A DNA stretch of 44,558 nucleotides from Hyphomicrobium sp. (GTDB lineage Bacteria; Pseudomonadota; Alphaproteobacteria; Rhizobiales; Hyphomicrobiaceae). Position numbers and translations under genes: made by a program. Positions 1 to 44,558 of the stretch are shown piece by piece; the stretch's first letter is position 1; the number at the start of each line of letters is the position of its first letter. The DNA lies in assembly GCA_022841965.1 (NCBI GenBank), contig JALHQM010000013.1:19845-64402 (forward strand). Direction: 5' to 3'. Below the pieces are notes generated by a model that was given only the letters and a program-made list of their open reading frames with translations, was not told the DNA's origin and ran no database searches.

Positions 1-108
1 GCCGCCGAGCAACAATCCGATATCGGTCACGTGATTTCCCTCGCGAAACTCCCGCCGCCGCAGACCTGTCCGGGCGACCGGCCAACACTTGGACGTGTGC
101 GTGGATTT

Positions 109-978
109 CTACAAGCCCTGGAGATGCAAAAGTGCCGTTAGATCGGCGTGGTCAATGACCGCGCCGGTTGGGCTTGCGCGCATGGCGGCGCGCACGGCCG
201 GTTTTGCCCGGAATGCGACGCCAAGGCCGGCCGCCTTTAACATGGGGAGGTCATTGGCACCGTCGCCGACGGCAAGGACGTGTGCAGGCTTGAGACGGCC
301 GGTGCCGGCGAGGCCAAGCAGGATCGACCGCTTGGCGGTGGGGTCGAGAATAGGGTTGGCGACGCGGCCGGTGAGAATGCCATTTTTGATTTCGAGCGTG
401 TTGGCGTGAACGTGGTCGAAGCCAAGTTGGTGGCCGACCCGCTCGGCAAAGACCATAAAACCGCCAGTGACGAGGGCGGTGACAGCGCCATTGGCTTTCA
501 TCGTTGCGACGAGAGCGGCGGCGCCGGGCATGAGCGTGATGCGCGCGGCGGCCGTGGCGAGATCGGCCGTGTTGAGGCCGGCGAGAAGGCCAACGCGGTG
601 GTGGAGGGATGTTACGAAATCGCATTCGCCGCGCATGGTGGCCAGCGTCAGGGCTGCCAGTTTTTCGCGGTGGCCGGACAGACTGGCCAGTTCGTCGATC
701 ATCTCCTGCTCGATCATGGTCGATTCCATGTCGGCTGCGAGTATGGATTTGGCGCGGTTGGTGGCTGGCAGCGTGTTGATGTCGATGGGGCGCGTTGCAA
801 GGGCTGTGGCAACGGTCTCGCGGATGTTTGTATCCTCAATTGGGGCTTCGAAGGCGGCGCCAGCTTTGAGCCAGCGGCCATCGGTACCGGTCTGGGCGCG
901 CACAATCGCAGCGACACTGTCATCGAGCGCGCCGGAGGCGGGATTGGCAGTGAGAACCAGAACGTGCGGGTGCGGCAT
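109..978 (-). CDS. serB: phosphoserine phosphatase SerB
   Basis: Hydrolyses phosphoserine to serine, the last step of serine biosynthesis, in the cytoplasm. The 289-residue protein has an N-terminal regulatory-type region (about 1-75) and a HAD phosphatase domain. The HAD nucleophile motif is at D83-M-E-S-T, followed by a TGGF segment (motif II region) and a GDGAND segment near the C-terminus (motif III, Mg2+ binding). The second acid of the usual DxD pair is Glu85, not Asp; I recall this form from other alphaproteobacterial SerB proteins but could not check it. The gene diverges from miaA, with 68 bp between the start codons. Length and motif order fit a complete, active enzyme. Confidence 0.93.
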   Translation of the reverse strand: MPHPHVLVLTANPASGALDDSVAAIVRAQTGTDGRWLKAGAAFEAPIEDTNIRETVATALATRPIDINTLPATNRAKSILAADMESTMIEQEMIDELASLSGHREKLAALTLATMRGECDFVTSLHHRVGLLAGLNTADLATAAARITLMPGAAALVATMKANGAVTALVTGGFMVFAERVGHQLGFDHVHANTLEIKNGILTGRVANPILDPTAKRSILLGLAGTGRLKPAHVLAVGDGANDLPMLKAAGLGVAFRAKPAVRAAMRASPTGAVIDHADLTALLHLQGL

Positions 979-1046
979 CGGCGGCGCGGTTTATGGGACC
1001 GGGAGGCATTGCTGGCGTGCTGACCTTGCCTCGGCTAAGCAGGGCC

Positions 1047-1928
1047 ATGACACAGATAAGAGCTATCCTGATTGCCGGTCCGACGGCGAGTGGTAAATCG
1101 GCCTTGGCGCTGCGGCTTGCGCGTGAGCGGGGCGGGATTGTTGTGAATGCCGACAGCATGCAGGTTTATGCGGAATTGGAGATCCTCTCCGCACGGCCAA
1201 CTCCGGCAGAAATGGGCGATGTTCCGCACCGGCTCTATGGGCATGTGGCGATGCGCGAGGGATATTCCGTCGGCCGCTTCGTGCGCGAGGCGGAGGCGGT
1301 GCTGGCGGACGTGACGGCGCAGGGCCAGTTGCCGATTTTTGTCGGAGGGACGGGTCTCTATCTCAAGGCCTTGTTGGAAGGGCTGTCGCCCATTCCGGCG
1401 ATCCCGCCGGCCATTCGCGAGCACTGGCGGGCGGAGGCGGACCGCCTGGGCGCATCGAAGCTGCATCGCACGTTGGCGGAGATGGATCCGGGGACGGCTG
1501 CTCGTTTGTCTCCCACCGATCCGCAGCGGATCGTGCGGGCGCTTGAGGTCATGGACGCGACGGGGCGGCCGTTGTGGGAGTGGCAGCAGGAGCCGGGAGT
1601 ACCGTTGATCCGCGCGGAGGACACGGAACGGCTCGTCGTGCTGCCAGACCGGGCGGCGCTGCATGAGCGGAGCGATGCGCGATTTGATCAGATGATGGGG
1701 CGGGGGGCGCTTGATGAAGCGCGGCGGATCATGGATCTCGATCTCGATCCGGCGCTGCCGGGAATGCGGGCGCTGGGCTTAAGGCCGTTGATGGCGCATC
1801 TGAGGGGAGAAATGCCCTTGGGGGCAGCGATCGATGAGGGGAAAGCTGAGACGCGGCGGTATATCAAACGGCAGGCGACTTGGATTTCGGGCAATATGAA
1901 GTCGTGGAAGGCTATTTCTGCGCAATAA
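1047..1928 (+). CDS. miaA: tRNA dimethylallyltransferase MiaA
   Basis: Transfers a dimethylallyl group to N6 of A37 in tRNAs that read codons beginning with U. The P-loop GPTASGKS lies at residues 11-18 when the ATG at 1047 is used; the DSMQVY segment and GGTGLYLKAL segment typical of MiaA follow. The frame is open from 993, but the extra 18 residues are not family-like and would place the P-loop too far in, so 1047 is preferred (293 aa, normal length). The gene is divergent from serB and ends 161 bp before ilvB. Its stop codon is followed directly by another ATG (TAAATG). Confidence 0.93.
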   Translation: MTQIRAILIAGPTASGKSALALRLARERGGIVVNADSMQVYAELEILSARPTPAEMGDVPHRLYGHVAMREGYSVGRFVREAEAVLADVTAQGQLPIFVGGTGLYLKALLEGLSPIPAIPPAIREHWRAEADRLGASKLHRTLAEMDPGTAARLSPTDPQRIVRALEVMDATGRPLWEWQQEPGVPLIRAEDTERLVVLPDRAALHERSDARFDQMMGRGALDEARRIMDLDLDPALPGMRALGLRPLMAHLRGEMPLGAAIDEGKAETRRYIKRQATWISGNMKSWKAISAQ

Positions 1929-2089
1929 ATGGAATGCATTGGCGCCCATATCGTCGCATTTATTGACCCTTTACCTTGACCGGGCACAGTACGGCTCTTA
2001 GGTTGCGCCAGCTTCGCGCGACGAGAGTGATCGCGCGCGCTGCCCGGATGGGGTGGCGCATTGGCGCTTAGAGTTTTAGGGGCACGACG
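1929..2089 (+). promoter_or_regulatory. ilvB leader with a possible short peptide and hairpin
   Basis: The 161 bp between miaA and ilvB hold a 16-codon open frame at 1929-1979 (MECIGAHIVAFIDPLP, then TGA). It starts immediately after the miaA stop and contains three Ile, one Val and one Leu codons. A 7-bp inverted repeat, CGCGCGA (2015-2021) and TCGCGCG (2031-2037), follows. TTGACC at 1976-1981 is a possible -35 box, but its -10 partner is poor. The arrangement resembles attenuation leaders of branched-chain amino acid genes. It lacks a clear terminator with a T-run and could be coincidence. Confidence 0.28.
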
Positions 2090-3853
2090 ATGGCACGGAC
2101 GATGACGGGCGCCGAAATGGTTGTGAAGGCGCTGGTGGACCAGGGCGTCGAACACATCTTTGGATATCCGGGCGGCGCGGTGTTGCCGATCTACGACGAA
2201 CTGTTCCAGCAGGACAAAGTTCAGCACATCCTGGTCCGCCAGGAAGGCGGCGCGGTGCATGCGGCGGAAGGTTACGCGCGTTCGACGGGCAAGGTCGGCG
2301 TGGTGCTCGTGACGTCGGGGCCGGGAGCGACGAACGCGGTGACGGGGTTGACCGATGCGTTGATGGATAGCATTCCGGTGGTTTGCATCACGGGTCAGGT
2401 GCCGACGCATCTGATCGGCAACGATGCCTTCCAAGAGTGCGATACGGTCGGGATCACACGGCCTTGCACCAAGCACAACTGGTTGGTGAAGGACATCAAC
2501 GATCTGTCGCGCGTTCTGCATGAGGCATTCCACATTGCGCGGTCTGGGCGGCCGGGGCCGGTGGTGGTCGACATCCCGAAGGATATCCAATTCAAGGCCG
2601 GCAATTATACCGGACCGTCCAACGTGGCGCATAAGACGTACCGGCCGAAGCTGAAGCCCGATGCGGGGCCGGTGGCGGAGGCTGTCGATCTCATCGCGTC
2701 GGCTAAGCGGCCGATTTTCTATACGGGCGGCGGCATTATTAATGCGGGGCCGAAGGCGAGCCAGCTGTTGCGCGAACTCGTGCGGCTGACCGGATACCCG
2801 ATCACATCGACGCTGATGGGGCTTGGCGCGTATCCGGCGTCCGACAAGCAGTGGCTCGGTATGCTCGGCATGCACGGGACGTATGAGGCCAACTGGGCGA
2901 TGCACGACTGCGATGTGATGATCAACATCGGGGCGCGGTTCGACGACCGTATCACGGGCCGCATCGATGCCTTCTCACCGCATTCGAAGAAGATCCACGT
3001 CGACATCGATCCGTCGTCGATCAACAAGAACGTGCGCGTGGACATTCCGATCGTGGGCGATTGCGCCTATGTGCTGGAAGAAATGCTGCGTGTGTGGAAG
3101 CAGAAAGCGCCGCAGATCGACAAGGCGGCCATCAAGACGTGGTGGAAGCAGATCGACGGCTGGCGGGCGAAGAAGTCGTTGTCCTTTAAGAATTCGAAGG
3201 ACACGATCATGCCGCAGTACGCGTGCCAGCGGCTGTATGAATTGACCAAGGATCGCGATACCTACATCACGACGGAGGTCGGCCAGCATCAGATGTGGGC
3301 GGCGCAGTATTACAATTTCGAAGAGCCGAACCGATGGATGACGTCGGGTGGGCTTGGCACGATGGGCTACGGCCTGCCGGCAGCGATTGGGGCGCAGTTG
3401 GCGCATCCCAAGTCGCTTGTGATCGATATCGCGGGCGATGCGTCGATCCTGATGAATATTCAGGAGTGCTCGACGGCGGTGCAGTTTAACCTGCCGGTTA
3501 AGGTGTTCATCCTGAACAATGAGTACATGGGCATGGTGCGGCAGTGGCAGCAGCTGCTGCACGGCAACCGCCTGTCGCACAGCTACACCGAGAGCCTGCC
3601 GGACTTTGTGAAACTGGCGGAGGCCTACGGTTGGCGCGGTATGCGCTGCGAGCACCCGGATGATCTGGATGACGCAATTCTCGATATGGTCAACACTAAG
3701 GTGCCGACGATGTTCGATTGCCGGGTGGCCAAACTTGCGAACTGCTTCCCGATGATCCCGTCGGGCAAGGCGCACAACGAGATGCTGCTGGGTGAAGCCA
3801 GCGAAGAGCAAATCGAAAAGGCGATCGGCAAGGAAGGCAAGGTGCTGGTGTGA
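2090..3853 (+). CDS. ilvB: acetolactate synthase, large (catalytic) subunit
   Basis: Condenses two pyruvates, or pyruvate and 2-oxobutyrate, to acetohydroxy acids, the first common step of Val, Leu and Ile synthesis. It uses thiamine diphosphate, Mg2+ and FAD. The 587-residue protein has the N-terminal ThDP-binding domain with the catalytic Glu in the [15 protein letters not shown] segment, a middle domain, and the C-terminal ThDP motif running from GDASILMN to NN. Length is normal. The start codon follows an AGGGG-like site. The last bases overlap the next gene (GTGA), and the small subunit ilvH lies one gene downstream, so the three are probably one transcript. Confidence 0.96.
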
Positions 3854-4413
3854 TTGCGCGTCGCGCAGCCTTACTGTCCGCGTGCTTTGCCGTCGCCGTA
3901 TGCGGGCCGGCGACGGCGGAGACGGCTGCGCCGGCTGATCCACCGGGCGTGCCGATCACCTGGGACCGGGCAGCGAATATCAAGCAAGCGGCCGAGCGGA
4001 TCGGGCTCATCCAGCGGACGCGGGGGGCGGAGGGCGCGATCAAACATATCGACGCCTGCTATCGCACGCACGGACTGGCATCCGCATATTCTGCTGCATT
4101 CGAGGGTTGCATCGCGCAGGACTACATGGAGACGAAGCTCTTGACGCGGATCTACAGCCGCCTCAAGCCGGAGCAACTGCGCAAGATCGGAGCGCCGACG
4201 GCCGATCAGTTGGCGCAGGCGATGGGGCGGCGGGTTGTTACGGCGTTCAGCCAATACAAGGTGAGTGCGGCGGAAGCGGACGCTTTCAAAATCGAAGTCG
4301 ACAAGGTCGGGATGCCGGTTTTTCTGAAGACGGTGTTCCCGAACTCGGCGGCGGAGATCGACGCCCTGGGCGGCACATTCGACGAGACGGACAAGAGCAA
4401 AGAGAAAAATTAG
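3850..4413 (+). CDS. small secreted protein between ilvB and ilvH
   Basis: I do not recognise the family. The 187-residue product starts at a GTG that overlaps the ilvB stop by 4 bases (GTGA), so it is probably translationally coupled. Residues 1 to about 23 look like a Sec signal peptide (Arg-Arg, a hydrophobic stretch, then ATAET). The mature part is mostly predicted helix with two cysteines (in DACYRTHG and EGCIAQD), which could form a disulfide in the periplasm, and a charged lysine-rich tail. It ends 6 bp before ilvH. An exported protein between the two subunits of a cytoplasmic enzyme is unexpected. A link to acetolactate synthase is not implied by the sequence beyond co-transcription. 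Confidence 0.8.
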
Positions 4414-4419
4414 AGAGCC

Positions 4420-4968
4420 ATGGCAAATCCTAATCCGCAAAGCCATTACGTCGGTCCCGGTGTCGCGCAAGATGTCGTCTCGCGCACGCTATCGGTTATT
4501 GTTGACAACGAACCGGGCGTTTTGGCGCGGGTGATCGGACTGTTCACGGCGCGCGGCTACAATATCGACAGCTTGACGGTGACGGAGACCGAGCACGATA
4601 AGCATGTGTCGCGGATTACGATCGTGACGCGGGGGACGCCAGCCGTTATCGAACAGATCAAGCATCAGCTGGAACGGCTCGTGCCGGTGCACCGCGTGCG
4701 CGATCTGACGGGTGAGGGGATTTCGCTTGAGCGCGAACTGGCGCTGATCAAGGTCGCGGGCAAAGGTGACAAGCGGATTGAAGCGCTGCGGATGGCGGAG
4801 ATCTTTCGCGCGCAGGTGGTCGATACGTCGACCGAGCACTTTGTCTTCGAAATCACCGGCAAGGCCTCGAAGATCGAGACCTTCATCGGACTGATGCGCG
4901 AGTTGGGTCTGGTGGAAGTCAGCCGGACGGGCGTTGCGGCCATCGGGCGTGGTGCGGGCGCGATGTGA
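4420..4968 (+). CDS. ilvH: acetolactate synthase, small (regulatory) subunit
   Basis: Regulatory partner of IlvB that raises its activity and usually carries valine feedback inhibition. The 182-residue protein has the N-terminal ACT domain (EPGVLARVIGLFTARGYNIDSLTV region, about residues 27-50) and the C-terminal ALS small-subunit domain. It includes the RELALIKV segment and ends near the family's usual length. It starts 6 bp after the secreted-protein gene and completes the ilvB-x-ilvH cluster. A short extension of about 20 residues precedes the ACT domain. Confidence 0.95.
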   Translation: MANPNPQSHYVGPGVAQDVVSRTLSVIVDNEPGVLARVIGLFTARGYNIDSLTVTETEHDKHVSRITIVTRGTPAVIEQIKHQLERLVPVHRVRDLTGEGISLERELALIKVAGKGDKRIEALRMAEIFRAQVVDTSTEHFVFEITGKASKIETFIGLMRELGLVEVSRTGVAAIGRGAGAM

Positions 4969-4972
4969 CGGT

Positions 4973-4990
4973 GTTGGGGCCCTTCCCAAC
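4973..4990. terminator. weak hairpin between convergent genes
   Basis: GTTGGG (4973-4978) and CCCAAC (4985-4990) form a 6-bp stem with a 6-nt loop in the 35 bp between the ends of ilvH and the convergent lipoprotein gene. There is no T-run on either side, so a role as bidirectional terminator is only possible. Confidence 0.3.
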
Positions 4991-5003
4991 TCAAACGTTC
5001 GGT

Positions 5004-5495
5004 CTACTTCTTCGCTCTGGGGTCTTCTTTGAAGTAGAAGTGGCCGGCGTCGTTGGCACTTTGCGTGAAGACGTAGTTTTCGGCGTCGGGGAGGATCTCT
5101 TCGTTGGAGGCCGTGCGTAGGCCAGCCTTGTCGGTCGCGGGGGCGTAGAGCGGAACGGCGGACGTTTTGGCGCCAACAGTTATCTGGAATGCCGTTACGC
5201 GGGCCCGATAGCTCTTTTCGCCCGCCCGCTCGCAGCGGTTTTCGCCTTCGGTTTTTTCGCAGGCCTCGATCTTGGGATATGTGGCGGCGGCCGTGTCATG
5301 CTGGACGACGGCTGCCTGCAGGAGTTTGACGCACTGTTCAAACTCTATTCCGGTGTTGTCGGCGCAATCGATGGCCGAGACGACGATATAGCGCTTGGTC
5401 TCGATTTTGGGGGCTTCGGTGGCGTCCCCGCAGCCGGAAAGGGCCAGGGCTGCAACGGCGATAGCCACGAAGCGCGTGATCACGGTAGGCTCCAT
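5004..5495 (-). CDS. putative lipoprotein, DUF1190/YgiB-like
   Basis: A short exported lipoprotein: with the ATG at 5495 the signal peptide ends in the lipobox LSGC, with Cys22 as the acylation site. The following segment has a spaced Cys pattern (IDCADN, FEQCVKL, EACEKTEGENRCE) and a short stretch ending in Tyr-Ala-Pro. It resembles the DUF1190 (YgiB) family as I remember it; that match is tentative and the function of the family is unknown. The frame can be extended upstream to a TTG at 5531, but the ATG gives a normal lipoprotein signal. It sits alone on the minus strand between ilvH and ilvC. Confidence 0.7.
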   Translation of the reverse strand: MEPTVITRFVAIAVAALALSGCGDATEAPKIETKRYIVVSAIDCADNTGIEFEQCVKLLQAAVVQHDTAAATYPKIEACEKTEGENRCERAGEKSYRARVTAFQITVGAKTSAVPLYAPATDKAGLRTASNEEILPDAENYVFTQSANDAGHFYFKEDPRAKK

Positions 5496-5564
5496 ATCTG
5501 TAACCCGGAGTGGACTTGCTACGGATTTCAACCCTTAACGCAACATCGGTTGCAGTTCCGTTAA

Positions 5565-6797
<1,233 letters not shown>

Positions 6798-6837
6798 CAG
6801 GTCATATTTTGCAGACACGCAAATACGAGAGTTTTGT

Positions 6838-6865
6838 GGCCCGCGGCGCGCTTACGCCGCGGGCC
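6838..6865 (+). terminator. terminator after ilvC
   Basis: GGCCCGCGGCG (6838-6848) and CGCCGCGGGCC (6855-6865) are a perfect 11-bp stem around the 6-nt loop CGCTTA, 40 bp after the ilvC stop. The tail that follows (GATTACTTTT) is only moderately T-rich. Confidence 0.7.
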
Positions 6866-6900
6866 GATTACTTTTGAGGGCCGCGCTGGTTCAGGCGTAG

Positions 6901-6960
6901 ATTGATTTATTTAATGATTTATCTGTTATATATCAATTTCCTGAATTATGCATTGATCGT
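6901..6960 (+). promoter_or_regulatory. AT-rich control region upstream of the first sbtA
   Basis: A sharply AT-rich block in otherwise GC-rich DNA. It contains ATTGAT (6901-6906) inverted against ATCAAT (6932-6937), and the 11-mer TATCAATTTCC at 6931-6941. The same 11-mer, in the same orientation relative to the gene, lies upstream of the second sbtA (complement of 29850-29860). This suggests a shared regulator, possibly the LysR protein encoded at 29905-30762. The binding itself is inference. Confidence 0.45.
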
Positions 6961-7116
6961 GTAGCAACGCGCTCGGTGGTGGTTCGATCCGCCTCTTCAA
7001 ATGGATGACTGCGTGTGGCCGGGCGCGGCAGTGCCAGGGCCAGGATCAGCGCGCGCAGATTTGGTTTCATCCGGGCGTGGCTGACGCGTTGCAACTCGAA
7101 ACGGGAGACTCCCGCG

Positions 7117-8103
7117 ATGCCGACTGAACTCCTCATGCAGAACCTCATCTCACCGATCACGCTGGCTTTTCTTCTTGGCGTGGTGGCAACGCTGTTGAAG
7201 TCCGATCTGGAAATACCTGAGCCGGTGCTGAAAATCTTCGCGATCTATCTGTTGTTCTCCATCGGTCTCCAGGGTGGTCAGGAACTCGCCACGGTGACGA
7301 TGGCCGACATTGCGGCAGGCCTTGGGGTGACGATCATTCTGATCCTCGTGTTGCCGGCCATCGCGTTCATTCTCGCGCGCACCGTGATCGGGCTCGACAT
7401 CCGCAATGCGGCCGGCGTTGCCGCGCTCTACGGTTCCGTTTCATCGGTGACGTTCGCTGTGGCGCAGAACTTTGCCAAGGAAATGGGATCGGAGATGGCG
7501 GGTTATGTCACGGCCCTTGTCGCGTTGCTCGAGCTTGGCATCTTAGTTGCCCTATTCTACGGGCGCTGGGCGCTGGCGCGGATAGAAAAGGTGAGCGGCG
7601 GCCTTGGCGCACTGCTGCGTGAGACGCTGCGCGGGCGCGGGATCCTGCTTCTCGGCGGCGGATTGCTGATCGGCTGGGCCGTAGGAGAGCAGAACTTCAA
7701 GCGCATTGAGCCATTTTTCGTTGATCTTTTCCGCGGAGTGCTGGTTCTGTTCATGCTCGAAATGGGCATGGCGGCCGCTCGGCAATTCGCTGATTTCGCG
7801 AAGGTCGGTTGGCGGATGGCTGCCTTTGCAATCGCGGTGCCGATCCTCAATGGAACGCTTGCTTCGCTGCTGGCGACACTTGTGGGGCTGCCGCTCGGGT
7901 CTGCCTTCGTGCTCGGCGCAGTGGCTGCCTCGGCATCCTACATCGACGCGCCGGCCGCCGTGCGTGCGACGTTCCCGGAAGCCAATCCCGGCATCTACCT
8001 CACCAGTTCCCTGGGGCTGACCTTCCCGTTCATGATGGTGATCGGAATTCCGCTCATCTACAAGATCACGGTTTTCTGGCAGGGGCTCCTCGCTGTCGCC
8101 TGA
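7117..8103 (+). CDS. sbtA: SbtA-type sodium-dependent bicarbonate transporter (copy 1)
   Basis: Predicted inner-membrane transporter of the SbtA (DUF897) family, which in cyanobacteria carries out Na+-dependent bicarbonate uptake. The 328-residue product is almost entirely hydrophobic helices (about ten). It begins with the family-like ISPITLAFLLGVVATLLKSDLEIPEP segment and ends with a second inverted half containing AASASYIDAPAAVR and GLTFPFMMVIGIPL. The ATG at 7117 has GGGAG 10 bp upstream; the frame is open from 7015 but that extension is not hydrophobic. It has no PII-like partner beside it, unlike copy 2 at 28779-29744. A strong hairpin terminator follows. Confidence 0.87.
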   Translation: MPTELLMQNLISPITLAFLLGVVATLLKSDLEIPEPVLKIFAIYLLFSIGLQGGQELATVTMADIAAGLGVTIILILVLPAIAFILARTVIGLDIRNAAGVAALYGSVSSVTFAVAQNFAKEMGSEMAGYVTALVALLELGILVALFYGRWALARIEKVSGGLGALLRETLRGRGILLLGGGLLIGWAVGEQNFKRIEPFFVDLFRGVLVLFMLEMGMAAARQFADFAKVGWRMAAFAIAVPILNGTLASLLATLVGLPLGSAFVLGAVAASASYIDAPAAVRATFPEANPGIYLTSSLGLTFPFMMVIGIPLIYKITVFWQGLLAVA

Positions 8104-8131
8104 TGGCGTCCACTGGGTCTGACTGGTTCAA

Positions 8132-8168
8132 GAGCAAGGTCGCACGGCAGGCAAGAGCGACCTTGCTC
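8132..8168. terminator. strong hairpin between sbtA copy 1 and the convergent barrel gene
   Basis: GAGCAAGGTCGC (8132-8143) and GCGACCTTGCTC (8157-8168) form a perfect 12-bp stem with a 13-nt loop. It lies 28 bp after sbtA and 37 bp before the end of the convergent gene, so it can serve both strands. The + side is followed by the moderately T-rich GCGCAATTTG. Confidence 0.65.
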
Positions 8169-8205
8169 GCGCAATTTGTATCAGTTCAGGTGCCGGAGCG
8201 GGTGA

Positions 8206-8895
8206 TTAGAAGTGGTAATTCATGCCGGCTTTAATGGCGTGATTGGAGACGTCGTGCGTGATCGTATCGCCATCAATGTTGCCGGTCGTGATCGATCCGA
8301 AGTCCATGTATTCGTATTCGGCTTTGATGCTCCAGTTCGGTGCCCACTGATACTCGACGCCGCCGCCCACGACGTAGCCGGTTTCCCAGCCATCGATCGT
8401 CGTGAGATCGGTACTATCCAAAACCGGGGGAACACCGTCTGTATCAGCGGCAATGCCTTCGACATCGGCCCAGGCGACGCCGAACTTTGCGAACGGTATT
8501 ATGTCAGGTGTGACCGGTACGCCGATGCGTGCCGCGAGGGTGATCGTATCCTTGAACACGTAGCTGGCGACGTCGTCGCGGCTGTCGCCTGAATCGGGAA
8601 CGATTACGGCACGGGTGTCGACTTCGCTGCCAAATGAGACGGCGCCTTCGATGCCGAGAATAAAGCCGGCGTACGGCAGGTTGTAACCGGCCTGGAGGCC
8701 CGCAGTCCAAGCGTCGGGGTTCAGGTCGTAGCTCGTTGCGTCTGGGTTGTCGAAATCGCCCTCAATTTCGAAGGCTGGAAAATTGCCGCCAATGTGCGAG
8801 CCGAAATAAAGACCGGCAAAATCGGAGTGGGCCGCATGTGGGCTTAAAAGGCCGGCCGCAATTCCAAAGGTTCGCAGGCAACGTCGCCACGTCAT
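8206..8895 (-). CDS. outer-membrane beta-barrel protein (Omp25/Omp31-like)
   Basis: An exported eight-strand-type barrel protein of the kind common in Rhizobiales outer membranes. With the ATG at 8895 (AGGAAC site upstream) the product is 229 residues: a signal peptide ending near PHAAHS, then alternating-strand segments such as FAGLYFGSHIGGNF and AGLQAGYNLPYAGFILGIEG. The strand series closes with GGGVEYQWAPNWSIKAEYEYMDFG and the terminal HAIKAGMNYHF, which ends in the aromatic residue typical of barrels. An alternative start at 8922 lacks a ribosome-binding site. No gene partner is evident. It is convergent with sbtA copy 1. Confidence 0.85.
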   Translation of the reverse strand: MTWRRCLRTFGIAAGLLSPHAAHSDFAGLYFGSHIGGNFPAFEIEGDFDNPDATSYDLNPDAWTAGLQAGYNLPYAGFILGIEGAVSFGSEVDTRAVIVPDSGDSRDDVASYVFKDTITLAARIGVPVTPDIIPFAKFGVAWADVEGIAADTDGVPPVLDSTDLTTIDGWETGYVVGGGVEYQWAPNWSIKAEYEYMDFGSITTGNIDGDTITHDVSNHAIKAGMNYHF

Positions 8896-9024
8896 GATTG
8901 AGGTTCCTAGAACGCGGCACACTTTTGTCTGGACGCAGATAGAAACGACGCGGTGCGATTCTCAACTGAGAGATTGCCTGTGGATCGTCTGCTCAAAACG
9001 ATTGATTGTTGGAAATCATTGCGC

Positions 9025-9040
9025 CGCCAAGTGCTTGGCG
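9025..9040. repeat. 16-bp palindrome in an intergenic region
   Basis: CGCCAAG (9025-9031), TG, CTTGGCG (9034-9040): a near-continuous palindrome in the 213 bp between the minus-strand barrel gene and the end of the next minus-strand gene. It could be an operator of the barrel gene, about 130 bp upstream of its start, or a terminator stem for the gene at 9109-10305. Nothing else is recognisable in this stretch. Confidence 0.4.
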
Positions 9041-9108
9041 AACGTGTGCCGCGCGCGGGTGTGTTTAGGCATGCTTTTGAACGGGGTGCAGCTGTGGAAA
9101 ACTGCTTA

Positions 9109-10305
9109 TTAGTCGTCGGCGCGTTCGTAGATGCGGTTGCCGACGATGAGGAGCGTGGGGGCTGATACGTCGCCACGGTAGCCGAAGGCAAAGGCGGCGG
9201 CGGGCGCGTTCGGCGCTGTGAAGCTTATGGTTCGGCCGGAGATCGCGTAGGAGCCGCTCAACGTTTTGGTCTCGTCTTTGAGCAGCAAACTGCCGTCGGG
9301 ATAGAACTCGATGATGCTCTTCAGGAGGTCCGACGGTGGCCCTCCCGCGGCGAGGAAGCGGCCGTTGAACGCCATGGATGCAGCGGCAGGAGTGGTTTTG
9401 GCGGCGGCGGCGACGGCGGTTCCCTGGGTGCCATCGGCGAATGCGAGCGCGTAGGCTTCGCCGTCGCGTTGCCAGCGGCCTGTGCCTGGGCTGCCAGGTG
9501 GACGGGAGGCGGGATCGAAATCGGCCGGGGCGCGTGCTTCGCTCTCGAAGACGCGGCCGTCTTTCAGAAGCAGGGCGGTTACGGCGCTTGGTTCGCCGGC
9601 GGCCGATGGATTGGTGCCATCGAAGGCGAAGCGCAAAAAGTAGATGATGTTTTCGATGCGGTCATCGGGGTTGATAGGCGCCTCCGAAGCGGTGGTGCTC
9701 GCTGAAGGTTCGGTGCCATCCTCGCTCTCGCGCGCTTCGGCGGGGCCGGCCAGCTGCGATGTCAGATCCGCGTTCACGATAACCGCAGCGGCGCGCCATT
9801 GGTCGACGAGCGTGCGGGCGCGCATGACCTCAGGATTGGTGGTGGGCATGGTCGCTGGGAAGGCGACGAGGAACAGTTGCAGCCGCCGGCCGGGGAGTGG
9901 ATAGCCGGTCACTTCGAAGCGGGCTTCGCTGCCGTCTTCGAGTTCGACAGTGAGCGGCACCAGGAGCCCGGGGGCGACGGCATCGGACGCAGGAAGCGGT
10001 GTGGGATCACCGGCAGGGCGGGGTTCGCCGAACAGATCCTCGATGAGTGCCGGTGCATTTTCGATGATGGCGGCCTTGGTGTCGCCGTCCGCTGTTATGA
10101 CGGGCGGGGCGACGATGGTGACTGTTCCGTCCGGGGTGGGGCCAGAGAAGAGGGCGACGACATCGGTAAGGGTAAGGGTCCAGCCGGGCGGGAGGGCGCC
10201 GAGAGGGGAGGCTGTCTGTTCAGCGTTGGCTGGCCCGGCCACGGCTGCGAGCGCGAGGCTGAACGCCAGCGCAACGCTTTGGGCCAATTGGCTGAATGAG
10301 CTCAT
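9109..10305 (-). CDS. secreted protein of unknown function
   Basis: I do not recognise this family. With the ATG at 10305 the 398-residue product has a Sec signal peptide (SVALAFSLALAAVAGPANA, cleavage near residue 28). Residues about 30-200 form a compact alpha/beta-like domain. A Ser/Thr/Glu-rich linker follows, then a C-terminal region with repeated short beta motifs (LLLKDGRVFE, SLLLKDETKTLSGSYAISG) that resembles a lipocalin-like or copper-resistance-type small barrel. The frame extends to 10449 but the added residues have no signal character. It diverges from the ion-channel gene at 10488 with a 182-bp gap, so the two could share regulation. Confidence 0.78.
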   Translation of the reverse strand: MSSFSQLAQSVALAFSLALAAVAGPANAEQTASPLGALPPGWTLTLTDVVALFSGPTPDGTVTIVAPPVITADGDTKAAIIENAPALIEDLFGEPRPAGDPTPLPASDAVAPGLLVPLTVELEDGSEARFEVTGYPLPGRRLQLFLVAFPATMPTTNPEVMRARTLVDQWRAAAVIVNADLTSQLAGPAEARESEDGTEPSASTTASEAPINPDDRIENIIYFLRFAFDGTNPSAAGEPSAVTALLLKDGRVFESEARAPADFDPASRPPGSPGTGRWQRDGEAYALAFADGTQGTAVAAAAKTTPAAASMAFNGRFLAAGGPPSDLLKSIIEFYPDGSLLLKDETKTLSGSYAISGRTISFTAPNAPAAAFAFGYRGDVSAPTLLIVGNRIYERADD

Positions 10306-10487
10306 TTTTCGCCCTGCTCCGCAGCCGCCGGTGAGCACCAGTATGCGATAAAGGCGCTGCGGTGTTTGCGTTTGGCCGCCGAATGCCTGCCGTTCTGACT
10401 GAAGCAGGAAAATGTGCTCGTCGCCAAGGCCGCATTGTCCCTGGGCCACTCTGACCGGTAGGGTCCGGCGAATTCGTGGGGGATTTG

Positions 10488-11546
10488 ATGGCCGGCTGCT
10501 TTTCTCGTCTTTTGTTTTTGATTGCTGTGCTGGGCAGTTTGGCGGTGCTGAATCATGGCGGCGCGACGGCTGCGGCTGCGCAGGACGCGGCGGCCGTTGC
10601 GGCGGGGGCCGCGTCGCCGGGGGCCGATGAGGTTATCACCGGTGTTTACATCAACGACATCCATGAACTCGATTTTCGCACGCATAGCTACACGGTGGAT
10701 TTCTATGTCTGGTTCCGGTGGCGCAACAAAGAGATCAATCCCGCCAAAACGATGGAATTCATGAACCGGTCGGCACCCGACGATCATGTCCGCGACATGC
10801 TCTACGAGGAGCCGAAGGAACTGCCGGACGGAAGCTTCTATGCCATTGTGCGCAATCAGGGGCGGTTTGCGACGAAGTTGAAGCTGGAAAACTATCCATT
10901 TGACCGGCAGGAGCTCGTCATCCTGTTTGAGGATACGGAGAGCGGTTCGGCCAAGCAGCTTTATCGCGCCGATGAGACACCGGTGACGTTGTCAGGTAGC
11001 ATCGTGCTGCCTGGGTTCGGGATTGAGACGGCCCGGTTGATCATCGCCGAGTATACCTATCCAACGAACTTCGGCGATCCGACGGTGGGGGCGGAGGAAT
11101 CCTATTCGCGCGCGGCGGTGACGATTTCGATTGCTCGGCCGATGACAGCGCTTTCGGTGAAAACGTTTCTGCCGATCCTGCTCATCATGGCGTGCGCGGG
11201 GTTGGTTCTGTTTATCCGGCCGGCCTTCATCGACGCGCGGGTCGGATTGGGCATCACGGCGCTTTTGACCCTTGTGGCTTTGCAACTCGCGGGCGGGTCG
11301 TCGCTGCCGGAGGTGGACTATCTGACCATGGTCGACAAGGTCTATCTGGCGTCGTACGGCTTTATCATGCTGGTGCTCTTTCGTGTGGTGCGCGCCTCTT
11401 GGCGGGACAGCGGCGGAGAACTTGCCATTGTTCGCGCGGACCGGGTTTGGTTTGCGCTGATCGTGCTGCTTTACGTGGTGGCGCTGGCAGCGATTGGCGC
11501 AGACAGTTTTAGCGGGTTAATGGCCGCACAACCGGTTGCAGCCTGA
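10488..11546 (+). CDS. pentameric ligand-gated ion channel homologue
   Basis: A bacterial member of the Cys-loop receptor superfamily, as GLIC and ELIC are. After a signal peptide (to about residue 33) comes an extracellular beta-sandwich starting TGVYINDIHELDF and VDFYVWFRWRN. The prokaryotic counterpart of the Cys-loop, with its YPFDRQEL hallmark and no cysteine pair, follows. Four membrane helices complete it: M1 with KTFLPILLIMACAGLVLFI, pore-lining M2 with GLGITALLTLVALQLAG, M3 with YLASYGFIMLVLFRVV, and M4 near the C-terminus. The M3-M4 loop is short, as in bacteria. The ATG at 10488 follows GGGGGA; a GTG lies 4 codons upstream. The ligand cannot be read from the sequence. A Nudix gene starts 13 bp downstream. 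Confidence 0.88.
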   Translation: MAGCFSRLLFLIAVLGSLAVLNHGGATAAAAQDAAAVAAGAASPGADEVITGVYINDIHELDFRTHSYTVDFYVWFRWRNKEINPAKTMEFMNRSAPDDHVRDMLYEEPKELPDGSFYAIVRNQGRFATKLKLENYPFDRQELVILFEDTESGSAKQLYRADETPVTLSGSIVLPGFGIETARLIIAEYTYPTNFGDPTVGAEESYSRAAVTISIARPMTALSVKTFLPILLIMACAGLVLFIRPAFIDARVGLGITALLTLVALQLAGGSSLPEVDYLTMVDKVYLASYGFIMLVLFRVVRASWRDSGGELAIVRADRVWFALIVLLYVVALAAIGADSFSGLMAAQPVAA

Positions 11547-11559
11547 GGACAAGGTGTCA

Positions 11560-12282
11560 ATGCGGCCCCCAAACGTCAGCTTTGTGGAGGACTGCAACCT
11601 GACCGTTAGCGATGCGGTGTGGGCGTTCGCGTCTCAGAATGCGGAAGCGATCGACGCGCATTGGAAGCAGCGGACGGCGGAAAATCCATCCTATTTCAAT
11701 GGAACGATCTATATGCTCGCCGATCATGCGATCGCGGGTGGAATTTTTTCTGGCACGCTTCTGCCGGTGGAATTCAAAGCGTTTCTCTATTGGAAGGAGA
11801 ACGGCCAAACGGGCACTGCGGCGTGCGACGTGTTCGGGTCGGCGCTGATCCGGTCCGGCGACGGGGCCATTTTGTTGGGACGCCAGAGAGCTGGAAACTT
11901 GAATGCAGGGCTCGTCTATCTGCCGGGTGGATTTATCGATCCGCGTGATGCGGACGCCGAGGGCTGCGTTGATATCCGGGCGAGCGTTCTGCGTGAGGTC
12001 GAGGAGGAGACAGGGCTTTTAGCGTGCACACTTGCTGTCAGTGATGGGTATCTGATCACGACGGTGGGGCGTCAGGTCTCGATTGCGGTCGAATTGATCG
12101 GTGATGGCGAAGCGGCGCGGCTGATGGCGTTCATGCGGGATGCGGTGGCGCATGAGGCGGCACCCGAACTGGAAGAGATCGTGGCGGTAAGGACCTTGGC
12201 CGATCTCGATCCGTTGCCGATGCCCGATTATGCGGCGGTGCTGCTGCGGCATGTTCTGGCCGGTAAAGCTCCGGTCGCGTAG
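11560..12282 (+). CDS. Nudix hydrolase with a lengthened Nudix box
   Basis: Nudix enzymes hydrolyse nucleoside diphosphates linked to another group, using Mg2+. In this 240-residue protein the box spans about residues 123-153: GGFIDPRDADAEG, then ASVLREVEEETGLL. The core REVEEETG is intact, but the distance from the first Gly is about three residues longer than GX5EX7REUXEEXGU, and the first Glu has no exact counterpart. The N-terminal 90 residues are not recognisable. The ATG at 11560 has GAGGACAAGG upstream; a TTG at 11536 overlapping the previous gene is less likely. The substrate is unknown. Confidence 0.83.
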   Translation: MRPPNVSFVEDCNLTVSDAVWAFASQNAEAIDAHWKQRTAENPSYFNGTIYMLADHAIAGGIFSGTLLPVEFKAFLYWKENGQTGTAACDVFGSALIRSGDGAILLGRQRAGNLNAGLVYLPGGFIDPRDADAEGCVDIRASVLREVEEETGLLACTLAVSDGYLITTVGRQVSIAVELIGDGEAARLMAFMRDAVAHEAAPELEEIVAVRTLADLDPLPMPDYAAVLLRHVLAGKAPVA

Positions 12283-12369
12283 GCGTGCCACTCTGTTCGT
12301 CTCTTGTGCTTGGAGGGAGCGGCAGAATGGGGTAAGTGGCGCCTCTATGATTGAGCGTAGCGAGGACCG

Positions 12370-13278
12370 ATGCGGCTTTCTTTCAGCACGTTGGATGTTT
12401 TTACTGACCGGCGCTTTGGCGGCAATCCGCTGGCGGTTGTTCATGGCGCAGGCGGTCTGACGGACGATCAGATGCAGGCGATTGCGCGCGAGTTCAATTT
12501 GTCGGAGACGGTGTTCGTGCTGCCGGCGGAGAACCCGGCGCATTCGGCGCGTTTACGGATTTTTACACCACTCAAGGAACTGCCGTTTGCTGGTCATCCT
12601 ACCGTTGGGACGGCGGCGCTGCTTGCCGAGAACAAGTTCGGGCAGGGACGGGATGCGGATGCGCTGATCGTGTTGGAAGAGGGCATTGGCACGTTGCGCG
12701 TTGGTGTTCGGCTGAAGGCCGATCAATCGCCGTTTGCGGAGTTCGATGCGCCGAAGATGCCGGTTGAGGCGGGGACGCTGCCGCCCGTCGATGTGTTGGC
12801 GGCGGCGCTCGGGCTCATTCCGAGCGAGATCGGTTTTGAGAACCACAAGCCAGTTTGTTATGCGGTGGGGACTGCGTTCGCGTTCGTGCCGATCGCCTCG
12901 CGCGAGGCGATTGCGAGGGCGCGCGTCAACGGCAGTCATTGGGCGCCGGCGTTTTCGCAGCAGGGGCTTGTGGGGGCGTATCTCTATACGCGGCAGTGCG
13001 AGCATACGACGTCATCTTTTCATGTTCGCATGTTTGCACCCGATGCCGGGGTGCCGGAAGATCCCGCGACCGGTTCGGCGGCGGTGTGTTTTGCTGGCGT
13101 TATTGCGCGGTTCGACCGGTTACCGCATGGCACGCACCGGCGCACGATCGAGCAGGGCTTCGAGATGAACCGGCCGAGCCTCGTGTCGCTGGTGCTGACC
13201 ATCGATGGACAGGGGCTGGAAGGCGTGCGCATTGGCGGGCATTGCGTGCGCGTGAGCGAAGGTACGATTGAGGTGTGA
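12370..13278 (+). CDS. PhzF family isomerase/epimerase-like protein
   Basis: Member of the PhzF (phenazine biosynthesis-like, diaminopimelate epimerase fold) family. The 302-residue product starts with the family pattern [15 protein letters not shown]. It carries the catalytic Glu46 in [13 protein letters not shown] in the first domain, and the paired DPATGSA motif in the second. Length is normal for the family. No phenazine genes are near, so it is one of the many family members without a known substrate. It starts 87 bp after the Nudix gene and may be co-transcribed with it. A very G-rich run (about 13278-13302) follows the stop codon. Confidence 0.88.
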
Positions 13279-13408
13279 GGGGGGGGTGGGGGGTGCCCCT
13301 TGATCCCTTCGGCAAGCACCGTAATCCGCCGAGGCTGGGGCAGGTGGCTGTGATGCGGCTTTTTTCGCGGGTGTATGCCGGTTGCGCTAAGCTAACCCGA
13401 CCTACAGG

Positions 13409-13930
13409 CTACTTTGATTGCAGTTGCCATTCGCCGGCGAAGGCGGCGCCCATGCCGCAAAAATAGCTGCAGGCTTCCGTCGCCGTGACCTTTACGATGT
13501 TGGGGCCAGGGACACTGACGATGCGGACTTCACATTCGGCCGGGTCGTCCATCGTCGCTGAGAGTTCGTCGTTGTCGTTGCGTGAGGCGCCCAATTTCGC
13601 TGAACAGGTCGGCGTGTTGTCGCTCTCTGTTACTGTCGTGATGCCAATGTCGGCCGGTCCATCACCGGGTTCCAATATCGTCATTTCTCCCGACATTCCT
13701 TGCTCCCGGAACGTGTATTTGCCGGTGAGGGCTGAGCCGGGTGCGCCTTCTACAACCTTTTTCCAGTCGCAGGCATACCCCGTGGGGTCATCGACGTTCG
13801 CGGCGGCGTCTTGGCAGGCGGCCAGAGCATCTTGGTAGGCGTCGCCGGCAATGGCCGGGGTATGACCGATAAACGAAGCGATTGCGAGGTGAGCCATGGC
13901 AATCATGCTGGGAGCGCCTAAAATGTTCAT
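13409..13930 (-). CDS. small secreted cysteine-containing protein
   Basis: Family not recognised. The 173-residue product has a signal peptide (MNILGAPSMIAMAHLAIASF, cleavage near AIAG, residue 29) and six cysteines in the mature part. These include a C-terminal CSYFCGMGAAFAGEW segment that looks like a closing disulfide-stabilised strand. The ATG at 13930 has AGGAA 8 bp upstream. The mature part is mostly short beta segments, which would suit a periplasmic or secreted binding or inhibitor protein; that is only a structural impression. The gene is convergent with phzF and lies beside the cytochrome b561 gene on the same strand. Confidence 0.72.
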   Translation of the reverse strand: MNILGAPSMIAMAHLAIASFIGHTPAIAGDAYQDALAACQDAAANVDDPTGYACDWKKVVEGAPGSALTGKYTFREQGMSGEMTILEPGDGPADIGITTVTESDNTPTCSAKLGASRNDNDELSATMDDPAECEVRIVSVPGPNIVKVTATEACSYFCGMGAAFAGEWQLQSK

Positions 13931-14056
13931 TCAAAGTTCCTAGTTCAGGCCACGTCTGAGCCGCGGACGGTAAAGTCGGTGTTGCAGATCCGCAAGTGTC
14001 TGGCGTGTCGCCTCACAGGACCAATTTTAGCACGCGCGTCTTTGCTGCCACGATCG

Positions 14057-14611
14057 TCACCCCGCCTTCTTCGGCATCATGCGGATCAGCGAGGTATCTT
14101 TGAAGACGGCGTGGTGGAGGATGGCGAGAAGGGCGTGGCCTCCCAAAAGGACATAGCCGATTTGGCCGCCGAGTTCGTGGAGTTCTTCGAGGCGGCCGGA
14201 GAGGATTTTGTCGGGGCCGAGGAGGCTCGGGATTTCGAGGCCGTAGAAGATGACGGCGTCGCCTTCGGTGGAGAGCGTGGCCCAGCCGATGAACGGCATG
14301 GCGATTAGGAAGATGTAGATCAGGGCGTGGCCAATTTTGGCGGCGGTGTGCTGCCAAGCGGCGGGAGCCGGTGTGATGGCGGGGGCTGGTTCTCCGGAGA
14401 CCTTGATGATCAGGCGGGCGAGTGTGAGGCCGAGGATGGTGAGACCCAGTGAATAGTGGGTGGCCTTCATGAATTCGCGGCCGGGTGTGTTGCGGGGGAA
14501 GATCTCGCGGAATTCCATGAAGATGTAGGCGGCGACGACCAGGAGGAAGGTCAGCCAATGGAGGCGGATCATCGTCAGGGAATAGCGGGGTACGGTGGAC
14601 TGGCCGGTCAT
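14057..14611 (-). CDS. cytochrome b561 (CybB/YodB-type)
   Basis: A four-helix inner-membrane dihaem b-type cytochrome of the prokaryotic b561 family, which moves electrons between quinol and an acceptor such as superoxide. The 184-residue product has RLHW near the N-terminus (His18), His52 at the start of helix 2, and His145 and His159 in helix 4 (ELHELGG and GGHALLAILHH). This arrangement fits two haems. The N-terminal MTGQSTVPRYSLTMIRLHW matches the family start. The gene is isolated, with about 200 bp to the leuA leader on its upstream side. No cytochrome partner or catalase/peroxidase gene is nearby. Confidence 0.88.
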   Translation of the reverse strand: MTGQSTVPRYSLTMIRLHWLTFLLVVAAYIFMEFREIFPRNTPGREFMKATHYSLGLTILGLTLARLIIKVSGEPAPAITPAPAAWQHTAAKIGHALIYIFLIAMPFIGWATLSTEGDAVIFYGLEIPSLLGPDKILSGRLEELHELGGQIGYVLLGGHALLAILHHAVFKDTSLIRMMPKKAG

Positions 14612-14811
14612 GGGTGCCTCACGTCGGAATATTGGGCCGGGGTGTTGCCCTGGTCTCCAATGACCCTAGCCCCCGCCGGCTGACGGCGGCCTGACGCGGA
14701 TCAATACGCTTATAGCCTGGGCAAACAGGGCGCGCGCGCGGTTGCAGCGCATTGTCAACCATTTCGTCATATTGTACCCCTTGGTGCAGTTTTGATCCGG
14801 GACCCGCGGCG

Positions 14812-14931
14812 ATGCTCTTTTCCGCCCCACGTGCCTGCTCGTCTGGCCTCTCCGCAGCCTTGCTGCGGGGACGGACCGGTCGTGGCCGGACCGGTGGTCT
14901 CCCGTCGCTGCTGCTCCTTACCGGCCCCTGA
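14812..14931 (+). CDS. leuL: leuA leader peptide (LeuL) with four consecutive Leu codons
   Basis: A 39-codon frame that starts at the ATG at 14812, ends at TGA 14929-14931, and lies about 120 bp upstream of leuA. Nine of its codons are Leu. Four are consecutive, CTG CTG CTC CTT at 14908-14919, and the peptide ends SLLLLTGP. This is the classical layout of an attenuation leader, where ribosomes stalled on Leu codons under leucine shortage alter the RNA fold. The Shine-Dalgarno site is poor. It is in a different frame from the upstream extension of leuA. Confidence 0.72.
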   Translation: MLFSAPRACSSGLSAALLRGRTGRGRTGGLPSLLLLTGP

Positions 14932-15050
14932 GCCGAACCTGGACGCGCGTTCACAGCGTCGCAGGGGCTTAGGGGGAGACGACGAGAGAGCCAAAGGATC
15001 ATCTGCGCCCCCGAGTGCCTGGCACCGCAGGGCCCCAAGTTCAAGGATCG
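14925..15050 (+). promoter_or_regulatory. leu attenuator RNA structures
   Basis: CCCCTGAGCC (14925-14934), which contains the leader stop codon, can pair with GGCTTAGGGG (14966-14975): ten pairs with one G-U. Its 5' arm begins only 6 bases after the Leu run, so a ribosome stalled there would mask it. The same downstream arm can instead contribute to folds with CCCCC (15008-15012) or GCCCC (15032-15036), and CTGCG/CGCAG (15003-15007, 15026-15030) encloses a small palindrome. No T-run precedes leuA, so control may be through Rho or translation initiation. Confidence 0.5.
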
Positions 15051-15055
15051 ACATC

Positions 15056-16597
15056 ATGACTGCCACGGCCGACCGCGTCGTTATTTTCGACACTACGTTG
15101 CGCGATGGGGAGCAGTGCCCCGGCGCGACGATGACGTATGAAGAAAAGCTCGAGGTGGCCGACTGCCTCGATGCGCTGGGTGTCGACATCATTGAAGCCG
15201 GTTTTCCGATTGCGTCGGAGGGTGATTTCGATGCGGTGAGCGCGATCTCGAAGCGGGTGCAGAACGCAACGATCGCGGGGCTGGCGCGGGCCATCAACGC
15301 CGATATCGACCGGGCGGGCGAAGCCGTGCGGCATGCGAAGCGCGGGCGCATTCACACGTTCGTTTCGACGTCTCCTATCCATCTCGAATACCAGATGCGC
15401 AAGAGCCAAGCGGAGGTGCTCGAGATCATTTCGGCGACGGTCGCCAGGGCGCGCAACCTCGTCGATGATGTTGAATGGTCGGCGATGGACGCGACGCGTA
15501 CGCCGATCGATTATCTGTGCCAGTGCGTCGATGCGGCGATCAAGGCGGGGGCGACGACGATCAACCTGCCGGATACGGTGGGGTATGCGACGCCGCAGGA
15601 ATACTACGAAATGTTCAAGGCGGTGCGCGAGCGCGTGGCGAACTCGGACAAGGCGGTATTTTCGACCCATTGCCACAACGATCTCGGCTTGGCGGTCGCG
15701 AACTCTCTGGCGGCTTTGAATGCGGGTGCGCGGCAGATCGAATGCACGATCAACGGCATCGGTGAGCGGGCGGGCAATGCTGCGCTCGAAGAAGTCGTCA
15801 TGGCGATCCGCACGCGGTCGGATGTGCTGCCGTATGAGACGGGGATTGATACGACGATGCTGTCGCGCGCGTCGAAGCTCGTGTCGGCGGTGACGAATTT
15901 CCCGGTGCAGTACAACAAAGCCATCGTTGGGCGGAATGCGTTCGCGCATGAGAGCGGCATTCACCAGGATGGACTGCTCAAGTATCAGCAGACGTATGAG
16001 ATCATGACGCCGGAATCGGTGGGTGTGGCGAAGACGTCGCTGGTGATGGGCAAGCATTCGGGGCGCAATGCGTTCCGGTCGAAGTTGCGCGAGATGGGCT
16101 TCGAATTGGGCGAGAATGCCTTCGAGGATGCGTTTAACCGGTTCAAGGCGTTGGCTGATCGCAAGAAGCATATGTACGACGAGGACATCGAGGCGCTGGT
16201 CGACCACGGGATTGCGCATGCGCACGACCGGATGAAGGTCGCGTCGTTGACGGTGATCGCGGGGACGGTTGGGCCGCAGGCGGCGACGCTGACGCTGGAG
16301 ATCGATGGTGTGGCGTCGACGGTGCAGGCGCAGGGCAACGGACCGGTGGATGCAACCTTTAACGCGATCAAAATGCTGGTGCCGCATTCGGCGCGACTCG
16401 AACTCTATCAGGTGCATGCGGTGACCGAGGGAACGGACGCGCAGGCGGAAGTGTCGGTGCGGCTGGAAGAAGACGGACGCGTGGTGACCGGGCGCGGGGC
16501 GGATACCGACACCATGGTGGCCTCGGCGAAGGCCTATGTGGCGGCGCTGAACAAGCTGATTGTGAAGCGTCAAAAAGTGGCGCAGGCGCAACTCTAA
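15056..16597 (+). CDS. leuA: 2-isopropylmalate synthase
   Basis: Condenses 2-ketoisovalerate with acetyl-CoA, the committed step of leucine biosynthesis. The 513-residue product opens with the DRE-TIM signature FDTTLRDGEQ (near residue 11). It carries the metal-binding HCHNDLGLAVANS segment, and NGIGERAGNAALEEV. The C-terminal LeuA dimerisation domain (about 385-505), which binds leucine for feedback inhibition, is complete. The frame runs open from 14792, but the ATG at 15056 matches the family N-terminus and the upstream part is occupied by the leader peptide in another frame. The gene stands alone and closes with a strong terminator. Confidence 0.96.
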   Translation: MTATADRVVIFDTTLRDGEQCPGATMTYEEKLEVADCLDALGVDIIEAGFPIASEGDFDAVSAISKRVQNATIAGLARAINADIDRAGEAVRHAKRGRIHTFVSTSPIHLEYQMRKSQAEVLEIISATVARARNLVDDVEWSAMDATRTPIDYLCQCVDAAIKAGATTINLPDTVGYATPQEYYEMFKAVRERVANSDKAVFSTHCHNDLGLAVANSLAALNAGARQIECTINGIGERAGNAALEEVVMAIRTRSDVLPYETGIDTTMLSRASKLVSAVTNFPVQYNKAIVGRNAFAHESGIHQDGLLKYQQTYEIMTPESVGVAKTSLVMGKHSGRNAFRSKLREMGFELGENAFEDAFNRFKALADRKKHMYDEDIEALVDHGIAHAHDRMKVASLTVIAGTVGPQAATLTLEIDGVASTVQAQGNGPVDATFNAIKMLVPHSARLELYQVHAVTEGTDAQAEVSVRLEEDGRVVTGRGADTDTMVASAKAYVAALNKLIVKRQKVAQAQL

Positions 16598-16622
16598 GCG
16601 GGCGTTGACGGACAGAAATCTG

Positions 16623-16651
16623 AAAAGGGCGGCTTTTGAGCCGCCCTTTTT
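16623..16651 (+). terminator. Rho-independent terminator of leuA
   Basis: AAAAGGGCGGC (16623-16633), loop TTTTGA, GCCGCCCTTTTT (16640-16651): a near-perfect GC-rich stem ending in a T-run, 25 bp after the leuA stop. This is the clearest intrinsic terminator in the window. Confidence 0.92.
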
Positions 16652-16889
16652 GCGGTCCGGGTTAGAAATTCCTTTTCCGTAACAAGGCTTATGGTGGCGT
16701 GTGCGATCTGGCGCATACGGTCCCAACGCGGTAGGGATGATGGCAGACGCGCGGCTGGAGCGAGGGCTTCTCCGGCGGGTGGTAGCGTCTCAAGCATGGG
16801 GGGCGAGGCGGCATGGGGTTTGCTCTGCCTTCGTCTTAACTGGTGCCGTGCCTCGTTCCGGGGCAGCGGCGCTGCGTCGACCTGAGTAC

Positions 16890-17936
16890 ATGTTAATGCG
16901 TCTGCCCACGATCAGCCCCTTCAGTGAAGACATCGCCATCGATCTCGGCACGGTGAATACCATCGTGCACGTGATGGGTCGCGGCGTCGTGATCGACGAG
17001 CCATCGGTCGTGGCGGTGCGGACGGGTCCGGGACACCGGCAAGTGCTGGCGGTCGGGCACGAGGCGCACCAGATGCTTGGGCGCACGCCCGGATCGATCG
17101 AAACGATCCGGCCGCTGCGCGATGGCGTGATCGCCGACTTTGTTGCGACAGAGGAGATGCTGCGCCAGTTCATCCGGCGAACGCGGACAACGTTTTTGGG
17201 ATTGCGGCGGCCACGCATTCTGATCTGTGTGCCGGCGGGTGCAACGCCGGTCGAGCGGCGGGCTGTCTATGAGACGGCGGTGCAAGCCGGCGGGCGCAAA
17301 GTCTACATCGTGGAAGAGCCGGTGGCGGCGGCGCTTGGCGCGGGACTGCCGATTGATGAGCCGGTGGGATCGATGGCGGTCGATATCGGCGGCGGGACGA
17401 CGGACATCGCCGTTCTGTCGCTTGGCGGTGTCATTGAGGCGCGGTCGCTGCGCATTGCGGGCAACGCCATGGACGAAGCCATCATCCGCTACATCCGGCG
17501 CGAGCATCAATTGCTCATCAGCGAGTCGAACGCGGAGCGGATCAAGATCGAGGCGGGATCGGCGTCGCAGCAGATGAATGGGCTGGCGAGCGAGATCCAT
17601 ATTCGCGGGCGGGATCTGCGCAATGGCAAACCGAAGAGCACCGTGCTGTCGCCGCAGCATATCGCGGAAGCGCTCAACGAGCCGGTGGAAGCGATGGCGG
17701 AGTTCATCGAGCGGGCGTTGGAGGAATTGCCGCCGCAGGTGTCGAACGACATTTGTGACCGGGGCATCATGCTGACCGGTGGTGGGGCGCTGCTGCATAA
17801 GCTCGATCAGGAACTGGCCAAGCGTGTCGGTGTTCCGTTCATCGTCTCGGACAATCCATTGCATTGCGTCGTGCGGGGATCGGCGATGCTTTTGGAGAAC
17901 ATCGCCGCGCGGGAACATCTTCTAATCCGGCCGTGA
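16890..17936 (+). CDS. mreB: rod-shape-determining actin homologue MreB
   Basis: Bacterial actin that directs the lateral wall synthesis machinery. The product is 348 residues from the ATG at 16890 (another Met lies two codons on). It has IDLGTVNT (phosphate-1 loop), the VCVPAGATPVERRAV region, VDIGGGTTDIAVLSLGG (phosphate-2 loop) and LTGGGALLHKLD (adenosine motif). The frame extends 63 codons upstream without MreB-like sequence, so the shorter start is chosen. It is the first gene of the mreB-mreC-mreD-mrdA-rodA cluster. The terminator of leuA and about 240 bp without a gene precede it. Confidence 0.95.
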   Translation: MLMRLPTISPFSEDIAIDLGTVNTIVHVMGRGVVIDEPSVVAVRTGPGHRQVLAVGHEAHQMLGRTPGSIETIRPLRDGVIADFVATEEMLRQFIRRTRTTFLGLRRPRILICVPAGATPVERRAVYETAVQAGGRKVYIVEEPVAAALGAGLPIDEPVGSMAVDIGGGTTDIAVLSLGGVIEARSLRIAGNAMDEAIIRYIRREHQLLISESNAERIKIEAGSASQQMNGLASEIHIRGRDLRNGKPKSTVLSPQHIAEALNEPVEAMAEFIERALEELPPQVSNDICDRGIMLTGGGALLHKLDQELAKRVGVPFIVSDNPLHCVVRGSAMLLENIAAREHLLIRP

Positions 17937-17977
17937 GGCGGGAGGCACTTGTGATTGCTGAGCGTTGAAGGCGTCGC

Positions 17978-18880
17978 ATGCGGTACGTGGGATATGACCA
18001 GTTGCGCAGACGCCCAGCCGAGGCGGCGCCCATGCGCCCTCATGCGGGCGGGGTGCTCATGCCCGTTTTGTTGTTCGTTTCCGTCGCGCTGTTGGTGTTG
18101 AGCCGGCTGGATCACGGATATATCGCGGGCGCGCGCGTGGCGATCGCAGATGCGGTCAGTCCTGTTTTGAGGACGATCATGATTCCGTTGGAACCGCTGC
18201 GTTCGGCGGGGGCGGCGATCGGGCTTGCCTTGGAGCGGGCGGACGACCTCGATCATCTCGCCAACGAAAACCAGCGTCTCAAGGGATGGGAAGCGCGGGC
18301 CAAAGATCTGGAGCGGCAACTTTCCGAACTCGGCGCTGTAGCGAAGACAGCACGGGACCAGGACATGCCGTTCGTGACCGCGCGCGTGATGGCGACGTCG
18401 TCGGGGCCGTTTGTGCGTTCGGCCATCATCAACGCGGGCGAGATCGAAAAACTCAAAAGCGGTTATCCCGTGCTTGCCGGTGACGGATTGGCGGCCCGCG
18501 TGGCAGCCGTGGGCAGGGGGGTGTCGCGCGTCTTGCTGATTACGGACGTGGAGAGCCGTATCCCGGTCTTTGTCGGCCAGCAGGCGGCGAGGGCGATCCT
18601 GGCCGGTGACAATGGCCCTGCACCGCGGCTTCTTTTTCTGGCGCCGGACGCCACTGTGAAGGCTGGCGACGAGGTCGTGACGTCGGGGATTGGCGGGATC
18701 TATCCGCGTGGTTTGCGCATTGGCACCGTGGCAGGCGGCAGCGAACGGCCGACAGTGTCCGTCCATGCCGATCTCGACCGGCTCGAATACGTGAGCATCT
18801 TGTTCTACGAGCCCGGTACCGGCGACGTGCCGCCGCTGGAGCAGCGGCTGCAGCCGGCCGGTGCCGAGGTGGCGAAATGA
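17978..18880 (+). CDS. mreC: rod-shape-determining protein MreC
   Basis: Membrane-anchored periplasmic protein that links MreB to PBP2. The 300-residue product has one N-terminal membrane segment (VLMPVLLFVSVALLVLSRL, about 24-42), a coiled-coil stretch (about 88-125, NENQRLKGWEARAKDLERQL region), and then the two beta-barrel domains with GVSRVLLITDVESRIPV and DEVVTSGIGGIYPRGLRIG. It starts 41 bp after mreB and overlaps mreD by four bases (ATGA), which indicates coupled translation. Confidence 0.94.
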   Translation: MRYVGYDQLRRRPAEAAPMRPHAGGVLMPVLLFVSVALLVLSRLDHGYIAGARVAIADAVSPVLRTIMIPLEPLRSAGAAIGLALERADDLDHLANENQRLKGWEARAKDLERQLSELGAVAKTARDQDMPFVTARVMATSSGPFVRSAIINAGEIEKLKSGYPVLAGDGLAARVAAVGRGVSRVLLITDVESRIPVFVGQQAARAILAGDNGPAPRLLFLAPDATVKAGDEVVTSGIGGIYPRGLRIGTVAGGSERPTVSVHADLDRLEYVSILFYEPGTGDVPPLEQRLQPAGAEVAK

Positions 18881-19392
18881 CGTCGATCGCTGGACGTTTA
18901 ATGCCCGCCGTGACTGTTGCCATTCTTGCCGTTCTCGCGGTGCTGCCGTGGGGATTGCCACCGAATGCCCGGTTCGTGCTGCCGTTCCTGCCCGTTATCG
19001 CCATTTACACTTGGTCTGGGCGGCACCCAGACCGGCTTTCTGCTTGGGTGCCGTTTACGGCGGGCATCGTTGTCGACGTGCTGACGAACGGGCCGATCGG
19101 GTATTGGGCGCTGCTCTATCTGGGCAGCATGATGCTGGGCGTCGATGCGCAGCGTATGTCCGGGACCGGCTCTGCTCAGCGCTGGGTTGTGTTTCTCGCT
19201 TCTCTCGCGGGGCTTGTCTTTGCCGCATGGGGCGTCGCGTCGATCTATCATTTGGGGTTGGCCGACTGGCGGCCGTTCGCCTGGGCGCTTTGGATCACTG
19301 CGCTGTGCTATCCGCCATTGGCTTTTGTGCTGCGGGCACTGGATCCCGAGCCATTCCGGGCTAGCAACGATCGCCTTGTGCGCGGGGTCTAG
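18877..19392 (+). CDS. mreD: rod-shape-determining protein MreD
   Basis: Small integral membrane component of the elongasome. The 171 residues form about five hydrophobic helices, with the family-like PNARFVLPFLPVIAIYTWSGRHPDRLSAWVPF order of a short loop and acidic-basic turn. Sequence conservation in this family is low, so the call rests mainly on hydrophobicity, length and position between mreC and mrdA. It overlaps mreC by ATGA and ends 2 bp before mrdA. Confidence 0.9.
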   Translation: MTSIAGRLMPAVTVAILAVLAVLPWGLPPNARFVLPFLPVIAIYTWSGRHPDRLSAWVPFTAGIVVDVLTNGPIGYWALLYLGSMMLGVDAQRMSGTGSAQRWVVFLASLAGLVFAAWGVASIYHLGLADWRPFAWALWITALCYPPLAFVLRALDPEPFRASNDRLVRGV

Positions 19393-19394
19393 GG

Positions 19395-21233
19395 ATGGAG
19401 ACGCGCGACGGGGATGATCTTGACGGCCGGCGCCTGACGCGGCGCGCGCTGATTGCAGGCGGCCTGCAAGCGATGGCTTTCGGCGTGATCGGCGTGCGGC
19501 TGTTTCAGCTGCAGGTCGTCGAGGGGCAGCGGTTGCGGGTGCTGGCGGATGGCAATCGCGTCAATGTGCGACCGCTGTTGCCACGACGCGGGCGCATTCT
19601 GGACCGGAGCGGGCGGGTGCTGGCATCGAACGTGGAGCGATTTCGCGTTTGGATCCGTCCGGGAGATCGCAGCCGGATGCGGTCGTCGTTGCAACGGTTG
19701 GCGCCGCTGATCGGGCTCAGTGACAGCGACATCAATGGGCTGGTTGAAAAGGCGCGGGCGCAGCCGCGCAACCGCGCACTGCTCGTCCGATCGGGGGTGG
19801 ATTTCCAGACGATTGCACAGATTGGACTGCGAGCGCCTGAGTTGCCCGGTGTCGAGACGGACGTCGCGTTCGATCGCGCGTATGCCTATGGCGTGGCCAC
19901 GGGGCATGTGGTCGGCCACATTGGAGGTGTCGATCGGCCGGCGATGGATGATGAGGCCTTTCTGAGGCTGCCCGATGCACGGGTTGGCAAGACGGGCGTG
20001 GAGTTGGGACTCGAGCGCGACCTGCGCGGCGAGGCGGGGCAGACACGGATCGAAGTCGATGCGCGCGGGGATTTGGTCCGCGTGATTGCCGAGAGCGAGC
20101 CCGTTTCCGGCCGGGACGTGATCCTGACGATCGATGCGGGCTTGCAGCAGCGGGTTTTGGATCGGCTTTCGTCGGAGGTGCGAGCGGCGGCCGTTGTGCT
20201 CGATGTGGAGACGGGCGAGGTCGCCGTGATGGCGTCGGTGCCGTCTTATGATCCCAATGCTTTGACACTCCATTTCGATGAGGCTGACTTCGCGCGCATG
20301 GAGCGCGATCCGCATAAGCCGCTCGTCAATCGGGCAATCGCTGGGCTTTATCCGCCGGGATCGACCTTCAAAATGGTGACTGCGCTGGCGGCGCTGGAAG
20401 CCGGGGTGATCACAACCAACGAACGGGTGGCGTGCAGCGGAGCGTTCGCGTTTGCTGGCGAAACATTCAAGTGCTGGAACCGGGGCGGGCATGGTTCCGT
20501 GGACCTTGCCGACGCAATTCGCAAATCGTGTGACGTTTATTTCTATGAGTTGGCGGAACGGCTTGGTGTCGATCGCATTGCGGCGATGGCGAAGACGCTC
20601 GGGCTTGGGCAGACCTATGCGTGCGGGTTGGGTGGGCAGAAGGACGGGCTTATTCCGACCACGGGCTGGAAACTGGCGGTGAAAGGTGAGCGTTGGTTGC
20701 GGGGTGAGACGATCCTGGCCGGTATCGGGCAAGGCTTTGTGCTGACCACACCGTTGCAACTGGCCGTTATGACGGCGCGGCTGGCGACGGGGCGGGCGGT
20801 GGTTCCGACCCTCGTTCGGATGGACGGTGGGCCGCGTGGGCCCGGGTCGCTGTTTCCGCCTCTCCCGATTGCTGCTGCTGGGCTCGACGCGGTGCGGCGC
20901 GCGATGATCGGAGCGGTGCATGCTCCGGACGGCACGGGGGGGAATGCGGCGCTTGACGTGGGCGACGTGCTGATAGCGGGCAAGACGGGGACTTCGCAAG
21001 TGTGGTCGTCGGCGCGCCAGCCGGCGCCGCGCGATGATCGGTATGAATTGCGCGATCATGCGCTGTTCGTCTCGTTTTTTCCTGCGGCTTCGCCGCGGTA
21101 TGCGGTGTCGCTTGTGGTGGAGCATGGCGGGAGCGGCGGGCAGACCGCTGCGCCGCTGGTGCGCGACATTGCGCGTCTGGTTCTGGCGGAGGCCGCGTTG
21201 GCCGCGGTGCCCGTGGTGGAGAGCGGGCGATGA
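19395..21233 (+). CDS. mrdA: penicillin-binding protein 2 (MrdA)
   Basis: Peptidoglycan transpeptidase of lateral wall growth, working with RodA. The 612-residue protein has an N-terminal membrane segment (ALIAGGLQAMAFGVIGVRLF region), the PBP dimerisation domain (RGRILDRSGRVLASN), and a C-terminal transpeptidase domain. The active-site motifs are S323-T-F-K, S378-C-D and K530-T-G. The second motif is SCD rather than SxN, as is common in PBP2. It begins 2 bp after mreD and overlaps rodA by four bases. Length is normal. Confidence 0.95.
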   Translation: METRDGDDLDGRRLTRRALIAGGLQAMAFGVIGVRLFQLQVVEGQRLRVLADGNRVNVRPLLPRRGRILDRSGRVLASNVERFRVWIRPGDRSRMRSSLQRLAPLIGLSDSDINGLVEKARAQPRNRALLVRSGVDFQTIAQIGLRAPELPGVETDVAFDRAYAYGVATGHVVGHIGGVDRPAMDDEAFLRLPDARVGKTGVELGLERDLRGEAGQTRIEVDARGDLVRVIAESEPVSGRDVILTIDAGLQQRVLDRLSSEVRAAAVVLDVETGEVAVMASVPSYDPNALTLHFDEADFARMERDPHKPLVNRAIAGLYPPGSTFKMVTALAALEAGVITTNERVACSGAFAFAGETFKCWNRGGHGSVDLADAIRKSCDVYFYELAERLGVDRIAAMAKTLGLGQTYACGLGGQKDGLIPTTGWKLAVKGERWLRGETILAGIGQGFVLTTPLQLAVMTARLATGRAVVPTLVRMDGGPRGPGSLFPPLPIAAAGLDAVRRAMIGAVHAPDGTGGNAALDVGDVLIAGKTGTSQVWSSARQPAPRDDRYELRDHALFVSFFPAASPRYAVSLVVEHGGSGGQTAAPLVRDIARLVLAEAALAAVPVVESGR

Positions 21234-22387
21234 GACCGATGGCAACAGCGGCTGGCGGACTGAGGGTTTTGAGCGGTTTGCCGCGGACGCACTGGGCTGT
21301 GCTGGCACTTGTTTCGCTTTTGTGTGGGATCGGGATTGCCACGCTTTATTCCGTTGAGGGTGGGTCGTTCCAGCCTTGGGCGGAACGGCATGGTCTGAGG
21401 TTTCTCGTTGGGCTCGCGTGCATTCTGGTTATGCTGACTGTTCCGGCGGCGGTGTGGTTTCGATTGGCGGTTCCAGCCTATCTGACAGCGCTTTTTTTGC
21501 TCGTTCTGGTGCCTGTGCTGGGGAGCCAAGTGCTGGGCGCGCGGCGGTGGCTGGATTTTGGGTTTGTGTCGTTCCAGCCGGGCGAGTTGATGAAGGTGGC
21601 GCTCGTTCTGATGCTGGCTGCTTACTACCATTGGCTGCCGCGCGAGCGGGTTTCCGATGCGCTCTGGGTCGCGCTTCCCGTTCTGTTGATCGCGATCCCG
21701 GCTGTGTTCACGCTGCGGCAGCCGGATCTTGGGTCGGCGTTGCTGTACGCGATCACGGGTTTCGGGATTATGTTTCTGGCGGGGGTATCAGCGCTCTATT
21801 TTGCCGGTGCTGCCGTTGCGCTGGCGGCGGCGTTGCCGCTGATCTGGTCGTCGCTGCACGACTATCAGCGGCGGCGGATCGAGGTGTTTCTCGATCCGGG
21901 GTCAGATCCGCTAGGCGCTGGCTATCATATCCAGCAATCGAAGATCGCGCTTGGATCGGGTGGGGTGAGTGGCACGGGCTACATGAAGGGCTCGCAGAGT
22001 CAGCTTGATTTTCTGCCCGAGAAGCACACGGATTTCATTTTCACGATGTTTGCCGAGGAGTGGGGTTTTGCCGGTGCAGTCGGGTTGCTCGCTTTGCAGG
22101 CGGCGCTCATCTTCGTGCTGTGGCGCATCATGATGACGGCTGGATCGTTGTTCGCGCAGGTGTTGGCGGCGGGGGCGGCGCTAACGATTTTTCTCTATGC
22201 CGTTGTGAACGCGGCGATGGTGACGGGGCTTGTGCCTGTGGTCGGTGTGCCGATGCCGTTCGTGTCCTACGGTGGCACCTCGATGCTGAGCCTTATGGCG
22301 GCGCTGGGGCTCGCCTTATCAGCGGCGGCGGATCGGGGTTTCGGGGCTTCTGGCCGGCCGTGGAACGGGCGCCGGAGCGGTGTTTGA
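21230..22387 (+). CDS. rodA: peptidoglycan glycosyltransferase RodA (MrdB)
   Basis: SEDS-family polymerase that makes glycan strands in a complex with PBP2. The 385 residues contain about ten membrane helices and the SEDS signatures RQPDLGSALLYAITGFGIMF and QLDFLPEKHTDFIFTMFAEEWGF. Near the end comes PVVGVPMPFVSYGGTSMLS. The start overlaps the mrdA stop (ATGA). It is the last gene of the cluster; a hairpin terminator and a tRNA gene follow. Confidence 0.95.
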   Translation: MRPMATAAGGLRVLSGLPRTHWAVLALVSLLCGIGIATLYSVEGGSFQPWAERHGLRFLVGLACILVMLTVPAAVWFRLAVPAYLTALFLLVLVPVLGSQVLGARRWLDFGFVSFQPGELMKVALVLMLAAYYHWLPRERVSDALWVALPVLLIAIPAVFTLRQPDLGSALLYAITGFGIMFLAGVSALYFAGAAVALAAALPLIWSSLHDYQRRRIEVFLDPGSDPLGAGYHIQQSKIALGSGGVSGTGYMKGSQSQLDFLPEKHTDFIFTMFAEEWGFAGAVGLLALQAALIFVLWRIMMTAGSLFAQVLAAGAALTIFLYAVVNAAMVTGLVPVVGVPMPFVSYGGTSMLSLMAALGLALSAAADRGFGASGRPWNGRRSGV

Positions 22388-22490
22388 ACAGCCTGAAGGG
22401 CTTTGGTTTTCCCGCTGAGGGATATGCGCACAAAGAACCGCAACGGCGGCACTGGACAGGGGCGGCCACGGGTGCTAGATGCTCGCCCGC

Positions 22491-22508
22491 GGGTCCGGCA
22501 ACGGACCC
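22491..22508 (+). terminator. terminator of the mre-rod cluster
   Basis: GGGTCCG (22491-22497), tetraloop GCAA, CGGACCC (22502-22508), then CGTTTCGTTCT. A perfect 7-bp stem with a stable GNRA loop, about 100 bp after rodA and 44 bp before tRNA-Lys. Confidence 0.6.
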
Positions 22509-22552
22509 CGTTTCGTTCTGGAGCCGTGATCGATGCGTCTCCAGCGGCGAGT

Positions 22553-22628
<76 letters not shown>

Positions 22629-22749
22629 AATTTTTCCTGAAATTCAGATGGTTGGCGCTGTGGTCGGCGAGAGCGGGACCACTTTGCGGTCTGCACGTGT
22701 TCTCGTGGCTTCGAGTGAGTCCGCTGAGCGTCTTTGCTGCGGCCTTGTC

Positions 22750-23526
22750 TCAGTGCCTGTCGAACACGAGCCGTTGAGGTGATTGGCCTGTGACAGCACA
22801 CGCTTTGTCCAGTTTGGGGGCGTCGCCTGACAGCGTAACGGTGCGTTCGTCGACGCTGACTGTTCCGGTCACGGCGAAAGTTTGAACCCCGCATTGCTTC
22901 GACCAGTAGCGTGCCGTTCCCGAGTAGGTGTTGCCTGAGCGCACGCCTTCAAAAAGTGCCGCGTCGGGGCGAACTCCTACGGCCAAGAGGTTGACGCGAG
23001 GGTTCATGTAGAGGATGCGGCGGTTCTCGCCATCGGCCTCGAGCTTCATCGCTGAGCCGTTGTGGCTCCAGGTGCCGGTGGCTCCGACCTGCCAACTTTG
23101 GACTGGGCGCGGTGACTTCTCTGACTTTGTCACGATGTCCCGATCGCAATTGAAGGCGGCGGGCAGGCCGCTGGAGGCCAATTCGCAGGACATCTTGACG
23201 GTGCGGGACTTGGAGTCCTCGTTCTCAATGACGATTGTCTGGCGCCACGTGCGTGCGAGATAGCCGAATTTGGCGCCGTTGGATTCGGGATTGTCGGACA
23301 GGCAGTATCCCTCGGTTTCTGACAGGATATGGTCTTCGATGATCCGGTAGGGTCGAGAGGTTCCCGCAGGGTCACCCTCTTTCTCGAGCACGCCGTCAAA
23401 GATGCGGTATGATCCATCCGATGACTTGCATTCGTTCGCATAGTCGCCGGCCATTGCCCTACCATTGGCTCCCATGATCAGGCAGACGGCCAACGCTGAC
23501 AGATAAAATTTTCCGGACGGAGACAT
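22750..23526 (-). CDS. secreted protein of unknown function
   Basis: No family recognised. The 258-residue product has a signal peptide (residues 1 to about 26, LSALAVCLIMGANGRAMA). The mature protein of about 230 residues has seven cysteines and many short beta segments, for instance GSYRIFDGVLEKEG and RTVKMSCELAS. It reads like a periplasmic beta-rich protein. Its last residues are convergent with tRNA-Lys and its start faces the divergent large haem-motif gene at 23775. Nothing in its neighbours suggests a role. Confidence 0.7.
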   Translation of the reverse strand: MSPSGKFYLSALAVCLIMGANGRAMAGDYANECKSSDGSYRIFDGVLEKEGDPAGTSRPYRIIEDHILSETEGYCLSDNPESNGAKFGYLARTWRQTIVIENEDSKSRTVKMSCELASSGLPAAFNCDRDIVTKSEKSPRPVQSWQVGATGTWSHNGSAMKLEADGENRRILYMNPRVNLLAVGVRPDAALFEGVRSGNTYSGTARYWSKQCGVQTFAVTGTVSVDERTVTLSGDAPKLDKACAVTGQSPQRLVFDRH

Positions 23527-23774
23527 AATTGGCCCTGGCTCTAAGAAGGGGTTCGACGCTGCTCAACATAGCCGTTGGGACCGAAAGAAGAAGGGGATGC
23601 TGGTGTCTCCCTCCAACTTCCGATTCCGAGGTCCCATCGCTACTTCAGATTTACCCAAGATGCAGTTCGGTGCATAGCTCATATGGACCGGTGTCTAGAA
23701 TGCTTTTCTGGAAAACTGGGGTCTAGACTGCTCGAGTCTCGATTGCTGGGGCCTCCAGATCGTCGGCATGTTTC

Positions 23775-25799
23775 ATGTTTATCGGTGCGTCTATGCAGAA
23801 AATATTGGCGCTGGCCAAGGGTGTTACACTTTTCGCTGGCCTATTGCTGTGGCCTGCCACGGCTATAGCCGCAGATCTTGAAGCCGGACTTGCGATCAGC
23901 GATCCCGACATTCTCGAACGGCTGGAGAAGAAGGGCCTAGCTCTTGACGCGCTGCTCAAATCCGGCTGGCAACGCGGCGTGACTGTGACCCCGGCGAACA
24001 ACGCTGGTCTGTCGTCGATTTCGCAGATGCAAGATGTCTTCCGTGTTGTCGAGCGCGAAATGACGCTGACGAAGCGGGCTAATCCTGGCGCCGGCGTCGG
24101 CATGGCCTTCAACCACAAGCGATTGTTCGATACTTCGTTCCTCTCCGCCGCTGATGCACGCTTCCCACTCGTTGGCATTGTGCAGCGGCTAGATCGGATG
24201 TACCGCCAGCCTGCAAACTGCGGCGAAGTTCGCCTGATCTATCGCCTCGAATATGTGCGCCAGACCGGAGATGGCATCGCTCGTTCTCGCCTTCCCATGA
24301 CGCTCAATCTCGTCTTGCACTCTAAACTCCCGCACCAGGCAATGTCTTGTCGCGATCTGGCGCGCAAATGGATCGCATCCGGCGAAAGTGCGCTGCGCGG
24401 ATCAGCGGCGGTCGATTTTCTGCTCGGTACCAACGGCCCGCTCCACACAGTCACCCCGGCGCACATCGATCGCATCGAAACGAACTTCCAATCCTTGCGC
24501 CGGCCCGCCGCCAGCATCTCGGAATTCGGCGGCCACGCCGAATACGTTCTGAAGGTCTTCAATTCCATTCCGGCAGCCCCGGGGAGCGCTAACGCAAAGC
24601 CAGTTTTTCGCGAAACCGCCATGGAAAACATGATCGATCGCGACCGTCTGCTTGCCAATCCCACGCTCCTGGCCCGCTTCAAGACCTGGCTCTTCGAACC
24701 CGCCACCGTGCGTGCGCTGGATGACGGCACCATCGATATTCCGCACGATTTTCGCGCCATCAATGGCCGCTCGTTCGCACCTGGCGGTCATGCCCGATCA
24801 GGCAATCGAACCTCTTACGGCCTCCTTAGCGACGCGGAGCTCGCCGCCGCCATTACGTCAGCGAATGAGACTGGCGGCCGCTTGAAAAACATTTCCTCCC
24901 CCGATGGCTTCCGGATGCGCCTCGACGATACCGGCTGCGTCGGCTGCCACCAGTCGCGTGCGATCGGTGGATTTCATTTCATGGGGATCGACTCGGCTGC
25001 CAGCAAACGCCATCTTCCCGAGAACGCGATCTTTGTTCCAGCATCTGCTCACTTCTATGGCGACGCGCCACGCCGCCGCAAAATCCTCGAAGCGTTGGCG
25101 ACCGGCAATGAACCGGATTGGGCGCGCGGGTTTTCGCTCCGGCCTCGGCGCTCAATGGCCACCGAGCGGACGACTTCGCCGCGTTTCAGCATTATCGGCA
25201 CCGGCTTCCTCAACGGTTGGGGCGCCACCTGCTATACCAATCGCGCCAATGATCCAAGTTTCAAAGCCTGGACCTGCGCGAGCGGTCTCGCCTGCGTCAT
25301 GCCGCACGACACTCCCAAGCAGCCGGGGCTTGGTGTCTGCATGACCAAAGGGCGTTTCGGCACCGGGGACGCGGCAGAATATGGGGTCATCCAGAGTTCA
25401 CGCTTCGGACAGGATTCCTACACCCGCTTGAAACCCGCGCCCGGCAAACCTCTCACGCCGCCCAATCTCGCGATCGACTCTGACCGGCAGCGGGCTGCCC
25501 CGCAAGCCGGGGGCTTCTTCGGCGGAATGGTCTACCAGAAGACATGCCAAGGCCGTTTTCCAGCCAGCTCGATCTGTGCACGACATGCCGGCCGGGATTT
25601 CAATAGGTGCCTCGCCACAGCGGCAAATTTCAAAACGTGCTTCACCGACCGCCATACCGATCGTGTGGGTTTGCGCGAATGCGACAGCGCCAAGCCGTGC
25701 CGCGACGACTACATCTGCGTTGCGACCGCCGACCGAACCAGTGGTGCCTGTCTTCCACCGTATTTCATGATGCAGTTTCGCGTCGATGGGCATCCCTGA
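23775..25799 (+). CDS. large secreted protein with one c-type haem motif
   Basis: I do not recognise the family. The 674-residue product has an N-terminal signal (ILALAKGVTLFAGLLLWPATAIAA; Met1 or Met7 could start it, neither with a clear ribosome-binding site). There is one CxxCH motif (CVGCH, residues 388-392) in TGCVGCHQSRAIGGFHFMG, which would bind haem c covalently in the periplasm. The C-terminal third is Cys-rich: ATCYTNRAND, WTCASGLACVMPH, GVCMTKG, QGRFPASSICARH, then a CDSAKPCRDDYICV cluster. The middle holds no domain I can name. Codons here end mostly in C (gcc, acc, ctc, ttc), while neighbours prefer G, so transfer is possible. Confidence 0.78.
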   Translation: MFIGASMQKILALAKGVTLFAGLLLWPATAIAADLEAGLAISDPDILERLEKKGLALDALLKSGWQRGVTVTPANNAGLSSISQMQDVFRVVEREMTLTKRANPGAGVGMAFNHKRLFDTSFLSAADARFPLVGIVQRLDRMYRQPANCGEVRLIYRLEYVRQTGDGIARSRLPMTLNLVLHSKLPHQAMSCRDLARKWIASGESALRGSAAVDFLLGTNGPLHTVTPAHIDRIETNFQSLRRPAASISEFGGHAEYVLKVFNSIPAAPGSANAKPVFRETAMENMIDRDRLLANPTLLARFKTWLFEPATVRALDDGTIDIPHDFRAINGRSFAPGGHARSGNRTSYGLLSDAELAAAITSANETGGRLKNISSPDGFRMRLDDTGCVGCHQSRAIGGFHFMGIDSAASKRHLPENAIFVPASAHFYGDAPRRRKILEALATGNEPDWARGFSLRPRRSMATERTTSPRFSIIGTGFLNGWGATCYTNRANDPSFKAWTCASGLACVMPHDTPKQPGLGVCMTKGRFGTGDAAEYGVIQSSRFGQDSYTRLKPAPGKPLTPPNLAIDSDRQRAAPQAGGFFGGMVYQKTCQGRFPASSICARHAGRDFNRCLATAANFKTCFTDRHTDRVGLRECDSAKPCRDDYICVATADRTSGACLPPYFMMQFRVDGHP

Positions 25800-25957
25800 C
25801 GCGACGGACTGTCTGGCAATCGCGCCCGAACGCTATTCCTCAATGCGTCGTGAGTTCTGTAGAGGTGTGGTTCGAGAGCAAGCGCAGGGTCCTGAGCCGT
25901 CGATGAGGTCGAGTGTGTCAGGCGGGGTGTAGCGGGCCGGGTGGGGCTTAGCAGCGA

Positions 25958-26473
25958 CTAGGTGAGAGACTGGCCGCCGTTTTCGGAGGGGCGTGGGGCG
26001 GGGCGTGGAAACGGGATGATCGTCGCTGAGCCGTTGGTGGGACGGGGGACATCGACGGCGAGTTCGCTCAGGTCGGCGAGGTCGTCCATCCATTCGCCGC
26101 ACAGGTCGGCTAGTGTCAGGCCCGCAGCTTCGGACAGCCAGGGTTGCAAGATGGTGCGTCCTTCGCCCGTCTCGAGATCGGCATGCAGGATGAGATACCG
26201 GTCTTGAACTGCTGATTCGGGGCTGCGCATCCAACGGCGGATCACTTGCGCCGTCTCACCCGCTTCCGCGAGTTCGGGATCGGACACCAGCATTTCGACA
26301 TGCGGCGCGTAGGCTTCGCTGTCGTAGGGGAGCATTTTCCAGGGCAGATCATCGGCCGTTGCCGCATCGAGCGCGCGGTCGGCAGCTTCCTGACCCGTCT
26401 TGATGTCGTCGCTTTCGATTTCGATGCACGCCACTTCCAAGCGAATCCGAACGACCTTGGCGTAGTACTTCAT
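25958..26473 (-). CDS. acidic cytoplasmic protein of unknown function
   Basis: Family not recognised. The ATG at 26473 has GGAGG 8 bp upstream and gives 171 residues. The frame is open to 26662, but the extra residues do not look like a protein domain. The sequence begins MKYYAKVVRIRLEVACIEIES, as in a small alpha/beta fold, is rich in Asp and Glu, and ends in a Pro-rich low-complexity tail (IIPFPRPAPRP). There is no signal peptide or membrane segment. The adjacent 158 bp (25800-25957) and 288 bp (26474-26761) contain nothing I can identify. Confidence 0.7.
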   Translation of the reverse strand: MKYYAKVVRIRLEVACIEIESDDIKTGQEAADRALDAATADDLPWKMLPYDSEAYAPHVEMLVSDPELAEAGETAQVIRRWMRSPESAVQDRYLILHADLETGEGRTILQPWLSEAAGLTLADLCGEWMDDLADLSELAVDVPRPTNGSATIIPFPRPAPRPSENGGQSLT

Positions 26474-26761
26474 CTCAAGCCTCCGCTCGCCGACAACAGG
26501 GGGATGATGGGCGAGTCGAAGCGTATCCTGCAACGGTCGAATTGGTAGACATGGGAGGCGTGGGGCGGCTGTGCAACAGGCAAGCGCTGGATGCTTAAAA
26601 ATCCGCCGGCCGCCTACAACTCCGTCAATTGGCGTGCAGAGGAAGACGGGCGGCGATTCCACTGGTCATTGACGCACTGCCAAAGACGGCGGATCGTGCA
26701 GTTGCTCGGTAAAATTGGGCATCCAGGTCAATGAAACTTTTCTAAATGAGGAACGGCGCTC

Positions 26762-27112
26762 ATGACTTGGATTGTCACAAAGTATGCGATTACCGCTTTC
26801 CTGGTCGTGGTGATTTCCGAGGTCGCCAAGATGAGTGATCGGCTCGGCGGACTGATTGCGGCGTTGCCGCTGGTCACCGTGCTGACGTTGGTCTGGCTAT
26901 GGGCGGAAGGGCAGGGCGATGCAAAGATCGCCAATCATGCTTGGTATACGTTCTGGTATGTGGTGCCGACGCTGCCGATGTTTCTCGTGTTTCCCTGGCT
27001 GCTGCCGCGGATAGGGTTCTGGATGACGATGGGTGCGAGCGTCGCTGTAACACTGGCGAGCTTTGCGATCTTTGCGGTGATCGTGCGCCGGTTCGGCATC
27101 GAGCTACTCTAG
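26762..27112 (+). CDS. DUF3147 small membrane protein
   Basis: A 116-residue integral membrane protein with four hydrophobic helices: TKYAITAFLVVVISEVAKM, LIAALPLVTVLTLVWLWA, a third around FWYVVPTLPMFLVFPWLL, and a fourth near the C-terminus. The SEVAKMSDRLGGLIAALPLV order matches the DUF3147 family as I recall it, whose function is unknown. It is convergent with mobAB. Confidence 0.78.
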   Translation: MTWIVTKYAITAFLVVVISEVAKMSDRLGGLIAALPLVTVLTLVWLWAEGQGDAKIANHAWYTFWYVVPTLPMFLVFPWLLPRIGFWMTMGASVAVTLASFAIFAVIVRRFGIELL

Positions 27113-27152
27113 GCATGTGGCCGTTGGAATCGCGCCCAGGGCAGGTGAGAGC

Positions 27153-28337
27153 TCACGCCGTCGGGGGCGGACCTAGACGTTGCGCAATGAAATCGGCGAT
27201 GGCGGCACTGTCGTCGAGGGAGAAGACGGGCAGTGGCCCGCTGTCTGTTTCGTGGTCGGTGGCGACGGCGATGATGTCCGGATCGGTTGCGGCAAGGGGG
27301 CGGCGATCCGCTTGGGCGGCGCGGCGGACTTCGATTTTCGGGATTGCCGCGGATTTGTAGCCTTCCACAAGGATCAGATCGGACGGTGAGAGCCGGGCCA
27401 AACTGTCTTTGAGACTGGGTGGCGGCGTCGATTGCAATTTTTCATCGATCGCCCATGCGTGCGGCCCCACGACGATGGCTTGCCAAGCGCCGGCGCGCCG
27501 GTGGCTGGCGCTGTCGGTGTCTGCGTCGTCGACGCGGAGGCCGTGGTGCGTGTGTTTGATGCTCGCGACTTTGAGGCCACGGCGTGTGAACTCTTCGATG
27601 AGGCGGACCGCTAACGTTGTCTTGCCGGAGTTTTTCCATCCGGCGATACCGATAACGGGTGGGATGGGTGACGCGATCACGGTGGGGTGCTCGTGGCTCA
27701 GCACAGCACGGGCTTGGGCCAAGTCGCGTGGGGTATTGGCGTTGAAGAACGGATCGATGTTGCGTCCGTTCAGATTGATGTCGGTGAAATCGACGGGGAC
27801 CGCTGCGTGGCGGGTGGTCCAATCCTGGACCTTGCGTGTCCCATCCCGAAGTGCGGCCGCAAGATCATCTGCGAGTGCCATGGGCCATAGCCCGATCACC
27901 GGATGCAATCCACCGCTCGACCGGGCGAGCGCAATAGGCGCCTCGGTTTCAATGAGTGCGGTGTGCAGCCGTTGGACCAAATTTGTGGGCAAGAAGGGGA
28001 CGTCGGTCGAGACACTGACGAGATGGGTTGTGTCCGGCGCGTTGGCGCGTGTCCAGTGTAGCCCGGCGAGAAGACCGGCCAAGGGACCTGCGAACCCGTC
28101 GATGCTGTCGGGGACCACGGGCAGGTTGAAGGTTGCGAAGCGCGCTGGGTCGCCGTTGGCGTTGAGGATAAGTTGAGAGGTCTGCGGCGCGAACCGTTCG
28201 ATGACATGACTGAGCAGCGGCTTGCCGCTCAGTTCAAGCAATCCTTTGTCACTCTGGCCGCCTGGGAATGCCTCGCGCATTCGGAGCGACCGACCGCCGG
28301 CCAGAATAAGGCCAACGGGTCTGGAAGGGGTCGACAT
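27153..28337 (-). CDS. mobAB: MobA-MobB fusion, molybdenum cofactor guanylyltransferase
   Basis: Residues 1 to about 215 are MobA, which adds GMP to molybdopterin to make the guanine dinucleotide cofactor. They contain the nucleotide-binding signature LAGGRSLRM (residues 12-20), then DKGLLEL after a 7-residue spacer, and the VSTDVPFLP segment. Residues about 225-394 are MobB, a GTP-binding partner with the P-loop GWKNSGKTTL, IKHTHHG, and LILVEGYKSAAIPKIEV. The join is a short linker, with no frameshift. The cofactor serves DMSO-reductase-type enzymes; none is in this window. The gene stands apart from the PII-like gene on the same strand. Confidence 0.92.
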   Translation of the reverse strand: MSTPSRPVGLILAGGRSLRMREAFPGGQSDKGLLELSGKPLLSHVIERFAPQTSQLILNANGDPARFATFNLPVVPDSIDGFAGPLAGLLAGLHWTRANAPDTTHLVSVSTDVPFLPTNLVQRLHTALIETEAPIALARSSGGLHPVIGLWPMALADDLAAALRDGTRKVQDWTTRHAAVPVDFTDINLNGRNIDPFFNANTPRDLAQARAVLSHEHPTVIASPIPPVIGIAGWKNSGKTTLAVRLIEEFTRRGLKVASIKHTHHGLRVDDADTDSASHRRAGAWQAIVVGPHAWAIDEKLQSTPPPSLKDSLARLSPSDLILVEGYKSAAIPKIEVRRAAQADRRPLAATDPDIIAVATDHETDSGPLPVFSLDDSAAIADFIAQRLGPPPTA

Positions 28338-28368
28338 CGCGCGTGTTCGATCTGCCTCGATTGATACG

Positions 28369-28396
28369 CTGGCTCCGGCGTATTGACGCCAGCCAG
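28369..28396 (-). terminator. possible terminator between the PII-like gene and mobAB
   Basis: CTGGCT (28369-28374) and AGCCAG (28391-28396) enclose GGCGT/ACGCC (28377-28381, 28386-28390), giving 11 bp with a CC bulge and a 4-nt loop. It lies between the end of the PII-like gene and the start of mobAB, both on the minus strand. No T-run follows. Confidence 0.35.
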
Positions 28397-28453
28397 GATC
28401 GTTCGATGCGCCGGTTCCGCAGCGATTGCAAGAGGGGGGGAAGGCCGTACCGT

Positions 28454-28768
28454 TTATGTAAAGTATTCGGCGCGAATGACCTGGACGTCCGAGACCGTGA
28501 CAATGCCGATCTGCCGCGAGACCAATTTGTAGAGTGGCTCGAGAACGTCGTCCATGCGCTGTTCGTCGACGATGCAGAAGATCATCACCAACGCACCGGC
28601 GCGTCCGACGACACCATCACGGTGCCAGGCACCGTCCTTGCCGCGGCCGGCGAGGACGGGGAGGACGGTGTAGCCGCTGACGTTCTGTTGGTCGAGAAGG
28701 TTCAGGACGCGCTGCATCAGCGGGGCCTCGACCATGATGTCTATGCGCTTTTTTAGGTGAGTTTTCAT
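28454..28768 (-). CDS. PII-like protein (SbtB type), partner of sbtA
   Basis: A 104-residue protein with the ferredoxin-like PII fold pattern: a first strand KKRIDIMVEA, a helix, the long hairpin containing AGRGKDGAWHRDG (T-loop region), LVMIFCIVDEQRMDDVLEPLYKLV, and a final strand IGIVTVSDVQVIRA. In cyanobacteria the SbtB PII-like protein binds adenyl nucleotides and controls SbtA. Here it directly follows sbtA (10 bp gap, GAGG site) in the same operon. It ends soon after the last strand and has no cysteine-containing C-terminal loop as in cyanobacterial SbtB. Ligand and mode of control are unknown. Confidence 0.8.
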   Translation of the reverse strand: MKTHLKKRIDIMVEAPLMQRVLNLLDQQNVSGYTVLPVLAGRGKDGAWHRDGVVGRAGALVMIFCIVDEQRMDDVLEPLYKLVSRQIGIVTVSDVQVIRAEYFT

Positions 28769-28778
28769 GGTCGGGGCC

Positions 28779-29744
28779 TCAGTGGAGCATGGCGGCGGCG
28801 GCGAGGTAGAGCGGGATTCCGAGGGTCAAGTTGAAGGGGAACGTAATGCCTAGTGATAGTGGAAGATAGATCGCTGGACGCGCTTCGGGAAGCGCGAGGC
28901 GGAGGGCTGCTGGAACGGCGATGTAGGATGCGCTCGCTGCCAGCGTGATCATCAGTGCCGTGCCGCCGACGGACAGACCCACAGCGAGAGCGGCCAGCGC
29001 TCCGAGTGCGCCGCCAATCAAGGGCATGTAGAGACCGAACAGGATGACGGGCCAGGTCAAATGGCGGCGCCCCTCGCGCAGGCCGCGGCCGGCGATGACG
29101 CCCATGTCGAGCAGGAAGAGGCAGAGAATGCCTTTGAAGGGGTCGACGATGAAGGGCGCAATTGCTTTCAAGCCGTCAGCGCCTGTGATGATGCCGATGA
29201 TGAATGAGCCGACGAGGAGCACGATGGAGCCGTTGAGCATCACTTCGCGCAGGGTCGCGGTGTCCATGCGTTTGTCGCCGGTATGGGCGAGCCAGAGGGC
29301 CGCCATGATGGCTGGCGTTTCCATGGCGGCCGCGACCGCGACCATGTAGCCTTCGAAGGGAATGCCGCTTTGTTCGAGGGCCTGGGTGGCGGCTAGAAAC
29401 GTGACGATCGAGATTGAGCCGTAGTGAGCAGCGACCGCTGCGGCGTCGACACGCGGCAGGTTGCTTGTGGTCATGAGAAGGCGGAACGCGATCAGCGGGA
29501 GCACCGCGCTCAGGATGATGCCGGCCACAATGGCGCCGGCCAGTTTGAGGTCGAGGCCGTTTTCAGCGACGCCCACACCCCCTTTGAACCCAATGGCCAG
29601 CATGAGGTAGAGCGACAAGCCCTTGGCGATGGCTTCTGGTATGGACAAGTCGGAGCGGGCAAGCGTGGCTGCAACGCCGAGCACGAAGAACAAGACCATG
29701 GGAGAGAGTAGGTTCGCGGCGGCGAGGTCCAGGGCCTGACCCAT
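28779..29744 (-). CDS. sbtA: SbtA-type sodium-dependent bicarbonate transporter (copy 2)
   Basis: Predicted inner-membrane bicarbonate importer, 321 residues, about ten hydrophobic helices. It has LSPMVLFFVLGVAATLARSDLSIPEA at the start and the paired ASASYIAVPAALRLALPEARPAIYLPLSLGITFPFN segment near the end, matching copy 1 at 7117-8103. The ATG has AAGGAG 11 bp upstream. It forms an operon with the PII-like gene and diverges from a LysR gene, as transporters of this type often do in autotrophic bacteria. Its position beside ccr and a carbonic anhydrase points to bicarbonate supply for CO2-consuming reactions. Confidence 0.88.
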   Translation of the reverse strand: MGQALDLAAANLLSPMVLFFVLGVAATLARSDLSIPEAIAKGLSLYLMLAIGFKGGVGVAENGLDLKLAGAIVAGIILSAVLPLIAFRLLMTTSNLPRVDAAAVAAHYGSISIVTFLAATQALEQSGIPFEGYMVAVAAAMETPAIMAALWLAHTGDKRMDTATLREVMLNGSIVLLVGSFIIGIITGADGLKAIAPFIVDPFKGILCLFLLDMGVIAGRGLREGRRHLTWPVILFGLYMPLIGGALGALAALAVGLSVGGTALMITLAASASYIAVPAALRLALPEARPAIYLPLSLGITFPFNLTLGIPLYLAAAAMLH

Positions 29745-29849
29745 ACAGCATTGCTCCTTTGGTTTCAGTCGCGCGGCATCGAAGCGGGAGTTGTGTTGCA
29801 GTGCGAAAGGATTTTAGGCGGGCTTCGATAGCTTCGCAATGTTCCTTAT

Positions 29850-29896
29850 GGAAATTGATAATGATCGGCCCTATCATTTTGTAAAGCAATGATAGG
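29850..29896. promoter_or_regulatory. LysR operator region between sbtA copy 2 and lysR
   Basis: CCTATCATT (29870-29878) and AATGATAGG (29888-29896) are a perfect 9-bp inverted repeat with a 9-nt spacer. The half-site AATGATnGG occurs a third time at 29860-29868, 28 bp upstream in direct orientation. GGAAATTGATA (29850-29860) is the complement of the 11-mer upstream of sbtA copy 1. The palindrome sits 8 bp before the lysR start, fitting autoregulation and shared control of sbtA. Confidence 0.7.
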
Positions 29897-29904
29897 ATGA
29901 AGCT

Positions 29905-30762
29905 ATGCCAAAAAGTCTCGTCAACCTCGATATCGACCTGCTGCGCACGTTCGCAATGATCGCCAAGGAGCGGAATTTCACCCGTGCGGCGGAGCGTCTC
30001 ATGCGTCAGCAATCGACGATGTCGCTGCAGATCAAGCGGCTCGAGGATGCTCTTGGCCACAGGCTTCTCGACAGAACGCCACGGTCGGTGGAGTTGACGC
30101 CCGAGGGTGAGGCGGTGCTGGCCTATGCGCAGAAGATTCTCGATCTCAATGATGAGGTGGTGTCTCTGACGCATGAACCGCAGATGCAAGGCGTCGTGCG
30201 GCTTGGTACGCCGGAAGACTTCGCCACGCAGCATCTTCCAGATATCCTCGCGCGCTTTATTCAGGCCTATCCGTCGGTCGCGCTTGAGGTTACGTGTGAT
30301 CTTACGCTTCATCTCGCGGAAGGCTTTAGAAAAGGGCAATTTGATATCGTTTTATTGAAGCGCGAGCGGTCGTCGGGGGGCGGCGGTGTGCGCGTTTGGC
30401 GGGAGCCGTTGGTGTGGGTTGCGGGCCAACACGACTATATCCATGCCAATGGGCCTCTGCCGCTCGTCGTGTCGCCGGAGCCGTGTGTGTATCGTAAACG
30501 GGCGACCGAATCGCTGCAGCGTGCGAAGAGGTCATGGCGCATTGCTTACACGTGTGCGTCGCTGGCCGGCTCAATCGCGGCGGTTAGGGCGGGGCTGGGC
30601 ATTGCCGTGTTGCCGAAAGAGATGGTTCCGGCGGGACTGCATGCGATCGACGGCGATCCGCTACCCGATTTGAAGGACACTGAAATCGCCCTTTTGGCTG
30701 GCGCCTCCGTGCGGCCGCCGGTGGCGAAACTCCGCGACCATATCGTGCGCTGCTTGGGATAA
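29905..30762 (+). CDS. LysR-family transcriptional regulator
   Basis: A 285-residue LysR-type regulator. The N-terminal winged helix-turn-helix (about 8-67) has IDLLRTFAMIAKERNFTRAAERL and the family-typical QSTMSLQIKRLEDALGHRLLDR. The C-terminal effector domain is complete, with GLGIAVLPKEMVPAGL near the end. It diverges from the sbtA-PII operon across 160 bp that hold a clear palindrome, and it lies 161 bp upstream of ccr. These genes are the natural candidates for its targets. A CbbR-like role, sensing a metabolite of CO2 use, is an inference from context. Confidence 0.9.
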   Translation: MPKSLVNLDIDLLRTFAMIAKERNFTRAAERLMRQQSTMSLQIKRLEDALGHRLLDRTPRSVELTPEGEAVLAYAQKILDLNDEVVSLTHEPQMQGVVRLGTPEDFATQHLPDILARFIQAYPSVALEVTCDLTLHLAEGFRKGQFDIVLLKRERSSGGGGVRVWREPLVWVAGQHDYIHANGPLPLVVSPEPCVYRKRATESLQRAKRSWRIAYTCASLAGSIAAVRAGLGIAVLPKEMVPAGLHAIDGDPLPDLKDTEIALLAGASVRPPVAKLRDHIVRCLG

Positions 30763-30779
30763 TGCTGGGGGCGGCTGAG

Positions 30780-30807
30780 ATTGATAAACTCAATCATGCA
30801 GATTGAG
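30780..30807 (+). promoter_or_regulatory. inverted repeat upstream of ccr
   Basis: CTCAATC (30789-30795), ATGCA, GATTGAG (30801-30807): a perfect 7-bp inverted repeat 117 bp before the ccr start. It is preceded by ATTGATAA (30780-30787), a core also seen in the lysR-sbtA operator region. There is no T-run behind it, so it fits an operator better than a terminator for lysR. Confidence 0.45.
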
Positions 30808-30923
30808 GGAATTCATTTCTCGCGACTGCAGCATTTTTCTACCGCTTAGAGTGGACTTTCGCCGGTGAGCGGACGGTCCGTCGGTCCCATGTCTTGATCT
30901 GGTCAATTCTAGGAGAGCACCCC

Positions 30924-32243
30924 TTGGGCAGAGATGCCACCGCGACCCTCTCCGAGCCACCGCTCGCCGCGCCGGCCATCTTGCCGGGATTGAAATCGCT
31001 CTATGACGTGGGCGAGATCCCGCCGCTCGGGCATGTGCCGGAGAAGATGTATGGCTGGTCGATCCGCCGGGAGCGCCACGGTCCGCCGGACACTGCGATG
31101 CAACTCGAAGTGTTGCCGACGTGGGAACTCGATAGCCACGACGTGCTCGTTTTCGTGATGGCAGCGGGCGTCAATTATAACGGGGTATGGGCTTGCCTCG
31201 GGCAGCCGATTTCGATGTTCGATGTGCACGGGGCTCCCTATCTCGTCACAGGGTCCGATGCGGCCGGTATCGTGTGGGCCGTTGGGTCCGCGGTGAAGCG
31301 GTGGAAGGTTGGCGACGAGGTTGTCGTTCATTGCAATCAGGATGACGGGGACGATGAAGAGTGCAATGGCGGCGATCCTATGCTGTCGCCGTCGCAGCGG
31401 ATCTGGGGCTATGAGACGGCTGATGGGTCGTTCGCGCAGTTTACCCGCGTCCAGGACCGGCAGCTGCTGCCGCGTCCGAAGCATCTGACCTGGGAAGAGA
31501 GCGCGTGCTACATGCTCACGCTTGCAACCTCGTATCGGATGCTGTTCGGGCACCGGCCGCATACGCTGAGGCCCGGCCACAACGTGCTTGTGTGGGGCGC
31601 ATCAGGCGGCATCGGCTCCATGGCGGTGCAGTTGTGCGCAACGGCTGGGGCGCATGCGATTGGCGTGGTGTCGGATGCCGACAAGCGCGATTTCGTGATG
31701 CAGCTTGGTGCGCGCGCGGTGCTGAACCGGAAAGATTTCAACTGCTGGGGGCAGATGCCCAAGGTCGGCACGGCTGAGTATCAGGCTTGGTTTAAGGACG
31801 TACGCCGGTTCGGCGCTGCCATCTGGGACATTACCGGCAAGGGCAACAACGTTGACATGGTGTTCGAACACCCCGGGGAATCTACATTTCCGGTATCGGT
31901 GTTTTGCGTGAAACGCGGTGGCATGGTCGTTATTTGCGCGGGCACCACGGGTTACAACCTGACGCTTGATGCGCGGTACCTGTGGATGCACCAGAAGCGC
32001 GTGCAGGGTTCGCACTTTGCCAATCTCAATCAGGCGTCACTGGCGAACCGGCTCGTGATCGATCGCCGGGTCGATCCGTGCCTATCGGAGGTTTTCTCTT
32101 GGGAGAATATTCCGAAGGCGCATATGCGGATGTATCGCAACGAACATAAGCCGGGGAATATGGCGGCGCTGGTGAGTGCGCCGCAAACCGGTCTACGGAC
32201 ATTCGAAGATGCGATCCAGGCAAGCCGGGCGCGGTTCGGTTGA
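30924..32243 (+). CDS. ccr: crotonyl-CoA carboxylase/reductase
   Basis: Reductively carboxylates crotonyl-CoA with CO2 and NADPH to ethylmalonyl-CoA, the key step of the ethylmalonyl-CoA pathway used to assimilate acetyl-CoA, including by methylotrophs. The 439-residue medium-chain dehydrogenase fold has the dinucleotide motif GASGGIGSMAVQ. It carries the motifs that form the CO2 pocket in characterised enzymes: NYNGV (near residue 84), GYET (Tyr163-Glu164) and GSHFAN (His364). I matched these to the Kitasatospora residues N81, F170, E171 and H365 from memory. The start is a TTG at 30924 with AGGAG 8 bp upstream; a TTG at 30894 has no such site. It is convergent with the carbonic anhydrase gene. 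Confidence 0.93.
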   Translation: MGRDATATLSEPPLAAPAILPGLKSLYDVGEIPPLGHVPEKMYGWSIRRERHGPPDTAMQLEVLPTWELDSHDVLVFVMAAGVNYNGVWACLGQPISMFDVHGAPYLVTGSDAAGIVWAVGSAVKRWKVGDEVVVHCNQDDGDDEECNGGDPMLSPSQRIWGYETADGSFAQFTRVQDRQLLPRPKHLTWEESACYMLTLATSYRMLFGHRPHTLRPGHNVLVWGASGGIGSMAVQLCATAGAHAIGVVSDADKRDFVMQLGARAVLNRKDFNCWGQMPKVGTAEYQAWFKDVRRFGAAIWDITGKGNNVDMVFEHPGESTFPVSVFCVKRGGMVVICAGTTGYNLTLDARYLWMHQKRVQGSHFANLNQASLANRLVIDRRVDPCLSEVFSWENIPKAHMRMYRNEHKPGNMAALVSAPQTGLRTFEDAIQASRARFG

Positions 32244-32256
32244 TGACTATGGCGTT

Positions 32257-32904
32257 TCAGCCAGCAGGTTCACCCATGCGGGTGCGGTAAATGTTTTCCA
32301 GTTGCTCGGGGTTTGTGATGCGGACGGCTAGGTCGCGCAGGAGACCGTCGCGTATGCTATAGATGAGACCGTGGACGGAAAGGTTTTGACCGTCGGCCCA
32401 AGCGTTTTGGACGATGGTGGTGTGGCAGACGTTCTTGACTTGCTCGATGACGTTTAATTCGCAAAGCCGGTCGCCGCGGGCGGTGAGATCGGTGATGGCA
32501 TCGAGTTCATCCTTGTGACGGGTGTAAATGTCCTTGATGTTGCGGAGCCAGTTGTCGATCAGGCCGAATTGCTTGCTGCCGCAGGCGGCGTGGACGCCAC
32601 CGCAGCCGTAGTGGCCACAGATGATGATTTGCTCGATCTTCAGAACTTCGACGGCAAATTGCATCACCGAGAGACAGCTGATGTCAGTGTGGACCACGAG
32701 ATTGGCCACGTTGCGGTGGACGAAAACTTCTCCGGGGGCGAGGCCGAGAATCTGGTTGGCGGGGACACGGCTATCGGAGCAGCCAATCCAGAGATATTTG
32801 GGGGTTTGTTGGGCCGCTAAGCGGGAAAAGTATTCAGGGTCTTTGGCGATCTGACTTTCGGCCCAGATTTGGTTGTTCTTAAAAAGCTTGGTCAGTTCGG
32901 CCAT
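32257..32904 (-). CDS. beta-class carbonic anhydrase
   Basis: Interconverts CO2 and bicarbonate. The 215-residue product has the beta-class zinc ligands Cys42, His98 and Cys101 (CSDSRV and GHYGCGG), with the Asp44-Arg46 dyad, and the normal length for the CynT/Can type. The ATG at 32904 matches the family start MAELTKLFKNNQIWAES; another ATG at 32922 is less likely. It converges on ccr with 13 bp between the stop codons. It could convert imported bicarbonate to the CO2 that Ccr uses, or trap CO2 as bicarbonate. Confidence 0.94.
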   Translation of the reverse strand: MAELTKLFKNNQIWAESQIAKDPEYFSRLAAQQTPKYLWIGCSDSRVPANQILGLAPGEVFVHRNVANLVVHTDISCLSVMQFAVEVLKIEQIIICGHYGCGGVHAACGSKQFGLIDNWLRNIKDIYTRHKDELDAITDLTARGDRLCELNVIEQVKNVCHTTIVQNAWADGQNLSVHGLIYSIRDGLLRDLAVRITNPEQLENIYRTRMGEPAG

Positions 32905-33142
32905 ATTGATCGCTACCCACATATGATGTCATTGCGGATATTGATGGGGCTGTGATGGCGCTGCAAGTTTGTTTTTTGGGCGACCGAGCGCCGGGGCCTC
33001 TTCCGTCACGGTGTTTTGCGGTCAATGGGCGCGGCGGGGAGCCCTAACTGGGGCTTGTACATTCTGTGGCGCGTTCCCATGTGCCTCAAACTGGGGGGCG
33101 TGCCGTGAGGCGGCCAAGTTCGCGTCGCATTGATGTGTCCAA

Positions 33143-33166
33143 CATACGTTCTGGCATATGTTCTGG
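33143..33166 (+). repeat. tandem 12-bp direct repeat upstream of the small membrane protein gene
   Basis: CATACGTTCTGG (33143-33154) is followed immediately by CATATGTTCTGG (33155-33166), with one mismatch. The pair ends 19 bp before the start at 33186 and could be a regulator site in the 281-bp gap between the two divergent genes (32905-33185). The rest of that gap shows nothing recognisable. Confidence 0.4.
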
Positions 33167-33185
33167 GGAATCATTGGAGGGGTCC

Positions 33186-33506
33186 ATGTCGGGATTTTGG
33201 AATTGGGGGCGCTCGACTGAGGGTGGCGCGGGTCTTTTCCCGGCGTCGCTTGAAGCTGCGGCTTTGTCCGATTGGATTAGGGCGCGGAAGTCCAACCTCC
33301 CGCAAACGCGACTGGGGCGGACGCTGCTTGGCCTTGTTTTGGTGTTCGGCGGTGTGTTGAGCTTTTTGCCGGTGCTGGGCATTTGGATGCTGCCGCTCGG
33401 CCTTGTAATCCTCTCCGTCGACTGGGCTTTTGTGCGACGGCGGCGGCGGCAGGCGGATGTGAAGTTCACGCGCTGGTGGAAGTCGCGGCAGGCGGCGCGT
33501 GCCTAA
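33186..33506 (+). CDS. small membrane protein, PGPGW-like
   Basis: A 106-residue protein with two close hydrophobic helices near its middle (TLLGLVLVFGGVLSFL and a second containing GIWMLPLGLVILSVDWAF), then a basic tail rich in Arg and Lys. The pattern LPVLGIWMLPLGL resembles the PGPGW putative transmembrane family, whose function is unknown; the match is tentative. The ATG at 33186 has a strong GGAGGGG site. The frame is open to 33066 without protein-like sequence. Its TAA overlaps the stop of the convergent allophanate hydrolase gene. Confidence 0.72.
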   Translation: MSGFWNWGRSTEGGAGLFPASLEAAALSDWIRARKSNLPQTRLGRTLLGLVLVFGGVLSFLPVLGIWMLPLGLVILSVDWAFVRRRRRQADVKFTRWWKSRQAARA

Positions 33507-35284
33507 GCGCGCTTCGATGCCAGCCACGCGCGCCAGCCGCCGTGCCGGGTGATGTCTTCGGCTCCTTGGATTGCGTGGCTTTCGCACAGGAAGCCTTTGG
33601 AGAGTGAACCGTCGGCGAGTTTGACGGTGCCGATGCCGAGAGGCGGCGGGATGAGCGCCACAAACGAGCCAAAGGCGGCGTCGTCCATATCCCAGATTTC
33701 GACCTCGATGTTGCCCGAACCTTTGCCGTCGCAGATGAGTCCGGGTTTTGACGGTGTCGTATTGGCCAGAGCATAGAAGCTGTAGCCGGGAGCCGTGCGG
33801 GTGGTGCGGACGAGGCGTGCGTTGCGTTCGATGAGTTGCGTGTTGAGCGGTTGACCCGTGAGGTGGGCGCCGACGACGGCGACCTGGATGCGCTTTGATG
33901 GTGTCGTGGGAATCGCGGGTGTGGATGCCAGAGGGAGCGATGTTGCGCCAAGTTTGATTTCGCCGAGAGAGCGATGGAGGGCGTCCCCAAGTACGGCGAG
34001 GCGTTTGTCATCGAAGGCGCGGCCCAGGACCGTGACGCCAACGGGGAGCCCGTTTTGGCGGAAGCCCGCAGGCACGGCGACGGCGGAGAGGTCCATGAGA
34101 TTGACGAAGTTTGTGTAGAGGCCAAGGTTTGAATTGAGGCGGATGGGATCGGCGAGAACCTCCGATGTTTTGTACGTCGTGGGTGTTGTCGGCAGGATCA
34201 TCGTGTCCATCTTTGCCCATTCTGCTTGCGCGCCGCGCGTCAGTCCGGCGAGGCGGTAGAGGCCTTGAAAAGCGTCGGCGGCTGTGATTTTTTCAGCGCC
34301 GAGAATGATACCGCGGACGACCTCTTGAATGGCGTTAGGCTTTTGGGCAGCAAACTCCTTGATGGCAGCTAAGCGTTCGGCGACCCAGGGGCCTTGGTAG
34401 AGGAGGTTTGCGGCTTCGCGGAAGGGTGTGAAATCGAAGGAAACGATTTCGCAGTCAAGCCCGCGCAGACGTTCGACGGCGAGGCCGTAGAGGCGCTCGG
34501 ATTCGGTATCCCCACAGAACTCGAGAGGGCATGAGGGCACACCAACGCGCAGGCCTTTGGGGAGGGGTTCGTAGGTGCTGAGTGGTTGTGTGCGGGCGTA
34601 GCTGTCTTCTGCGTCAAAGCTCGCGGTGATGTCAAAGACGCGCGCCACATCGGCGGTGGTGAGAGCGAAGATCGAGACCGTGTCTTGGGTGCGGCAGGCG
34701 GGGACAACGCCGCGCGCGCTCAAAAGGCCCTTGGTTGGTTTTAGGCCGACGATATTGTTGAACGCGGCAGGCACGCGGCCTGAGCCGGCTGTGTCGGTGC
34801 CGAGTGCGAATGAGACGAGGCCGCCGGCGACCGCGACGGCGGAGCCGGAACTTGAGCCGCCGGAGATGTAGTCGGCATCAAAGACGCTTGAGGGAATGCC
34901 GTAGGGCGAGCGCGTGCCGACGAGGCCGGTGGCGAACTGATCGAGGTTCGTTTTGCCGATGAGGATTGCGCCAGCGGCTTCCAGCCTTTCTACGACGCTG
35001 GCTGAGCGGGTTGGCGTGTATGCGAATTCGGGGCAGGCGCAGGTGGTGGGGAGACCCGCGACGTCGATGTTGTCTTTGACGGCGAAGGGGATGCCCCAAA
35101 GCGGACCCTTGGGGGCAGATTTTAGTTTGGCGAGAGCCGTGGCGCGCGCAACGAGTGTGATCCACACAGGGCGTTCGCCTTCGACGGTGATGCGATTGTA
35201 AATGCAGGTGAGGACGGCTTCGGGTGTCAGCGTGCCAGTGGCGTAGGCTTGCGTCAGGGTTGCGATGTCGAGGGAGACAATCAT
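33503..35284 (-). CDS. atzF: allophanate hydrolase (AtzF-type)
   Basis: Hydrolyses allophanate to ammonia and CO2, the last step of urea or guanidine breakdown by the carboxylase route. The 593-residue product has an amidase-signature domain: Lys70 in PFAVKDNID, the GGSSSGS cluster near residues 143-148, and nucleophile Ser168 in GTDTAGSGR. A C-terminal allophanate hydrolase domain (about 440-593) follows. The start at 35284 overlaps the carboxylase stop (ATGA), so the two are translationally coupled; the frame extends 21 codons further but not usefully. It is the last gene of the operon. Confidence 0.94.
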   Translation of the reverse strand: MIVSLDIATLTQAYATGTLTPEAVLTCIYNRITVEGERPVWITLVARATALAKLKSAPKGPLWGIPFAVKDNIDVAGLPTTCACPEFAYTPTRSASVVERLEAAGAILIGKTNLDQFATGLVGTRSPYGIPSSVFDADYISGGSSSGSAVAVAGGLVSFALGTDTAGSGRVPAAFNNIVGLKPTKGLLSARGVVPACRTQDTVSIFALTTADVARVFDITASFDAEDSYARTQPLSTYEPLPKGLRVGVPSCPLEFCGDTESERLYGLAVERLRGLDCEIVSFDFTPFREAANLLYQGPWVAERLAAIKEFAAQKPNAIQEVVRGIILGAEKITAADAFQGLYRLAGLTRGAQAEWAKMDTMILPTTPTTYKTSEVLADPIRLNSNLGLYTNFVNLMDLSAVAVPAGFRQNGLPVGVTVLGRAFDDKRLAVLGDALHRSLGEIKLGATSLPLASTPAIPTTPSKRIQVAVVGAHLTGQPLNTQLIERNARLVRTTRTAPGYSFYALANTTPSKPGLICDGKGSGNIEVEIWDMDDAAFGSFVALIPPPLGIGTVKLADGSLSKGFLCESHAIQGAEDITRHGGWRAWLASKRA

Positions 35285-38200
35285 GCTGCGTCCTCTGCAA
35301 TAACGACGAGCGTCTGGCCGAGAGAGACAGGGCGGCCTTCGGTGCATTTCAGTTCATGCACGATGCCGCTGCCGGAAGCGTGGACTTCCATTTCCATTTT
35401 CATCGATTCCACAATCACGAGGACATCACCCGCTGCAACGCGCTGGCCGTGCTCGACGGCAATTTTCCAGACTGCTCCGGGGACTGGACTTTGAACGGCG
35501 GTGTGGCCGGGGGCGAGGGCGTCATCGCCGGTATTGGCTGCGCCGACATCGTTGAGCACAACTCCGGTGCGATCGCTGTCTTGCCAGCGGGCGCGTTCGG
35601 CTTCGAAGGCGGATTGCTGGGTTGCTTTGAATTCACTGATCGCAGTTGCATTGTCGTTGAGGAACTTTCGGTAGCTCGACAGCGAAAACGTCGTTTCTTC
35701 GATTTTTATGCCAGTCTTGCCTTGCAGGAAGCCGTCGCGGAAGGCCAGGAGATCGCCGCCGGAGACGTCATAAAAGCGTATCTGATCGAAGAAGCGGAGC
35801 AGCCAAGGTTTGCCCTTTTCGAATTCGCGCGTGACGTGGAAGCGATTCCAGACTTGCGCGGTGCGGCCGACGAATTGATAGCCGCCGGGGCCTTCCATGC
35901 CATAGACGCACATGTAGGCGCCGCCGATGCCAACGGCATTTTCTGGCGTCCAGGTGCGGGCGGGATTGTATTTTGTGGTGACGAGGCGGTGGCGCGGGTC
36001 GACGGGCGTGGCGACGGGTGCGCCGAGGTAGACGTCTCCGAGGCCGAGCACCAGGTAATTCGCGTCATGGACGATACGTTTCACGTCGGCGATGCTGGGA
36101 AGCCCGTTGATGCGGCGGATGAACTCGATGTTCGATGGGCACCAGGGCGCATCGGCGCGGACCGATTGCATGTATTTGTCGATAGCGAGCTGTGTTTGGG
36201 GATCATCCCAAGAGAGTGGCATGTGGACGACGCGCGATGGCACCTCGATGTCGCCGATGTCGCCCATGCCGTCTTCAATTTCGGAGAGAGTTGCGAGCAG
36301 CTTGGTGAGCGGCAGCGTCCGGCTGTCGTAATGGACCTGGAGGGAGCGTATTCCCGGCGTTAGGTCGAGGATGCCGGGGAGGTTCGTTACCTCTAAGCGC
36401 GTCATGAGCACATGAACGCGGAAGCGCAATTCCAGGTCGAGAACGAGATCGCCGTATTCGACGAGGAGATACTTGTCGCCAGCGCGGCGTGCGACGACGC
36501 GGGGAAGGCTGTTTTTTGCTTCGCGCACTGCGACGATGCAGTCGTCGGTGCCGAGCAAGACGGGCTCTGCAACTGCGACGACGGGGGCCGGGCTTAGCTG
36601 TTCAATCTCCGCGTTCTGGATCGCTTCGCGCGTGGCTGCATCTTGCGGCGTTAGACGGACGAAGCGGACCTTGTCGCCGGGTCGAAGCTGGCCGAGTTTC
36701 CAGAGTTCGGCTGCGACGATGGTGGCGGGACAGACGAAGCCGCCGAGTGAGGGTCCGTCGGGGCCCAGGATGACGGGCATATCGCCGGTGAAATCGATGG
36801 CGCCAATCGCATAGGCATTGTCGTGGATGTTGCTGGGATGGAGCCCCGCTTCGCCGCCATCGCGGCGGGCCCATTGGGGCTTGGGGCCGATGAGGCGGAC
36901 GCCGGTCGGGTTGGAATTGTAGTGAACTTCCCAATCGGTGCCGAAGAACATGGCGATGTCTTCGGGGGTGAAGAAATCCGGCGCGCCATGGGGGCCATAG
37001 AGCACGCCGATCTCCCAGCGGTGAGCCATGAGCGGGCGCAGAGCGAGGGGCAGCTGAGATGTGAGCGTGGTCGATGGTGGTTCAGCCGCGTAGGGGGCGT
37101 TGACGTGCAGAATGTCGCCGGGCAAAAGGGCGCGGCCGCCGTGGCCGCCGAATTTGCCGAGCGTGAATGTCGACGCGCTGCCGAGATAGAGCGGCACATC
37201 GAAGCCGCCGCGCACGGCGAGGTAGGCGCGTGCTCCGGCGCCAGAGACGGTGCCGATTTTGAGCGTGGCGCCGGCGTTGACGGGTACGGGTTGCCACATC
37301 GGGATCGATGCGCCGTCGAGAGTGGCGGAGATGGCTGCTCCCGTGATGGCGATCACGGCAGCGGTGTTGAATTTGAGGGTGGGTCCAGTGAGCGTGATTT
37401 CGAGGCCGGGCGCGCCTTCGGCGTTGCCTGCGAGTTTGTTGGCGTAGCGGAAGGAGAGGTGGTCCATGGGACCGGATGGGGGCACACCGACGGCCCAATA
37501 GCCGGTGCGGCCCGGCCAATCCTGAATGGTCGATTGCGTTCCGGGGGCGAGGACTTCGATGGTAGGCGCGTTGTAGGGAACGGTGGCCAGCGTACTGGTC
37601 AGCATGTTGCCTCTGGCGAGGATTTCGGACGCGGCGAGCTGGCGCAGATAGTCGAGGTTGGTTTCCAAGCCACCAATGTGGGTTCCGGCGAGGGCCTTTT
37701 GCATCTTTGAAAGCGCTTCATCGCGCGTTGCACCGCGCACGATGATCTTGGCAATCATGGGATCATAGAACGGCGAGACCTCAGCTCCGCTTTCGACCCA
37801 GGTTTCGATGCGCGCATCGGGGGGCCAAGCGACGTGCGTGAGGAGTCCGGCGCTGGGGCGGAAATCGCGGCCGGGGTCTTCCGCGTAAAGGCGCACTTGG
37901 ATGGACGCGCCGCAGGGGGCGATTTTCGATTGGTCGAGGGGCGGGCACACGCCAGCTGCCTGCCGGATCATCCATTCGACGAGATCAACGCCGGTGACTT
38001 CTTCGGTGACGCCGTGTTCGACCTGGAGGCGGGTGTTCACTTCGAGGAAGTAGAACGCATCGGTGTCATTGTCATAGAGAAATTCGACGGTACCGGCGCT
38101 GGCGTAGTTGACCGATTTGCCGAGCGCAATAGCGGTGTTCCAGAGTTCTTTGCGGGTTGTGTCCGAAAGCCCGGGCGCGGGGGTTTCTTCGATGACTTTT

Positions 38201-38910
38201 TGGTTGCGGCGCTGGGCGGAGCAATCGCGCTCGCCTAAGGCCACGACGTTGCCTTTGCCGTCGCCGAAGAGCTGGACTTCGATGTGGCGGCCGCGCGCGA
38301 CGTATTTTTCGAGGAAGAGGCCGGCGTCCTTGAAGTTGTTGCGGGCGAGGCGCTCGACGCGCTCGTACATCGGCGCGAGGTCGTCTTCACTGGCTATGAG
38401 CTGCAACCCGATACCGCCGCCGCCGGCTGTGCTTTTCAACATAACGGGATAGCCGATGCGTTGGGCTTCCGTGCGGGCGTGTTCGAGATCGCTGATGAGG
38501 CCGGAGCCCGGTGCGAGGGGAACGCCGGCTGCGAGCGCTAACTCGCGTGCCTTATGTTTCAAGCCGAATGCGCGCATCTGATCAGGTGTGGGTCCGATGA
38601 AGGCGATGCCGGCTGTGGCGCAGCTTTCGGCGAAGTCGGGGTTCTCGGAGAGAAAGCCGTAGCCGGGATGGATGGCTTCGGCGCCGGTTTCGCGGGCCAC
38701 CTCCAAGATGCGATCGACGTTGAGATAGCTTTGCGCGGCAGCGGCGGGGCCGATGCATACCGCCTCAGTGGCGAGCGCGACATGGCGCGAATGGCGGTCG
38801 GGCTCGGAATAGACAGCGACGCTGGCGATGCCCATTTTGTCGAGTGTGCGAATGATGCGGCAAGCGATGGCGCCGCGATTGGCGATGAGAACTTTTTTGA
38901 ACATGCTCAT
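35281..38910 (-). CDS. biotin-dependent urea/guanidine carboxylase
   Basis: A 1209-residue multidomain carboxylase. In order: biotin carboxylase (about 1-450, starting [20 protein letters not shown], with [11 protein letters not shown] in the ATP loop), a KipA/AHS2-like domain (about 475-780, [16 protein letters not shown]), a KipI/AHS1-like domain (about 800-1010), and a biotinyl carrier domain with Lys1171 in ESMKMEME. This matches the fused enzyme called urea carboxylase. Related enzymes found with DUF1989 proteins and a guanidine riboswitch are guanidine carboxylases. Both features are present here (riboswitch at 40351-40396), so carboxylation of guanidine with bicarbonate and ATP is the likelier reaction. 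The discriminating residue could not be aligned by eye. It overlaps its neighbours by ATGA at both ends. Confidence 0.93.
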
Positions 38911-39554
38911 GCGCCGGCATCCCAGATCAGCACCTCGACCGGGGTCGGGTTATAGGCGTTGCAGGGATTGTTGAGCTGCGGGCAGTTGGAGATCAGCACG
39001 ATGACGTCCATCTCCGCGCGCATCTCGACGTACTTGCCGGGAGCGGAGAGGCCGTCGGCGAACGTGAGGCCACCTTCGGCGGTGACGGGGACGTTCATGA
39101 AGAAATTGATGTTGTGGGCGATGTCGCGCTTATCGAGCCCGTAGTGTTCGTTCTCGGCGACGGCCAGGAGGAAGCTGTCGCGGCAAGCGTGCATGGCGAA
39201 TTTTTCAAGCGCGTAGCGGACGGTGTTGCTCTCCGTGGCGCAGGCGCCGCCGAGAGTGTCGTGACGCCCGACGGTGTCGGCCGTGACGGTGAGCATGGGG
39301 CGGCAGAAGTCGGAGAGGAGAACGGTTCCAGAAGTGAGGAACACGTTGCCCTGCTCGCGGATGGTGTCGCAGGCGGAGTAGCGCTCATGGGGATCATCGG
39401 CGTTGAAGAAGAGCGTGTCGGCGGCCTGATTGCCTTCCAGGTCGAGGATGCGGAACGTTTCGCCCTTTTTGACGATGTGCATCCAGTAGTCGCCCGCGGG
39501 GACGACCTTACGGTAGCTCGCGGTGTCGGCGGCGAGGTGGCTTTCCTTGATCAT
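38907..39554 (-). CDS. cgdB: DUF1989 protein, carboxyguanidine deiminase subunit (urea carboxylase-associated protein 2)
   Basis: One of two paralogous DUF1989 proteins that precede the carboxylase. Such pairs form carboxyguanidine deiminase, which converts carboxyguanidine to allophanate and ammonia, between the carboxylase and AtzF steps. The 215 residues contain the family pattern [53 protein letters not shown] and a C-terminal [24 protein letters not shown] with conserved Cys residues for a metal site. It starts 14 bp after the partner gene and overlaps the carboxylase start by ATGA. The symbol follows published usage, but which subunit is A or B is from memory. Confidence 0.88.
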
Positions 39555-39568
39555 GTATCCGCCCTCCC

Positions 39569-40300
39569 TCAGTGACAGCCGCAGGCGTGGAACAGCCGAT
39601 TATTTTCAAATCCGCGGCCGTTTTCTGGGGCGGAAAGGCGGCATGGGTCATCGTCTGATGCGGCGGGTCCGTCAAAGAGTTTGAAGCGGATCGTTTTCTT
39701 CGGGTATTGCGGCGCGGGATCGAGCGGGTGCGGGCAGGTGTGGAAGAGAACAAGGGTATCCATCTCGAAGCGGAGTTCGACGGAGGCACCGGCGTTTGCT
39801 GCGGACGCATCGAAGGCAATGACGCCGGTTTCATCGACGGCGACTTTGCTGAACCAATTGACGTTGGCTGCCAGATCGCGGCGCTTCATGCCGTATTTGG
39901 CGAGTTCCACGAGGAAGCTGTCGAGGCCATTCTGGTGCCAGTCGTTGCGGTGGGTCTGGTAGGTGGCTTCGCCCCACGACTTTTCGACGATCGCCTTAGT
40001 TGAGTTGCCGCAGACGGTGTCGTGCCAACCGTGGGTGTCGCTGACGATGGAACAGAAAATGCGGCCCATATCGGAGTAGAGGCAGTGGCCGGTGGTGAGG
40101 CGGAAGGTGTGCTGGCACTTCAAGGTGTCGGGCGCGTTGTAACGCTCGGTGAGGTTTTGTGGATTGTAAAACAGCATGGCCACGTTGGCGCCGCCGTCGA
40201 GATCGGTGAGGCACAGGCGCGTGTTGCGGCGGACGATGAAGGACCAGTGTTTGCCGGAGGCCAGCGTATCGGAGTGGATCAGGGCGGACGTGGAAGTCAT
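39569..40300 (-). CDS. cgdA: DUF1989 protein, carboxyguanidine deiminase subunit (urea carboxylase-associated protein 1)
   Basis: First gene after the riboswitch. The 243-residue product is a DUF1989 protein: [51 protein letters not shown], and the C-terminal [15 protein letters not shown] with the Cys pattern of the family. It ends in HACGCH. It is the partner of the DUF1989 protein at 38907-39554 and would act with it on carboxyguanidine. The ATG at 40300 has GAGGGA upstream (complement of 40310-40315), which can also pair with part of the riboswitch. The frame continues to 40672 through the riboswitch, so the shorter start is certain on functional grounds. Confidence 0.88.
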
Positions 40301-40350
40301 GGCGGCATTTCCCTCGGGCTTGGCCGCATGTGACGCGCGGCGCAGGTCGT

Positions 40351-40396
40351 CCGGGCCGTCCCGGGATTGGAAGTGACCGGAGCGGGGCCGTCCCCG
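40351..40396 (-). ncRNA. guanidine-II (mini-ykkC) riboswitch
   Basis: On the transcribed strand two hairpins follow each other: CGGGG-ACGG-CCCCG (complement of 40383-40396) and CCGGG-ACGG-CCCGG (complement of 40351-40364), 18 nt apart. Twin 5-bp stems with identical ACGR tetraloops and a linker of this length are the definition of mini-ykkC, the guanidine-II riboswitch. It lies 50 bp upstream of the first DUF1989 gene. TCCCGGG (complement of 40360-40366), the start of hairpin 2, can pair with the CCCGAGGGA stretch containing the ribosome-binding site (complement of 40310-40318). Guanidine binding would therefore free the site and switch translation on. Confidence 0.88.
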
Positions 40397-40412
40397 TCCG
40401 AAAAGATGTGGA

Positions 40413-41222
40413 CTAGTGGACGGCGGCGGAGACGTCAGCTGCGATAAGGGGTGGGGCTTCTTCAACGAGAGCGCTGCCGTTCTGTTTCTTTTTCTGTGTC
40501 TTTGGCGGCCAGACCGCAATGTCGTGGGCGATGGTGGCGCCGTAGCGTTCCTTCTCCTCGGGGCGGTTGCGGCGGCGTTCGAGCGCGATGACGCGGGTGC
40601 CCAGGCGGAAGGCTTCGGAGAGATCGTGCGTGACCATGACGACGGTGATGCCCTGTTCGACCCAGAGTTCATTCATGAGGGCGTGGACTTCGGCGCGGAT
40701 GCCGGGGTCGAGTGCGCCAAAGGGTTCATCGAGGAGGAGGACTTTGGGTTTGCGCATGAGAGCCTGGGCGAGGGCTAATCTTTGCTGCATCCCGCCGGAG
40801 AGGGCGGCGGGATATTTGTTTTCGTGGTCGGAGAGGCCAACGGCGTTGAGCAGTGCGCGGGCGTCGTCGATGGCGGCTGCTCGGTTGATGCCGAAGAGGC
40901 GGCCGAGGACGCGGGATTTTTCAAACTCGCGGCCGACGAGGACGTTGCCGAGAACGGTGAGGTGAGGGAAGACCGAGTAGCGCTGGAAGACCACGCCGCG
41001 GTCCCAATCTGGCTCGGGCTTGAGCGGCATGCCGTCGAGCAATATGCGTCCGCTGGTGGGGCGTTCTTCGCCGAGCAACATCTTGAGCAAGGTGGTCTTG
41101 CCGCAACCAGAGGGGCCAACGAGGGCGACGAATGAGCCGCTTTCGATCGTGAGGTCGATGTTTTCCAGAACGATCTGGTCGCCGTACTCTTTCCAGATCT
41201 TTTCAAGCACGACCGTTGTCAT
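40413..41222 (-). CDS. ABC transporter ATP-binding protein (NitT/TauT type)
   Basis: ATPase of the operon's importer, 269 residues. Walker A is GPSGCGKTT, the Q-loop follows at VVFQRYSVFPHLTVLGNV, the signature is LSGGMQQRLALAQAL, Walker B is VLLLDEPFGALD, and the H-loop is VTHD. The closest general type is SsuB/TauB/NrtD, as expected with the permease. The ATG at 41222 overlaps the permease stop (ATGA). A C-terminal extension of about 45 residues is Lys/Pro-rich and of no known use. The riboswitch begins 17 bp after its stop codon. Confidence 0.93.
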   Translation of the reverse strand: MTTVVLEKIWKEYGDQIVLENIDLTIESGSFVALVGPSGCGKTTLLKMLLGEERPTSGRILLDGMPLKPEPDWDRGVVFQRYSVFPHLTVLGNVLVGREFEKSRVLGRLFGINRAAAIDDARALLNAVGLSDHENKYPAALSGGMQQRLALAQALMRKPKVLLLDEPFGALDPGIRAEVHALMNELWVEQGITVVMVTHDLSEAFRLGTRVIALERRRNRPEEKERYGATIAHDIAVWPPKTQKKKQNGSALVEEAPPLIAADVSAAVH

Positions 41223-42037
41223 GATTTCTGCTCCGGCTGGAACCAGGGAAAGAGGCGGCGTTGCAGCATCGCGAGTGTCAGATCCATCAACCATGCGAGC
41301 AGCGTGATCCACAGCACGTAAGGGATGATGACGTCCATGGAGAGGAAGCGACGCACGAGGAAGATGCGGTAGCCGAGCCCACTGACGGCGGCGATGGCTT
41401 CGGCGGAGACGAGGAAGATCCAGGCGGGGATGAGCGCGAAGCGGGTCGCGACGATGAGCTTCGGCAGGATCTGGGGCAGAACGACGCGGGTAATCATCTG
41501 CCAGGTGGAGGCGCCGAGCGTTTGCGCCTTGACGATCATCTCGCGCGGGATTTCTTCCACGCCGAGGGCGACGGCGCGCAGCATGAGCGGGGCGGTGCCG
41601 ACGGCGATGAGGGTGATTTTCGAGGCTTCGTCCAGGCCAACCATGATGAACAGTATCGGCAGGATGGTGATGGGCGGGATCAGCGAGAAGGCTTCGACGA
41701 AGGGCTTCACCAACGCGCGGACGAAGGGGATGAAACCGGACGTGACGCCGAGGATCAGGGCAATGGCGATTGAAATGCCCATGCCGCTGCCGAGGCGCCA
41801 TAGGCTGATGGCTGTATCGGACCAGAAGAGATAGCTGCCAGTGCGCTTATCCTGGACGAACATGAGTTCGTTCATGGCGGCCATCATTTGCGTGACGGAC
41901 GGTAGGATCTTATCGGCGGGATTGATGCTCAGGCGCTGATAGCTACCGATCGCGTAGGTGACGGCGAGCGCGATGAAGGGGAGTGTCGCGAGCAGAATGT
42001 AGAGGCCGCGACTCGGATGCCGGTTGATGATGCGCAT
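41219..42037 (-). CDS. ABC transporter permease (NitT/TauT type)
   Basis: Inner-membrane permease of 272 residues with about six helices and the EAA loop (GVEEIPREMIVKAQTLGASTWQMITRVVLPQ) that contacts the ATPase. This is the SsuC/TauC/NrtB family, which imports small nitrogen or sulfur compounds. It overlaps the upstream gene by one base (TGATG) and the ATPase gene by four. The association with guanidine genes suggests guanidine or a guanidino compound as substrate; the substrate itself cannot be read from the sequence. Confidence 0.93.
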   Translation of the reverse strand: MRIINRHPSRGLYILLATLPFIALAVTYAIGSYQRLSINPADKILPSVTQMMAAMNELMFVQDKRTGSYLFWSDTAISLWRLGSGMGISIAIALILGVTSGFIPFVRALVKPFVEAFSLIPPITILPILFIMVGLDEASKITLIAVGTAPLMLRAVALGVEEIPREMIVKAQTLGASTWQMITRVVLPQILPKLIVATRFALIPAWIFLVSAEAIAAVSGLGYRIFLVRRFLSMDVIIPYVLWITLLAWLMDLTLAMLQRRLFPWFQPEQKS

Positions 42038-42987
42038 CAGGCGACCTTCCGTTCTTGTGATGCCGTGACGGGATCGAGAAGCGTATCGGCTTCGCGTTGG
42101 AGCCAGGCGAGGCGATCGGGCGCGATGGGTGTGGACTGGCTGAAGGCGACGTTGGGTTCGAGGCTATCGATGCGCCAGTGGCGCTGGGCGATGCCGGGTT
42201 CGCCGTAGATTGTTTCGTGGAGTGTGCCGGGTTCGCGGCCGGGACTTAAGGGGCCGGTCAGTGGGACGAGCGCTCCTTCGCGGCGTGGGTCGGTGGAAGC
42301 GGTGATGCGCCAGAGATCGTCTTCGCGGATCATGTAGTCGGTGACGCATTGGAAGACGCGCTCGAGAGCGGATGCGGGATCGCTGCTGCTGGCCACGAAA
42401 TCCTGGCAGCGCGTTCCGTCAGGGAGTTCGTGATAGCGGCCGAGTGTGCGGATGGCATGATCACCGGCGACGACGAGTCCGCCTGACCGCGGATAGGTGT
42501 CGTCTTTGGTGTCGGTCTCCTTTTCTAGACGCAGGCCCGCGAGTACGCCGGGGGCGCTTGCCAGAAAGCGCCAGTCTTCGACGTAAGCGCCGGAGGGCGC
42601 GAACTCGATCATGCAGTCGCCGATGCGGCGCATGAGGCCGGGCTCTGGGTATTTGTCGTAGGGTTGGAAGCCGGTCCAATCCGCCCAGGACATGACGGGG
42701 TCGGCCCACGATGTGGACGCGATGCCGCCTTCGACGCTGGCGAGTCGGCTGAGGGTTTCGCGGTCGAGGTTGGTAAGATCGGTGCCGGGTGTCAGTTGTG
42801 GGCGGGCTGGATGGATGCGGATGTCTCCCGTCATGCCGTGCGCTTGCACCCAGAAGACGCGGGTTTGTGCATCTTCAATGCCGGTTGCGAACGTGATCGA
42901 GCGCCGCTGGACGCAGCCGATCGCCCACTCGGGGACTCGGAGGGTGTTCGTTTGCAGGAGTGTGGCGGCGACTTCGGCAAGCGTCAT
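42037..42987 (-). CDS. conserved unknown protein of the guanidine operon
   Basis: I do not recognise this family. The 316-residue product starts at 42987, overlapping the oxygenase stop (ATGA), and ends one base into the permease gene, so it is firmly part of the operon. It has no signal peptide or membrane segment. Notable stretches are ASVEGGIASTSWADPVMSW, WTGFQPYDKYPEPGLMRRIG, IEFAPSGAYVEDWRF and SGGLVVAGDHAIRTLG. These read as strands of a lipocalin-like or similar barrel that would bind a small molecule. It may be a partner of the oxygenase or a binding protein for its product. Its tight coupling to both the oxygenase and the permease is the only functional evidence. Confidence 0.8.
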   Translation of the reverse strand: MTLAEVAATLLQTNTLRVPEWAIGCVQRRSITFATGIEDAQTRVFWVQAHGMTGDIRIHPARPQLTPGTDLTNLDRETLSRLASVEGGIASTSWADPVMSWADWTGFQPYDKYPEPGLMRRIGDCMIEFAPSGAYVEDWRFLASAPGVLAGLRLEKETDTKDDTYPRSGGLVVAGDHAIRTLGRYHELPDGTRCQDFVASSSDPASALERVFQCVTDYMIREDDLWRITASTDPRREGALVPLTGPLSPGREPGTLHETIYGEPGIAQRHWRIDSLEPNVAFSQSTPIAPDRLAWLQREADTLLDPVTASQERKVA

Positions 42988-44030
42988 CGCGTGCCGCTCG
43001 CGTGGATGGCTTCCTGGCCGAAGCTTGAGAGTTTGCGTGCGCCTTCGGGCAGAATGAAGGTGCCGTCTGCAATGCGGTTTTTCAGGTATTGGAAGGTTTG
43101 CGCGGTTTGCGCGAGGAGGTGATCGCCTGCCACAAGGGGTTCGAACTTCGGCTTTTCTCCGGCGGGGACGAACTGCGGAAGGGGTTTGACAACGGTGTGG
43201 TAATCGCAGGCGGCGAAGTAGGGGAACGAGTAGCGCTCTTCCTTGACTTTGCGGACGCGGTGGGAGGTGGCGACGAAGGTGGCGTTGGTCCAGGCTTCCA
43301 GCATGTCGCCGATGTTGATGATGAATCCGCCTTCGATCGGCGGGGCGTCGATCCATTCGCCCGCGCCGTTCATGACTTCGAGACCGGGGGCTGTCGGCCA
43401 GAGGATCGTGAAGCACTCGTAGTCGGTGTGGGCTCCGATGCCGGGTTCGTCGGCGGGGGCGGTGGGGGCGTAGGGGTAGTGGATGAGGCGAAGCTGGCTC
43501 GGCGGTTTTTTGAGGAAGGTGTCGAAGTAGGTCTCAGGCAGTTCGAGGGCTAGCGCAAAACCGCGAAAGAGGGTGCGGGCGAGGGCTGCAATGTCGGTGT
43601 AGTAGGCGCTGACGGCTGACTTGAATTCGGCGTCGTCGGGCCATTGGACGGGGCCCAGCATCGGCGTCTTACCCGACAGCACGTCGGGATCGTCCTCTGG
43701 GATGTCCAGGGATACGTCGAAAGCTTCCTTGCGGTCGGGCTTTTGGCCGTAAAAGACCTCTTCGCCGGGCGGAACGTAGCCCGAATGTGATTTGGAAAGA
43801 CCGATGTAGGCCTTCATCTTGTCTTCGGTGGACCTTGCGAAGAAGGCCTTGGTGGCAGCTAAAAGCCGGTCGCGGGTTTCGTCTTTGATCGGGTGGCCGA
43901 CGATATAAAGGAACCCGCTATCGCGCGAGGCCGCGCCGATCGCGTCCGCGACGCGTTGGCGTTCCTTTCCATCGGCCGAATAGAGGCCACTCACATCAAC
44001 GATCGGGAGGGCGGTGAAGTTGGAAGGCAT
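42984..44030 (-). CDS. 2-oxoglutarate/Fe(II)-dependent oxygenase, isopenicillin N synthase-like
   Basis: A cytoplasmic non-haem iron oxygenase of 348 residues. The iron ligands are His201, Asp203 (HTDYECFTIL) and His257, and the 2-oxoglutarate-binding Arg266-Tyr-Ser follows. The N-terminal LPIVDVSGLYSADG and GFLYIVGHPI are the usual DIOX_N region. The ATG at 44030 has GAGG upstream (another Met at 44042). Relatives act on amino acids and many other substrates; some hydroxylate guanidino compounds such as homoarginine and release guanidine. Its place in this operon suggests that it makes guanidine from an imported precursor, which is an inference. Confidence 0.9.
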   Translation of the reverse strand: MPSNFTALPIVDVSGLYSADGKERQRVADAIGAASRDSGFLYIVGHPIKDETRDRLLAATKAFFARSTEDKMKAYIGLSKSHSGYVPPGEEVFYGQKPDRKEAFDVSLDIPEDDPDVLSGKTPMLGPVQWPDDAEFKSAVSAYYTDIAALARTLFRGFALALELPETYFDTFLKKPPSQLRLIHYPYAPTAPADEPGIGAHTDYECFTILWPTAPGLEVMNGAGEWIDAPPIEGGFIINIGDMLEAWTNATFVATSHRVRKVKEERYSFPYFAACDYHTVVKPLPQFVPAGEKPKFEPLVAGDHLLAQTAQTFQYLKNRIADGTFILPEGARKLSSFGQEAIHASGTR

Positions 44031-44064
44031 GGCGGACCTCATGCTGTGCCAAGAACTTGGGTCC

Positions 44065-44089
44065 GGCGCGGAGCACTGCGCTCCGCGCC
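44065..44089 (-). terminator. intercistronic hairpin after the substrate-binding protein gene
   Basis: GGCGCGGAGC (44065-44074), loop ACTGC, GCTCCGCGCC (44080-44089): a perfect 10-bp stem between the substrate-binding protein gene and the oxygenase gene. There is no T-run. Such hairpins often protect the upstream mRNA so that the binding protein is made in excess; a partial terminator is the alternative. Confidence 0.55.
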
Positions 44090-44099
44090 GTTGTTGCGA

Positions 44100-44558
44100 C
44101 TAGAGTTTGCCGTCGGCTGCCATCTTCTTGAACTCGGCCGTGAAGCGGAGCTTGATGTTGTCTTTCGAGCCCAGCACCGTGCCGTCGGCGAACTCGATGC
44201 CGATGTCATCGACGCTCTTGGCGCCCTGACCGTAGAGGCCCTTGTCGAACGAGAACTTGCGCACGTAGTCGAAGCGCTCGGTGTTCTTGGGATCGGCCAG
44301 GAATTCGACGGCTTCCTTGGGCGTCACGAAGAGCTTGGTGGTGGCGAGCTGGGCGTCGAAACCGGCCAGATCCGTGCCCGATGCTTTGCCCATCGATTCA
44401 CGCGCCGCCTTGCCCGCGTCGCCTTGGTCGTATGTCACGCCGATGACTTCGAACCACGCACCCGTCATGGCCTTTCCGAAGTCGGGGTTCTCTTTCAGCA
44501 TCGCCGTATTGGTGATCATCGCGTCGACGATTTCGCCGGGGAATTTCTCCGACGTGAT
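44100..44558 (-). CDS. ABC transporter substrate-binding protein (partial, C-terminal part)
   Basis: C-terminal 152 residues of a NitT/TauT-type periplasmic binding protein, cut by the right edge. The visible part begins ITSEKFPGEIVDAMITNTAM, with the family-like FGKAMTGAWFEVIGV segment, and ends in LRFTAEFKKMAADGKL. The reading frame is open to the edge, and the Met at 44519 is not the start. With the permease and ATPase it completes an importer. The binding pocket, which would show the ligand, is outside the window or incomplete. Confidence 0.85.
   Translation of the reverse strand: MTSEKFPGEIVDAMITNTAMLKENPDFGKAMTGAWFEVIGVTYDQGDAGKAARESMGKASGTDLAGFDAQLATTKLFVTPKEAVEFLADPKNTERFDYVRKFSFDKGLYGQGAKSVDDIGIEFADGTVLGSKDNIKLRFTAEFKKMAADGKL

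Follow-up and report, generated by a model that had tools for sequence, protein, structure and literature searches.

A guanidine-II riboswitch before the first DUF1989 gene of a Hyphomicrobium operon probably controls translation of the guanidine degradation genes

We analyzed a stretch of DNA of 44,558 nucleotides from Hyphomicrobium sp. (hereafter the window) and, judging by its sequence, the element at 40351–40399 is a genuine guanidine-II (mini-ykkC) riboswitch and an ordinary member of its class. The element lies inside an operon of the Hyphomicrobium type for guanidine uptake and degradation, and it very probably controls the translation of the four genes cgdA, cgdB, gca, and atzF. Our confidence in translational control as the explanation was lowered to that level because of the results of folding and shuffling reported below. 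The riboswitch class itself is known; the locus shows a modest positional variation, namely a guanidine-II element before cgdA, which adds a clade with an internal guanidine-II before the deiminase genes and not before the carboxylase gene. The analysis also confirmed the reading of a 49-nt regulatory RNA from raw sequence.

Identification of the guanidine-II element

An earlier note, made from the letters of the window, had assigned two hairpins in the operon to the mini-ykkC class and named a search with the Rfam model as the check. That search gave a significant match of 44.0 bits (gathering score 32) over the full length of RF01068, covering model positions 1–48 of 48 at 40399–40351, with E-values of 1.3e-5 when the whole window was searched and 3.4e-6 for an 11.6-kb stretch; the class assignment was thereby borne out. 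The sequence likewise confirmed two 5-bp hairpins with identical ACGG loops 18 nt apart, and the position on the transcribed strand, after the transporter genes and before the DUF1989 pair, was supported, with 50 nt from hairpin 2 to the ATG of the first DUF1989 gene at 40300. The span given earlier, 40351–40396, holds the hairpin cores but falls 3 nt short at the 5′ edge, as the match reaches 40399. Read on the minus strand, the element is GGACGGGGACGGCCCCGCTC-linker-CCGGGACGGCCCGG, and it resembles the guanidine-II class in its two ACGR-loop hairpins, its short linker, and its place in a leader of guanidine genes. A genome search with RF01068, in which 150 of 593 first-look candidates were scored, found no further match above the cut-off, so that the riboswitch match was the sole one found. 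Moreover, the pattern GGGACGRCCC-N8-35-GGGACGRCCC occurred once in the window and in none of 100 dinucleotide shuffles.

Transcription of the minus strand passes, in order, through the genes of a substrate-binding protein (partial), a 2-oxoglutarate (2OG)/Fe(II) oxygenase, a protein without a Pfam or NCBIfam match, an ABC permease, and an ABC ATPase, and then, after a 112-nt intergenic region, through those of UAAP1, UAAP2, the carboxylase, and the allophanate hydrolase (Table 1). The riboswitch is separated from the stop codon of the ATPase gene by 13 nt, and the last four genes, which follow it directly, are carboxylase-pathway genes according to their family profile matches. The UAAP1 and UAAP2 genes are candidate cgd genes, named by analogy with PMC12508155, and the gene context suggests guanidine as the substrate of the carboxylase. 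In named records, the nearest relatives of the DUF1989 proteins were from Hyphomicrobium metagenome-assembled genomes (MAGs), the top one being 92% identical.

In a scan of 40280–40800, no sigma-70-type promoter was found, and the transcribed (minus) strand held nothing resembling a terminator, the two terminator-like matches both lying on the other strand. Attenuation by an intrinsic terminator at the riboswitch site was rejected on this ground, and the lack of such a site on the minus strand of this interval fits translational control.

Table 1. Coordinates of the operon genes, the riboswitch and its parts, and the Azospirillum double leaders, with the basis of each assignment
Feature	Coordinates	Strand	Basis and remarks
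Substrate-binding protein of transporter	44100..44558	(-)	TIGR03427 positions 179-328 of 328; truncated by contig end
2-oxoglutarate/Fe(II) oxygenase, candidate methylguanidine hydroxylase (MgdH-like)	42984..44042	(-)	PF14226, PF03171; synteny
Candidate N-(hydroxymethyl)guanidine lyase (MgdL-like)	42037..42987	(-)	Without Pfam or NCBIfam match; adjoins 2OG oxygenase gene
ABC transporter permease	41219..42037	(-)	PF00528
ABC transporter ATPase	40413..41222	(-)	PF00005; start inferred
Guanidine-II (mini-ykkC) riboswitch aptamer	40351..40399	(-)	RF01068 44.0 bits, gathering 32
Hairpin P1 core, loop ACGG, CGGGG-ACGG-CCCCG	40383..40396	(-)	Sequence; pair counts
Candidate anti-Shine-Dalgarno, linker CACUUCC	40369..40375	(-)	Pairs with 40312-40306, probability ~0.3; without support from swap or shuffle tests
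Hairpin P2, loop ACGG, CCGGG-ACGG-CCCGG	40351..40364	(-)	Sequence; pair counts
Shine-Dalgarno-like GAGGGA of first DUF1989 gene	40310..40315	(-)	Sequence
UAAP1/DUF1989, carboxyguanidine deiminase subunit (cgdA-like)	39569..40300	(-)	TIGR03425 328.7 bits, PF09347
UAAP2/DUF1989, second subunit (cgdB-like)	38907..39554	(-)	TIGR03424 337.5 bits, PF09347
Urea/guanidine carboxylase (gca-like)	35281..38910	(-)	TIGR02712 urea carboxylase 1886.5 bits
Allophanate hydrolase (atzF-like)	33503..35284	(-)	TIGR02713 795 bits; start inferred
Azospirillum double leaders	L074:7709-7965, L077:7706-7965, L079:7707-7966, L080:7706-7965, L076:2368-2624		Before UAAP1

Conservation of the element among relatives

Matches of the RF01068 type at an E-value of 0.01 or better were present in 21 of the 60 genomes of a relatives search, own genome counted, and all five genomes of the same genus carried the element. 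To evaluate covariation, the window was aligned with the 18 relatives above the Rfam cut-off, three weaker matches being left out. With kinship uncontrolled and the alignment rows picked by a structure model, standard pairs made up 93.1% of alignment cells, the covariation score of 0.527 was equalled in 0 of 500 shuffles, and the count of 41 cells in which both partners of a pair had changed was likewise reached in 0 of 500. Counted by pairs, 9 of 13 showed such two-sided change; this number was reached in 32 of 500 shuffles and is hence the weaker measure.

Leaders were compared in a set of 24, comprising that of the window and those of 23 loci with an element at the ATPase/UAAP1 boundary; the one other such locus, L081, with its start codon ~12 nt past P2, was excluded from this set and from the alignment A2. 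The ACG of both loops was unchanged in 19/19 and 24/24 aligned rows, and the two innermost pairs of P1 and all five pairs of P2 were invariant in the 24 leaders. In leaders of the Hyphomicrobium type, variation was confined to P1 and P2 was constant. The invariance of the loops and of these seven pairs, together with the retention of the element in all five congeners, argues against a relic aptamer, whose hairpins would have been kept after regulation had gone with the loss of masking in this clade; the weak pairing between linker and Shine-Dalgarno (SD) sequence in the window and its congeners, described below, speaks for such a relic, which we regard as extremely improbable.

Proposed masking of the cgdA ribosome site

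In published accounts, guanidine-II riboswitches turn translation ON as guanidinium drives the kissing of two ACGR loops, with the linker as a putative anti-SD sequence (PMC9094411, PMC12186494). The ligand, the kissing, and the ON direction that we assign to the window element are carried over from this class, and an ON switch at the level of translation is plausible. In the absence of guanidine, the ribosome site of cgdA would be masked at least in part, and the inter-hairpin linker is the likeliest agent. When guanidine is present, one guanidinium would be bound per ACGG loop and the loops would kiss; the kissing loops would tie up the linker, leaving the ribosome site free and increasing translation.

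What is described for the class makes masking by the linker the likeliest mechanism; the masking helix in the window sequence itself is computed and weak. CACUUCC (40375–40369) may pair with GGAAAUG (40312–40306) in a way compatible with both hairpins, at a predicted probability of ~0.3. The mean pairing probability of the SD hexamer with the linker exceeded 0.6 in 12 of the 24 leaders and was only 0.00–0.37 in the window and five congeners; the SD in this comparison was the best AGGAGG match, which in the window fell on CCGAGG, and the window-specific figures for GAGGGA are therefore preferred. Only two linkers (L070 and L083) performed better than 95% of their own shuffles among the 24 leaders. 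Swapping of linkers was not significantly worse, either among the 24 leaders (1793 of 10000 permutations) or among nine non-redundant ones (591 of 10000 permutations).

The earlier note had placed the masking elsewhere, in a pairing of the TCCCGGG stretch of hairpin 2 with the ribosome-binding site. Under such a mechanism the 5′ arm of P2 (UCCCGGG) would pair with CCCGAGGGA around the SD sequence, and guanidine would restore P2. The complement is indeed present, and its duplex of -9.7 kcal/mol comes near the -10.1 of the linker; the P2 arm was the stronger duplex in three of the 24 leaders (L054, L064, and L065). In the folded window leader, however, UCCC:GGGA had a probability of ~0.0015, against ~0.3 for the linker pairing, and the GGG:CCC extension one of ~0.137. 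The best structure holding the P2-arm pairing reached -37.3. Lower energies were obtained for the linker helix together with both P1 and P2 (-40.2) and for the free minimum (-41.4). Furthermore, the CCCG partner was absent in all five congeners (L051–L055), and the mean pairing of the SD hexamer with the hairpin-2 segment was at most 0.07 in 24/24 leaders. Given the folded-leader probability, masking by the P2 arm is not supported, and we consider it very unlikely.

The free minimum of -41.4 corresponds to neither of these pairings and places the SD sequence and the start codon inside a local hairpin, CAUGCGGC/GCCGCCAUG, which is compatible with both aptamer hairpins and does not involve the linker. 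This hairpin, which belongs to the lowest-energy fold computed for the window leader, could itself mask the ribosome site, in which case the aptamer would act beyond secondary structure or have no effect. The same structure and energy were obtained with P1 and P2 enforced, so that the hairpin as folded is uncoupled from the aptamer, and L051 and L052 lack the same downstream partner; masking of this kind appears unlikely.

The spacer between P2 and the SD sequence was also analyzed. A third hairpin in this spacer had a z-score below -1.5 relative to dinucleotide shuffles in 14 of the 24 leaders and in 7 of the nine non-redundant ones, a feature of many relatives that departs from the guanidine-II class and is unsupported in the window (z -0.1); in the five congeners the values ranged from -0.6 to 0.4. 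RNAalifold on the MAFFT alignment A2, in which the spacer is poorly aligned, returned P1 and P2 only. Stable extra spacer hairpins, unlike one another in sequence, were seen in L056, L057, L060, L066, L068, L069, L070, L071, and L083.

Position of guanidine-II in related operons

A model, R1, was built from the window plus the 18 relatives that exceeded the Rfam cut-off, and 96 sources were searched with it. Among 80 loci around UAAP1 relatives (L051–L130, the best 80 of 101), 38 had an R1 match at E 0.01 or better. The element stood at the ATPase/UAAP1 boundary in 24 of these and at the UAAP2/carboxylase boundary in 12, with one of the other two before UAAP1 without a preceding transporter gene (an Azospirillum) and one elsewhere. 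Seven further loci of the 80 had R1 matches up to E 0.051 and 35 had none at that level. These counts rest on rough R1 E-values and admit only matches with E up to 0.051, with L076, L121, L073, L122, L094, L128, and L129 among the loci counted as negative and second matches in L077, L080, and L119 omitted. Seven of the 24 (L051–L055, L066, and L070) apparently come from genomes used in R1 and match by construction.

With the Rfam model, RF01068 scored above the gathering score in all 16 of the ATPase/UAAP1 loci scanned (16 of 24). It was found in six of the nine UAAP2/carboxylase loci scanned out of 12 (L082, L097, L100, L102, L105, and L107) and not in the other three (L085, L096, and L098). 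Record titles assign the 24 loci to Hyphomicrobium, Hyphomicrobiaceae, Methyloceanibacter, and MAGs labelled simply Proteobacteria, and the 12 to eleven gammaproteobacteria and one Sideroxydans MAG. Which of the two gene boundaries the internal switch occupies therefore varies with lineage, and the window-type position is two genes earlier than the pre-carboxylase position. The distance from P2 to the start codon also differs, being 41–55 nt in the 24 leaders versus 12–26 nt (tblastn start) in the 12 pre-carboxylase loci. In the literature searched, we found no earlier description of an internal guanidine-II before cgdA and no paper treating Hyphomicrobium together with a guanidine riboswitch.

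An operon with guanidine-I at its head and an internal guanidine-II has already been published for Vreelandella boliviensis, where guanidine-II is reported to follow cgdB and precede gca, and mgdH/mgdL to stand between gca and atzF (PMC12508155). The window operon shares with it the genes of the transporter, cgdA/B, gca, and atzF, a 2OG oxygenase accompanied by a hypothetical protein, and the internal guanidine-II, and relatives of the window share the guanidine-I head. It differs in that guanidine-II lies before cgdA rather than between cgdB and gca, and in that the 2OG pair lies between the binding-protein and permease genes, upstream of guanidine-II. In the operons of Raoultella, Klebsiella, and Erwinia, as described in PMC12186494, guanidine-I similarly serves the importer part and guanidine-II the downstream part; unlike in the window, where the deaminase genes fall in the guanidine-II part, theirs are in the guanidine-I part.

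Guanidine-I at the operon head in relatives

RF00442 (guanidine-I) was found at the operon head in 16 of 16 ATPase/UAAP1 loci scanned (of 24), ~3 kb before guanidine-II, or 5 kb before it where the oxygenase pair was present. In the scanned relatives it lies ahead of the expected start of the binding-protein gene, and 11 of 13 gammaproteobacterial loci scanned had it as well. The window's own genome, which is 88.8% complete and whose contig ends inside the first operon gene, gave no RF00442 match; by analogy with the relatives, a guanidine-I element probably precedes the window operon beyond the contig end. The guanidine-I results make it unlikely that, as previously suggested, guanidine controls the degradative half on its own through the internal element, since guanidine-I heads the same operon in 16/16 relatives scanned. 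Guanidine-II is thus probably not the sole control and adds a second gate: guanidine-I at the head would probably set transcription of all genes first. Two unrelated aptamers for one small ligand would then stand in series, making transcriptional and translational control separable.

The candidate methylguanidine gene pair and the ligand

The oxygenase and its family-less partner at 42037–44042 (-) are candidates, by analogy, for the MgdH/MgdL methylguanidine demethylation pair, which has been described from a halophile (PMC12508155). In a phylum sample of 398 genomes, 13 held relatives of the MgdL-like partner, the window's genome and one congener being among them. A 2OG oxygenase gene lay within ~250 nt of the partner gene in nine other regions, namely seven fetched of the remaining 11 genomes, L075, and a Novosphingobium plasmid; the two genes are convergent in L152. 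In three of the nine regions (L131, L147, and L151), the fetched stretches held no carboxylase gene. As a separate observation, a guanidine-II-like element lies seemingly directly before the oxygenase/partner pair at L147:7955-8006 (R1 E 0.00094), and weaker elements of this kind were seen at L148:8280-8317 (R1 E 0.026) and L146:11132-11170 (R1 E 0.04).

The candidate mgdH and mgdL genes within the window operon raise the question of the ligand. In-line probing in Vreelandella is reported to have given apparent KDs of 44 uM for guanidine on guanidine-I and, on the internal guanidine-II, of 93 uM for guanidine and 83 uM for methylguanidine (PMC12508155), so that the latter element binds both about equally. 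The effective signals of guanidine-II in an operon with MgdH/MgdL-like genes might accordingly include methylguanidine. Here, however, the oxygenase pair lies upstream of guanidine-II, and its translation would therefore not be directly under guanidine-II; we regard methylguanidine as a somewhat doubtful additional signal.

A possible mobile second gate and the Azospirillum double leaders

We tentatively propose, as a reading that falls a little short of an even chance, that the Hyphomicrobium-type operon is split between two sensors, and at an uncommon place. Guanidine-I would govern transcription of uptake and methylguanidine demethylation, and guanidine-II would form a second gate on the four degradation genes, acting on translation and possibly tolerant of methylguanidine. 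This gate would be mobile in evolution, standing before cgdA in Hyphomicrobiaceae, before gca in gamma- and betaproteobacteria, and joined to guanidine-I in one leader in some Azospirillum.

Five Azospirillum loci (L074, L076, L077, L079, and L080) had guanidine-I followed 71–75 nt later by two ACGR hairpins, whereas L072 and L073, also Azospirillum, had guanidine-I without the ACGR pair. The pair has a 36-nt linker, with room for a further hairpin, and lies 19–20 nt from the UAAP1 start in the four loci measured. Four of the loci were scanned at the gathering threshold of RF01068, and in each the pair scored below it; L076 gave no RF01068 match up to E 0.1. The insert-type pattern was present in 8 of 45 genomes of the Azospirillum group, judged from matched strings, versus 7 of 45 for a reversed control pattern, so that the insert pattern alone is unspecific; the guanidine-I neighbour was examined in the five loci. 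Average per-column identity among the eight insert strings is 91%, which makes their conservation weak evidence. A 2022 survey of tandem riboswitches states that none was found for any class of guanidine riboswitch (PMC9481103). With both aptamers in a single 5′ region, the Azospirillum leaders would depart from that result.
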